Shown: positions 1-64,000 of the stretch, piece after piece
Layout: every line of letters begins with the position of its first letter
How positions within the stretch are numbered: the stretch's first letter is position 1
Origin: Isoetes taiwanensis
Lineage: Eukaryota; Streptophyta; Lycopodiopsida; Isoetales; Isoetaceae
Length of the DNA: 64,000 nt
Assembly (NCBI GenBank): GCA_021234155.1
Contig: JAJEKV010000096.1
Coordinates: 1,746,010 to 1,810,009, forward strand
Reading direction: 5' to 3'
Notes under the pieces: generated by a model
Databases searched by the model: none
What the model was told of the DNA's origin: nothing
Seen by the model: only the letters and a program-made list of their open reading frames with translations
Translations under genes and position numbers: made by a program

Positions 1-1607
1 ATCATGCCACGGTTGTTCAGAATATATAACATACTTATGCATGCATTCCTTTATCCAACATAGGCCGCTTTAATGTCTTTCATCTATGGCGCTTTCCAAG
101 TCACCATGGTTTGAACAATGTCCGCTTTAATACCTTTTTTCTCATCGCTTTTTCTATGGTAGCCTGTACATCTTTTATGTCAGCTACTTTTACATCTTTA
201 AAGCCAGCTACTTTTGAAGAAAAGATCAAGGTTGCTTACTGAAACATACTTGCTACATGATGGCATATTATATAGTAGTTGATAGGCCTGCTACAGTTTA
301 GTCTAGGCTGATCCAAAAAAGGTGCTTGTAACATATCGGGGAACAGGGTTTAATCTGAGCTCTATGAATGATACATGTGTATGATTAGAGTTCTAGTTAA
401 TTCTTGAATGTCATAGTTTGATTGGCATCTTAGTTGTATACTGGCAGGTTTAAGATACAAAGGCTCATATGCCTAGGTGGATAAAGTAAAAGGTAATAGT
501 GCTGGAAATACATTCTAGATGCATGTCTACATCTGCTACGGCATTATATTCTTGCTCATAAGATGCATGAAACTAAAATTTGGCCCCTGATATAAGGACT
601 AGAATTTGGTCCTTGCTGATATACGGTAACATAGATTGATTTCTAAGTTATGATTAGGGATGTAAATAATTAGTTCTTGGAATGGTTATGGTATGCTTAG
701 GATAATTCTGTTTTGGTGGAAATATCCTAGTTTATAGCATTTAACCCAAGAGGTGAAGGGCGAAGAGCCATGTAGTTTCAATGCTTACCTGACGCCCCTT
801 ACATAGTTACCGGATGCTAACTTTTGTAATGCTTGGGTGCAGGTAACCGAAACTACATCTCCTTGATGTTTGGTTCAAATGCTTGTATGTACAAAGCTAC
901 TTAATGATGCTGCTTTCTTGGACTGCTATGGTACAAGGACATGAAGCAGTATATATGGTATGACCTTTCCAAAGGAAACCACAAGAACAAAGAGTTATGG
1001 AGTATTTGGTTAAGTTTGTACAAAGATAATGCAGTGTCTCTTGAAGCAGCAGTATTTTATAAGATATAGGATTACTTATATTTGTTAGTTTAAGTTTAAA
1101 GGAGGATCAAGATAAACATTTGACTGATATACATGTAATTGAGCTGGAACAAAAATGAATGATACTATATTTAATATGACTCTTATTCCTACAAATTAGA
1201 CAGCTCGTAAATGAAAATTTTACATGAAACAACTCTGATATAGCAGCGTGCATAAATGGAAGTTATTTTAAACAATTAGACATGACTATTATTATAGCAT
1301 CTCAGCCTTTTGACTCTTCTTCCCGTAAACCGATTTGTTAAATATTTGTTAAATAATTGATCATAATGTAAATCTGTCCTATATGTTCCGTATTATTAGT
1401 ATAAACAATATGACTGATATATTACATCGTGATTTATGTCTTTCTTGATTATCAAAATAGACAATAGAGGCTCAATAGAACTTATTAGTGTGGCCTCGGT
1501 AACGCCAGATGGATATGTGTTGCGCTTTCTTTGCCATGAATGAATGCGTATAATATGATGTATTCACATTTAACCGTTAGTAATCCCGCAAAGAAGTGTT
1601 GAAGAAG
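1..1607 (+). repeat. 1.6-kb direct repeat, copy A (cut by window edge)
   Basis: This stretch is repeated almost end to end at 7690-9310. The match starts at the first base of the window (ATCATGCCACGG), so the left border lies outside. It ends at about 1607 in GTTGAAGAAGAA. The two copies bracket a single reverse-transcriptase region in the way Penelope-like elements form pseudo-LTRs from partial tandem copies. No TG...CA ends, primer-binding site or polypurine tract is visible, so these are not ordinary LTRs. It is AT-rich with no convincing coding frame. Differences from copy B fall at CAG/CTG/CCG trinucleotides. Confidence 0.85.
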
Positions 1608-4600
1608 AAATCGAGACTTCCATTTGCCGGAGATATCCCAAGATGCACACTAGTTTGGTTCTCGCCTCGAATTAATTTGAACCAAATTTGCTCACCGACA
1701 TGGACCTCGCATTGCCTGTGTTCTTCTCTTTAATTTTTAAAGGCTAATCTCTCTCATTTGTCTTGTTATATATTTGGATACAAAAACGATAATGACTCTC
1801 TCGTATCCGGGTTACGTAAAAAGAATGTTTGGAATAATCACCGGTGGACCTTGGATATGGAGACTTGGGAGAGGCACCAAACATGGTCATCCCAAATCAA
1901 TCTTCGCCTAATCCCCACCGTGGGAGATACATGCATTTATTATTGCAAAAGTGAAAGATCTCCCTCCAAATGCATTCTCTCCCGCCAACCATCTTGGCTT
2001 TAGCACATGGATGGAGATATTTCAGAAATTGGATGATAAGAAAATGGTCAGAAATGAATGCTTAGGCATCATAGATCAAGTATTTAAGTGAGACACAAGA
2101 AGTCTTTGGCGTATTTAACCGATATGGACGATGTTCTCGCCCCGAATTCAAGCTTGGTGTTACACACTTGGAAAAGGTACATGAACTTACCGATGTTACC
2201 TTTGAAGCACGTGGTGTTACTCCAAACAATACTTGTTTTTGAGGGGCAGGCAACACAAGGTTTAGCTAGTTATATCCCTCGTGGACTTGGACTTAATGAA
2301 GAAAGAAAGTGAGGCCAATATAGAAAAGTTAAGCATGGGCGATACTATGAGGCTTACTTTTGCAAAATCAGACAGATTCCCCATTATCTCGAAATGGCTA
2401 TTGAATGGTTAGGGGAAGAATTCGCACAAGGTCTATGGCGCAGCCTTAACTATAGCACTCTAGCCCCAATCAAGAAAAAGCATGGATTTTATGGCTGGTT
2501 TAACAAAGGAGGAATTGACTGAAGTTGACAATGCAAAGAAAAAATATGACGAAGATTATTGATAAAGAGGAGATGCTCTTTCCGATTGGTACTAACTTTT
2601 TGACAAAAGATGCCGAACAACAAGGGATTGACCATCTTTGTTAAAGCACATATGGGATACAAAGATGTTGAAAGAAATTATTCTTATATCCACCGTGATA
2701 TGGAGAAGCTTCAAATCCATATTTCAAATGTAATTGTCAAGCATGTGCCGATACTATCACTTGGTTCGATCAAGTCGTCTGCACGCGTGCTTAATCACCT
2801 TGAGCAGGTCTATCCCGTGTATACACAAGCCGGACGGATAGGGTCATTTATATACTTTATACAAAGAACATCCTAAACGACCATCATGGCGCAACCGGTC
2901 TACATGCGTGTCGGGAAATGCTTATTAAAATTACGAACAAACCGGCCTCAAACCCACAATGTGATCTCAAGGCAGCCTTTGGTGACACTAAGCTAGTTGA
3001 TGTATGCGAAGTGATGCTAAAAGACAAGAAATTTGTGGACAAGAAGTTCAAGAACAACAATAACGAACCCGCTACTTCATATCGCACAAATAAATCCACT
3101 TATGGCGTTGAGTGTTTTCTCGCCACCAAGAGTAGCAAGGTCGGCAGAGATCTATCCTCCAAGGCAAATGATAGCATTATCAATCTATCGATTCTATAGT
3201 GGCATGTTCCCCAGGGAGAACTCGCGAATAAAGGGGACAAACCTCAAGGTCTACACAAGTATCCGGTGGAGAAACCGTAACGCCTTCTTTATCGACAAGA
3301 TTTCGGATCTCATCCGATATGACATGACATTGGTCCTTGACTATGGCATGCTATCCTCGCCTTAGGGCGAAGAAGACACTATCCGGGCCCACCGATTGCC
3401 CATAGTGTTCCAAAAACATGAAATTCCAAAAAAGTATATCTACTTAAAATAGTCACCGCTAATATGTTGAATGATACTTTTTGGTTACGTGCATAATGTT
3501 GATTTTGATCAATACTTGTGATGATCTCTACAAACCGCTTAAGAATGTCATGCGCAATGACTTGATAAGGCTATACAAAGTGGTTTTAGAGAAGAATCTA
3601 TATTCATGATATATTAGTCTTAATTCTATGCCTACAATGTTATACCGATATCATCGATCATTTATCTTGAATAAGCTCGTGTGTCTCGTGAGCATAACAA
3701 GAGAAAATTGGTAAATGAAGGTGATCACTTCAAATACCCATGCAAGATAAGGACACGATAAAATCACATACGCTACAATAACCTAAGATGAACTAATGCA
3801 TCTAAGATGTGGAGATAACTTTATGAAAATAATCCGAGCAAGAAAGAAGCTGCAGCTTTAATATTACAAGCTCAAAGATAATCAGATTTGGTGATCCAAT
3901 CAGGCATGAATTTTATAGTTAAATTCCAATCAATAGATTCTCGCTATGATGGAAATTAAACACATGCAAGTATAATAATAAGGAGAATGCAATCATCTCT
4001 GTACCCACACCAACGAAGTCAATATCGAAATGGATATTTACGCAAAGATCTATGGCAGCTTGTAAGATTGGAAAGTACATAAATACATGGTTATAAGTCC
4101 GGGTCAGAAGTTTATGCCCATGTATATGTTTAGGGCTATTCTTAACCAAAGAGGGAACATACTCCAAAGATGATGCAAGAAGGAACAAGGAAACGATTTA
4201 AAGCCAATATTGTGTCTCCATGTTTATAGCATGTTATTTGGCTAAGAAAGAGCTTAACATTCGAATCCGGTGTTACAGAAGGGTGTAATGCGGTACATAC
4301 TTTCTCATCACAGTGCGCATTCAATTAAAGCTCAAGAAAACAATGAAAATCGGATTGATTATATAAATGCAATACCCGTATTTGGGATTCTCTATGCAAT
4401 GCCCGCTTTGCATGTTCTTATTTTTCTCGAGAACTAGTCGCAACAACGGTTCAATGCTAACCGCAGTGGCATTATGTGCGTGGAGGAAGAAAAAGTGGAA
4501 AAGGTGAGAACGATTACACGCAATTCGAATGGGCACAAAGTACTATGTAATAGAAGATATGAAAAAAAGAAGTAAGATCGAGGATACATTTTCAGTTTCT

Positions 4601-4794
4601 TTCAAAGTTGATGGATAAGATAGATATAAAGTCCATGATAAAAGAATACATGATTATAAGACCGGGAGACTATGGGGAAACTATGATGAAGGACACTTTG
4701 GATTTGGATGGAAATACTCCAAGTCTCTTGTTGATTATATGTATAAGCCATATGGCATATTTGTAAAATGAAGAAGTGCCTAAATGTGTCCGGC
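1608..4794 (+). other. Degenerate interior of the retroelement, 5' of the RT
   Basis: No complete gene is present. Several short plus-strand open stretches (2088-2312, 2610-2876, 2918-3199, 3033-3365) have a coding-like look, but stops and frame changes interrupt them and I recognise none. I found no GIY-YIG motif here, although plant and algal Penelope relatives can carry one upstream of the RT. The most likely reading is the decayed 5' coding part of the element that holds the RT. Unrelated nested DNA cannot be excluded. Confidence 0.35.
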
Positions 4795-6565
4795 GGGGCA
4801 CCGGCATGGCAAGGTTTATAGATGCAAATGTCGGCCATGTAAGGACTATGGATATGAACATTATTAAATCTAGAGAACTACGGAATATGTTCTATAAAGG
4901 CCTAAACTTTATTCCCCGACAAACCCTTGGATATTGAGGAGTTTATGGCAGATATGGATAAAGGCCTGGAGTATATGTTTGAAAGACATGCAGGCAGAGG
5001 CAGATACTTACATCCATTGGAAAAAGAAGGGATAAAAAAAAGTGCTCTGAGAATAATTAAGAAAAAGGCCGAAGACCAAATAAAAGAGCATAAGAAAACC
5101 AAATGTGCCTTTTATGATATCAAAGTCAGAAAAGCCATGGATTGGCTGGTTAAAAACCTCTATATAGCAGGAGTGGATAAAGCGGCAAACGTGCCCTCTT
5201 TTATTTGCCCATGGCACATTAGAGACATGGCGAGGCAGAGACTGCAAGGCCCTGACTTTGAAAGATCCAAAATAAAAAAGGTAGAGCTGCAAATTCAGCT
5301 AAATGGGAGCCTGCTTCAAGAGTTCAATCTGGATTGTCCGTATAAAGATAGGCTACCCTACCTATTGGGAACCTTCAAAGCCCACAAAGGAGAATACCGG
5401 TGGATCACTAATGCCAACCGGACTATTTTCACACTCCCCGCTAAGCTTGTCTCTAGAGGACTTAGAGGCATTTTAGATGTTCTGCCAAAAGCTTACATGG
5501 AAAAATTGAGTAAATTAAATGTGCTCTTGCCAGGCAAGGTAAACCCATTTTGGATGGTAAACTCCATGTATGAAGTGATGCTAAATCTGCCTACAAAAAT
5601 ACATGACATTTATACGGCAGATATTGCAAAATGCTACGAGAATATACCAATTGATGGTGAAAATGGTGTATGCAAAATCATGAGCATGATTATAGAATGG
5701 GCAGTGGCTTATATGAGCGGTAATAGTGATAAATGTAAACTTTGGTACAAGATTGTAGATGACGAGGTAGTGGCTACATGGGGACCAAAAAGCCATGAAG
5801 GTAATGCATGGCAAAGCATGGAATACTCACAATTCTATGAACTGAATGTTTGGTTGCTACAGAGATGCTATCTGATTCAAGGGGATAATGTATGGAGACA
5901 AAAATGTGGGATTCCAATGGGGTTCTCATGCTCCCCAGAATGGTGTAACATATATTTGTCATACTTTGAATTTACATTCATTGAAAAGTTAGCATATCAT
6001 GGCAGATATCAGGATATAGGAAGATTTAAAGATGCGAGGAGATTCATGGATGACTTGTTCATCCCAAATGGTGGTCATTCTGATGAATTTTTTCAAAAGA
6101 GACGAAGTTGTAAGGACAAATTGAAACATATACAATCTCGATGTGCTTCAAATAAAAGATGAAACCGTATATTCACAGCTTAAAGATGGATCTAAGGGTG
6201 CTGGTTTTAGAGGCAACTTTCTAAATGTGACTTTCGAAATATTGGACCATAACACAGGACTGTTTCAGACCAGTAGATATGACAAGAGAAAGAAACTTCC
6301 CTTTCAAACTATAAAGTTCATCCACGCAACGAGCTGTAGACCATACTTGAATGCAAGCAGGGTGATTATTTCACAAGTCCTGCCTTATGTATATGCCCAT
6401 TCGAGTCCCGTGGAGGCAGCTAAGGATATAAATGGTCTGATTGAGGACTTTACAAAGAATGGGTTCCACAGGGATGATCTGATAGAAAATGTCATAAGAA
6501 TGATAAATTATGAGAAATTTCCAGGCTTGGTTTATGATGTAAAGATGATTCTAGGCTACTTGTAA
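4795..6565 (+). pseudogene. Penelope-like reverse transcriptase, frameshifted
   Basis: The main frame runs 4927-6162 (411 codons, no ATG at its 5' edge) and continues after a frameshift in 6143-6565 (140 codons). RT landmarks in the 411-residue part are the fingers motif KAHKGEYRWI (151-160), first catalytic Asp in ADIAKCYENIP (Asp232), GIPMGFSCSP (328-337), and the catalytic pair in RFMDD (Asp375-Asp376). The second frame carries the thumb-side FLNVTFEI and IKFIHATSCRPYLN stretches usual in Penelope RTs. An upstream frame ending GLNFIP joins just before 4927, so a second frameshift sits near 4915 and the coding part begins earlier, near 4795. The slip near 6130 lies in a CATATAC run and looks like loss of two bases. 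The product would copy element RNA into DNA in the nucleus. Another telomerase-related RT family is possible. No gag, integrase or RNase H is seen. Confidence 0.75.
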
Positions 6566-6588
6566 GTAGTAAAACTGTGTGTAGGATA

Positions 6589-6661
6589 GTAGGACCCTTC
6601 TTTTCATAGGAAGGGTCCTGCATCCTACTGTGCATCAATCGATGCATCCTATGAAAAGAAG
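6589..6661. repeat. Double hairpin just 3' of the RT frame
   Basis: AGGACCCTT (6591-6599) pairs with AAGGGTCCT (6611-6619). CTTCTTTTCATAGG (6597-6610) also pairs with CCTATGAAAAGAAG (6648-6661), so two alternative stems share one strand. A further short palindrome, TGCATCAATCGATGCA, lies at 6631-6646. It starts 24 bases after the stop of the RT frame and could be a 3' structural element of the retroelement RNA. Confidence 0.7.
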
Positions 6662-6696
6662 TGTCGTACTACCCGAGGGAGGGTCGTGGGCGAAGA

Positions 6697-6732
6697 AGAA
6701 GAAGAAGAAGAAGAAGAAGAAGAAGAAGAAGA
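6697..6732 (+). repeat. (GAA)n microsatellite
   Basis: About eleven GAA units follow the RT and its hairpin. Similar GAA tracts follow repeat copy B (9307) and the decayed stretch at 12,233. Confidence 0.95.
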
Positions 6733-7689
6733 TAGGATAACTGAGACTTTGTGAAAGACCTAAACTATGCAAGCAGAATGGGCTTATGGGAATAATATGA
6801 GCATAATTCCAAGGTTTTGTATCTTCTATACCTAGAATTATTATTTTGATGTATGGAAAGCCTATTTTATATTTTATATCTTTAAAAGTTGTTTTGACCT
6901 ATGGTTTTCTTTTATAATTTGTGGGACTACTAAATAAGTTTAAGAATTTGAATGTATTTCTCTTAAGTTAAATTTTTACTGACCCTCATAATCTTTGTGG
7001 CATAAAAAGAAGGCTGGCATATGCCTATGCTGATGACGGATCTAAAAAGCTAAAGGGTCAAGCATTTATATCTTCGCGAATTTCAAGATCGATTTGTGAT
7101 TTAGGGCATGGTAGCGGGGATAATAAGTGAGGACCCTCAAATTTAACTCATTAAATATGAAGACCACCGAGCAAGATACTTTTGACCACGGCATTATTTT
7201 GCCAAAGGGAAAGCTTACGAGAAAAATCGTGAGACTTGAACTTAGAAGCAAAACTAACACTAAGGTTTGTTGAAGAGGAACGCCTTGGCGCCGATATCTC
7301 AAAGTCCGCAATATGCCGAGGGGTGTATGAACGAATACCGGAAAGAACAAGAAAGTCTCAGAATCGCCGGAAACTACCCATCAAGAAAATTTGGGAAAGC
7401 GAATTGAAGCAAATTCATCAAACACAAGAGATCAAAACAAGCCAAACGGCGGAGGGAGGGAGCTCAAATACGAGGTTCCCCTACATGTCACAAAGTGATT
7501 TAAAACTTAATTTAGCCTCCCGTATTTTTTTAGTACGTTTTTTTGAAAGTGGGCTTAAGTAGAAGACGTTGCCTTTCTTGTATGCTAGAAACACGTGGTA
7601 TTTTTGTAACTTGTTTTGGTGGAAAGTCGGATACTGTGTCGGTGCACAAAAGGAGAATAAGAGGCCATTGCTATTTGTATTCGTGAGCT
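6733..7689. other. 3' region of the retroelement; basic open frame at 7236-7562
   Basis: This is AT-rich sequence between the RT and repeat copy B. The frame at 7236-7562 (+, 108 codons) encodes a Lys/Arg-rich polypeptide (pI clearly basic, for example RTRKSQNRRKLPIKK). No domain is recognised, and the frame may be chance or the decayed end of an element protein. Confidence 0.3.
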
Positions 7690-9310
7690 ATCATGCCACG
7701 GTTGTTCGAATATATATAACATACTTATGCATGCATTCCTTTATCCGAACATAGGCCGCTTTAATGTCTTTCATCTATGGCGTTTTCCAAGTCGACCATG
7801 GTTTGAACAATGTCCGCTTTAATACCTTTTTTCTACGCTTTTTCTATGGTAGCCCAGTACATCTTTTATGTCACTACTTTTACATCTTTAAAAGCCAGCT
7901 ACTTTTGAAGAAAAGATCAAGGTTGCTTAATGAAACATACTTGCTACATGATGGCATATTATATAGTAGCCGATAGGCCTCGCTTTCTGATTTAGTCTAG
8001 GCTGATCCAAAAAAAGGTGCTTGTAACATATCGGGGAACGAGGGGTTTAATCTGAGCTCTATGAATGATACATGTGTATGATTAGAGTTCTAGTTAATTC
8101 TTGAATGTCATAGTTTGATTGGCATCTTAGTTGTATCTTGGCGTGTTTAAGATACAAAGGCTCATATGCCTAGGTGGATAAAGTAAAAGGTAATAGTCTT
8201 TGGAAATACATTCTAGATGCATGTCTACATCCCGCTCTGGCATTATATTCTTGCTCATAAGATGCATGAAACTAAAATTTGGCCCCCCCGATATAAGGAC
8301 TAGAATTTGGTCCTTGGCGATATACTGTAACATAGATTGATTTCTAAGTTATGATTAGGGATGTAAATAATTAGTTCTTGGAATGGTTATGGTATGCTTA
8401 GGATAATTCTGTTTTGGTGGAAATATCCTAGTTTATAGCATTTAACCCAAGAGGTGAAGGGCGAAGAGCCATGTAGTTTCAATGCTTACCCGACGCCCCT
8501 TACATAGTTACCGGGATGCTAACTTTTGTAATGCTTGGGTGCGTAAACAAAACTACATCTCCTTGATGTTTGGTTCAAATGCTTGTATGTACAAAGCTAC
8601 TTAATGATGTTTGCTTTCTTGGACCGCTATGGTACAAGGACATGAAGCAAAGATATATGGTATGACCTTTCCAAAGGAAACCACAAGAACAAAGAGTTAT
8701 GGAGTATTTGGTTAAGTTTGTACAAAGATAATGCAAAGTGTCTCTTGAAGCAAAGCCGTGATTTTATAAGATATAGGATTACTTATATTTGTTAGTTTAA
8801 GTTTAAAGGAGGATCAAGATAAACATTTGACCGATATACATGTAATTGAGCCGGAACAAAATGAATGATACTATATTTAATATGACTCTTATTCCTACAA
8901 ATTAGACAGCGTAAATGAAAATTTTACATGAAACAACTCTGATATAGCAGAGTGCATAAATGGAAGTTATTTTAAACAATTAGACATGACTATTATTATA
9001 GCATCTCACCTTTTGACTCTTCTTCCCCAGAAACCGATTTGTTAAATATTTGTTAAATAATTGATCATAATGTAAATCATCCTATATGTTCCGCATTATT
9101 AGTATAAACAATATGACCGATATATTACATCGTAGATTTATGTCTTTCTTGATTATCAAAATAGACAATAGAGGCTCAATAGAACTTATTAGTGTGGCCT
9201 GGGTAACGCCAGGATGGATATGTGTTGCGTTTTCTTTGCCATGAATGAATGCGGTATAATATGATGTATTCACATTTAACTGTTAGTAATCCTGGCAAAG
9301 AAGTGTTGAA
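7690..9310 (+). repeat. 1.6-kb direct repeat, copy B
   Basis: This is the second copy of the repeat at 1-1607 in the same orientation, and it runs straight into a (GAA)n tract. Long blocks are identical to copy A. The discrepancies are small indels or substitutions at CAG, CTG or CCG sites; for example GACTGATATAC in copy A is GACCGATATAC here, and GAAGCAGTATAT is GAAGCAAAGATAT. The copies flank the RT region at a spacing of about 7.7 kb. Confidence 0.85.
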
Positions 9311-9343
9311 GAAGAAGAAGAAGAAGAAGAAGAAGAAGAAGAA
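9307..9343 (+). repeat. (GAA)n microsatellite ending repeat copy B
   Basis: About twelve GAA units are fused directly to the 3' end of the repeat. Copy A ends with only GAAGAAGAAA at the same point. Confidence 0.95.
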
Positions 9344-9448
9344 TGATTCTCCTTCTTTTGAAAATGCTTATTACATTATTTATGCATGCCAGAAGAATGA
9401 TTCTCCTTCTTTTGAAAATGCTTATTACATTATTTATGCATGGTGTGG
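9341..9448 (+). repeat. 54-bp tandem duplication in an open frame
   Basis: A 54-base segment beginning GAATGATTCTCC occurs twice in tandem (9341 and 9395). The period is exactly 18 codons, so the surrounding open frame (9249-9566) repeats NDSPSFENAYYIIYA. The frame starts in the repeat and the GAA tract, so it is probably not a real gene. The duplicated part could be a remnant of one. Confidence 0.7.
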
Positions 9449-9566
9449 CAAACATGGTAGTTCCAAAAGTCCTAACACAATGGCATATGGCCCATCCCCA
9501 CTTAGGGCAGTCTCTCTTAATATTATGAAGTCCAACAAGGAAGCTAAAGAGCTGTACACAAAGTGA

Positions 9567-12230
9567 TACTTGGTGCTGTACACAAAGTGATACTTGGTGC
9601 ACAAGAGAAGAAAGGAAAAAATTATGGTATTTTGCAAATAATAAGTTATAGAGATATTTGGGTAAGGATGAGCATGGGTATTGCAAAGGGAAAACATGAA
9701 AGATACAAGTTGATGGCGATAAATAATTGATATGTAAATGCAAATGGTGTGCTATACCATCTAATGGACGTTGGATTGAAAGATTAAAGTTAAAGAAAGG
9801 GGTTGAAAACCTAGGATTGGCACTAGCATTTAATATGGTGGCCAAGCTGGTACAATGGGGCCGGTTGCATTAAATACGTATTTGACTAAAGGCATAAAGG
9901 TTTATAGTGCATGTGTCTATGGTTCTATAAAGGCAAATTTAATATTGGATACCACAAATTATCTTAAATGGTTTGAGCCGAATGCATTCATTATTATGTT
10001 AGTCATTCATTATTATTTTGTTGGTAAGGAAGATATTCGTAGAAGACCTATGTGAAATACGAAATGCAAGTTTAAGGATGAGCCGGATACATAAGATATT
10101 TGTAAGGTTGATTATGGATGAGGATATCAACCAAAAGATAAAATATGGCATTAGGGCCATTTTTAGCATTCTGTTGGAGCCGCACAGAGAAGCGCCTTAT
10201 ATGATGATGCGGCCGGATAGAGCTACAGATGAATCCAAGCCTGCATCATAACTGGTCGATTTCATAGGTGATCTCATGGATAAAGTAGTACAGATGCATG
10301 CTCATCTAGACTTGGCCGATTCCATGGATTATTATGCAGACTATGGCTGAGATGTGTGCTTGGTGGCACATAATACTTTGAAGATATGGTAGAACTTGGC
10401 TGTGTACTTGATGCAGAGTACTTGTCTATAGCGAGTATGCACATACAACGGATCAAAAGCGTTATAAGGAGGAGCTCTTCTAAAAAGGTTTCATTCATTT
10501 GAATTTGAGAGTTATTTGAATACTTTACATCTTGAAAAATGGAAGTTGTTTCGTAAGCAAATAATCTGAAAAGTAAAAAGGGTGATGTGACACTATTGGA
10601 AGGTTTTATGAATAGAGATATAAATCTGAAGCAAATTATCGTAATGCTAGATATAGATGGGAAAAGCTATGATGTGACATGCTTGGAGTTTTATATAATT
10701 AAGTGATACTGGTTTAAGGTATGTGAGTCTTAAAAAGTAATAGGTACACAATAGATATTTCTTGCAAATACTAGTACTTGAAAATGACAACAAGATGCTT
10801 CTAGTTATGGGCCTGAAAAATGGCCAAGTTTCAAGGTTCATGTTGCTTTGATGTGCGACCTTAATGCCCGCTACTATGATTAGCACAAAATCTGATATGG
10901 CAGGTTGCATTCCATACTTGGGCCTGAATTTATGCATGGTAAGATGAACTTGCTGAAAAAATAGTACTTGTCTTCAAAATGTTATTTGAGCATGTTCACT
11001 GCCTTAAGATGCCGTCATTTGCTGAAATCTTTGATTACAGGTGATAGAATGAAAAACATATGGGTATGCTTAGATAGTCTCTCATAGAGATAGCAGATTT
11101 ACTTAAGAGAAGACAATGGCTTATTCCATATACTAATGACATTGTATGGTGGAAATCCGTATGATATAACTTGAGATATTGCTGATGTAAGCAGCAATAA
11201 TAGTGTATTAATGGTGATTAAATATTCTTTAGTTCCCAAGTATAAGTTTGTGAGCTCATTTTGCTTATTCTAAACTATTCTGCATTGAAAGAATAGGTGA
11301 AGGGCTTAAGAGCCATAGTGTCTCATTGCTTACCTGACGCCCCTTTCCTTATTACCATTTTTATGCTAATATTGGTCTGTTTGGGTGCAGGTAACCGAGA
11401 CTCTATCTCCTGTTTTTTCAAAGTTACAAGGTTGCAGCATAAAGGCAACTACAATGGAAGATATGACATGGATAGTCTACTCAAACTAATCAGATCTCCA
11501 GCTACTTTGGTGAGATCTATCTAGATTCTGATATATACAAAAAACATAGTCAGAAAAAGACAGGATAACACAGCTCTTAATTTTGAAAGGAGGCTAGTTG
11601 TTAGGACTGAGGTCCCCTTATGAAATAGTACCAAATGGGTCAACACATTATTGCATAGTAATACTTTGAACATTTAAGATGGTTTATGCTAATAGTCTAC
11701 ATGTTTAAAATGCTGATATACTATATTCTGAAAGTCAATAAGGAATTCTTATTCTGTTATATGATGTAGTGAAACACCCAATACATTATTGCATAGTAAT
11801 ACTTTGAAACTTTGAGATGGTTTATGCTAAAAGTCAACATGTTTATAATGCTGATATACTATAATCTGAAAAACAATATGCTGAAATTTTAATGATATTA
11901 CATGAGATAATGATATAAGATGCATTTATTTGGAAATTATATGGCCACATTCTTAACTTGTAAAACTCGTATTTTCTGAAATTCTGAAAACTGTGTTCTA
12001 AAATGAAGGCCTGATTTTATGCATCATTAAAAGCAAATTTAAAAGCAAATGCTATACTAACTTTATAAGTCTGCTAGATATATTCATATCTCCAACCATG
12101 TAAAGGTTACCTTTCAGCTGTGGCTTGGGTTTTACCCTTGATGGATATTAATGGGAATAATTTACATCTTGAATGGAGCTATAAGTTTGTATTTATGCAT
12201 TTGTAGTGTAAGTCTAGATGTAAATGTGAA

Positions 12231-12232
<2 letters not shown>
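9567..12232. other. Decayed AT-rich region with a diverged piece of the 1.6-kb repeat
   Basis: No gene is recognised. At 11,292-11,412 the order of short conserved blocks (GTGAAGGGC, AGAGCCA, TTGCTTACCTGACGCCCC, GGGTGCAGGTAACCGA) matches 772-880 of copy A and 8455-8560 of copy B. This is therefore an older relative of the repeat. It ends in a very long GAA tract, as copy B does. Confidence 0.45.
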
Positions 12233-12261
<29 letters not shown>

Positions 12262-12409
12262 AAGAAGAAGAAGAAGAAGAAGAAGAAGAAGAAGAAGAAG
12301 AAGAAGAAGAAGAAGAAGAAGAAGAAGAAGAAGAAGAAGAAGAAGAAGAAGAAGAAGAAGAAGAAGAAGAAGAAGAAGAAGAAGAAGAAGAAGAAGAAGA
12401 AGAAGAGGA
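12233..12409 (+). repeat. Long (GAA)n microsatellite, about 58 units
   Basis: This is an almost pure AAG/GAA tract of about 177 bases with GAA-rich, impure sequence after it to about 12,480. On one strand it encodes only poly-Lys, so it is not a gene. Confidence 0.98.
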
Positions 12410-12861
12410 GGAGATAGGAAAGAAAGATTGAATAGAATGAGAAAGTGGTGAAGAAGAAGAAGAAGAAAATGAATAGAAGATTGGAAGAACGGAAGATTAG
12501 AAGGAAGAAACCAATGATTGGAAGATCATTGGAAGAAGAAGGAGGAGGATTCGATTCATACTAATAAGAGGCGAAATGGATTGAAGAAAAACAAGGATGG
12601 AAAGAAGAGGAGGATAGAAATGGGATGGATTGAAAACAAACAAGAAAAAACAAGAAGCCCTAAATCTATCAAACAACAAGCCTAATTCAAAAATAGAGTT
12701 GATTGATCCATTGAAATACCTTTGGATGCTTGCTTGAAGCTTGGAAAGGACCGCAAGGATGATCCGCGCCAAAAATCGCCACGAAAAACGCTCCTCCAGC
12801 CGCTTAGAACCAAAAAAACTAGGCGGCGGAAAAGCCGGCTCTGTTTCTGATAAAAAGTTAC

Positions 12862-12961
12862 AGACGTCGTTGAACGACGTCGCGAGGTCGTTTAACGACG
12901 TCTGCAATAGTCGTTAAACGACGTCTATAACGACGTCTTTGTGTTAAACGACGTGCCCTTT
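12862..12961. repeat. CACTA-type palindromic subterminal repeats, block 1a
   Basis: Clustered palindromes of the form GTCGTT(T/A)AACGAC are linked by GTCTATAACGACGTC. Such short clustered inverted motifs are typical of the subterminal regions where TnpA-like proteins bind in CACTA elements. The same motif recurs at 13,186, 27,000, 33,600 and 34,375. No CACTA terminus is visible next to this block. Confidence 0.7.
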
Positions 12962-13185
12962 TTTTTATTAAGTTATAATTATAAGTTATTATTATAATTA
13001 TAATTATTATACAAAGAAGGATTGTTACCCAGTGGAGGGCTGTCATTTATGCAAGAATCTAACTTCGGAAAGTTGCTCTTGAGCAGGATGTTGAAAGTCC
13101 TGTTTGCCTCCACCTCCGCACATTTTTTGTGATAGAAAATGTAGAAATCAAACTCAAATTTTTATCTTTCAAATTTTATCCGTCA

Positions 13186-13245
13186 TAGTCGTTAAACGAC
13201 GCGTCTATAACGACGCCTTTGTGTTAAACGACGTGCCCTTTAAAC
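13186..13245. repeat. Palindromic subterminal repeats, block 1b
   Basis: This is a near copy of 12,907-12,961 (about 58 bases, offset 278) with GTCGTTAAACGACG and a TGTTAAACGACGTGCCC end. It lies just 3' of the Argonaute exons, on the Argonaute strand. Confidence 0.75.
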
Positions 13246-13310
13246 ATCTCTCCAAAAAATCAATTTATTAAACATTTCAAAATCGATTTCTTAAACCAAC
13301 ATCGCACACC

Positions 13311-14116
13311 TTTACGTATTCTTTGCAACCCTACATTAAGAACACTTGCAAACCGGGATTCATTTGACACCATCCCTGAAGTCCACAATACAATAAAATT
13401 TATTAAAATTGAACTGAAAAGCCGGGAGATAACTATACATAGCCATAAGGGGTAGGAACACGAATACAACAAAGCCGTGGAGGCAACTGTTTTGTTCCGA
13501 TACTTACATGAGCACGCAAACCCTTTCAACAATTCCACGCCACAGCAAAAGTTAATTATCCTTTCAATATCGATTGAAAAAGTTATTTATGTTACTTACG
13601 CAATCATGCCCCCGGAAGGTTCTTCGTTACAACGCATTCATAGTTTCACATTTTAAGTTGATTGTGTTTTGACCCGCGCGACAAAAACGATATCGTTGGC
13701 CAATCAGAGAGCCCATTGCCGCAAGTTAAAATAGGAATGTAATGAATTGAAATTTGAAATGTCAAGTGCACACACGGTTCAATCCTTACAATTGCAATTG
13801 ATGGTGAATTTGACGAGAATGGGGCTCCATGTGACACATCCATTCCAAAGATTATAGTTGGCTCCCTGGAGACCTTTGGAAGACCACGACGAAATTCCAT
13901 CGATAACATCGTATTATATCCTCCACACTACTGATTTGAAAGTAAGTCTTGAGTTCAATGAACAGGGGAGCCATTATGGGGTACCAAGTGAGTTACCTTG
14001 GCATTAATTTTCAAAGCCACATTCGTCAAGTCTTGATCATTTATATTACGGGGAGGAACTATACACTGATTAACAACTCCAACGTCTGACAGAAACAGTT
14101 TGTTAAACGGCCACTT
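13311..14116 (-). pseudogene. Argonaute PIWI-domain fragment, AGO4-clade, with introns
   Basis: Three exon-like blocks on the minus strand match the middle of an AGO4/6/9-type Argonaute. Block 1 (14,116-13,997) reads KLFLSDVGVVNQCIVPP and then NINDQDLTNVALKINAK, followed by a GTAACT donor. Block 2 (13,930-13,790) starts after a TTTCAG acceptor and reads GYNTMLSMEF, then PTIIFGMDVSHGAP and SPSIAIV, before a GTAAGG donor. GMDVSHG holds the first catalytic Asp of the PIWI slicer site. Block 3 (about 13,395-13,316) reads FRDGV and ESRFASVLNVGLQRI with a small frameshift; RDGV holds the second Asp. The WPLISRYRA exon expected between blocks 2 and 3 is missing, as are the PAZ and N domains and the C-terminus, so no functional protein is possible. 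AGO4-clade proteins bind 24-nt siRNA and guide DNA methylation. The fragment lies between CACTA-type palindromic blocks, which suggests transposon capture. Confidence 0.8.
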
Positions 14117-14448
14117 TTATCTATCCACTTTAATAAACCAGACTTGTGCACCATTGAGCTTCACTTGCATACTTTCATACTAAATCAAGCTTGCCAATCA
14201 CTTCACCATGATCAGAAGGGCAGCAAACATATGGCTCACCGGAGTTGCTCTTACGCATACAATCTACACAAGGCATGCCCAGCTCTGATCCATGCAAAGG
14301 CGCAAAGAAGAGCTTCTTTGATTTGCCATATTCTCTCGTGCATGATCACATACAACTTCATATATGGTTCTGACCTCTTCATAGATTACCGCTAAGGGTT
14401 TTGGACATACTTCTTCGTGGTTCAACGACGTCTCACCTTGAATTTCGA
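14117..14448. other. Link between Argonaute fragment and satellite array
   Basis: No gene is recognised. On the minus strand this could hold more upstream Argonaute sequence, but I could not match it. One palindrome-type motif, GTTCAACGACGTC, occurs at about 14,421, close to the array edge. Confidence 0.4.
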
Positions 14449-14585
14449 GTTCCCGGGGCCTTGGGGAGAGGAAATTTGGGGCAAGCACCTCCTTGAGGGA
14501 TTTTAGGGTCCAAGGCTCAAGGCCAACACCCCAACTCCACTTCAAGACACCCCGCGCAAGGTCCCTACGAATCGACAAGGAGAGG

Positions 14586-14650
14586 GCCTCCAAACGTAAA
14601 CCCCGGTGGGTTGCCGGGCTCTAGAAAGGGTTTACGCTTTTGGGGCCGAG
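14586..14650. repeat. Conserved inverted repeat of the satellite unit (first copy)
   Basis: GGCCTCCAAACGTAAACCC is followed after about 25 bases by its imperfect inverse GGGTTTACGTTTTGGGGGCC. This first copy carries one change, TTTACGCTTTTGG. The pair recurs once per unit, near 15,710, 16,820, 17,940, 19,070, 20,185, 21,285, 22,405 and 23,515. It recurs three times at short spacing near 24,645, 24,950 and 25,255. Between the arms lies a conserved GGGTTGCCGGGCTCTAGA. The arms total about 19-20 pairs. Confidence 0.9.
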
Positions 14651-17600
14651 TCCTGGTCTGTTGCACTTGGGACTGGCCGAAACCTTTTTAAATGAGAATA
14701 CGAGCAAGGGGAACCGACGGAGCGGAGTTTGGGCCTTTCCTCCTCCCGATGTGGCAAGTAGAAGGATCGGGGGCGCTTTTGGTGGCAAGACATTAAATAA
14801 ATTCGCAATTAATGCATTGCACGAAAAATAAATTCGGTTTTGCCAGCCGATCCCTAATTCATCTCCGGCCACACGCCAATTTTGAATTTTCGGAGAAGGT
14901 CTAGGTCAAAGGGTTAGCATTAGAGCGGTCGGGGCAGCCCGGATGCGGGGAACCGAGCCGGCACCCTTCCCCAAGTCAAACGAGGCCAGGGACCTTGCGG
15001 GGATCCCTCACAAGAGGGGAGAGTCCGGACCCCGTGAGGCGGATCCAAAAAGTTCCCGAGGCAGCCCTTCCGGCGGCGCTCCCGGGGCTGCAAAAATGAC
15101 CACCCTCCGGGCGGTTTCCCCTATCCGGCCGTTGGATCCTCCGGATTCGGGGCCCCTCTTCGGGAAGGTCCAAAAGATTCCAGATCGGTCCGGAGAACTT
15201 GTCAAACCGCTGGGCGCCCCGATGTCGGCCTTGTAGAAACCGCCTTTTTTTGTCGTTAGAGACGCAGGGATGCTCCTGATGGCAAATAGACCCCGCCAAA
15301 TCGTCCGGAATGGCGAAATTACCCTAGGGAGCAAGTTACACCTCCGGTTTTGGCGAAAGAAGGAAACACTCACGCCCTCCACGACATCCCGCATGCACAT
15401 CCTAGGCCAATTGACTACGAGTGTGATGGAAGTGAGCTACTTTGGCGCTTCTTGGAGTTCGGGTGGTCTTCTGGCCCGCGGAACTTGGTCCCCAGGGCAA
15501 TGTCGGCGCTCGAGTCCATTGGCGTAGTTTCGATCGCTGATTTCGGAGAGCGGAGGTCGCCTCGGGTCCGTCCCCTGGGCCTTGGGGAGAGGGAAATTTG
15601 GGGCAAGCAGGCCTCCGGAGGATTTTAGGGTCCGCGCCTCAAGGCCAACACCCCAACCCCACTTCAAGACACGGCGCAAGGTCCCGCCGAATCGACAAGG
15701 AGAGGGGGTCCTCCAAACGTAAACCCCGTGGGGTGCCGTGCTCTAGAAGGGTTTACGTTTTGGGGCCGAGTCCCCGGTTCATTGCTGCACTTGGGACCGC
15801 CGGTAGCGGCAGCCGAGAATACGGAGCAAGGGGAACGGAAAAGCGGAGTTTGGGCCTTTCCTCCTCCCCGATGTGGCAAGTAGAAGTTCTGGGGGCTTTT
15901 GCGCTGGCAAGACATTTCAGTAAATTCGCAATTAATGCATTGCACGAAAAATAAATTCCTTTTGCGGTGATCCCTAATTCATCTCCAAAGACGGCCCAAT
16001 TTTTGAATTTTGGGAGAAGGTCTAGGTCAAAGGGTTAGCATTAGAACGGTCGGGCAGCCCGTTGCGGGCAACCGAAGCTGCACCCTTCCCCAAGTCAAAC
16101 GAGGCCAGGACCTTGCGGGGATCCCTCACAAGAGGGGAGAGTCCTGGACCCATACAGGCGGGATCCAAAAAGTTCCCAGGCGGCCCTTCTGGCGGCGCTC
16201 CCCGGGGCTGCATCGCTAATGACCACCCTCCGGGCCGGTTCCCCTATCCGACCGTTGGATCCTCCGTTCGGGGCCCCTCTTGGGAAGGTCCAAAAGATTC
16301 CAGATCGGTCGGGAGAACTTGTCAAACCAGAAATCCCCGATGTCGGCCTTGTAGAAACCCGCCTTTGTTTTGTCGTTCGGACGCGGGATGCTCCGGAATG
16401 GCAAATAGACCCTGCCAAATCGTCCGGAATGGCGAAATTACCCTAGGGAGCAAGTTACACGGTCGGTTTTGCGAAAGAAGGAAACACTCACGCCCTCCAC
16501 GACAGTATCCCGCATGCACATCCTAGGCCAATTGACTACGAGTGTGATGGAAGTGAGCTACTTTGGCTTTGGAGTTCGGGTGGTCTTCTGCCACTAACTT
16601 GGTCCCCAGGGCAATGTCGACGCTCGAGTCCATTGGCGGTCGATCAGCGATTCCGGAGAGCGAGGTCGCCTGGTCCGTCCCCTGGGCCTTGGGGAGAGGA
16701 AATTTGGGGCAAGCAGCCTCCGGAGGGATTTTAGGGTCCAAGCTCAAGCGTCAACACCCCAACCCCACTTCAAGACACCTGCGGGCGCAAGGTCCCTACC
16801 GAATCGACAAGGAGAGGGCCTCCAAACGTAAACCCCGTGGGTTGCCAGGCTCTAGAAGGGTTTACGTTTTGGGGGCCGAGTCCCGTCTGTTGCACTTGGG
16901 ACCTGGCCGAGAAGCAGCAGCCGAGAATACGGAGCAAGGGGAACTGACGGAGCGGAGTTTGGGCCTTTCCTCCTCCCGATGTGGCAAAGTAGAAGTCTGG
17001 GGGCTTTTGCAAAGGCAAGACATTCAGTAAATCGCAATTAATGCATTGCACGAAAATAAATTCGGTTTTTGCCAGCGGATCCTAATTCATCTCCAAAGAC
17101 ACGGCCCAATTTTCGAATTTTCGGAGAAGGTCTAGGTCAAAGGGTTAGCATTAGAACGGTCGGGGCAGCCCGTTCGGGGCAACCGAGCCGCACCCTTCCC
17201 CAAGTCAAACGAGGCCAGGGACCTTTGCGGGGATCCCTCACAAGAGGGGAGAGTCCCACCCCGTGAGGCGGGATCCAAAAAGTTCCCCGAGGCAGCCCTT
17301 CTGGCTCGGCTCCCCTCGGCTGCGCGCTAATGACCACCCTCCCGGAGCCCGGTTCCCCTATCCGACCGTTGGATCCTCCGTTCAGGGGCCCCTCTTCGGG
17401 AAGGTCCAAAAGATTCCAGATCGGTCCGGGAGAACTTGTCAAACCGCGGGGCGTCCCGATGTCGGCCTTGTAGAAACCGCCTTTGTTTTGTCGTTTGTCG
17501 CCGCACCGGGATGCTCGAATGGCAAATAGACCCCCGCCAAATCGTCCGAATGGCGAAATTACCCTAGGGAGCAAGTTACACCTGGTCGGTTTTGCGAAAG

Positions 17601-20600
17601 AAGGAAACACTCACGCCCTCCACAAGATCCCGCATGCACATCCCAGGCCAATTGACTACGAGTGTGATGGAAGTGAGCTACTTTGGCGCTTCTTGGAGTT
17701 GGGTGGTCTTAAGCCCGCGGAACTTGGTCCCTGGGCAATGTCGACGCTAAGGTCCATTGGCGAGAGTCGATCGCGATTCCGAGAGCTGAGGTCGCCCGTC
17801 CGTCCCCTCCTGGGCCTTGGGGAGAGGGAAATTTGGGGCAAGCACCCTCCGGGATTTTTAGGGTCCAAGGCCTCAAGGCCAACACCCCAACCCCACTTCA
17901 AGACACGGCGCAAGGTCCCGCCGAATCGACAAGGAGAGGGCCTCAAACGTAAACCCCAATGGGTTGCCGGGCTCTAGAAGGGTTTACGTTTTGGGGTCCG
18001 GAATCCTGGTCCTGTTGCACTTGGGACTGGCCGAAAGCGGCCGTAGAGAAATCGGAGCAAGGGGCCCGACGGAGCAGAGTTTGGGCCTTTCCTCCTCCCG
18101 ATGTGGCAAGTAGAAGCTCTGGGGCTTTTACTGATGGCAAGACATTCGTAAATTCGCAATTAATGCATTGCACGCGAAAATAAATTCGGTTTTTTGCCGG
18201 TAGGATCCCTAATTCATCTCCAAAGACACGCCCAATTTTGAATTTTCGGGAGAAGGTCTAGGTCAAAGGGTTAGCATTAGAACGGTCGGGGGCAGCCCGT
18301 TGCGGGGCAACCAGCCGGGCACCCTTCCCCAAGTCAAACGAGGCCGGGGACCTTGCGGGGGGATCCCTCACAAGAGGGGAGAGTCCCCACCCGGGGAGCC
18401 GGGATCCAAAAAAGTTCCCCGAGGCAGCCCTTCTGGCAGCTGCCCCGGGCTGCACGCTAATGACCACCCTCCCGAGCCCTGTTCCCCTATCCGACCATTG
18501 GATCCTCCGCTCGGGGCCCCTCTTCGGGAAGGTCCAAAAGATTCCGTGATCGGTCCGGAGAACTTGTCAAACCGCTGGGCGCCCCGATGTCGGCCTTTGT
18601 AGAAACCGCCTTTGTTTTGTCGTTCGGCACCGGGGATGCTCGGAATGGCAAATAGACCCTGCCAAATCGTCCGGAATGGCGGAAATTACCCTAGGGAGCA
18701 AGTTACACCTGGTCGGTTTTCGCGAAGAAGGAAACACTCACGCCCTCCACGACAAGATATCCCCGCATGCACATCCTAGGCCAATTGACTCACGAGGTGT
18801 GATGGAAGTGAGCTACTTTGGCTTCTTGGAGTTCGGGTGGTCTTCTCGCCCGCGGAACTTGGTCCCTGGGCAATGTCGGCGTTCTAAGTCCATTGGCATA
18901 GTCGGTCAGCGATTCCTGAGAGCGGAGGTCGCCCGTCCGGTCCCCTGGGCCTTGGGAGAGGAAATTTGGGGCAAGCAGCCTCGGGAGGGATTTTAGGGTC
19001 CGCTCAAGGCGTCAACACCCCAACCCCACTTCAAGACACGGTAAAGGTCCCGGCCGACCGACAAGGAGAGGGCCTCCAAACGTAAACCCCGTGGGTTGCC
19101 GGGCTCTAGAAGGGTTTACGTTTTGGGGGCGAAGTCCTCGTCCTGTTGCACTTGGGACCGCCAAGAAGCGGCCTTGAATACGGAGCAAGGGGAACCGACG
19201 GGCGGAGTTTGGGCCTTTCCTCCTCCCGATGTGGCAGAGTAGAAGTCGGGGGCCGGCTGCGATGGCAAGACATTAAGAATTAATTAATTAATGCATTGCA
19301 CGAAAATAAATTCGGTTTTGCCCGGCCGGGATCCCTAATTCATCTCCAAAGACACGGCCCAATTTTGAATTTTTTGAGGAGAAGGTCTAGGTCAAAGGGT
19401 TAGCATTAGAAGCGGTCGGGGCAGCCCGCGGGGCAACCGAGCTGGCACCCTTCCCCAAGTCAAACGAGGCCAGGACCTTGCAGGGATCCCTCACAAGAGG
19501 GAGAGAGTCCGGACCCGGAGGCGGGATCCAAAAAGTTCGAGGCAGCCCTTCTGGCGCTCCCCGGGGCTGCGCTAATGACCACCCTCCGGAGCGGTTCCCC
19601 TATCCGACCGTTGGATCCTCCGTTCGGGGCCCCTCTTGGGGAAGGTCCAAAAGATTCCAGATCGGTCCGAGAACTTGTCAAACCCAGCGGGCCCCGGATG
19701 TCGGCCTTGTAGAAACCCTTTGTTTTGTCGTTAGCACGCAGGGATGCTCCTAATGGCAAATAGACCACCGCCAAATCGTCCTGGAATGGCGCGAAATTAC
19801 CCTAGGGAGCAAGTTACACGGTCGGTTTTGCGAAAGAAGGAAACACTCACGCCCTCCACGACAGTATCCCGCATGCACATCCTAGGCCAATTGACTACGA
19901 GTGTGATGGAAGTGAGCTACTTTGGCGCTTCTTGGAGTTCGGGTGGTCTTCGGCCACGGAACTTGGTCCCCAGAGGGGCAATGTCGGCGTTCGAGTCCAT
20001 TGGCGAGTCGGATCGCGATTCGGAGGCCGGAGGTCGCCCGTCCGGCCCCCAGGGCCTTGGGGAGAGAGGAAATTTGGGGCAAGCAGCCTCGGGAGGGATT
20101 TTAGGGTCCGCGCTCTGGCGTCAACACCCCAACCCCACTTCAAGACACGGCGCAAGGTCCCGGCCGAATCTGACAAGGAGAGGGCCTCCGAAACGTAAAC
20201 CCTGTGGGTTGCCAGGCTCTAGAAGGGTTTACGTTTTGGGGGCCGAGTCCTGGTCTGTTGCACTTGGGACCTGGCCGAGAAGCAGCAGCCGAGAATACGG
20301 AGCAAGGGAACCGGCCGGAGCGGAGTTTGGGCCTTTCCTCCTCCCGATGTGGCAAGTAGAAGTCGCTTTTGCAATGGGCAAGACATTAAATGTAAATTCG
20401 CAATTAATGCATTGCACGAAAATAAATTCCGGTTTTTGCGGTAGGGATCCCTAATTCATCTCCAGCCTACACGGCCCAATTTTGAATTTTCGGAGAGGGC
20501 CTAGGTCAAAGGGTTAGCATTAGAGCGGTCGGGGCAGCCGTTGCTGGGGCAACCGAGCTGGCACCCTTCCCAAGTCAAACGAGGCGGGACCTTGCGGGGA

Positions 20601-23600
20601 TCCCTCACAAGAGGGAGAGTCCGGACCCCGGGGATCCAAAAAGTTCCCCGGCAGCCCTTCTGGCGGCTCCCCGGGGCTGCAGCTAATGACCACCCTCCGG
20701 GCCGGTTCCCCTATCCGGCCGTTGGATCCTCCGTTCAGGGGCCCCTCTTGAAGGTCCAAAAGATTCCCAGATCGGGTCCGGAGAACTTGTCAAACCCAGC
20801 GGGCGTCTGATGTCGGCCTTGTAGAAACCGCCTTTGTTTTGTCGTTCGACACCGGGATGCTCGGAATGGCAAATAGACCCTGCCAAATCGTCAGGAATGG
20901 CGAAATTACCTAGGGAGCAAGTTACCGCGGGGTTTTGCGAAAGAAGGAAACACTCACGCCCTCCACGACCGGTATCCCGCATGCACATCCTAGGCCAATT
21001 GACTACGAGTGTGATGGAAGTGAGCTACTTTGGCTTCTTGGAGTTCGGGTGGTCTTCGGCCCACGGAACTTGGTCCCCGGGCAATGTCGACGTTCTGAGT
21101 CCATTGGCGAGTCGGTCCAGCGGTGACCAGGAGAGCCGAGGTCGCCCGTCAGCCCCGAGGGCCTTGGGGAGGAAATTTGGGGCAAGCAGCCTGGGAGGAT
21201 TTTAGGGTCCGCGCTCACGGCGTCAACACCCCAACCCCACTTCAAGACAGCGCAAGGTCCCTACCGAATCGACAAGGAGAGGGCCTCAAACGTAAACCCC
21301 GTGGGTTGCGGGGCTCTAGAAGGGTTTACGTTTTGGGGTCCGAGTCCCGTGCATTTGCACTTGGGACTGGCCGGAAGCGGCAAATGCCAGAATACTGAGA
21401 CAAGGGGAACCCCGGCGGAGCAGAGTTTGGGCCTTTCCCTCCTCCCGATGTGGCAAGTAGAAGTCGGGCTTTTGCGCTGGCAAGACATTACGTAAATTCG
21501 CAATTAATGCATTGCACGAAAATAAATTCGGTTTTTGCCGGTAGGATCCTAATTCATCTCCAGCCTACGGCCCAATTTTGAATTTTAGAGAAGGTCTAGG
21601 TCAAAGGGTTAGCATTAGAGCGGTCGGGGCAGCCGTTGCGGGGCAACCGAAGCTGGCACCCTTCCCCAAGTCAAAGCGAGGCCGGGGACCTTGCGGGGAT
21701 CCCTCACAAGAGGGGGGAGAGTCCGGACCCGGGAGGGATCCAAAAAGTTCCCGAGGCAGCCCTTCTGGCGGCGCTCCCGGGGCTGCACGCTAATGACCAC
21801 CCTCCCGGGAGGCCGGTTCCCCTATCCGACCATTGGATCCTCCGTTCAGGGCCCCTCTTGGGAAGGTCAAAAGATTCCAGATCGGTCCGGAGAACTTGTC
21901 AAACCGGCGGGCGTCGATGTCGGCCTTGTAGAAACCGCCTTTGTTTTGTCGTTCGGGCACGGGATGCTCGAGAATGGCAAATAGACCACACCAAATCGTC
22001 CCCGGAATGGCGAAATTACCCTAGGGGAGCAAGTTACCGCGGTCCGGTTTTGCGAAAGAAGGAAACACTCACGCCCTCCACGGCCGATATCCCCGCATGC
22101 ACATCCTAGGCCAATTGACTACGAGTGTGATGGAAGTGAGCTACTTTGGCGCTTCTTGGAGTTCGGGTGGTCTTACGGCCCGCGAACTTGGTCCCAGGGG
22201 CAATGTCGGCGTTCCGAGTCCATTGGCCGGTCGGTCGCGATTCCAGGAGGCGGAGGTCGCCTGGGTCCGTCCCAGGGGCCTTGGGGAGAGGAAATTTGGG
22301 GCAAGCAGCCTCGGGGGGATTTTAGGGTCCCAGCGCTCACGGCGTCAACACTAACCCCACTTCAAGACACGGCCAAGGTCCCGGCCGAATCGACAAGGAG
22401 AGGGCCTCAAAACGTAAACCCCGCGGGTTGCCGGGGCTCTAGAAGGGTTTACGTTTTGGGGCCGAGGTCCCCGGGTCTGGGACACTTGGGACCCGGCAGC
22501 AAAGGCCGAGAATCACGGAGCAAGGGGAACCGACGGGCCCGGAGTTTGGGCCTTTCCTCCTCCCCCGATGTGGCAAGTAGAAGTCGGGGCGCTTTTGCGG
22601 GGCAAGACATTCGTAAATTCGCAATTAATGCATTGCACGAAAATAAATTCGGTTTTTGCCGGTAGGATCCCTAATTCATCTCCAGCCTACGGCCCAATTT
22701 TGAATTTTTGAGAGAAGGTCTAGGTCAAAGGGTTAGCATTAGAACGGTCGGGGCAGCCCGTTCGCGGGGAGCAACCGAACTGGCACCCTTCCCCAAGTCA
22801 AACGAGGCCAGGACCTTGCGGGGATCCCTCACAAGAGGGGAGAGTCCTGACCCGGGGCGGGATCCAAAAAGTTCCCAGGCAGCCCTTCACGGGGGCGCTC
22901 CCGGGGCTGCGCTAATGACCACACCCTCCCGGCCGGTTCCCCTATCCGGCCGTTGGATCCTCCGTTCGGGGGCCCCTCTTGGGGAAGGTCAAAAGATTCC
23001 GGATCGGTCCGAGAACTTGTCAAACCGCTGGGCGCCCCGATGTCGGCCTTGTAGAAACCGCCTTTTTTTGTCGTTGAGACCGGGATGCTCGAAATGGCAA
23101 ATAGACCACATAAATCGTCCGGAATGGCGAAATTACCCTAGGGAGCAAGTTACGATTTGGGTTTTGCGAAAGAAGGAAACACTCCGCCCTCCACGGCGGT
23201 ATCCCGCATGCACATCCTAGGCCAATTGACTACGAAAGTGTGATGGAAGTGAGCTACTTTGGCTTCTTGGAGTTCGGTGGTCTTCGCCCGCGGAACTTGG
23301 TCCCGAGGGCAATGTCGGCGTTCGAGTCCATTGGCGGAGTCAGATCAGCGATTCCGGGAGGAGGAGGTCGCCCGTCCCCGTCCCGGGGCCTTGGGAGAGG
23401 AAATTTGGGGGCAAGCGACCTCCGGAGGGATTTTAGGGTCAGCTCAAGGCGTCAACACCCCAACCCCACTTCAAGACACGGCGCAAGGTCCCTACGAAGA
23501 TCGACAAGGAGAGGGCCTCGAAACGTAAACCCCGTGGGTTGCCGGGCTCTAGAAGGGTTTACGTTTTGGGGGCCGAGTCCCTGTCTACATTGCACTGGGA

Positions 23601-24599
23601 CCCGGCCGGAAGCGGCCGAGAAATCACGGAGCAAGGGGAACCGGCGGGCGGAGTTTGGGCCTTTCCTCCTCCCGATGTGGCAAGTAGAAGTCTGGGGCTT
23701 TTGCAAAGGGCAAGACATTAAATAAATTACGCAATTAATGCATTGCACGAAAATAAATTCCGGTTTTTTGCCAGCGGGATCCCTAATTCATCTCCAGCAC
23801 ACGGCCCAATTTTCGGAATTTTCGGAGAAGGTCTAGGTCAAAGGGTTAGCATTAGAACGGTCGGGGCAGCCCGGATTGCGGGGAACAACCGTGGCACCCT
23901 TCCCCAAGTCAAACGAGGCCGGACCTTGCGGGGATCCCTCACAAGAGGGGAGAGTCCGGACCCGTGAGGCGGGGATCCAAAAACGTTCCCGAGGCAGCCC
24001 TTCTGGCGGCGCTCCCGGTCAAAGCTGCGCTAATGACCACCCTCCGGAGCCCGGTTCCCCTATCCGGCCGTTGGATCCTCCGTTCGAGGCCCCTCTTGGG
24101 AAGGTCCAAAAGATTCCAGATCGGTCCGGAGAACTTGTCAAACCGCGGAGGCGTCGATGTCCGCCTTGTAAAAACCGCCTTGTTTTGTCGTTCGCACGGG
24201 ATGCTCCGGAATGGCAAATAGACCACGCCAAATCGTCCGGAATGGCGAAATTACCCTAGGGAGCAAGTTACACCGGTCCGGTTTTGCGAAAGAAGGAAAC
24301 ACTCCGCGCCCTCCACGACAAGATCCCGCATGCACATCCTAGGCCAATTGACTACGAGTGTGATGGAAGTGAGCTACTTTGGCGCTTCTTGGAGTTGGGT
24401 GGTCTTCCCGCCCACGGAACTTGGTCCCCGTGGGCAATGTCGGCGTTAAGGTCCATTGGCGAGTCAGATCAGCGATTCCGGAGAGCGGAGGTCGCCCGTC
24501 CGTCCCGGGGCCTTGGGAGAGAAATTTGGGGCAAAGCAGCCTCGGAGGGCTCTAGATTTTAGGGTCTGCAAGGCTGGGCGTCCAACACCCCAACTCCAC

Positions 24600-25640
24600 T
24601 TCAAGACACGGCGCAAGGTCCCGGCCGAATCTGACAAGGAGAGGGCCTCCGAAACGTAAACCCTGTGGGTTGCCAGGCTCTAGAAGGGTTTACGTTTTGG
24701 GGGCCGAGTCCTGGTCTTCTGGCCACGGAACTTGATCCCCAGGGCAATGTCGGCATTCCGAGTCCATTGGCAGAGCCAAATCGCGGTTCCGGTGAGGGGA
24801 GGTTGCCCGTCCTTCCCCAGGGCCTTGGGGAGAGGAAATTCGGGGCAAGCAGCTTCCGGAGGGATTTTAGTGTCCGCGCTCAAAAAATCAACACCCCAAC
24901 TCCACTTCAAGACATGGCGCAAGGTCCCGGCCGAATCTGACAAGGAGAGGGCCTCCGAAACGTAAACCCTGTGGGTTGCCAGGCTCTAGAAGGGTTTACG
25001 TTTTGGGGGCCGAGTCCTGGTCTTCGCCCACGCGAACTTGATCCCCAGGGGGCAATGTCGGCATTCTGAGTCCATTGGCAGAGCCAAATCGCGGTTCCAG
25101 TGAGGGGAGGTTGCCCGTCCTTCCCCAGGGCCTTGGGGAGAGGAAATTCGGGGCAAGCAGCTTCCGGAGGGATTTTAGTGTCCAAGGCCTCAAGCGTCAA
25201 CACCCCAACTCCACTTCAAGACATGGCGCAAGTCCCTACCAATCGACAAGGAGAGGGCCTCCAAACGTAAACCACGTGGGTTGCGGGCTCTAGAAGGGTT
25301 TACGTTTTGGGGCCGAAGTTCTGGCTTTTTGGCCCGCGAAACCTGGTTTCGAGCAATGTCAACGTTTTGAGTCCATTGGCAGAGCCAAATCGTGGTTCCG
25401 GAGAGGGGAGGTTGCCCGCTTCTTCCCCGGGCCTTAGGGAGAGGAAATTTGGGGAAAGCAGCCTCCGGAGGGATTTTAGGGTCCGCGCTCTGGCGTCAAC
25501 ACCCCAACTCCACTTCAAGACACGCCGCTAGGTCCCTACTCGCGGGTGACAAGGAGAGGGCCTCGAACGAAACCCCGTGGAGTTGCGGGGCCTAGAAGGG
25601 TTTACGTTTTGGGGCGAGTCCTAGTCCGCTGTGCGATTGG
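24600..25640 (+). repeat. Collapsed sub-array, period about 304 bp
   Basis: Near the right end of the satellite, four copies of AGGAGAGGGCCTCC start near 24,640, 24,944, 25,247 and 25,552. Each short unit joins the inverted-repeat region directly to the GGAACTTGATCCCCAGG part of the unit. About 800 bases, from the AT-rich island to the GAAACACTCACGCC part, are deleted. This derived repeat was itself amplified in tandem, which shows the array edge is evolving separately. Confidence 0.85.
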
Positions 25641-25910
25641 AACGTAGAAAGGCTGCGGCCCGAACGCATAGCAAGGGGGCCGGCCGGAACGGAGTTTGGA
25701 CTGTCCTCCTCCCGATGTGGCAATTAGAAGTGGGGGCTTTTGCAAAGGGCAACACACGATTAAATTCATAATTAATGCATTGCACGAAAATAAATTCTGA
25801 TTTTTGCCGGTTTGGATCCCTAATTCATCTCCAGCACACGGCCCAATTTTCGGAATTTTTGGAGAAGGTCTAGGTCAAAGGGTTAGCATTAGAACCGTCG
25901 GGGCAGCCCG

Positions 25911-26312
25911 TTGCGAGGCAACCGAGCTGATTTGGAAGATTTGGAAGATGCAGTTGACTTCAAGCCACAAAGAAACATAAATTTAGTGGCTGCTTCTATC
26001 AGTCAGGTTGGAGAAAAAATCCAAGCTGACTGTCCATCACAAACTTCTAAGAATGTGCATTTGAAAGATTTAGAACATGGAAGTGTCCCATTTGTAAGAG
26101 CTACAGGAGAGTCCAAACCACAAATAATCTCGAGGAAGCTTTGGTTCTACCAAATCAAGTCGAAATGTCGCAGAAAACCTCGAGGCTCGAAATGGCAAAT
26201 CGAACTGAAGAAGGCGATATCCAACAGAAGAATGCAAAATATCTTCAAGAATCCTTCAGATCATGTTCATGCATATGTATCAATGCTAGATTGTACCCAA
26301 GAGAAAATATAA
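25911..26312 (+). CDS. Unknown open frame fused to the satellite edge
   Basis: The open frame has 133 codons. Its first residues come from the last satellite sequence (GCAACCGAGCTG at about 25,918) and the rest from unique DNA. The product is hydrophilic, with a DLEDLEDAVDF start and a Lys/Arg-rich C-terminus. I recognise no domain. The 3' end overlaps the opposite-strand gene at 26,267. It is more likely a broken gene truncated by the array than a functional one. Confidence 0.25.
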   Translation: MRGNRADLEDLEDAVDFKPQRNINLVAASISQVGEKIQADCPSQTSKNVHLKDLEHGSVPFVRATGESKPQIISRKLWFYQIKSKCRRKPRGSKWQIELKKAISNRRMQNIFKNPSDHVHAYVSMLDCTQEKI

Positions 26313-26883
26313 CAATGTACAAAACATAGGTTTATTGAACAAAAGATCACTTGAACAATTGACATACTCCTCCCTCGAGCTTGGCTTATAGTTTCTATCG
26401 TGAAGTCCTCCACTTGTCCATCCCCTTTGAACCATAGCTCCATGTCAAGTATGTGCGGCATCAGCCATGCACATGTCGGCGCTAGTATCATGTTAATCTT
26501 TGTTTTTCTGTGGTGCTTCCAAACCCCGACCATCTTTTCAAGAAGCACCCTCATCATGCTAGGCAGCTCACTGGTTCCTAGCAATTTGGTCAGTGCCTTC
26601 TCACCAATCACATACTTCTTTAACACTTTCATCCGATGGATCGTTGTTTCATAGTCCTCATCTTCGAGTGGAGGAGGGGGTTCACGGAGGATTCCCTTCC
26701 TTCTCATGCCCTCGACGGCTCCTACACCAAGCTATAGATTAGAAAATAGATAAAATACAATAAAGTGTATAAACTACAGAGTGTAGCCTTACTTGTGAAG
26801 ACAGGTTCCATATCTCTCTGCTCTTGAATCCTCATCTCCTCCTGAATCTGGTTCAAGCGTCGAAGCATACCTTCCATGGCCAT
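26267..26883 (-). CDS. Unknown two-exon gene, 181 residues
   Basis: Exon 1 (26,883-26,793) starts MAMEGMLRRLNQIQEEMR and ends at a GTAAGG donor. Exon 2 (26,721-26,267) follows a GGTGTAG acceptor and keeps frame across the 71-base intron (VFT-R-AVEGMRRKG). The clean splice and long joined frame support a real or recently real gene. The N-terminus looks helical (QIQEEMRIQEQRDME), an acidic PPPPLEDEDYETT segment follows, and the C-terminal tail is hydrophobic. No family is recognised. It sits back to back with the palindromic block at 27,000-27,115, as other genes of this complex do, so it may be transposon cargo. Confidence 0.45.
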
Positions 26884-26999
26884 GTATCCCAAAAGCAATA
26901 AAGAAAAAACTCTCACAATAACTGCAATGAAAAACTAGGATCCGAGGATCGTTCGCAATACTCAAATCATAAAAGAAATGGGAAAAATGAAAGCCGGCC

Positions 27000-27115
27000 G
27001 ATGACTTTTAAAGAACAGAGACGTCGTTTTAAGACGTATAGACGTCGTTTAACGACGTCTGAAGGTCGTTTAACGACGTCTATAACGACGTTCTCGGCTA
27101 TAACGACGTCGTACG
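27000..27115. repeat. CACTA-type palindromic subterminal repeats, block 2
   Basis: GACGTCGTTTAACGACGTC, GGTCGTTTAACGACGTC and ATAACGACGT follow one another here. The motif is the same as in blocks 1a/1b and in the terminus at 34,922. It separates two divergent genes (26,883 minus and 27,226 plus) and probably marks the left terminal region of the CACTA-like complex. No intact CACTA end was found beside it. Confidence 0.75.
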
Positions 27116-27225
27116 AAATTTGTTTTGTAGTCCTCCAGCTTCTCCGCCGCCCTCCGTCCTCTGCTCCTGCGCCCTCCAGCTTCCTCCTCCTCCTCCTTCG
27201 TCGGAGCTCCTCACCTACATCTGCC

Positions 27226-27737
27226 ATGGCCGCTTCTCCTGATGCATGCCCGCTTGATGCCGCACTGTAGGCCGTCGCGGCGGCGCCGCTGGAGCACCCG
27301 AGCGCCTCGATCGAAAGTGGCTAGAGACGAACCTAACCCAAGAAAGGCCGGAGTTCAAGCAAGCCATGACAAAGCTGCGTGATAGGGGGCAAGAAAGACC
27401 TCGCTCGCATTACTGGGAGGCCGGAACCTTCCCTCAATACAGGCTCGAGTGCCTGAAGAAATGCATGGTGAGCTCGTTGTGCTTGGCCCGTATGCTAGAG
27501 GATAGGGGCCTTTGGGAAGGGAAACATTTGCTGAAGCCCTACTTTCAAAAGTTGCACCGCACCAACCCGGGGCATGGGGAAGTGCTCGTACATGAATTCC
27601 TTGGGGAAACAGACACCACGCCGGAGGGCTTGGATTCCATGCTTCGGGAGGCTTGTTCTGACGGGGTGGAGGAAATCACCGTCGAGCACCTTCGAGCCTG
27701 CGAGTGGATCACACTGGATGCTGATATATACCACTAG
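27226..27737 (+). CDS. Unknown small gene at left end of CACTA complex, probable frameshift
   Basis: An ATG at 27,226 opens MAASPDACPLDAAL, then a stop. One base out of frame the reading continues GAPERLDRKWLETNL and into the main frame (ATG 27,366, 123 codons) with LRDRGQERPRSHYWEAG, FPQYRLECLKKCM and a C-terminal EITVEHLRACEWITLDADIYH. The break lies at CACTGTAGG, a CTG site of the kind that is error-prone in this window. No family is recognised. The sequence is GC-richer than its surroundings and lies just inside the palindromic block, which suits captured host sequence. Confidence 0.4.
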
Positions 27738-28285
27738 ATGTGCACTGGCATCCACTTTGTTTTGTGTATTTGAATTGTGTATGGGTTTTTTATATGAATT
27801 TTGTATTTTGAAGGGAATACATATATGATTTTTGTATATGAATCTTGCATTTTGAAGGGAATCTTCACATTTTATGATTAATTAAACATAAAAGCGTGTA
27901 CTCAATCAGATGTAGAACTGCGCCTCGATCGGCTTGCAAAGCCATAGGTCTATACTAGGATGCCAATTAACTTGGCATAAATGTCTATGATAACTTCGAA
28001 GTTGCAATACTAATGTTGCCTAAATTCGCATGCCAAAGTATTTTCTTATTCATATGTGGGAAGAAAATATAATAATCATAATAAAGTAATGAAGGTTCAA
28101 TCGATGGTAGTCTTCTATCATGACAATAGTCTGCAACCCCCAACCTCCCTATTCGGCCCGCCATCTCTTCTTCACCTTCAAATATCGCGGAGCGAGCCTT
28201 ACATGGAACTACGAACCACCACTGATCTTGCAAAGGATCTGGAACGAAGGTGACCTACAAAACCTCTATTACATTAGTTCCTTTG
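27738..28285. other. AT-rich spacer, nothing recognised
   Basis: This is intergenic sequence between the plus-strand small gene and the minus-strand DUF4216 frame. It includes a short repeated GTATTTGAATTGTGTATGGG-like stretch, with no domain or structural signal. Confidence 0.5.
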
Positions 28286-28579
28286 TTAATGACATATATA
28301 AATTTTATTGCATCCAAGTAAACATACTTGTTCACATTGCTCAACCCTCACGAGTGTGTCTTGACCACGATACCGACGAGTTGAATCTAGTGAATACAGG
28401 CCACTCAGATCTTTGCGTATCGTGGCATGAGCACCAGTACACACAAGATCAAACCATTCGGCATCAAACAACATTGTTTTGAATGCACTACCGACATCAA
28501 CCTCCATGATAGTCTTTATAGTACCAATCCATTCCAACATTGCCTCGATTGGGTTTGGGTCTGCACTACCGGTCGGCAA
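28286..28579 (-). pseudogene. DUF4216-like domain of a CACTA transposase polyprotein
   Basis: The minus frame reads EWIGTIKTIMEVDVGSAFKT, then MLFDAEWFDLV and VRVEQCEQVCLL. The order (variable strand, LFxxEWFD, about forty residues, then xxxxQxEQVxxL) is the DUF4216 pattern found C-terminal to Tnp2 in plant CACTA elements. It is on the same strand as, and downstream of, the Tnp2 remains at 29.7-31.1 kb. It is only a fragment. Confidence 0.7.
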
Positions 28580-28751
28580 AGCATACTAAACTTTGCTGAT
28601 ATACCACAATCATAAGTCGTTTGCCATGATCCACACTTTGTTGTCGTCAAAGTGAGCACCGAAAGACCATATTGATGCATATGAATTATACTACAAAGTA
28701 AAGGAACAAATGTTCAAAATAACGAAGACGAAACTCGTGAATTATATGCTA

Positions 28752-29030
28752 TTAAGTTGCACTTACAAATAGTGACACGCCTTTAGCATATGCAAATTCT
28801 TCGCTAGAAACATGTTCGCCACGTTGCCTTGCCATCTCTAGTTGTTCGAGCAGCCATTTATTGTTTATCTCACTTGGCAGGACCCCTAGATGATCTGGAA
28901 GTGGTTGTTTGCGATTCTTTTTTCGATAGCGTCTTCTCTCCTCATCTCTCTTTATTTTTTCTTCCTCGTATTTTTTATCCATTTCTCCATGGGAGTGGAG
29001 TTGTAGATGAAAACTTATTGACTTTTGCAC
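28752..29030 (-). pseudogene. Charged helical fragment between Tnp2 and DUF4216
   Basis: The 92-codon minus frame is rich in Lys, Glu and Arg (YEEEKIKRDEERRRYRKKNR), then reads LPDHLGVLPSEINNKWLLEQ. It looks like a nuclear, coiled-coil linker. Position and strand suit the same decayed CACTA polyprotein, but I cannot assign it to a family. Confidence 0.4.
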
Positions 29031-29289
29031 ATTCTTCTAGTGTGAACAATTTCTTACGTGGTCTTCCTTGGGAACTTCTCCAACTATAGTTGGAGTGTCT
29101 TCATCGGTCCATAATCGTGGAGCATTGGGGTGTAGATCGGCCAAGAACTCGGTGACATAGAATAATGACTCTCGTGCTAACCAACCCTCGGCCATGCAAC
29201 CCTCTGGCCTTGCCTTCCTCGACGTCTGAAGTCCTTGAGGACCTTCGGCGTTCTATAAAAAACATCCATCTAGGATTTGTTGTGCCCGC

Positions 29290-31508
29290 AAGCTCTACTT
29301 AGTCCACTAAATGCACTAGTAAGTGAGTTTGTATGTCCGAAAAACTTGTTGGGAATTCTTTCTCTAGCATACAACATGCCTCAACGACCTTAGTTCGCAT
29401 GTCCCAATTTCATTTGTCGGTATCTCCTTCCTTGTAATCCATCTAAATATGATTTAAAAAGAAAAAAGTTAAGTGAGAGTTCAAAGATCGAAAGTGTTTT
29501 CTAAATCCGTCTAACACGGAAAACTCGATAGGAGACATATTGCATGTAGTGGACCGTCGGCGAGACGACCCCTCAGAACAATAGGCATAACAAACTGCAA
29601 CATCTTATGCCAATCATGAGATTTCAACCCAGTTAACTCCCCTTCGTTAGAGAAACAATTACACAACGAATGCATATATCCCGTCGGAGTCTTTATTGCC
29701 TTGATAAGCTTCTCGAGCGGGTTTCATACATTTTCTAGACACGATCCAATCCACTTGTGGCCTTATTCCTTCTTGACATTTAACCATGCTTTAGATTTTG
29801 ATCCAGCTTCTTGTAGATCTTCTCGTGCTGCATCTGTGTCCTTACGTCCGGTGACATGCTTCCAAATAGACGCCGAAACGTTTTTAAAGATGTGCATGGG
29901 ATCAAGAAGATGATGGATCTTCAATTCGGCCCAATAGGGTAGAAGGAAGAAGGATGCTTTCCACTTCATTCCCTTAACCTTATTTCCTTGAAGACATCCC
30001 ACATGTTACCCCAATCTCTCATTGTCAACCTTTTGGGAGGCTCTTCAGTGCAATGTTTTTCTCTTGGACCTACGTATCGAAGTCGATTTTCCATTGGCAG
30101 ATATCTCTTGAAGTTTGCATAGACATTTTTGTGCAATGCCGTTGACCGGCGAGAGTTCAACTGTTCAAACCCACACAAGTGACATGCCGCATATCCAGAC
30201 ACTTGGAGTCCGTGAGAGTTCATACAAACCAGGGCCAATCGCTCGTTGTCCACATTAAGATTGCTCTCAAGGTAAATCTTCGTTCGGCCCGCGAAGTTCT
30301 CTTGAGACATCGTAAACTTCAATACCTTCACTCCACAATGTCAAAAGCTCATCAATAACTATTTTCAGATATGGATCTAGACTTTCCGGCTTCTTCGGTC
30401 CTGGAACTAATAGTACTACCATTAAATGGCTAGTCTTCATGAGTAACCACGGTGGTAAATTATAGTTGATCAACACTACTGGCCAAGTTGACCCGCCGCG
30501 GCTGATTGGCGTCCATAAGGATTAACACCATCCGTTGCCAACCCTAATCTGAGATTTCGTTGGCTCTCTTCCAAATTCCGCCATGTTTCATCAATATGCT
30601 TCCATTGCTTGCGGTCACTAACCACTACGAATTACATTGTCACTTTCGGCGCATTAGCGGCACACCAACCCATGGCTGAGCTAGAGATTCACATCGAAAC
30701 AATAGCCTTATCACGAGGGATCAATGGAAAGTAGCGAACCACCTTCATCGGGGCCGGTCTTTCCCTTGGCATCTGCATTGTACCTAGAGGCACCACATTT
30801 AGGGCATGTTTACGTGTTCTTGTAGATGTCATCCCCTGGATAATATACCATGCAATCATTTGGACAAGTGTGAATCTTATGGTAGCCTAAACCGATGGGC
30901 TTTACTTGATATATTTTTTATTTGGTCGCGACTTTTTGGGCATAGTGTTCCCTTGTGGGAGTATTTTCTCTTGCAATAACACATATAAAAAGCAGACCTT
31001 TACGTATACATTCAACTACAAATTCAATAAGTCAAGTGATTGCAATTGTACTTACTCTAACAAAGCCGTAACAACGGCATTGCTCCATTTGAATTTGGCT
31101 TGAAGGTTTAATATCAATAAAGATGTAAATCAATCTAGATATGCTTGCACTGGATATAATGCTTTATCGCCTCCTCCAATAAAACGTGATCTTCATGACC
31201 ATCGTTAGGAGTATTTATATCGTCATCTAGGTGGATTGTCGAAGATTGGGCCAAATGCATCTAACATGTCGGCTATGGGTTCTTCAACTTCCATGAAGTC
31301 GTCCATAGGGGCATTGTCATCATCTTCATCATCGTATTCTGTTCATCTTCATCATTGTACTCTTCATTATCGCGTTGTGCCCATGTTTGTACCATCTTTT
31401 GCTCAATGTATTCTAATTACGCTATCCATGATGACTTTTGATGTCGCCAATTCGATGCGGCTTGGATGTGGTCTTATATCCACTTGCCTACCCCTCCGCG
31501 TCGGTTAA
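29290..31508 (-). pseudogene. CACTA Tnp2 transposase, degenerate
   Basis: Read on the minus strand, successive Tnp2 landmarks appear in order but in changing frames with stops. They are an acidic N-terminal stretch (about 31,330), the zinc-type IHTCPNDCMVYY and CPKCGASRY (about 30,870-30,790), YFPLIPRDKAI, NLRLGLATDGVNPYGRQSA (about 30,560), YNLPPWLLMK and LLVPGPKKPE (30,460-30,390), and DELLTLWSEGIEVYDVS (about 30,330). After these come LACHLCGFEQ-type and RYLPMENRLRY segments, FFLLPYWAELKIHHLLDPMHIFKNV (29,950-29,880), then GELTGLKSHDWHKMLQ (about 29,640). Tnp2 catalyses cut-and-paste transposition at CACTA ends. The many stops and frame changes make this copy inactive, and base-calling errors may exaggerate the decay. 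Confidence 0.85.
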
Positions 31509-31747
31509 ACGAAATATATCGTGATTGATACATACATTGAGAGCCCGTGTTTGTTAAATTTTAAGCATTTAATAACGAACGAAATATAAAATTTTATGTC
31601 ATAATCAAAGCATATATTGAAGATATAATACACATTTATCTTCAATATGTGCAATCTCATTCCAAGAGAAGAAGAAGAAGAATTCGAAGAAGAAGAAGAA
31701 AAATGGTGCATTCCGACAAAAATTATATGAGTAATTTGAGTACATCA

Positions 31748-33073
31748 TCAAAGGACCTCCGGTATTGGTCTACCGTATTCATATTCAATGAACAATTCAT
31801 CACCAATACACAAAGTTTTTATAGCATAAACCATGATATATCTCCCGTCAATTTTACGGCTAAAAAAATCTTCTTGGTCTTTGTTTGCCTCGACAAATTC
31901 ACAATTGGTAGCTTGAGTTCTTCTCGATAGAGCTATTAATAAAAGCAGCAAGGTTTCCATGCAACTGAGGACGACCATCAATATATGTGAAGCTTGCGTA
32001 GTCACTGGGCTTGGATATTGTTCGTGCATTTGAATTTAGGCCATAGATGAGCATGCGCCACTGATGCTTACTCAATTTATGCCAAGTGTCTGAGTTATAT
32101 TCAGGACCTACATATGGCATTAAAGGAACAGTCGTACCATCTTTGACTTTCACACTAGTCATAATATATAATCCCAGGCCAGCACCGGGGACCCGACTAT
32201 TTTTAATCATGTACTGCCTACCCCAATATGTAAATTGCTCCCCATAAATAATTGGCTTGCCTCTAGGCCATGCATTGAATTTCTTACGATCTTTATCTCA
32301 GAAAGGGTTTTGGACCAAATGGACTAGTGAAGGTGGAAGATTATTTTCTTCGACATGATCTAGTACATTCCAATTTTGATGAACATTGTCATTCCCTCCA
32401 ATCTTGGCAACGGCCATTGCACGACGAGTTCTATCACGTAATGGGATACTCTTTGAGGAAGTTGATGGCTTTCTTTTTGTAGGGTTTTCTATGAACGCAT
32501 TCATAGTATCAACATCATCTACTTCCAATGACAACATAACCCCAAAATCTATATCTTTGCTTGAGCTCACTTCATTCTCAATTTCTTCCTAACAAAATAC
32601 AAGCAAACTAAGTTAAGACATCGATTCAAGTACATGAGAGTAGTTGATTATCGTTCATAAGATTCGTGTATTATACCTCGTTGGAATACCCCACATGTGC
32701 GTCCGAAACCTTTGGATTTGTTGGGCATTCACCATATTTCTCAACATGGTCGGGACAGTCTTTCTCATCCGTTTTATTTGTCCTTTGCACATCGAACAAT
32801 TGCAATATAACCGCTCTGTCAAGTACAACCGCAAAAAAAAAAAAACATCAAGATATAAAGTTAACTAATCATTGAAACATGTTTATGGTACATACATCGG
32901 TGACATTCATTTCATGCACACCACCCCGACCTCTAGGAAGACTAGGTCCACTTGGGTCTAATTGGACTATTTGTGGCAATTGTTGGGGTAACATTCTTGC
33001 ACAAGTCGCCATGTAACTTTCTCAAAGCTTTCTGTCTCACTTTACGTTCAAATTCCTTCTGACGTTCGTCCAT
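31748..33073 (-). pseudogene. SET-domain gene inside the CACTA complex, disrupted
   Basis: Three exons are proposed on the minus strand: 33,073-32,896 (MDERQKEFERKVRQKAL, one frame slip near 32,995), 32,815-32,677 (acidic, with CPDHVEKYGECPTNP), and 32,588-31,748. Donors GTATGT and GTATAA and acceptors ACAG and TTAG are present. The last exon holds the SET core: SRVPGAGLGLY (SAM loop), FTYIDGRPQLHGNLAAFINSS, ATNCEFVEA, then GDELFIEYEYG. The usual NHS of the SAM pocket reads NSS, in a region that also contains a one-base frameshift (about 31,940). An in-frame TGA at about 32,299 looks like CGA deamination. Intact SET proteins methylate lysines, mostly on histones. The gene runs with Tnp2 and sits within the element ends, so it is probable captured cargo. 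Activity is unlikely as read. Confidence 0.7.
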
Positions 33074-33234
33074 GTTGTTTTTCTAGTAAACAATAAAAAT
33101 ATTAATAAAAACCATGTAATAATATAATAATTATAAATATCCATGTTTTTTCATGATTTTATCAAATGTTTATTCTTAAGATTTAGATTCATACAACGTT
33201 TATGATATTTAGAAAGCATTTGATTGAAGGGTGC

Positions 33235-33425
33235 CTGAACCCGATACATCTAGTCCTCTCCATTTGAAATGGAGTCGACCCGATACCTTATATTCACGCA
33301 CCTTTCAAATCTTTTGTAATCTATGAAGATTGAAACTTACGTTACGAGGTGCATAAACCCGATACATTTAGTCTTCTCCATTCGGGATGGAACCGACCCG
33401 GTACCTTGATCATGCATCCCTCAAG
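33235..33425. repeat. Hairpin repeats, two copies, 5' of the SET gene
   Basis: Two units about 118 bases apart read CCTCTCCATTTGAAATGGAG (33,256) and TTCTCCATTCGGGATGGAA (33,373), each followed by CGACCCG. The same unit, with a CTCCAC...GTGGAG stem, occurs six times at 57.28-57.81 kb upstream of the TnpA-like gene. It is therefore a shared component of both CACTA-like complexes, probably in a leader or promoter region. Confidence 0.8.
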
Positions 33426-33599
33426 TTTTTAACATACTTTCAAGATTCAATCTTCTAATCTATTAGCATTTGGAGGTGTTTAACTCTAACACAAAGATTA
33501 AAAGCGAGAGATCTTACCTTATGAAGACCCACGGGCAAAAAAATCCGAAACAAACGAGTGAAAATAACAAGTAAATAACCCGAGCGGCGGGTTCCGCCA

Positions 33600-33780
33600 T
33601 ATGTGACGTCGTTTATCGACGTCAGTAACGTCGTTTAACGGCGCCAAGGCCGACGTCGTCGACACCTAGGCATGCCACATCGCCTGCGCGCGCCCGATGC
33701 CCCCTCATATGCCACGTCGGATGATCATGGCGTCGTTTAACGGCGTCAAATGATCATAACGTCGTTAAACGACCAACCGT
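33600..33780. repeat. CACTA-type palindromic subterminal repeats, block 3
   Basis: GACGTCGTTTATCGACGTC, GTCGTTTAACGGCG and ACGTCGTTAAACGAC recur here with GC-rich spacers. It lies between the SET gene and the small minus-strand frame at 33,929. Confidence 0.75.
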
Positions 33781-33928
33781 GATTGTTTAACATAACGAAA
33801 ACAACATACAATACAAATAACACAAATAAATAAAAATACTTGATTGTTCCCATTCATAAAATAAAGCTTATACAACGACAACACAAATAGATAAAAAACT
33901 TATTGTTTCCATTCATAAAAAAAAAAGC

Positions 33929-34261
33929 TTATACATTACTTATGTCCATCCCGAGGGCGTGATGGTTTGATGCAACCATTTGCATCATTATACGCACCAT
34001 TAATGTCGTTTTCTCTTTGTTTGGCTCGGTGAGCCATTCTACCGATCGTTCGCATGGAACGCCGGATGTTAGTGCAATCAGAAGCTCCTTTTCACTCATC
34101 TTTGCCACGATGGTGAAGGGAGGGTTCTCGAGGAGAAGCGGGGGGTTCTTTGGAGTTGTCTTCCCTTGGAGGAGGAGGATTCTTGCTAGAAGGAACATAT
34201 CGCCGAATGTGGTCTTCAACCTACTTGGGACCATTATAGCAAGATAGGGAAGAACACTCAA
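33929..34261 (-). CDS. Unknown 110-residue open frame at right end of CACTA complex
   Basis: The frame starts MSVLPYLAIMV, has a proline/leucine stretch (KNPPLLLENPPFTIV) and a helical C-terminal half (MSEKELLIALTSGVP, VRIMMQMVASNH). No family is recognised. Its leader carries telomere-like AAACCCTAA repeats (34,337-34,314), and the palindromic terminal block lies beyond. It is either element cargo or chance. Confidence 0.3.
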   Translation of the reverse strand: MSVLPYLAIMVPSRLKTTFGDMFLLARILLLQGKTTPKNPPLLLENPPFTIVAKMSEKELLIALTSGVPCERSVEWLTEPNKEKTTLMVRIMMQMVASNHHALGMDISNV

Positions 34262-34313
34262 AAAATAAGAATAACAGCAGCTACTTCGATGGATCCACTT
34301 ATAACGTGGATGT

Positions 34314-34337
34314 AGGGTTAGGGTTAGGGTTAGGGTT
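34314..34337 (+). repeat. Short interstitial TTAGGG tract
   Basis: There are four TTAGGG units on the plus strand; on the minus strand they read as overlapping telo-boxes (AAACCCTAA) 5' of the frame at 34,261. The tract is far too short to be a telomere. Confidence 0.9.
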
Positions 34338-34374
34338 TTTATTTGGCAAAAAAAAAAAAAAAAAATTCCTCTGC

Positions 34375-34922
34375 GTCACGTCGTTAAACGACGTTTAAGC
34401 TGACGTGTCTTGACACGCGGCGAGCAGCGGCTTGGCACCAAACACCATGCCACGCGGGCGTGACACGTCGGCGTTGTGCAACGTCGTTCAACGGCGGCAT
34501 CGCCGGGCGGCGTCTTGACACGCAGTACCCGCCTTTGGCACCGCCACCATGCCACGCAGGCGACGCGTGACACGCCGGCGTTGCAGTAACGCCGCGTTCA
34601 ACGGCCCGACGCGGCGGCGCTCTTGACACGCCTTGGCCGCCACCGGCAAATTGCCCATTTCCACGCATGACGGCGGCGCGGCGGTTCTCGTGGAAACGTC
34701 GTTGAACGACGTTTAGCTGACGTGTTTGACACGCAGGCCTGCCAGCTTGGCAGCAGTACCCATGCCACGCAGGCAAATCCGACACGTCAGCCCTGATGAC
34801 CGTCGTTGAACGACCTCGAAACGACGTTGTCGTCGTTGAACGACGATGTCGTCGATCAACGACGACAATCCGACGTTCATCGACGACGCGACGTCGTTGG
34901 ACGTCGACGATCCCTTGTAGTG
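34375..34922. repeat. CACTA right terminal region with intact terminus
   Basis: The minus strand begins CACTACAAGGGATCGTCGAC at 34,922, a canonical CACTA terminus. Inward lie dense palindromes (GTCGTTGAACGACG, GTCGTCGATCAACGACGAC, GTCGTTAAACGACG). Three GC-rich repeats of about 150-190 bases follow, with CTTGACACGC, CCATGCCACGC and TGACACGTC(G/A). These are expected binding sites for an element-encoded protein. The flanking triplet is CTC; the partner end was not found, so no target duplication can be confirmed. Confidence 0.85.
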
Positions 34923-34967
34923 CTCTAGAATCTTGATCCGATGGTTCGGATCAATGGGATTCTAGAA
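34923..34967. repeat. Imperfect palindrome directly abutting the CACTA end
   Basis: TCTAGAATCTTGATCCGA is followed, after a four-base loop, by TCGGATCAATGGGATTCTAG, its inverse with a three-base bulge. The palindrome touches the transposon terminus, so it is either the insertion target or the end of another small element. Confidence 0.75.
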
Positions 34968-37528
34968 TGGGGCTCGCATGAAAATGACAAAACCTCTTGA
35001 ATAGAAGAGAGCTTCCTTATCAAAAATGGGATCGAGGGGGAAAGGTCAAAGGATTATGGCCAAAGAAGAGGCAAGGTCGAGACAGGGCATGCTACATCAT
35101 GAAAGAAACACCAAATTGGTCAATCCAAGCAGGGAGAAGCCCCTCCCCTGCATGGTTTCAAAGAATAGAGAATAAGGTACTGCTGAGAGAGAAGAGGAGG
35201 GCATAAGCATGCTACACTGTATCAAAAAAAGTACCATTTAGGAAGAAGAAGATACCATTTAGCAGCTTCAAATGCTAGCTGCATCTGATCCAAAGTTATT
35301 ACTGATGCTTAGCTATGTATCTTAACACACATTATAATGATTTGCAAAAAGGCTTATAAGAAGCTTATAATTCCTACCACTTCTACCATTCCAACAGTTG
35401 GAATGAGAATCCATCTACAAAAAATGAACAATTGCTAAAGTAAACACCAAATAAAATGAGAGCAAGTTTCCTTTACAACTTCCTCACTAACAATTCCAGG
35501 ATGTGATCTAAATATATAACACAAAAACAGGGGGTTAATTTTGTAGTTCTATACGTTTTTTCACATGATTTTTTTCACGTGTGCAATCTGGCCAAAGGAG
35601 ATACACGGAACCCAGCATAAGATACAGTTTTTAAAAACTGGAAGTGTTAAGCTTACATTTGAAATAAATGGTAAACAATTGAGATATGGAACTTTCATGA
35701 TCCATGGTCTGTGTAGCCTTTGAATATTCCGATAGTCCACTTACCATGAGGCGGAGCAGGTCAGTGTATTGGGGATATTGAGGAGGCAGAATATGAGAAA
35801 TTGTAGGAGGTTGAACATATGGGTGTGGAGGAGCATAAGGATAATGCAATGGAGTTCTAGATCTGGTAGAATGTGCATACAAGTTAAATTAATCCTTGGT
35901 TAATGCATCAACTCAACTCTTTCAATATTATTCTTGGTCTCTTTCTTTCCCATCCTTATGGTTTGGTGGCTAGTCCTTGGGACATTGGCCAGGTCTTGTA
36001 TTCAAGTCTCACAAGGGACATTTCGGGGACCATGTCTTAGACTATGTACATAGAACCTCGATAATATCCCATTTGTCCAACTTGTCATCAAAAGGCAAGT
36101 GGGAATGGTGTCCATATTATGTGCAAAAGTAGTGAAAGGGCCTTGTTTTGGGCTGGTATATTATACATTGGGCAATATGGTAAACTTAAGCTCATCTACT
36201 GTTGTGGCAATGTGGGTTCTTTAATTTGGTTCTCATTCCTTAAATAATAATTTCAATGCCTTGAATAAGGTCTTTTCATTTTATTTGACCCGGAGCTCTA
36301 ATGTATCGCTTGATTGTGATAATTGTCTACCCATGGAGTAATAGAACATTAGGACAAGATAAATGGCATTTACTAGGTGGGGGCATTTAGTATTTTGTGA
36401 GTAAAGGGCAAAGGTAATAATCTACTCGATGGTGTCCTATACGCATAACATTGCTCCTACTTAAGGTTAAGGCAAAATTCATAAGGTTTAGCAAGCATTT
36501 GTCAAAATACTTGGTAATTTGGTTTTTTTGTTGGCACAAACTCTGGAGTATTTAGAGGCTAGATTTAGGATCTAGAATAAGATTGGTATTCTAGATTTTG
36601 GGCTGATCTCGGAAGGTGGCTTTGTTAGGGGCATTTTTTTGTACTCTAATATGTCTTCTTGGTAGATGGGGCATTTTTGTAGCGCCTGTCCTTCTTGACC
36701 GGAGCTTATCCAGGTGTAGGTAGCTGCTTGTTTCATTTGTGAGAAAAGTATGTTTATAATGCAAAGCCATACTAAGCTTGTGATATTATCATATATGTAT
36801 CATTGATTATATATTTTAAGCATATTTTCATCTCTACAATAGAACATTCCTGTTGTATAGTGGGGTGGCTAATAATGCGAGCTACAGTTTAAGGACCACT
36901 ACCTTTTTTGCACAATTTATTCAATAACTTGAGCTTACTTTGTAGACTTTAAAAAAAAGGGACTACATAAGCAGTTCTAGGAGATTCAAATACCATTATC
37001 CCCTTTTTGCATAACTTATTAACCTAACTTTACTTTGCAAACCTTAAAAAAAAGGAGGATTTCAACTCAACGAGTTCAAGAAATTGATGAAACGTGTATT
37101 ATGGATGAAAATAAAAGGATTAAAAGAAATAGAGAGAGACAAAAAGAGAAACGACATTATGCAAATTGAGCTAAGGAATTTGTCAAATATTTGACATTAT
37201 TAGTGCTAGTGGGTGGCATTAGTGGTTGAGGAATTTATCAAACGTTGGACATTAGTAGTGGTAGTGGGTGACATTAGTAGTGGTGGTGGGCACAACTCTA
37301 CAAATATAAGACCAAATGGCTATAGATTTCTTTTCTTGTATATGGTGAAAAGCTAAAGAAAGAAAAAAAGTAAACGGCAATGTCATTGTCATCATAAATT
37401 AGAGCGATGTTGCATAAATTTCAAAGTGCACATTTTCTTTGTTCGAAGACCTTCTGAGCAGCAGTCTTTAGCGAAGCTTCTGCATAAATGTGCATTTAAG
37501 AAGGGACAGAACATAGGGCAAAAGGAGA
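34968..37528. other. Intergenic region, no recognised gene; Pro-rich frame at 35,631-35,882 (-)
   Basis: Mostly AT-rich sequence. The minus frame at 35,882-35,631 (83 codons) is rich in Pro, Tyr and His (TPLHYPYAPPHPYVQPP) and could be an isolated exon, but no partner exon is evident. The 37,180-37,290 stretch repeats GACATTAGTAGTGGTAGTGG-like units upstream of the PLAC8 gene. A TATA-like ATATAAGAC lies near 37,298, about 230 bases before that gene. Confidence 0.4.
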
Positions 37529-38214
37529 ATGGAGAAAGCAGGCATTCCAGTTTATCCGACTCAAAATGTTGCGCCTCCAACTTCTTACGTTGCTCCTCAA
37601 CAAACTTCAGGCACCTGGACAACAGGCCTATGTGGATGTTTTGAAGACTGCGGATCATGTATAAAATAAGTTCAATTCAGTTCAATTTCATTTATATTTA
37701 ATCCTCGTCATTTTCACATTCTTTCAGGTTTTATGGCATGGTGTTGTTGTTGTATCCCCTTTGGAGAGATTGCAAATATTGTAGACAGAGGTGCCACGTG
37801 TAAGCAACCTATACATCTTAATTTTGGAATCCATGTTTTTAATTCTTGCCAACTGCAGCTTGCTTCTCTGCTGGTTGCATCTTTTGCCTTCTTTATTATG
37901 TTGGTTGCCCTTGCATCTACTCCTGCGGATTTCGCACTAAGCTTCGCGCCAAATATGGATTGCCTGGAGATCCCTGCAATGACTTTTGTGTGGATTGGTG
38001 TTGCCTTTGCTGCTCCATTGCTCAACAATACCGTGAGCTTCAAAATAGAGGCATCCAGCCTTCCTTAGGTACTTATTTACCATCCTCTTCCTTTTTATAG
38101 GTTTTTTTTTCCTTTCTTCCTAATGTTGAGTTTTGACTTATTATTTGTTCTTTAGGCTTTGAGCAAGTGAGACACATATATGACCAGCCCCCCCCAATTC
38201 AACAGATGCATTAA
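37529..38214 (+). CDS. PLAC8 / FW2.2-like (plant cadmium resistance-type) protein
   Basis: Four exons are proposed: 37,529-37,658, 37,728-37,799, 37,859-38,068 and 38,156-38,214. All have GT-AG borders and join in frame to 156 residues, normal for the family (about 150-190). The sequence begins MEKAGIPVYPTQNVAPPTSY, a Pro/Gln-rich cytosolic tail. PLAC8 landmarks follow: GTWTTGLCGCFEDCGSC, FMAWCCCCIPFGEIANIVDR, a hydrophobic segment (CIFCLLYYVGCPCIYSC), FRTKLRAKYGLPGDPC, then CCSIAQQYRELQNRGIQPSLG. FW2.2/CNR/PCR proteins are plasma-membrane proteins linked to cell-number control and divalent-metal export. The last exon (GFEQVRHIYDQPPPIQQMH) is less sure; reading through the third donor would give a different short tail. 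Introns are 69, 59 and 87 bases. No stops or frame breaks are seen, and this is the only intact-looking host gene in the window. Confidence 0.8.
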
Positions 38215-38619
38215 TAAATATATTTCAGGAATTTGCATCCAAAAGAATCCTTTGGTATATATTTTTATTGGAATGCAAATCAGATGTCAATTACACATAT
38301 GTAATGTAAGTGGATGTGAGCATTCTCAATATATTGTTTTGCAACGTGCGAAATTCTATGAAAGCTCAATTGACATGCTCTATATTTGATATTGAAAAGT
38401 TAGCAAGCAAGGAGCATCTCTCTAACCTAAATGTGAACGTAGTGTTGGTTTTGATAATGATAGTTAGAATGCATGAGACATGTTGCCTTATCTACAATCA
38501 TGCCATTAGAAATGTGATATATCCAAAATTTGACTATGTTTATGTTACTTGATTATTATTTTTTCTATTTTTATAAATGGACCTTATTTGCATTTCATAC
38601 TTTATAGATTATTTGTTTT
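38215..38619. other. 3' flank of PLAC8 gene, AT-rich
   Basis: Nothing is recognised here. The sequence is probably PLAC8 3' UTR followed by spacer before the LINE fragment. Confidence 0.5.
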
Positions 38620-39030
38620 TATAGTCTCGCGAGAAGCGAGACTATGTGCATGTTGCCAGTTACAGGTTATTGAAGATGAAAGCCATACTCTTCTGAGTTG
38701 CCCTGCTTTTGAGATAGTCCGGAATCATTTTTTGACCTTAGCATTCCATTCCACGCTTCCACAACTTCTCAGAGCACCATCTGTGCATGACTTGGCATTA
38801 TACATACTTGAGGTTCTAGATAAACGTCTGCAATTACTGAGCCCTCAGTAGTCATTATCTCTGCTTGTCTAGTATCATCATTACTGCAAAGGTTTTTCCC
38901 TTGAAAACCTTTCGAGGCAGGGGTTTTTTAATCCTAGTAGTAATGATTGTACTAGCCCATTGTATGGGTCCCATGACCTATTGGTCTCCGTGGGCGTTAA
39001 AAAAACTATTCTATTCTATTCTATTCTACC
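38620..39030 (+). mobile_element. 3' end of a LINE retrotransposon with (TTCTA)n tail
   Basis: The frame ending at 38,851 reads LCACCQLQVIEDESHTLLSCPAF and then VHDLALYILEVLDKRLQ. The CxxC...EDExHxLLxCP knuckle is the usual C-terminal zinc motif of plant LINE (non-LTR) reverse transcriptases. About 150 bases of 3' UTR follow, ending TGGGCGTTAAAAAAAC and then four to five TTCTA units (39,006-39,030). The fragment is 5'-truncated, as is common for LINEs. At its 5' edge is a perfect small palindrome, TAGTCTCGC...GCGAGACTA (about 38,622-38,645). Confidence 0.75.
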
Positions 39031-39789
39031 AAATTATTTATCTTAAATTTCAAGTGATAAATGAAATTGATTTGACTAAGTTGAATGAAATGAATTTTTA
39101 TCCCACTTACCAAAGTGGCCTTTGTGCACTTATTATGGCTTGTAATCAAAGGTGACTTAGGGTTATATGTACGTCTTCATTTAATCCATGATGGAGGCAA
39201 AGCTCATTTTAGCAATGCTCTCGCAAAGGTTCAAGTTAATCGCCCTCCCATACCGACATGACCTTGTAGCTGCTATTACCCTCAAGCCTAGACATGGGAT
39301 GCATCTCATCACCTCCAGAGTGTGAGTTAAGATCTCATATTGTGTTGTTACTTTCTTAAGGCATGATAATAAGCTACATTCATGCACCTCAGACGTGTTT
39401 GCATGTTCCTATCATCGGCCATACAACCATGAATGTGATTTATCATAAACCAAAAGAATATGTCCCACAAACATGAACATTTAGTCTTGGGCCCATTCAT
39501 GTATAGCTTGTAACAATATCTTTACAAGAAATTTATCGCAGTAGCATCCAAACATTGTGTTAAGTCAATGTTGTGTTAAGTCATATTTAGCATATGGACT
39601 TAGATTCATGCATAAATGATAAAATGTAAAACTTAGCCATGTACGCAGGTACTATCAGCTAAATTCATGGCGTTTAAAGTAGAAAAGCACCATTTGACGT
39701 TGTCAATATATTTGAGATGATAACATTCATAAAACATAATGCCGAAAGTTTGGAAGCAATATGTAGAGAAATAACAGGGGATTCTAGGG
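39031..39789. other. AT-rich spacer, nothing recognised
   Basis: No coding frame, terminal repeat or structural signal could be supported here. Confidence 0.5.
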
Positions 39790-41330
39790 GGATTTGACGT
39801 GGATGTAAAAATAACAATTCCTAAAACCATAGACCATATATCCCTAAAACAATTGAATGGATTGAAGATAGAAAAAAATCACATTAGCTAACTGGGTATA
39901 TTGGTTAAAGTAGCCTTATTAGGACATTGAGTTATTTTGGTAGAAGTTCGGGTCCCTGTATTTCATATTCTAAAATCTTAGGCAAAGACGTATAGCGATA
40001 TTTCAAAACCATAGGCGCCTCCAATCATAAGTGACCATAAACGAGGTGCACCTTGGACTACCACAGTCGTCGGATCTGTCAATCCTATGGCCCAGACTGT
40101 ATGTTGGAGCTTCTTGACACCTCTCGTTTCGATTATGCTCAATTATGATTGGAGACGCCTATGATTTTAAGATGTCGAATACAAGTTTGCCTAAGGTTTT
40201 GATGGTATATCGAGCCTCTATACGGTTTGGCTTAAGCTTTTAGAATATGAAATACGGCATCGAGCCTCTATACGGTTTGGCTTAAGCTTTTAGAATATGA
40301 AATACGGGGATTCGAACCTCTACCAAAATAACTCAATGTCCTAATACGACTACTTTAACCAATCTAACCAGTGAGCTAATGTGACTATTTTTTATCTTAA
40401 ATCTATGTTTTTTTTATAATAACCCATTGAATTGTTTTAGGGATATGGTCTATGGTTTCAAGAATTATATCTATATCAAATCCCCGAAACCCCTCGTTTT
40501 TTGCTACATATTCTAAACGAGGTGCACCTTGGACTACCACAGTCGTCGGATCTGTCAATCCTATGGCCCAGACTGTATGTTGGAGCTTCTTGACACCTCT
40601 CGTTTCGATTATGCTCAATTATGATTGGAGACGCCTATGATTTTAAGATGTCGAATACAAGTTTGCCTAAGGTTTTGATGGTATATCGAGCCTCTATACG
40701 GTTTGGCTTAAGCTTTTAGAATATGAAATACGGCATCGAGCCTCTATACGGTTTGGCTTAAGCTTTTAGAATATGAAATACGGGGATTCGAACCTCTACC
40801 AAAATAACTCAATGTCCTAATACGACTACTTTAACCAATCTAACCAGTGAGCTAATGTGACTATTTTTTATCTTAAATCTATGTTTTTTTTTTATAATAA
40901 CCCATTGAATTGTTTTAGGAGCATAATTATGATTGGAGACGCCTATGATTTTAAGATGTCGAATACAAGTTTGCCTAAGGTTTTGATGGTATATCGAGCC
41001 TCTATACGGTTTGGCTTAAGCTTTTAGAATATGAAATACGGCATCGAGCCTCTATACGGTTTGGCTTAAGCTTTTAGAATATGAAATACGGGGATTCGAA
41101 CCTCTACCAAAATAACTCAATGTCCTAATACGACTACTTTAACCAATCTAACCAGTGAGCTAATGTGACTATTTTTTATCTTAAATCTATGTTTTTTTTT
41201 ATAATAACCCATTGAATTGTTTTAGGGATATGGTCTATGGTTTCAAGAATTATATCTATATCAAATCCCCCTGGAACCCCCTGTTATTTTGCTACATATA
41301 CGAAACAAAAGGTGCCCAAAGAACCCAACA
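39790..41330 (-). repeat. tRNA-derived SINE-like cluster: one inverted copy and three tandem copies
   Basis: On the minus strand, three heads carry a good Pol III B box (GGTTCGAATCC, near 40,309, 40,784 and 41,092) preceded by an A-box-like TAGCTCACTGGTTAG. A fourth, diverged head lies on the plus strand at 39,886-39,965 (AGTTCGGGTCC). Units 1 and 2 repeat with a period of about 480 bases; unit 3 is shorter. Within each unit a block of about 58 bases, ATCGAGCCTCTATACGG..., is duplicated. The plus-strand copy and the first minus-strand copy form a large inverted repeat around about 40,085. No intact tRNA gene is present. Confidence 0.75.
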
Positions 41331-41415
41331 TCCTTAATGGTTGATATGTAATTATTCCCTCTGTATTGAATGTAGACAAATGTCTATGCCCTACATTAGG
41401 GCAAAGATTTGATAC

Positions 41416-41560
41416 ATGACTCTACATAAATTAAAAGTCAATATTGACACACAACCTATCCATGGCGCAACATTCAACTGCTATCCTCTACACATCACCC
41501 TACATAAATCAAATATTGATACACAACCTATGTATGTTGCAACATGCAAGTGCTATCCAC
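41416..41560 (+). repeat. Diverged tandem duplication, about 80 bp
   Basis: The blocks CTACATAAATTAAAAGTCAATATTGACACACAACCTAT (split here by one short indel) and CTACATAAATCAAATATTGATACACAACCTAT recur with similar flanks (CATGGCGCAACATTC and GTATGTTGCAACATGC). No gene is supported. Confidence 0.6.
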
Positions 41561-41604
41561 TATATGATCATGCCACATCTTCCATACATGATTTCCTGAC
41601 CAAA

Positions 41605-41652
41605 TTTAATAGAATAATAGAATAAAATCGAATAGAATAGAATCACGAAAAG
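41605..41652 (-). repeat. (TTCTA)n-like tail 3' of the LCB1 pseudogene
   Basis: On the minus strand the region reads ATTCTATTCTATTCGATTTT and then ATTCTATTATTCTATT, an impure pentanucleotide tract about 160 bases after the LCB1 stop codon. It is the same pentamer, in the same sense, as the LINE tail at 39,006. Confidence 0.75.
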
Positions 41653-41810
41653 TATATATACATGCTCTCTACAGTTTTTGGAACTTGGCAATTTGCACAA
41701 GCTAAAATAATGGTTTTCAATTTTGCTGTAATAAGCATGTTTATTCATAACTTGCACCAAGATCAGGGTACAAGTAGTTGGGATTGACTAAACGCAATAA
41801 AGATCCTCAA

Positions 41811-42902
41811 TTACAAAAAAATAATTGACTTTGCAACTCTTTTTAGTGAGGAGATGAGCTCTTTAATATCTGACTCTGAATAAGCAGCTGATGCCAGAAC
41901 CTGAATTCCTGCAGGAAGACTACACTTGTCTAGCGTTGAACGTTTTCCCACAGAAACAAGAATAGATTCCTCCTCGAGCATTCTCTCCATAATATGCTGT
42001 AAAATGGCCACATCCTCTTCAAAATACCCCTTTGAGTTTCCCAGATGCAGGAAAATAACAGGTGATAAATCATGTCCTCCAATTGAAAATCCAGGGACTT
42101 CAGAAAGACCGTCTCGGAGAAGTTGAATGTTCCCATATATTAAAGTTGAAGTTGGTATATTAAAAAATTCTGAGAGCCCCTGTCCAGTCTTCCCAAAAAC
42201 TCCAATTGAGTTACTTTCCTCCATAAAAATCCAAAAGTGGTACTTATCTCTCAACTGAACAATTTTGTCCAGTGATGCCACCTGCCCTGAATTCTGGTAG
42301 ACTGCCTCTACAACAATGAATCGACGATTTACCTGTATCTTTCTTTTACAATCTTCCTGGGCTATCTCCTCAAGCAGTGATTCCAGTGATGCCATGTTAT
42401 TGTGCTTGAAGTACTTAATAGTGCTTCTCGAAAGAAGCAATCCAATTTGTATTCCCTAGTTTACTCCTTCATCAGCTAAAATAATGTCTCCATTTTTGCA
42501 AAAAGCATGAATTGCACTTGAGGCAGTGGCAAGGTCATAGGAATAGAGAATTGCATCTGGTGTCCCGAGGAACTGCGCCAAGGAACGCTCAATAAGACCC
42601 AAATAATCAGCTGAAGTGAAATTTACCACTTCTTTACCATTAACAATGGTATGCGGACCTGCTGCACTCTCCAAGACAGGAAGGAAGGAAGGAAGGAAGA
42701 CAGGAGGTTGTTGTTGCATTTCGTTCGTTATTGTAAGATGTAGAGGCTCCGGTTCCCATAACTCACATATATCGTCAATAACTGCTTGTTGACTGATAGG
42801 GTAGATAGAACGCTTTTTATTGGGTTGATAACTCTTCTGCAAAACGAGATATAAGATCGCACCAAGCAGAGACAGCATTACAAACTCCACTAAGAGATCC
42901 AT
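41811..42902 (-). pseudogene. LCB1: Processed pseudogene of serine palmitoyltransferase subunit LCB1
   Basis: A single intron-free minus frame starts at 42,902 (MDLLVEFVMLSLLGAILYLV, the membrane anchor) and ends at 41,811. It is interrupted once by TAG at about 42,452 where the family has Trp (DEGV-H-W-G). Landmarks in order are LWEPEPLHLTI, LESAAGPHTIVNGKEVVNF, NYLGLI-type ADYLGLIE, FLGTPDAILYSYDL, RSTIKYFKHNNMASL, IVVEAVYQNSGQVASLDKIV, ESNSIGVFGKTGQGL, and a C-terminal AYSESDIKELISSLKRVAKS. Two in-frame segments are absent: about 40 residues after YLGLIE and about 60 after the GQGLSEFFNIP stretch. It has 363 codons against about 480 in plants. A (TTCC)n expansion inserts FLPSFLPV. LCB1 pairs with LCB2 in the ER to start sphingolipid synthesis; this copy cannot. 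Confidence 0.9.
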
Positions 42903-42914
42903 GTTGAGGGGCGT

Positions 42915-42950
42915 TAGAATAGAATAGAATAGAATAGAATAGAATAGATG
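42915..42950 (-). repeat. (TTCTA)n tract 5' of the LCB1 pseudogene
   Basis: About seven perfect pentanucleotide units lie 13 bases upstream of the LCB1 ATG on its own strand. With the tail at 41,605 they bracket the retrocopy. Confidence 0.95.
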
Positions 42951-43016
42951 GCCTTGACTTTGCACATGACCAATAAGATCAACTGACCTACCTTTATTAA
43001 TTAGAGACATGTCCAT

Positions 43017-43783
43017 ATTTCAAAATGGCTTCCTACAATGTGGAACCCACAGAGGACTATTGCATCAGTTAAGAGGACTATTGCTATCAGTCCAAAGGGC
43101 CCATGTGTCTATTCATATTTCAAATCCATGCAATCATAGCTTGTAATAAATGCTATGTAATAAATGATCCTGTACACGAAATATTCTGTATTAAATGAGA
43201 ATGTGCACGTGTCATACTCAGCTAATTTGTAAGGAAGAAATGAGTGAGAACAAAAAATTGATACTGTTAGGAAGGATTAGTTTTCTATGTATTGTAATAT
43301 CTAAAATAACATGTCTTAGCTTAAGAAAATTCAACGGCTATGTATGAATATGACCCGTAATATTTTTTTTGTTAGTGTTGTAATATTAATTTTCCACACA
43401 TTGTCTACGCATATATAATGCAGTTTCCTATTTCTATTTTCTGTTTTTGTCACATAAAATGTTTTTGTGCCGCAATCCTTTTCGTTGTTAATGTGCTCCA
43501 CATGTTATCTGAACCATCTACTCCATTCAAAACTGCTAAAACCGTGGATAGTCTGGCTCCTTCTGTCGTGTATTTTGCAGAAGCAGAAGGAAGCGCAGAA
43601 GCAGAAGGAAGTGCTGCTAAGCTAGGGCAGAAGGAAGTGTCAGCTATGAAGCCACATTTCTGCATCGTCACAGTTTAGGTTGAGCTTCAAGTTAGTCGGA
43701 GTGGCCTTCTACATCTTATAAAAGTCCCAAACTATGTTCTATATGTTTAAGTTTTTTACCTTTGCCGGAAGTAGTATCGAAGC
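43017..43783. other. AT-rich DNA 5' of the Copia element; possible exon at 43,418-43,678
   Basis: The plus frame at 43,418-43,678 (86 codons) contains a small in-frame duplication (AEAEGSAEAEGSA). Joined across the Copia insertion, the flanks read FAGSSIEAEWIRLQ, so the element may have landed in once-coding DNA. No family is recognised. Confidence 0.3.
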
Positions 43784-44281
43784 TGTTGGAATTCGTGGCA
43801 CATGTGTAGCCTTTACAAAAAAGAAAACACGTGGCATCCTTAAGCACAAAAACACGCTTCTGGGAAGCGCGTAACAGAAGAGTACAAGAAAGAGGGGTTA
43901 TCTTTCAGCGGCGGATGGGAGAGAGGTTAAGACAAGCAATCGATCAAGGGAAGCAAATCGAAGATTGAAGCAGACGGAAGGAGGCGCCTTATTGGCAAGG
44001 CTTGGGCGGTTGGATGCGGAACAGCAAGAAGATTGGAAGATCGATTCAGGGGGAGCAGAATAGATCCACGGTGGGCAGATTTACATTCAGGCTTTCGGCT
44101 GTATAAAAGGGGGCGGACCTTTTGCACTGCAAAGGGAAGGAAGAGATTTCCACAGATTCGGAGTAGATATTCAGGTCGGGACCAGGGTTGCAGCCCGTTG
44201 CTGAGCTTGGGCTGTCGGGAGCTTCATAAGGCCTTTTGACTTGCATTCTTGGCTTGCTGGGATACTGCTCGATTTCCAACA
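43784..44281 (+). repeat. Copia 5' LTR
   Basis: This LTR is bounded by TGTTGG and CCAACA. TATAAAAG at 44,102-44,109 is the likely Pol II TATA box. It drives element transcription toward the primer-binding site. Confidence 0.95.
44102..44109 (+). promoter_or_regulatory. TATA box of the Copia 5' LTR
   Basis: TATAAAAG in GGCTGTATAAAAGGGGGC, about 180 bases before the LTR end. The position is usual for the U3/R border. An identical copy lies in the 3' LTR at 48,183-48,190. Confidence 0.8.
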
Positions 44282-44282
44282 G

Positions 44283-44295
44283 TGGTATCAGAGCC
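44283..44295 (+). other. Primer-binding site, initiator Met-tRNA
   Basis: TGGTATCAGAGCC lies one base after the 5' LTR. It is the standard plant Copia site complementary to the 3' end of initiator tRNA-Met, and it primes minus-strand DNA synthesis. Confidence 0.95.
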
Positions 44296-44531
44296 GGAAA
44301 TCGATCTGGGCTGGTGCAATTTATCAGTTCAGGTTCAGGAACTTATTCTGCAAGGAAGCCCGAATTAGTGGAAAGGAGTAGACACAAGTTTGGGTCGGAT
44401 TTTTGCATTTTGGATTTGCTGAAGGCAGGAGACAGCCGAGTGGCACAGTACATTCAAATATGGCAAGCATGCAAAGTGCGTTATTATTGCGAGTAAGAGA
44501 GACTAGGTGAAGCCGTGATTCTGAACGGCAG

Positions 44532-45812
44532 GTGTTTGAATATAATAAGAAGAAAATGGTAATTGAGGAGGAGAGATTGGGGGCGATTGGAGCAATTGCT
44601 AACTCTCGAAGAAACAATGGTGTATTAACCATAGATTCAGGAGCCGAGGTTTCTGTGGTAAGCACACCTGAGATATTGCAGCAGGTTAAACGTAATCAAA
44701 ACCCTGGAGTGGTCCGGATGGGAAATGGAGTTCTTCAAGAAGTTCATGGACGTGGAACTCTGGAACTAGTAAAGGAAGGTAACACAATTCTTAATGTGCC
44801 AAATGTGTTATATGCGCCGGGTATGTTATTTAATCTCATTTCTGTTGCCAATTTAGTGGATGATGGTTTTGAGTTGAGATTTCACAAGACTGGATGCAAA
44901 TTTATAAAAGAGGGTATGAAAACCTTTGAGGCTCAAAGAAATGGAAATTTGTTTGAATTAAACATAGACACGATTAACAAAATTTCGGTTATGAATGATC
45001 TGCATACTTGGCACCTTAGAATGGCACATGTAAATTACAACAGTATTAAGACTGAAAAAAAACATAAATTGTTAGATGGGTTGACGTTTGATGATGAAGA
45101 GCATGGTGTGTGTGAGGCTTGTATGCTAGGAAAGCAAACTAGACTTCCTTTTAAAAATAAAGGACGACGAGCAACTGAGTTGCTTGAGTTGGTGCACTCT
45201 GACGTGTGTGGACCCATGCAAGTACAGAGTCTAGGGGGCAAATCCTATTTTGCTACTTTTATAGATGATTTTAGCAGGCGTACCAAGTGTTATTATCTCC
45301 GCTCAAAGGATCAGGTGTTCGATGCTTTCCAACTTTATGTTGCAGAGGTGGAACGTGAGACGTCATCACGAGTAAAATCTTTAAGGACAGACCTTGGAGG
45401 TGAATATAGGTCAGGAGAATTTATAAAATTCTGTCAGATGCATGGAATCAAGAGGCAGTACACGTGTCGATACACACCTCAACAGAACGGTGTGGCGGAG
45501 CGTAAAAATCGCACCATTATGGATGCGGCCAGATGCATGCTGAAGCATGCAGGATTACCCAATTTTTTGTGGGGAGAAGCAGTAGCCACTGCTTGCTATG
45601 TGCAGAATAGGTTGTCGACAGCTGCATTAAAGGGAGCTATTCCTGAAGAAACATGGTCTGGAAAAAGGCAATCTGTCCATCGGTTGAGGGTCTATGGATG
45701 TCTAGCCTATATGTTGGTGCCAGAGGAGCTGCGACGAAAGTTGGATGATCACAGTATTCCCACTTTCTTAGTAGGATATGACGAGGAAACGAATGGCTAC
45801 GAGGTTGTATGA
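44532..45812 (+). CDS. Copia pol part 1: protease and integrase
   Basis: The frame has 426 codons. The aspartic protease motif TIDSGAEVSVVS holds catalytic Asp35. The integrase has an HHCC zinc domain (His161, His166, Cys194, Cys197) in WHLRMAH and CEACMLGK. Its catalytic core is Asp224 (HSDVCGP), Asp287 (LRTDLGGE) and Glu323 (NGVAERKN); the last two are 35 residues apart, giving an intact DD35E. The C-terminal GKxxxxxxLRVYGCLAY region is typical. The frame ends early at GYEVV, where Copia polyproteins continue into YDP and SRDVxFDE. An earlier ATG at 44,460 (MASMQSALLLRV) may be what remains of the gag start. The annotated start is only the first ATG of this frame. Confidence 0.9.
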   Translation: MFEYNKKKMVIEEERLGAIGAIANSRRNNGVLTIDSGAEVSVVSTPEILQQVKRNQNPGVVRMGNGVLQEVHGRGTLELVKEGNTILNVPNVLYAPGMLFNLISVANLVDDGFELRFHKTGCKFIKEGMKTFEAQRNGNLFELNIDTINKISVMNDLHTWHLRMAHVNYNSIKTEKKHKLLDGLTFDDEEHGVCEACMLGKQTRLPFKNKGRRATELLELVHSDVCGPMQVQSLGGKSYFATFIDDFSRRTKCYYLRSKDQVFDAFQLYVAEVERETSSRVKSLRTDLGGEYRSGEFIKFCQMHGIKRQYTCRYTPQQNGVAERKNRTIMDAARCMLKHAGLPNFLWGEAVATACYVQNRLSTAALKGAIPEETWSGKRQSVHRLRVYGCLAYMLVPEELRRKLDDHSIPTFLVGYDEETNGYEVV

Positions 45813-47857
45813 CCCAAAGGACACACAAAATCCACATTAGCAGAGATGTTGAATTTGACGAGAAAGTATTGTATAAAGACAGGAAGACATTGACAAAGCA
45901 AGAAGAAGAAGAATGGATACCGACAGACTTTTTTGAAGAAGATGCGGAGAAGGAAAATGAGAAGATAGTGGAGAGGCCGGACATAGTAATAGATGTGGAC
46001 ACAGATGATGAACCGGATGAGGTGCATGAGACCATAGAGGTCAATAGTGCGCCGCATACACCGGAGACAGAGCGTGAGGAGGTGCATGAGGCTTCAGTCG
46101 AAGCCGATAGTGCGCCAATTGAAGGGCAAGACGATGCACGCCAGATAATGCATGAAGATATTGAAAGTGGAGCAAGGGGGAGATATGCACGTCGCAATGA
46201 GATAGAGCGCCTTAAAGCCGAACTTCCCTTTGATACAGAACTTTATGGTAGAACAAAAAGAGTTCCAAAGCCAAAGATAATATCTTGTATAGTGGAGCCC
46301 AGGACAGTGGAGCAAGCCATGGTGGGACCAGATGCTCTGAAATGGAAGGAGGCTATGGAAAACGAGTTGAAGTCCTTTAAGGAAACAGGAACGTACGAGC
46401 TAGTACCACGTCTCAAGTGCAAGAATGTGGTAGGGAGCAAATGGCTATTTAAAATAAAGAGGAATGCTGATGGTTCGATAGAAAGGTATAAAGCCCGTCT
46501 AGTGGCAAAAGGGTATACTCAGGAAGCAGGAGTAGACTATACAGATACATTCTCACCTATAGTCAAGGTGACTAGTCTGAGAACCTTGATAGCCTTAGCA
46601 GTTCAAAATGATATGGAAATAGAGCACATGGATGTGAAGACAGCGTTCTTGAATGGAGACTTAGAAGAAGAAATTTATATGGAGCAGCCTGAAGGATATG
46701 AGCAAGGAAAGAATATGGTCTGCAGGTTGAGAAAAGCAGTTTATGGCTTAAGACAAGCATCTAGACAATGGTACGTATGCATGAATAATTTTTTGCTTTC
46801 CATAGGATTTAGAAAATTAAAGACAGAAGGTAATCTATACATGTGGGAAGAAGGAGACAAGTGCTTAATCATGGCACTTTATGTTGATGATTGCGTAATG
46901 GCTAGTAATGACAAATTGTATCTGGAAAGATGTAAAGCATGTTTGAAAGGGCGATTTCAAATGTCCGAACTAGGTGAACTTAAGAAATTGCTGGGTATGG
47001 AGGTCAGGAGAGATAGGAGAAAAGGGGAGCTTTTTTTGACACAAGAGCAAAATATTAAAAAAGCCTTGATTCGATTTAGGATGATGGATTGCAATACATC
47101 GACAACGCCCATTGCACCAGGTATGAAAATCTGCAGTAAGATGTGCCCGAAAAATATGGATGAACGAAGAGAAATGGAAAAGGTACCATATCATGCGCTG
47201 ATAGGCACGCTTTTGCATATTGCAAATAGCACAAGACCGGATATCTCTTATGCAGTTAACTTGCTCAGTCGGTTTTGCAATAATCCAGGAAGAGAGCATT
47301 GGATAGCAGCGAAAAGGGTGCTAAGATATTTAAAGGGCACTTCACATCATGGTATTTGCTTTACCAGGAGTTTAGAGAAAAATTTAATAGGATATGCTGA
47401 TGCAGACTGGGGAGGAGATTTGGATGACAGAAAATCAACTTCAGGTTTTGTGTGTAAGCTAGGGGATGCTGCTATATCTTGGGGCTGCAAAAAGCAGGAA
47501 TGTGTAGCCAAATCTAGCGCTGAAGCAGAATATGTGGCGGTATCACAGGCAGCCTCTGAAATAATTTGGCTACGTAGAATGCTTAAAGAATTGGGATGTC
47601 GGCTGACGAGCGCTACCACTCTATATTGTGATAATAAAAGTGGAGTAGCCATGACTAAGAATCCAGTTCATCATTCTCGGAGTAAGCATATTGAAATACA
47701 CCATCACTTCATACGGGATGAGGTTGAAAAAGGAGAAATAAATGTGGCATATATTCCCACAAAATTGCAACAGGCCGATATGTTCACAAAAGTCCTTTCT
47801 GGACCGAAGCTGTTGAGTGCCAAGAGCCTAGTAGGAGTTATGGATTGTAAAGGCTAA
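45809..47857 (+). CDS. Copia pol part 2: reverse transcriptase and RNase H
   Basis: The frame has 682 codons and overlaps the previous one by four bases (ATGA). It opens with HKIHISRDVEFDE, the usual integrase-RT linker, then a very acidic stretch (residues 30-125). The RT begins at KWKEAMENELKSF (179-190). Catalytic residues are Asp275 in HMDVKTAFLNG and the YVDD pair at 358-361. RNase H follows, with GYADADWGGD (528-537) and SSAEAEYVA (569-577). Near the end, HHSRSKHIEIHHHFIRD is typical. The stop overlaps the polypurine tract. Comparing the linker with other Copia proteins suggests two small compensating indels at 45,806-45,820 rather than programmed frameshifting. A natural stop-restart at ATGA cannot be excluded. 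Confidence 0.93.
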   Translation: MTQRTHKIHISRDVEFDEKVLYKDRKTLTKQEEEEWIPTDFFEEDAEKENEKIVERPDIVIDVDTDDEPDEVHETIEVNSAPHTPETEREEVHEASVEADSAPIEGQDDARQIMHEDIESGARGRYARRNEIERLKAELPFDTELYGRTKRVPKPKIISCIVEPRTVEQAMVGPDALKWKEAMENELKSFKETGTYELVPRLKCKNVVGSKWLFKIKRNADGSIERYKARLVAKGYTQEAGVDYTDTFSPIVKVTSLRTLIALAVQNDMEIEHMDVKTAFLNGDLEEEIYMEQPEGYEQGKNMVCRLRKAVYGLRQASRQWYVCMNNFLLSIGFRKLKTEGNLYMWEEGDKCLIMALYVDDCVMASNDKLYLERCKACLKGRFQMSELGELKKLLGMEVRRDRRKGELFLTQEQNIKKALIRFRMMDCNTSTTPIAPGMKICSKMCPKNMDERREMEKVPYHALIGTLLHIANSTRPDISYAVNLLSRFCNNPGREHWIAAKRVLRYLKGTSHHGICFTRSLEKNLIGYADADWGGDLDDRKSTSGFVCKLGDAAISWGCKKQECVAKSSAEAEYVAVSQAASEIIWLRRMLKELGCRLTSATTLYCDNKSGVAMTKNPVHHSRSKHIEIHHHFIRDEVEKGEINVAYIPTKLQQADMFTKVLSGPKLLSAKSLVGVMDCKG

Positions 47858-47864
47858 GGGGGAG
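47856..47864 (+). other. Polypurine tract
   Basis: AAGGGGGAG lies immediately 5' of the 3' LTR. It is the expected primer for plus-strand DNA synthesis, and it overlaps the pol stop codon. Confidence 0.85.
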
Positions 47865-48362
47865 TGTTGGAATTCGTGGCACATGTGTAGCCTTTACAAA
47901 AAAGAAAACATGTGGCATCCTTAAGCACAAAAACACGCTTCTGGGAAGCGCGTAACAGAAGAGTACAAGAAAGAGGGGTTATCTTTCAGCGGCGGATGGG
48001 AGAGAGGTTAAGACAAGCAATCGATCACGGGAAGCAAATCGAAGATTGAAGTAGACGGAAGGAGGCGCCTTATTGGCAAGGCTTGGGCGGTTGGATGCGG
48101 AACAGCAAGAAGATTGGAAGATCGATTCAGAGGGAGCAGAATAGATCCACGGTGGGCAGATTTACATTCAGGCTTTCGGCTGTATAAAAGGGGGCGGACC
48201 TTTTGCACTGCAAAGGGAAGGAAGAGATTTCCACAGATTCGGAGTAGATATTCAGGTCGGGGCCAGGGTTGCAGCCCGTTGCTGAGCTTGGGCTGTCGGG
48301 AGCTTCATAAGGCCTTTTGACTTGCATTCTTGGCTTGCTGGGATACTACTCGATTTCCAACA
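47865..48362 (+). repeat. Copia 3' LTR
   Basis: 498 bases, six differences from the 5' LTR (for example CAGAC to TAGAC and ACGTGG to ATGTGG, typical of methyl-cytosine decay). TATAAAAG is at 48,183. Confidence 0.95.
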
Positions 48363-51300
48363 GAAGCCGAATGGATTAGATTACAGTGAATTCCCTGAGT
48401 AATGCAGAGTTGAAAAAAGTATTTGCATCAGACAACAAAATATAAAAAGTCATAGGGTTTGCGCCATCCATTCTATATGCTCATGGTGTTGCGCTGACTA
48501 AATACTCTATTTGGATCACAGATTCAATACAATACTCATTTTGTTTGTTGATTCAGGAGAATGAAGAGTTGGAGTGGTGTTTCCAGGCAGCGGCCAAGAA
48601 TATATGGAAAAGATCTAAAGGGAGGAATCTCACAGCTCTGTAAATAGGTGGTCTGCCAATTAATCTAATAAGCTTAGGGGCGAAGAGCAGTGAAGAATTT
48701 TCAGATCTGAGGGTAGGTATAATGCCTATTTCCAGAAAAATCTTGCATTTGTTTGTCTGTTAAGCATGAAAAGAGAGATTCAGAACAAAATTGTGGTTTC
48801 TAAATAGTTAAAAAAAGAAATATATAGCATAATTTTGTCAGGTTCATTGTGTCCATGGCAAAGAAAGAATATTATTTTCCATTATGTATGGTCTGCAGAG
48901 GCAAGTGACGCCTGTAACTCGCCCACCTTCTTTTCTGACATTTTGGTCATGTTAAAAGGTATTTCACCTTTGGAACACCCATTCTCACAGGGGAGATGTA
49001 GGCGGTAAATTGAGTGTAAGAAACGTAATAGCCAATCAGGTGGAGCAGTTGGGTTGTCTCATATATTTAGAGAAGCCAGGGGGTTAGTATCTCCAGTCCA
49101 GAAGCCTACTTGATAATAACGATTTGTATAAAGGGAAGGTGGTCAGATGAATTTAAAAATTTGGTTTTGGATGGAGTGGTGCAGATGGGCTTATTCAGAC
49201 CTGCACTGATGTTGGCTTCCAGTTGTGTTGCTGCTATTTTTGTTGTAGTAGATTTACTGATTTAAACATCCACATATGGCATGTACCTTACATTGCGAAG
49301 ATGCAGGCACACATTCATCTTATTGTAGCTTATATGGCGGAGCATGATTAAAAATGGTGTGAATTTTTTATTAATTCAAAATAAATAGGGGGAATACTGG
49401 CTGCTATGGGGCGTGTACATGATTGGAAGGGTTTGAAGCTTTTGCTTTGTTTGATAAAGCAATTACATTAAAGCTCAATTCCACATACCATTGTTTGGAG
49501 CCTCTTTTTTCACTACAACATTTGTGAATGGGCTTATCAAATATTGTGGATATTCCAAAGTTCTTGTGGCACAACACTAGATGGATAAATAAAAATTTAA
49601 AAATTTCATATAAATAAAATGCGGTAGCTGAAAATTTGTGTGTACAAAGATTTGCTTGGATAGGTTATACTATTCTAAGAATTGGAATGCAAACAATATG
49701 AATTTGGTTGATCATTGTCACGTGAAATAAAAAATATGAAAATGTTCTAGCACAACCACCATGACTATTGAATTGTATCCTTATATTATGGGGTATTCTT
49801 CTCTGCATATATTGCATCTGTTAAACTGCTAATGGAAGTTAGTAAAACCTTCAAAATCGGGCTTCCTTCTGGTTGTCTCCAATTTTTGCAAGCACCATTA
49901 TGACAGCAAGCCTGATGTTCACACCAAACATTTTTTACAATGTCTTCCGAGGTCACATAATCTTTCACTAAGTAGGCATTGCAATATCAAATGTTGGACA
50001 TTAATAGGGAATCCAGTTCCACAGGTTTGGAACCAAAGAAAATGTTCGCGGCAGCCTTGTTGGCCGCCGCGATAAATTTCTTGTAATAAATAAAATAGCG
50101 TCTCTTATTATCAAAACAACAATTTTATTTTTTTGTTTTCCACGTGGGGATATGCCATGTAATAATATTATTTTCCACGTGTTGTAATGCTCATAGTAGT
50201 CTCCTTCTAAAGGAATTGAAGGTAAAAGGATTCACAATTGTCATTGTTAGCAAGTTAGCCATTGCAGTTGGAACATTTCTCTTTATCAACTCACTTCTAG
50301 TAGGGAATATGTGTAAAATTCGGCTTGACGTGATTTCAAACTTCAAGATGCCTTGAAGATATAGAACATGTTCTCTTCACACAGAGATCTTTCTAAGTAG
50401 AAAGTCACATCTTGGTGTTTAGAATGCTTTATCTTTCAAATTATGGTATCGTGCCAATCATAAACTTGTGCTAGTTGAGCCTGCATCTTAACAAAATTCA
50501 ACCCCATAATAACACGAAGTCAAACTTCTACCTTATTTTCCTTAACATATAGAGGACATAATTTCTAAAATGCAAATGGCCTATTACGGGCCATATGATT
50601 GTTGAAAAGTTTTTTTTCCCTATTGTCTATTTAATTAGCAGTTTTAGATTAAAGGGCCACATTCAGGAATCTCAAAGAGTTCATGATTCAGAGAAAAAGG
50701 ATACTCTGGCAAATATGCCAAACTCATGGATTGAATTGCTCAAGTGCATTTGCCAAAGAAGGGGGTCTTTCCTGCAAAAACAGAAAGAGCTTATTTGAAA
50801 CGGTGCTGCAACAGTGTTGATCATGGACCAAATTGAACACAAAAGAATCCGCTTCTCATTGCTGTAACTTCAGCAATTACAAACATTACAAATATGGAGT
50901 TATTTACTTCCAACAACTTTGGGACTCCAGAGTCAACAACTATAGCCTAACTATATTTTTGTGCTTTATATTACCCAGCCTGTTACTTCAGCAACAAATC
51001 TGCGGTTGCTTTTGAAAGCTTCTTCATCACAGCAGCAATCTTTGAAAACCTTTTAATTTGCAATCAAACACATTGTCTTCATATCTCAATCGTCTAAAAC
51101 AACCCTCTCTGCAGAAAAAGTGAGTCACAACAATCATATATTCCTAAACATAGCAATGTGTTTGTCAGCATGATTATGTGAGTGCCGACTATCATCAAAA
51201 TGAGTGCCAACGCCTGGGAAGAGTATTTTGTTCTCCTTTACAACCATCCAGTGCTAATCTGATTTCTCTGAGGGAAAAAAACGTAATGGGAGCAGAGTGC

Positions 51301-52597
51301 CGGAAGTCAATCTCCACAGCATTTAACTACATTTTCTCTATTTTGCTTCGAAATTCACATGCTAATCTGCAGATCCAATGAGCAAAGATAAATGCACCAT
51401 TTCTGGGACCAAAAAACTTGAACCCAACTTCAATAACTGCAACTCAAGGCTAGAATAGATGATTATGTAATTTTTTTCAAAAGAACGGTAAAAATCTTCA
51501 AGCATCTACCATAGGGTACTCACATATCACGAGATAATGGCATAGAAACAGGCAAGTTGGATCCATAACGAAGGCATAGAAGCAAAGGGCACCTATTTTA
51601 AAATGTGCACAACACCTCTGCAATAGCAGAGCCCTGGAGTTTCCTTCTGCTCGCCAGAAGTGGCTATGGCACCAGGCTATTTCTGCAGCTCCAGAAAAAC
51701 GTGAGAATCCAGTACTTCCAGAAAAACGTGGTATCGTGGCAAAAGTTTTGGACCTTTGAAGGGTCTGTTGTGGATTGACCAGAATCCGCCATAGCCAGAC
51801 CGACCTTTGTTGAAAGGGCTTAACTAAAGTTGACCTTGCGCCTTGCCTTCTTCCTGCTCTAGCCATTGCTAGGCGTCAGGGTTCAAGATTGGTCGCAGAT
51901 CGAACCCTAAAATATAATGCAATACTCTGCTTTGAAAATCTGCATACCTGCTCCAATGCTTCCTGCGACTTTGTTTGCTGCGATCAATACTTGTCTAATA
52001 TTTCTTTTTGAGAAAACCATGTGTGATTCATCCTCAGACACAGCCGGTTAGAGGTTCGAACAGCGGCCCCCAGCAACAACGGTGACCGCCAGTTTACTGG
52101 CCATAGCAAGTTTGTAGCAGTTTTCCGCATATTCTAGGAATACACTGGCATATATCAAGGATATTCTGAAAACCCACACAAGCAAGAGATTGCCCCCTTA
52201 GGGGCAACCAAAAAAAAAAAATAATAATAATCATGAATATATTCTCGCAGCACTTACTACCTATATTGTACCCAATTTAAAGCTATGCCACAAAGTTTGA
52301 TTGTCCTTGCCTCTACGACAGACTCGCTCTTCCGCCTCAATGTGGCACCTAAATTGAGCCCCAACCATGTACAAGTTGAAGGGGATTTGAACCCAACCAT
52401 TTCCACTCCAACCATTCTGCTTTTGTCCTCTTCATTGCTTCATGCATGCAGGCATTGATTAACATAACATGCAATGCCAATATATTCTGTAGAAGAGCAG
52501 ATTTCTTTGCTTAGGGCTCATACCGTTTCATTGTGTGACAATCAGATGGACCAGAATGGAATTAAACATTTCCAAAAAAGAGTACCTTTTTGCACCT
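48363..52597. other. Region without a recognised gene; decayed coding-like stretch at 48,400-48,715 (+)
   Basis: Just after the Copia target duplication, one plus frame reads SNAELKKVFASDNK, FAPSILYAHGVALTKYS, ENEELEWCFQAAAKNIWKR and LPINLISLGAKSSEEF with two or three stops. It may be a broken gene that the Copia element entered, but I cannot name a family. The remaining sequence has only short, unsupported frames, such as 49,968-49,786 (-) and 51,866-51,498 (-). Confidence 0.35.
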
Positions 52598-52606
52598 ATT
52601 TTTATA

Positions 52607-53651
52607 GGGTAAATTGTAAAAATGCCCCTGTATTTTCTTCTAATTGTCAAAATACCCTTGTATTTTATGTATTTATCAAAATGCCCTTAATTCTTGTACT
52701 TTCCCGCCGTGTACATGTTTTACCTTGCAGCTGTAATATCAGAATGCATCGGGAATCATCAACAGGAAGAATTTGCAATGATTCATATGATTTCGATATG
52801 ATTTGTTTGCACCACAGCAGTGGTTTTGGCGGTACCTAAATTGGTCAAATAATGGTCCTCATCACTAGATAGATCAAATCCTCTGCGTGGCGTTAAAGAA
52901 GGAGCTCAACTATAGATTTGTTATCCGCATAGACAAAACCTGATGGTCGAATTTCTACAGCCACGAACCGGATTTCTACACCCCAGGTAATTTGAAAGCC
53001 AAGCTCAGATTGAAACATCAAGACCCGAAATTATCATACAGAAGTCGGCCTAGAAGCATAAGAACAAATTTTTACAGAGATAAGTTGGGATTGGCGAATT
53101 TTGGGCCGAATTCCTTGGCAGGCTAACGGATTGGCAGGCTAACGGATTGGGGTTGGTTCAATCGATATCCCTGACCTACTACAGAATACCGACCGGTTCT
53201 TGGATTCAACCACGTTTTTTTCCACCTTTAGCTTCTTGGATTGATTCCACTTCCAATTGACTGGTTGCCTCCTTTGCTTCAACATTTCATCCAAGCTTTG
53301 TCGATGTCCTTAGCATAGAAATGGTCTGTAAGTAATGTGGCCTGTGCAGAAAGCGGCAAGTGCAGACAGCTAAAGCAAAGCGGCAGTGCGTTGATTTGAG
53401 AAAGGGTCTTTGGCTTCGACTTGCTGCAGACATTAACGCGACTTGCAGGTGATTGATCTGACAGACCAGAGGAAGAGTCTGCATATAATCAAGAGATTCT
53501 AGAAGCACTGAAGGCAATCTAGAAGATAAAGGGGAGAAGAGAAGATCGGAACTGTCGTGAAAAGCACAAAGGGGTATTTTAACAATTACGCTAAATATGG
53601 GGGCATTTTTACAATTAGAGGAAAATACAGGGGCAATTTTACAATTTTCCC
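52607..53651. mobile_element. Non-autonomous Mutator-like element (MULE), 1045 bp
   Basis: Left end GGGTAAATTGTAAAAATGCC and the inverse of the right end, GGGAAAATTGTAAAATTGCC, continue as matching inverted repeats for at least 50 bases (CCTGTATTTTC, TCTAATTGT, AAAATACCC). The element is flanked by a perfect 9-bp direct repeat, ATTTTTATA (52,598-52,606 and 53,652-53,660), the Mutator hallmark. The interior encodes no MURA transposase. A minus frame (53,517-53,287, 76 codons) is unrecognised, and GGCAGGCTAACGGATT is repeated in tandem near 53,118. It would need a transposase in trans. Confidence 0.9.
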
Positions 53652-53660
53652 ATTTTTATA

Positions 53661-54184
53661 TATCTTGAATGCAAAAATGATTGAGCAATTCTTTCCCTTT
53701 ACAGTTTGCGTCCACAGCTTCAGATCAAGGCTGAGTTTTCAGGTACGAATCTTGATAGAGTAACCTATTCTTCCACCATTTGTTCAAATGGGCATAAAGG
53801 TCCTCTTAGGGTATGGTCGCCCGCCACCGCGGACCTACCGTACCCTGTGGTACCAAACGCCATCTCTGCGCCACCCCACAGTCCCCCCTGAACGCGCACC
53901 AGGTGTCGCGACTTCGTGGGCCGAGAGGCCATGGATCCCGAGCCATACAGCCAGTCATCGCGCACATGGGAACCCTCGAACATGCCCATTTTGAGGCATG
54001 ATTCAATGCCAGGGGCTGGAATTCGCGCGCAAATTCCAGCCACAATGCATGCGATGGGCAATCAGTGTGATTATGGCGAAACAAGAAATTCGCCATCGAT
54101 CCGGCGCTTCTACCCTACTTACCGATCCCCTGCTGTCACCGAAGAGGGGACCAATGGTGTCCACTAGAGCTCGACCAGGGATCG
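53661..54184. other. GC-richer sequence 5' of the pogo-like transposase
   Basis: Several overlapping short frames occur on both strands, none recognised. It may be the 5' part of the pogo-like element; its terminal inverted repeats were not identified. Confidence 0.35.
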
Positions 54185-55293
54185 ATGCTACAGCCAGGAG
54201 CGCAGAGAGGGCCGGGTAACGCCCGCCAGTTTGAAGCGCACCTAGAACAAAAGAAGAAGCCTCCTCAGACTAGCGGATCTGGTGCTACAATGACGAGGAA
54301 GCCAACAAGAAGAGGCCAATGGACAGAGGAGCAGATGCTAGACGCTCTTGATGAGGTGAGTGAACATGGTATTTCAATTAGAGAAGCTTCTAGACGATCT
54401 GCTATCCTAGAATCATCCATCAGAGACTAGTTGTATGGCCGAATTTCCCACAAGATAGATAGACATCCACAGATCTTAACACCATCCCAAGAAAAGGAAC
54501 TTGTGGATTGGGCCATAGAGAGGGCGTAATGGGGGGATGGGCGTGACCTTGTCATCGGTCAAGGAGCGTCGGCAGCAGAAATGGCGAAGGAGAACAATCC
54601 AAATTCTCAAGGGGTTCCGTGGAAAGTGGTGGAAATTATTCAAGCAAATACCATCCCGAAATCTCCCTTAGGAGTGTAGAGACTCTAGATGTCTCACGTG
54701 TCTCGCTATGAACCAAGAAAACTTAAATAGGTTCTACTCAGCCTTAAAGAAATATATGATGAGTATAACTTCCCTCCTTCAAGGATCCGAATGCGAGATG
54801 AGACCGGATCCAAGCCGGGGAAAGTAAAGGGGTTAAAGATAATTGCAAGGAAAGGTGAGAATAGGGTTAGTGAGGTGGTGATGAATACCGTGGAATGGGT
54901 TACAATCTTAGTGTGTGTAAATGCGTATGGGTTTAGAATACCCAAGATGTACATTTTCAAGGGAACTAGGATGAGGCAGACAACATATCCGTGTGAAGAG
55001 GGGGCAATTCAGTCGCCCAAATAGTCGGCCTTGATGACAACCCGAACTCTTCAAGTCTTGGTTGTCTCACTTCCAATGTAGAGTGCCCGGAGGAGTGTCA
55101 CCTGAAAGACCACATCTAATCTTGCTTGATGCGCATGGAAGCCATGTAGAATTGGATGTCATACTGGCAGCCAAAGACATGGGAATACATTTTGCATTAT
55201 TACCTGCACATACATCACATAGGCTGCAGCCATTAGATGTCTCATGCTTTGCTCCTTTCAAGGCAGCATTCCACAACAGGAGAAAGGTCATTT
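54185..55293 (+). pseudogene. pogo/Tigger-type DDE transposase, degenerate
   Basis: The start (54,185-54,430) holds a psq-type helix-turn-helix: RRGQWTEEQMLDALDEVSEH, then GISIREASRRSAI. Later frames carry LTPSQEKELVDWAIERA, YDEYNFPPSRIRMRDETGSK with the first catalytic Asp, and KIIARKGENRVSEVV, then WVTILVCVNAYGFRIPKMYIF. Finally LLDAHGSHVELDVILAAKDM gives the second Asp, and LPAHTSHRLQPLDVSCFAPF the third. So all three Asp of the pogo DDD triad are visible, but stops at about 54,429 and 54,529 and frame changes split the protein. At 55,290 the coding sequence runs abruptly into the palindromic block. Confidence 0.8.
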
Positions 55294-55740
55294 AGCGACG
55301 TCTATAGCGACGTCTAGGTCACGTCTATGCGACGCCCGATGACGCGGACACGACGCGACACGCGCCGCCGCCGAGACACGCGGCGCGCATGCGACATCGG
55401 CAGCATACGACACGACGCGGACGCAGCGTGACGCGACACGTGACGCGATTACGCATATCGCGATGACGCGGATACGGGAATAAACACGTGGAATATACAC
55501 GTGGAATACCAAAAAAATCCACGTGTGGCGTAAAAGCCACGTGTATACGTCGCATGCGACGTGACACGTGGAATATACACGTGGAATATCAAAAAATCCA
55601 CGCGGTGCCGTAAAAAAAGCACGCGTGTATACGCCGCCGCGACGCCGTCCAAAAAAAATTATGAAAATCCACGTGTAATTAGAAAAGCCATGTGGCAATA
55701 AAAAAGCCACGTGGATACGTCGCATGCGACGTAAAGGGAA
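55294..55740. repeat. Palindromic CACGTG- and GTCGCATGCGAC-rich block
   Basis: It opens with TTTAGCGACGTCTATAGCGACGTC, a relative of the GTTTAACGACGTCTATAACGACGTC pattern in the first CACTA complex (a few bases split for brevity). It then holds nine CACGTG hexamers between 55,436 and 55,715 and several GTCGCATGCGAC palindromes, alternating GGAATATACACGTGG and its inverse. This is probably the left subterminal region of a second CACTA-like element, with many binding sites for one dimeric protein. Confidence 0.7.
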
Positions 55741-55817
55741 AAAAAATAAAAAAAACTAAAAAAATAAAAAAAAATGTTTGGCTTAGATAATTATTACAAT
55801 ATGACGTACAAGGAGCA

Positions 55818-55960
55818 AAAGGGCATTTATATTTTTAAATAATCACAAAAGTATTTTTATATTTATATTTTTAAATAATCACAAAAGTATTTTTATATTT
55901 ATATTTTTAAATAATCACAAAAGTGAATTGTATTTATATTTTTAAATAATCACAAAAGAC
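55818..55960 (+). repeat. AT-rich minisatellite, about 3-4 units
   Basis: ATTTTTAAATAATCACAAAAG repeats every 38-50 bases, joined by TATTTTTATATTTAT. No coding content. Confidence 0.85.
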
Positions 55961-55984
55961 TCGTTAAGGGGAGTATCCACCCTT

Positions 55985-57136
55985 TTAGCCTAGAGCTAAT
56001 CTCTGTCAGATTCAGTAGAGTAGTCATCCGATTCGGGGTTGCGATTGGATGGCCCTCCACCATAGTTTGCAGATCCCTCGCCGACCCCGCGCCCCATGTC
56101 CTCGTCTAGGGCTTGATTCATCTCCGCCACTGCTTCCTATAAAAACCAAAAGAATATGGCATTAATGTAGTTCATAGAATTATAATAATTTTCTACAACG
56201 CACCCCCGCATTCCCGTGATGTGGGACAGTTCCCTCTTCGTATAACTGTTGATACAGATAAACAGCTCCACGTTCCGTGGCTATTTGTACGTGCTCCTTG
56301 CTAGGGGGAAACCCGTATAGCCAGGTCTATGACAATATAACGAGTATTAGCTAATGACATTTAAAGTTCTTATTAAAATTAATGTGAACTAATATAGCTC
56401 TTACGAATCTATGGCGAAACCCTTTCCGACCGCTGGAGCCCAAATGAGACGGATGTCGTTCACTTGCAGTTGCTTTATCAGTCCGAGCTCTATGTTTCTG
56501 TTCTGGATCCTTTGCACGTTCGAATGCAATCTGATTGCAAGACACACAATATTATCACAAGTTAAATTGAACGAATGGCAAAAAAAATAAGAAATACCTT
56601 GATATCTTCCTTATGGAGATTAAGTGGTTTAGGGACTTTTGACCAATCGCCTCCAACTTTTTCGCAAGTCGTCGCCTTCGCCCTTTGACCACTCTTTGCC
56701 TTTGACATAAATCGATAGATCAACGCAATATTAAAATAATAAAAACAAGACTATGACTAGGTCATGTACCTCCTTTTTCGTAGAAGCTCGCCCATCATCG
56801 AAGTGAGCTTCTTCCAGTTAAACTTCTTTACTTTTTCTAAAACAAAGACTTACGTGTCTAAAACAAAGTGAAATGGACGCTCTTCTTCAATGACACGACG
56901 TCGTCGGGATCCAGACCTCTCCAAGTCAGGCGATTCACGATGTTCTTGGGATCCCGAACCCTGTGATGATCGTCGCGATCTTGAATGTTGTGGGTCCGTT
57001 GCTCCACTACTTCTTGACCTGGGAAGTAATAAGAGAATGAGCATCTTTAACATGCTGCAACCAAAGAAATGCTTGGTACGTAGTGGATATATATTTACCG
57101 CTGAAATCTCCTCCAAGTTCCTTGCGCCTGCACCAT
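55985..57136 (-). pseudogene. TnpA-like (Ptta/En-Spm type) gene, multi-exon
   Basis: Minus-strand exons are supported by splice sites and frame. Exon 1 (57,136-57,099, MVQAQGTWRRFQ) joins in frame to exon 2 (57,018-56,854, SRSSGATDPQHSRSRRSSQG, very basic and serine-rich). Then come KVKKFNWKKLTSMMGELLRK (about 56,830-56,770), SKAKSGQRAKATTCEKVGGD (about 56,700-56,600), and IAFERAKDPEQKHRARTDKA with SHLGSSGRKGFRHRF (about 56,540-56,400). Next is WLYGFPPSKEHVQIATERGA (about 56,330), and an acidic C-terminus, EAVAEMNQALDEDM (about 56,130-55,990). The ER(K)xR...SHLGSGGR pattern matches plant En/Spm-type DNA-binding transposase subunits that bind subterminal repeats. A 21-base duplication (TTTGTTTTAGACAC...) disrupts the exon 2/3 join. 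Confidence 0.6.
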
Positions 57137-57269
57137 GGTGCGAATAGATCCTTACTCTGGATCAAAAGCTAGATTTGGCTAGATAATAGAGGAGGCTTTG
57201 GACCGATGGAATAAGCTAGATAGACTAGATTAGATCGGGTGGATTAGGCTAGAGTATGATTAGGACCCG

Positions 57270-57830
57270 AACAACACGGGTCCTCCCCACTCATGGTGGA
57301 GTCGACCATGCCCTTTCCCTAGCCACCTCTACCTAACAAAAATAATAAGAAATGTGGGACTAGGGGCCCTAAACATCCGGGTCCCCTCCACTCATGGTGG
57401 AGCCGACCATGTCCTTGCCCTAGCTACCTCTAGCTAAAACTGACAATGAACGTGAACTAAGGCCCGAACACCTGGTCCTCTCCACTTGCGGTGGAGCCGA
57501 CCATGTCCTTGCCGTAGCCACCTCTACCTAAGAATGAGAAGAAAAGTGGACTTGGACCCGGACATCTGGTCCTCTCCACGCAAGATGGAGCCGACCGTGC
57601 CCTTGAACAAGCTACTACAATTTTATTTTAGACCTAACAAATAACAAGTCGAAGTCGACTTGAACCCGGGTAAGTGATCCTCTCCACTCTAGGTGGAGCC
57701 GACCGTGCCCTTGAACAAGACACTCCTTAACCTAGGAAAATAAAATTTGATCATAGTGGAAGTGGACTTCGAACTCGGGTACACATGGTCCTCTCCACTC
57801 TAGGTGGAGCCGACCCATGCCCTTGAACAA
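57270..57830. repeat. Hairpin repeats, six copies, 5' of the TnpA-like gene
   Basis: Units of about 100-115 bases share (T)CCTCTCCACTCTAGGTGGAG, followed by CCGACC and TGCCCTTG. Cores lie near 57,282, 57,386, 57,478, 57,570, 57,680 and 57,790. The loop varies (CTCATG, CTTGCG, CGCAAG, CTCTAG) while the CTCCAC...GTGGAG stem is kept in most. Copies of the same unit, with a CTCCAT...ATGGAG stem, occur at 33.25-33.40 kb. Confidence 0.85.
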
Positions 57831-58139
57831 GCCACTCCGTCAATTTTTTTTAACCTATTTAAAGCTATAAAAAAAATGCAAGTGTGATGAACTTACCAAA
57901 TGAAGAACGTGTGCAGACAAGATCCTGCCGGGCCCAAATAAAAAAGGACAGCTGCCAAACCTGCAACAGAAAGTTAAAAGAATAAGAACAAAAGAAGAAG
58001 AAAATCGAAAAAAATAAAAAAATTAAAGTGGAAAAAATAGAAAATCAAGAAAAGAAAAAAATAATCGAAGAAGAACACTACCACCTCAATTCTGGGTCCA
58101 CACCTAAAAACAACAGTAACAAAAAGACCACATGTCGTT
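57831..58139. other. A-rich spacer, nothing recognised
   Basis: Purine-rich, low-complexity sequence lies between the hairpin repeats and the T-rich minisatellite. Confidence 0.6.
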
Positions 58140-58885
58140 GTTCCAAAAAATCTACATGTGGTTATGTGGAGGTGTGGTTTATTAAAAAGGCGGTGTAGTT
58201 TTTTTTATGGAGCTATAGTTTTTTTTTTTTTGAAGGTGTGGTCTTTTTTTGAGGTGTCGTTTTTTTAAAAGAAGTGTTGCTTATTTTTTTGAGGGAGTGT
58301 TGTTTTTAAGAAGGTGTTGTTTTTTGAGGTGTGGTTTATAACTAGGTGTAGTTTTTAAGAGTCGTTTTTTATGGAAGTATAGTTTTTTGAAGTGTGGTTT
58401 ATAAGGAGGTATAGTTTTTAAGTGGTTGTTTTTTAAGGAAGTATGGTTTTCTGAAGTGGTATGATTTTTTTTAATCGAGGTGTTGTTTTTTGAGGTGTCG
58501 TTTATAAGTGGGTGTAGTTTTTAGATAGCTATTTTTTAAAGAAGTATGGTTTTTTGAAGTGTGGTTTATAAGTGGGTGTAGTTTTTAAGTGGCTGTTTTT
58601 TAATGAAGTATGGTTTTCTGAAGTGGTGTAGTTTATAACTAGACGTAGTGTTTAAGAAGCTATTTTTAAGGAAATATGATTTTTTTTGGTGTGGTTTATA
58701 TAACTAGGTATAGTTTTTACGTAGCTATTTTTTAAAGTAAGTATGGTTTTTTGAGGTGTGGTTTTTAAGTAGGTGTAGTTTTTAAGTGGCTGTTTTTTTT
58801 ACAGAAGTGTGGTTTTCTAAAGTGGCGTAGTTTTTACGCAGCTATTTCTTAAGGAAGTATGGTTTTTTTGAGGCTATTTCTTAAG
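58140..58885 (+). repeat. T-rich diverged minisatellite
   Basis: Repeated words are GAGGTGTGGTTTATAA, GGTGTAGTTTTTAAG, GGCTGTTTTTTAA and GGAAGTATGGTTTTCTGAAG. The period is roughly 110-120 bases with many indels. No coding content. It probably belongs to the second CACTA-like complex. Confidence 0.8.
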
Positions 58886-58985
58886 CAAAGCACCACCACC
58901 TGGAATATTGTTTGTTGCTCAACTTTGGGAATGTATCGTATTGTTTTACATTCGTGAAAAATAACTTCAATGGTTAGATCCAACC

Positions 58986-59325
58986 ACTACAAGAGAATGA
59001 GCATATTTTGTCAAAAAAATCGTCAGACTGTCTAGAGAGATTTTTGCCTGACGTACAGGCTGACGAACGTACTGACGATTACTATTTTGATGCTTTTCCT
59101 GACGATACTACGTCAGACATATCGTCACATAAATCGTCAGAAGCCTTCGTCAGGTTAAGCGTCAGAATTTGCGTCAGATATACGTCAGAATTTGCGTCAG
59201 ATAAGAGTCAGAATTTGCGTCAGAATAAGCGTCAGAATTTGCGTCAGAATAATCGTCAGACAATGCGTTAGATATAACGTCCGATATATCATCAGATTTT
59301 GCGTCAGACTATTCGTCAGATGGTG
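58986..59325 (+). mobile_element. Left end of another CACTA element with CGTCAG subterminal array
   Basis: CACTACAAGAGAATGAGCAT at 58,986 is a CACTA-type terminus reading rightward. From 59,022 to about 59,320 CGTCAG and its variants recur at about 12-base steps (AATTTGCGTCAG, AATAAGCGTCAG), with three inverse CTGACG copies near the start. No matching right end, CTTGTAGTG, was found to 64,000, so the element is truncated or extends past the window. Confidence 0.75.
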
Positions 59326-62300
59326 CTTTTCTAGGCGCTATTACAATTTTAGTTATAACATTTGATTGAACAGTATATTTTAGATGAAATTTGATGTTTC
59401 ACAAAGCTCCTCGATCTGTCTAATGCCATCGATTCGCGTAGCGAATCGCCATTCTTGCACGAGACGAGCATGCATGCATTACATGCGTCGCATGCATGCA
59501 TCGCATGCATTTCTAGGCCGTTCATCAGGTTGAGGGATCGCTACTTATTGCAGAGTTCTTCATCGATGTTTCATCGGCGCTTTCTCATCTCTCAGCAGTA
59601 TCCATGGCTCCCACCCTTCCCTCCCTTAAAATTGTTATTTATATGTTCATATTTCACAAGGCACCCAAAATTAAAAAACTACATGGTTTTTTTCTTGGTT
59701 ATGACTAGAAAACCATTCCATAAAACCATTGGGTGTTTGTGGGTTGATATCATTAAAAACCATATGTGGCTAAACTAATGGGTTCTCTTGTTAGGTTTGT
59801 TGGGGTGGTATTATGGCATGGTAATTGCAGATGGCCTTTTTGTAGAGTTTGTCAAAGTGGTATTACATATTGGTAAATGAATGTGGTAATACTTATAGTG
59901 TTTAAGTGTACGGTTTGTCCATGTGGTATAACATTATGGTTGTGGATGTGGTTTAATGTAGTGCTCGTTTCGGGTGATTTTATAATGTGGTTGGCTACCG
60001 TGATTTTATAATGTGGTTGACTATTGTAGTAAACTAGCATGGCTAAATGTCATGGTAAAGCACATGTGTGTTTGTTCTATATGTGCATTGTTTTGTTATG
60101 CATTAGCTTTATGGTTCTCATTTATAAACTAGTAATGGTATGTTGTTTGAAGCATTTCAAGTTTTTAAGAAACTATTAAGGACCGTGGATGGTTTCTTAT
60201 ACATACAAGTAATGGTTTCTTATGCATACAAGTAATGGTCTGTTGTTTAAAGCATTTCAACTATAGAAGACTAAAACTGTTAAGGATCGTGTATGGTTTC
60301 TTATGTATAGTAGTACTTTTTACTGCTAATTCACTATATCTGCAAAGGAGCTTGGAGGATTTGAACCTCGCTTGTTGTACCATAAAATAAAGCTTATCAC
60401 ACAACCCATTAATTAAATGAAACTCATAGTCTGCAAGACCTTTCCAAATTAAATAAAACTCATAGTCTTGCAAACGTTTCCAGTATTACAAAGAATACTA
60501 TCTTGGAGCAGAGAAAAATGATTGCAACTTACATCTTTCTACATTTGATCAGTTGTGGTGATCGAGAAACAATGTTTAGAGCCATATCACAATTTCAGAA
60601 TTACTTCCAGATGTCATCTACTGATCTACTGCATAACAAGGAAAAATGCAGGAATACTTCAAGTGATAAGAATAATGATGCATCTGCCAGAATAATGATG
60701 TATCTGCCAGGAAACATCAACAAAATGAATGCTTATATCCAGTGCTTCCATCCAAGCTCCCAAGGATGTCTCCATAAGAATCAGAGTTATGAAGATGGAA
60801 AAAATAGTTTCAAAATGGTTTGTAAATAGATGGAGGAACATATCTGCCTTAGTCGGCATGTACATTGAGCCACAATCCCAGGTGTGATCCTGCAGTAGTA
60901 GTCAATCCCTACTGTGAACTCCTGGATGCCAAACCAGATGAATCTATATGGAAGCCATCTAGAAAACATATTTCGAGTGTAAACGGCTATAAAAGAAAAA
61001 CCTTGGGGATGTTGATTGAATACCCAGTGGATCGCCAAGATGCCGAATGAATATGCAGTAGATCGCCGAGGAACTACATGGCTGCTTCATTGAAGGGGTC
61101 GGAATGTCAGCTGGAAGAAGATTAGCAGGCCATCGCCGCTCCGTCGCCAGTTGGTTCCATAGCAAGAGCTCAAAAAAGGAGAGGAAACAGTCGCACTCAT
61201 TAGTAGGACAATGGGAAATAAGCATAAAAAACTCATGGATCAAATCGTTCATACCAGGTCACAGCTAGAAAAGCCATCGCCATAGCTTAACAGACTATGT
61301 CTTCGCCGGATCTGCTTCAAAGGTCTGTAATTAAGCATCAACGGATTTGCAGCAGGGATATTTTCCTTTATAATACAGGGACGTAAGACGTGCAGAGCTC
61401 CAAACCAAGCCCAAGACCCAAGGCAAGCAAAGGAAAAATACATGCAAAAGAGAGGGAGTGCCAAAAAAATTGCCATAGCCGGAGCTCGATGTTCTTGCTT
61501 TAAAAATGCAAATACATTTTTTCAAGGAGCTTTGCCCGCGCGTAAAGCATAACGTCAGGATGTGGTGTCAGGCCCTCCAGTAAGTACCTTTATGCTAGGT
61601 ATAACCGGCCGGAAATCCCGAAATCCGGCCGGCTACCAAACGTAAAAGCCACTTATGTGGCATTCAGCCCCATCCGCCTATTGTATCATGCCACGTGTCC
61701 TACATGCCTCCGCGTTAACGCGCGTCGGCATGTTTCCATGCCAGGAATGTTGGGTAAACCAATATTCCTATATACGTAAACAGGTGTTTTGTGAAATTCC
61801 GTGCTTGTTTCCAGCGTGTTTTTGGCTGAGGATTCTTGCGACTTTGGCCTTCAATCACTGTCGAATCTGTTGTTTAGCTTCCGACTGAGCAAGAAATAGA
61901 TGAAGCTTCTTGCTGCCTCAAGATGATCCTGAGAAAAAATACACGGGCCACTCCAAGATAAAGCTTCCTTTCCGATCTGATCCGAAGTTTGATGAGATGA
62001 TATTGGATAGTCACGGTCGCCTTAAGCCGCCCTTAAAGCTCTGCCGGATCTGAAGAACATGGCTCAAGACGGAATGGGGATCTTTAAAAACAGAGGATCT
62101 CAAGAACAGGGGATCAAGAATAGGGGCTCAAAAACTGCCCTTGTTTTGCTACCTGAAGCTCCGCCCCTGTTCCGCTATCATGCATTGGAGCTCTGTCGGA
62201 TCTGCAAGCGAGATCTGTCTTAAGAAACTGCCACTGAAGCAGATTTTGAAATGGACTTCGAATGAAGCTTTGTCGGCCGCCGCTTCACGCCGTTTTGCTC

Positions 62301-62389
62301 GCTCTTGAGGTGGCCACGCTTCTCGCTCTTCCAATGAAGCTCGCCGCTCTTCTTTCGCTCTGCAAGGTCACTCTCCCGCAAAATCAGGA
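59326..62389. other. Long region without a recognised gene
   Basis: A CATGCATG-rich palindromic cluster lies at 59,468-59,512. The plus frame 60,503-60,829 (108 codons) and other short frames have no recognisable domain. A 60-base near-duplicate (GCATTTCAA...GTATGGTTTCTTAT) occurs at 60,150-60,300. GC-richer DNA at 61,560-62,390 has no supported gene. Confidence 0.4.
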
Positions 62390-62756
62390 GTACTGGGTTT
62401 AAAAGTATAGAAATGTTCGCCGCTTGCGATAAAAATCTTCTATCAATAAATTTTGATGTGTAGTGGTACATGGAGGACTCAATGCGAGATTAGATCATTG
62501 TTATCACAAAACAATGGAACATGTTATTTGACAACATCAATGCGATATAATATATCATATCTTTAGAAAACAAGAACATGGGGTACTAGGTTAGAAAACA
62601 AGAACATGGGGTACTAGGTTTAAAAGTATAGAAATGTTCGCCGCTTGCGATAAAAATCTTCTTTCAATAAATTTTGATGTGTAGTGGTACATGCAGGTCT
62701 CAATGCGAGATTAGATCATTGTTATCACAAAACAATGGCACATGTTATTTGACAAC
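62390..62756 (+). repeat. Tandem duplication, period about 230 bp
   Basis: GTACT(G/A)GGTTTAAAAGTATAG through TTGACAAC occurs at 62,390-62,515 and 62,618-62,756 with few changes. A further local duplication, TTAGAAAACAAGAACATGG, lies between them. Confidence 0.85.
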
Positions 62757-62976
62757 AACATGGAAACCGGATCGCTGATTCTCGCCCCCTAAATGGAAAG
62801 CGGCATGATGATTCCGCCACCGGTAATGTAAATTTGAAGCTCCCACCCGTTACCATGTTGTGGCGGCTCGAATCGGTCGCCGATTCGTGACCAGCCTCGG
62901 CCCACGGCCGCGGACTCCCCGAATCCGCCCGGTCATGGACTCCCCGAATCCGCTTCCCGATTCCATGCCGCCATAC
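62757..62976. mobile_element. 220-bp GC-rich insertion with an empty-site partner nearby
   Basis: The first repeat copy continues directly from GACAAC into ATCAATGCGATATAAT. In the second copy 220 GC-rich bases separate the same two words. The insertion starts near CATGGAAACC and ends near GATTCCATGCCGCC, a possible short inverted end, and repeats GACTCCCCGAATCCGC inside. No coding frame is supported. Its class is unknown. Confidence 0.65.
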
Positions 62977-63204
62977 ATCAATGCGATATAATATAACATA
63001 TCTTTGAGTATTTGAATGTGTATTAAGACTATCGTGTGAATACTAAGTGATTTAGGATCAATTGTGTAATTTATATCTCAAATTATGCTTGTTAATTTTG
63101 GATAACCTTAAAAAATACCATCACACCAAATTAAACATCATGAAAATGCAATAGACTATGATAGCTTGAAGCCAAACATTACAAAGATTGACCAATGAAA
63201 CCAT
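62977..63204. other. AT-rich spacer
   Basis: Nothing is recognised apart from the continuation of the duplicated sequence (ATCAATGCGATATAATATAA). Confidence 0.5.
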
Positions 63205-63300
63205 GTTAAAGACCATGTTACATTAGGAAATCAAATGTAAAACCTAATAAAAACCACTTAGGTTTTACATTTGATTTCCTAATGTAACATGGTCTTTAAC
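63205..63300. repeat. Perfect 41-bp inverted repeat with 14-base loop
   Basis: The left arm (63,205-63,245) starts GTTAAAGACCATGTTACATT and the right arm (63,260-63,300) is its exact inverse, with loop AATAAAAACCACTT. There are no mismatches over 41 pairs. A transcript would form a long hairpin suitable for Dicer-like processing. It could also be a recent MITE end pair or a fold-back artefact. Confidence 0.95.
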
Positions 63301-63886
63301 TCAAAATAAGAAATTGCAAAACTCAACCAATAAACCATGTTTAAAATCACTAACAATTTAACAGTCATGTTAGCTTAGAAAGTTGGTATAGAACACCACA
63401 AATAAAAAGACCTTATCAAACTATATATAAAAACATTATAGGATTGCTAGTCAAAAACCATTAATAAGTCGGCAAGTCGTGTTAGTTTACAAAATTAGGA
63501 TGGAAAACCACAAATAGAAAGCCTTGTCAAACTATATAGAAAAACATTGAAGCATTGCGAGTTAAAACCAATGTCATAACCATCTACACATTTAGAAAAA
63601 CCATTAAACATGCCTGCCCTACTCTTGATGTTGCAAACTGCATGATTAACCACCAGGAGGTGTCCAATCATACTAAAAACCTTGATAAAAACCTTCATCG
63701 CTTTCAATAACCCATATCAGCATATAAAACTAGTGTGCAAAACCACAATCTCGTGTTAAAACCCACTATACTAGGTGGTTTTTGTTGAGGAAAATTATTT
63801 CTGCATAGAAAACCACTATCATAGTGGTTTTGTAGTGGTTATGTATGCTAGTAAATTTTTTGGGTGCCTTGTGTTTGTTATAATTG
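63301..63886. other. AT-rich sequence with recurring AACCAC words
   Basis: No gene is supported. Direct near-repeats, AAACTATATA(T/G)AAAAACATT, occur at 63,418 and 63,530. ACCACTAT...ATAGTGGT forms a small hairpin near 63,812. Confidence 0.5.
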
Positions 63887-63984
63887 TCGCGTGGCACGCG
63901 TGACCAGCCCCTCGCTTTTTCGAGGTGTAAATGTTGTTTTTTTGTCGCGTGGCACGCGTGACCAGCCCCTCGCTTTTCGAGGTT
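63887..63984 (+). repeat. Two direct 41-bp repeats near the window end
   Basis: GTCGCGTGGCACGCGTGACC followed by AGCCCCTCGCTTTTTCGAGG occurs at 63,887 and again at about 63,942 with one T fewer. The unit contains a CGCGTGGCACGCG near-palindrome and a CCTCGCTTTTTCGAGG hairpin. It sits at the window edge, so more copies may follow. Confidence 0.9.
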
Positions 63985-64000
63985 TTTTCTCTATTGGTTT

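Follow-up and report, generated by a model that had tools for sequence, protein, structure and literature searches.

SET-domain genes borne by transposons are already in print, with SET histone methyltransferase genes described in the HarbingerS and MuDR transposons of Phytophthora (Kojima and Jurka 2014, as cited in the accessible text of PMC12730594). The CACTA family from Isoetes taiwanensis presented here shares with these elements, as they are described there, a SET-domain gene beside the transposase gene of a DNA transposon, but differs from them in superfamily and host, the Phytophthora elements residing in an oomycete. In addition, the transposase of the Isoetes family is Tnp2 and not a Harbinger transposase, and its SET exon appears to lie within a tnp2 intron, with N-terminal exons common to both coding sequences.

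En/Spm produces two proteins by alternative splicing, with a large tnpD frame located in intron 1 of tnpA (PMC2613891, accessible text). According to the same text, En/Spm tnpA/tnpD from maize and Tgmt from soybean resemble the Isoetes family in being CACTA elements with tnp2, two proteins from one gene and a large intron; nevertheless, the alternative product is the DNA-binding TNPA or a like protein instead of a SET protein, and the splicing proposed for Isoetes is a prediction. Other partial parallels, each taken from the accessible portion of the source, include (i) the anti-silencing system VANDAL/VANC from Arabidopsis, likewise an additional protein supplied by a plant transposon and acting on the silencing of that transposon, VANC being a sequence-specific protein with a reported silencing effect whereas the element SET protein is known from its sequence (PMC10398659); (ii) the TET/JBP fungal transposons, including EnSpm elements, which also carry a chromatin- or DNA-modifying enzyme, but a DNA dioxygenase instead of a SET protein and in fungal hosts (PMC12730594); and (iii) SETMAR/Metnase, in which a SET domain is likewise joined to a transposon-derived part, the Hsmar1 transposase, but as a single primate host gene that is neither element-borne nor repeated (PMC9062482). 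Within the portions of the open PMC literature covered, no plant CACTA element is described as carrying a SET gene and no SET domain as forming an exon of tnp2, and a SET exon inside a CACTA tnp2 gene is apparently a new arrangement.

The window, by which we mean the whole stretch of 64,000 nucleotides analysed, is best read from its sequence as containing a CACTA (En/Spm-type) transposon that carries the SET gene and has decayed. The 5' terminus of the element (CACTACAAGGGATCGTCGACG..., 34914..34922) reads inwards on the minus strand from a CACTACAAG end at 34922, and is followed by a subterminal region of repeated AACGAC/GTCGTT motifs (34378..34900). Similar termini are found in copies L009, L012, L013, L016, L017 and L018, the homology of two copies of a second lineage (lineage B, below) begins at CACTACTAGAGAATGG, and the terminal pattern, with up to two mismatches, matches 567 times genome-wide compared with 0 for the backward control. 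Counted by eye, 13 of the 100 termini among the matches listed have SET 1.8-3.1 kb inside the terminus. Downstream of the SET gene and on the same strand, the element comprises (i) a degenerate first tnp2 exon at 31055..31492, matched in tblastn by a lineage A exon at 51% over 146 positions; (ii) a stop-interrupted tnp2 catalytic region at 29520..30991, with 18 stops in one protein match; and (iii) further tnp2 exons at 28887..29453, the frames of which were taken from copy L014. A plus-strand open frame at 27258..27737, similar to a frame in L009, matches no Pfam family. Tnp2 is degenerate in the window, and the Transposase_21 family (PF02992) is matched at E 3.7e-55 in L024 and 2.7e-56 in L014. 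The placement of the SET gene on the Tnp2 strand within a CACTA element, as proposed in the preliminary description, thus agrees with the CACTACAAG end and the degenerate Tnp2. The 3' terminus was not found within the 64-kb window; clusters of subterminal-like AACGACG/CGTCGTT motifs lie away from the 5' end, at 12865-13235 and 27022-27102, and either may mark the 3' end or a second element.

The SET gene runs from 33073 to 31748 on the minus strand in three exons, with the ATG at 33073 and the final stop at 31750-31748, exactly at the limits first reported, and with the reported motifs GAGLGLY, FINSS, NCEF and GDELFIEYEYG in place. Exon 1 (32896..33073) is 178 nt long with a broken frame, compared with 177 nt and an open frame in L010 and L017, and exon 2 (32677..32828), which contains a C-x-C-x2-C stretch, is also broken, with 152 nt versus 153. 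Intron 1 (32829..32895) ends in GCGG instead of the acceptor GCAG, and intron 2 (32589..32676) reads GTATAA...TTAG. Exon 3 (31751..32588), which encodes the SET domain, is 838 nt long versus 834, a net frame change, and is interrupted by an in-frame TGA at 32300; read through, it still scores 28.4 bits against the Pfam SET model (gathering score 22.4). The window copy is dead: with each exon broken and the intron 1 splice acceptor lost, it cannot, as it stands, give a SET protein. The preliminary description had mentioned one nearby frame break; the break is real, but it is not single, the damage extending over exons 1, 2 and 3 and the intron 1 acceptor. The three-exon model itself is supported by GT-AG introns at matching places in other copies and by complete open coding sequences in L010, L017, L024, L031 and L032.

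The search for further copies covered the assembly from which the window comes (1.66 Gb, 1110 contigs). A protein search with an intact SET exon, in which 139 of 1974 candidates were scored, returned 153 matches, a lower bound; among the matches listed, 150 rows, with 14 further pieces joined to the same copies, give at least 136 SET places in the genome. In 17 of the 136, the match is free of stops and spans 260 or more of 278 residues; the other 119 among the matches listed are interrupted or partial. The full-length places show 100 to 48% identity to the query, and some of the 17 near-full exons (L029, L030 and L036) show small local frame changes in the alignment. Three SET places occupy one strand within about 10 kb at C915:1257550-1267861, a nested or tandem cluster.

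Three deep SET lineages are distinguished, 46-61% identical to each other: (i) lineage A, with the sub-branches L024/L031 and L032/L033; (ii) lineage B (L021, L022, L023 and L027); and (iii) C1019 (L035). The SET exon is 47-49% identical between A and B, 60-61% between C1019 and B, and 46-49% between C1019 and A. Complete coding sequences from ATG to stop comprise 381-388 residues in the five lineage A copies named above and 357 residues in L022 and L023 of lineage B, so that seven sampled copies from four sub-lineages are open through all three exons. Among 12 lineage A copies compared, the window included, L010, L017 and L024 run through all exons without a stop; of lineage B, four copies were checked, and besides the two open ones these include L021, interrupted by a stop in exon 2, and L027, interrupted by one in exon 3.

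The functional motifs of SET domains include the SAM-binding GxG loop, the Asn of the NHS motif and a C-terminal Tyr. Undamaged copies of the family retain the SAM loop, FINSS, N-C-x-F and GDELFI. The exact readings are GAGLGLY or NAGLGLI, FINSS and GDELFI.YEY in the undamaged exons of A and B, with EAGFGLI in the SAM loop and YRY at the C-terminal motif of C1019. NSS stands in place of NHS in all 9 sequences of one comparison and in all 17 of the alignment, which marks it as a family-wide trait as far as the sequences compared can tell; it is not a defect of the window copy, and its earlier interpretation as a sign of lost activity in that copy is not supported. One exon per lineage exceeds the gathering score of Pfam SET (PF00856; 22.4), with 29.2 bits for A, 31.6 for B and 27.3 for C1019. 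Neither profile A1, at E up to 1, nor phmmer with a B protein, at E up to 10, matched a SET chain in the Protein Data Bank; the element SET domains therefore appear to form a divergent group without a match, by sequence, to a SET domain of known structure. NCBIfam yielded nothing useful, and a profile of the element SET matched no open reading frame of at least 80 residues in the 11 other SET-hit loci (L001-L008, L025, L026 and L028), which represent part only of the host SET genes.

SET and Tnp2 are closely linked in the genome. The Tnp2 search, with 85 of 3567 candidates scored, returned 99 matches, which after joining 15 further pieces correspond to 84 places among the matches listed. Forty-one of these 84 places are preceded, at a distance of 0.8-2.6 kb and in the same orientation, by a SET place, against 0.017 expected by chance, and none among the same listed matches has a SET in the opposite orientation within 5 kb; conversely, 41 of the 136 SET places among the matches listed have Tnp2 downstream. 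The single Tnp2 place with SET downstream lies inside the three-SET cluster on contig C915. Forty-three Tnp2 places have no SET match upstream, and for 8 of them the upstream flank was inspected: six do contain SET, L045 has a tnp2 exon alone within its 2.8 kb upstream flank, and L047 is a Tnp2 place without SET that belongs to a sister subfamily lacking it, subfamily D. Other family members do carry the SET gene at these 41 places, but subfamily D has multiplied without it. At two SET copies the downstream sequence departs from tnp2: L018 diverges shortly after the start of the tnp2 exon, and the SET exon of L027 is followed by sequence that differs from the tnp2 exon found at this place in the remaining B copies, L027 being either a deletion derivative or a case of another gene joined to the end of SET.

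Comparison with subfamily D places the SET exon inside the tnp2 gene; neither this position nor the resemblance of exon 2 to a transposase domain (below) had been recognised in the preliminary description. The D elements (L047/L053) have an open Tnp2 frame 83-84% identical to that of lineage B and comprise exon 1, exon 2, a 71-bp intron and then the tnp2 exon, all in phase 0, as are the introns of all gene models. Because exons 1 and 2 run straight into the tnp2 exon in D, the SET exon of the other lineages sits in a tnp2 intron. By eye, the start of the 71-bp intron resembles the start of B intron 2, and its end resembles the end of the B intron that follows SET. A genome search with the D exon 2-tnp2 junction had 58 candidates and gave 40 rows. 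Of these, 17 cross the SET site of B, 11 of them nearly full length with 86-100% identity; 14 end at or before position 175, including the B copies L021, L022, L023, L027 and L048; and the remaining rows start at 183 (5) or at 228-230 (4). The B copies match the junction solely as 1-175 and 183-412, and a search of the 2.8-kb and 3.7-kb D flanks found no SET. These comparisons indicate a block of about 1 kb, holding the SET exon, that is present or absent inside one tnp2 intron. Since D multiplied without it, SET would be accessory and non-essential to the element, unless the D copies depend on mobilisation in trans.

The exons upstream of SET point in the same direction, to the transposase. 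Exon 2 of intact copies resembles part of PF13963, the transposase-associated domain, with sub-threshold Pfam matches at E 0.021 for the A copy L017, 1.2e-4 for B and 1.1e-4 for D, which span model positions 33 to 61 or 62 of 74 and all stay below the gathering score; the whole lineage A protein gave no PF13963 match in Pfam. Other Tnp2 elements of the genome (L037, L038, L042 and L043) hold PF13963 in the exon that precedes the tnp2 exons, and no SET was found in 8 loci of this PF13963-Tnp2 kind, about 3 kb each.

Substitution patterns were analysed by the Nei-Gojobori method among 12 SET exons, all intact. dN/dS is 0.22-0.30 for pairs at dS 0.18-0.41, 0.19-0.21 between B and C1019 (dS 1.5-1.6), and 0.25 to 0.67 in close pairs (dS < 0.1); dS is saturated between A and either B or C1019. 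In neutral simulations that forbid stops, 400 for each of 8 pairs that share branches and are thus non-independent, none of the 400 reached the observed value in 5 of the 8 pairs, that is, in all five deep pairs. For the young pairs L017-L010, L017-L014 and L022-L023, 36, 14 and 57 of 400 simulations reached it, so neutrality is not rejected for any of them singly. Judged from these values, the SET exon is under purifying selection in several lineages, and with Tnp2 dN/dS in the same elements at 0.17-0.26 (4 pairs), SET seems about as constrained as the transposase. The possibility raised at the outset, that other copies might keep an open SET frame under purifying selection, is borne out by the deep intact pairs.

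The Tnp2 tree has the topology (canonical, (A, (C1019, (D, B)))), with bootstrap values of 86-100 on these branches, and the SET tree, (A, (C1019, B)), agrees with it. The simplest account of the two trees would be one gain of the SET exon before the split of A, B and C1019, followed by a single loss in D. The C1019 branch is long and its Tnp2 degenerate, and exchange between elements is a possible alternative to a single gain and loss.

We lean towards a reading in which tnp2 is a gene with an optional SET exon, alternative splicing yielding either Tnp2 or a protein that joins the transposase N-terminus to SET and acts on the chromatin of the element or on the transposase. Exons 1 and 2 would encode the transposase N-terminus with part of the transposase-associated zinc-type domain, exon 3 a divergent SET domain ending in a stop, and the later exons the catalytic part of Tnp2. 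Skipping of exon 3 would produce Tnp2, by analogy with En/Spm, and its use the N-terminus-SET protein of 381-388 residues in A and 357 in B. Through the common N-terminus the SET protein may be brought to the DNA of the element or to its transposase, where it could methylate nearby histone lysines or lysines of the transposase, and such methylation might keep element copies transcribed or tune transposition. The many near-identical D copies without SET, unless moved in trans, make a role in regulation or silencing escape likelier than one in cut-and-paste. A more specific form of this splicing reading, in which one CACTA gene gives either a transposase or a lysine methyltransferase that bears the transposase N-terminal domain and is sent to the element's own copies, the SET exon being long kept and lost as a unit, is offered tentatively.

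Intron retention in the P element yields a truncated repressor, and a comparable role could be imagined for the SET exon. It does terminate the reading frame behind a transposase N-terminus, and the replacement of NHS by NSS in every sequence compared would suit a SET domain reduced to a dead scaffold, so that a truncated N-terminus might compete with Tnp2 and limit transposition, much as somatic retention of the third P-element intron inhibits transposition (PMC4158355, accessible text). A mere stop exon, however, needs no conservation of SET residues, and the purifying selection and the preservation of the SAM loop, the N, the NC and the final Y across three lineages make such regulatory truncation unlikely.

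SET could also be a separate gene, transcribed from an independent promoter and equipped with a copy of the N-terminal domain for itself, Tnp2 being translated from an internal ATG or expressed from another promoter. Exons 1-3 do make a complete frame from ATG to stop, and in several copies of lineage A an in-frame ATG lies close to where the first tnp2 exon begins; on the other hand, the corresponding exons 1 and 2 serve tnp2 in D, and in B, D and C1019 the conserved start of the first tnp2 exon lacks an ATG, so that translation of the transposase must begin upstream, most simply in exon 1. We consider two separate genes improbable. The view that SET is a functionless passenger, a host fragment captured once and now decaying, finds some support in the dead window copy, the 119 of 136 interrupted or partial SET places among the matches listed, the spread of D without SET and the captured host DNA known in CACTA elements (PMC8616336, accessible text on Pack-TYPE elements), but it is very improbable, and as the main reading it was rejected, given the open frames and purifying selection in lineages about 47% identical in protein and the concordance of the SET and Tnp2 trees.

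Returning to the splicing reading, a SET exon that is retained and selected hints at an element that might alter chromatin to its own advantage. For plants, it is still debated whether transposons bring along means of their own to counter host silencing; VANC is one such case, and it is not known to contain a SET domain. If the splicing model is true, an enzyme would be aimed at the element by borrowing the N-terminus of its transposase. Since SET-bearing and SET-less sister subfamilies occur together in one genome, the effect of SET on copy number, transcription and chromatin marks is directly comparable between them.

The window displays several other features. Piwi/AGO4-like fragments occur on the minus strand at about 13646-14116, with a weak Pfam Piwi match below the cut-off, and are probably the AGO4 fragment mentioned in the preliminary description, the assignment of which to the same element is conjectural. 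A G+C-rich stretch (53-58%) extends from 14000 to 26000 and includes a 306-bp tandem repeat at 24400-25626; sequence like this stretch is found beyond tnp2 in L011, L013, L014, L016 and L020. A plus-strand frame of 418 residues at 4906-6162 matches the reverse-transcriptase family PF00078 weakly, below the cut-off, and may belong to a Penelope-like element, and two minus-strand frames at 41811-43019 presumably belong to a serine palmitoyltransferase (LCB1-like) gene.
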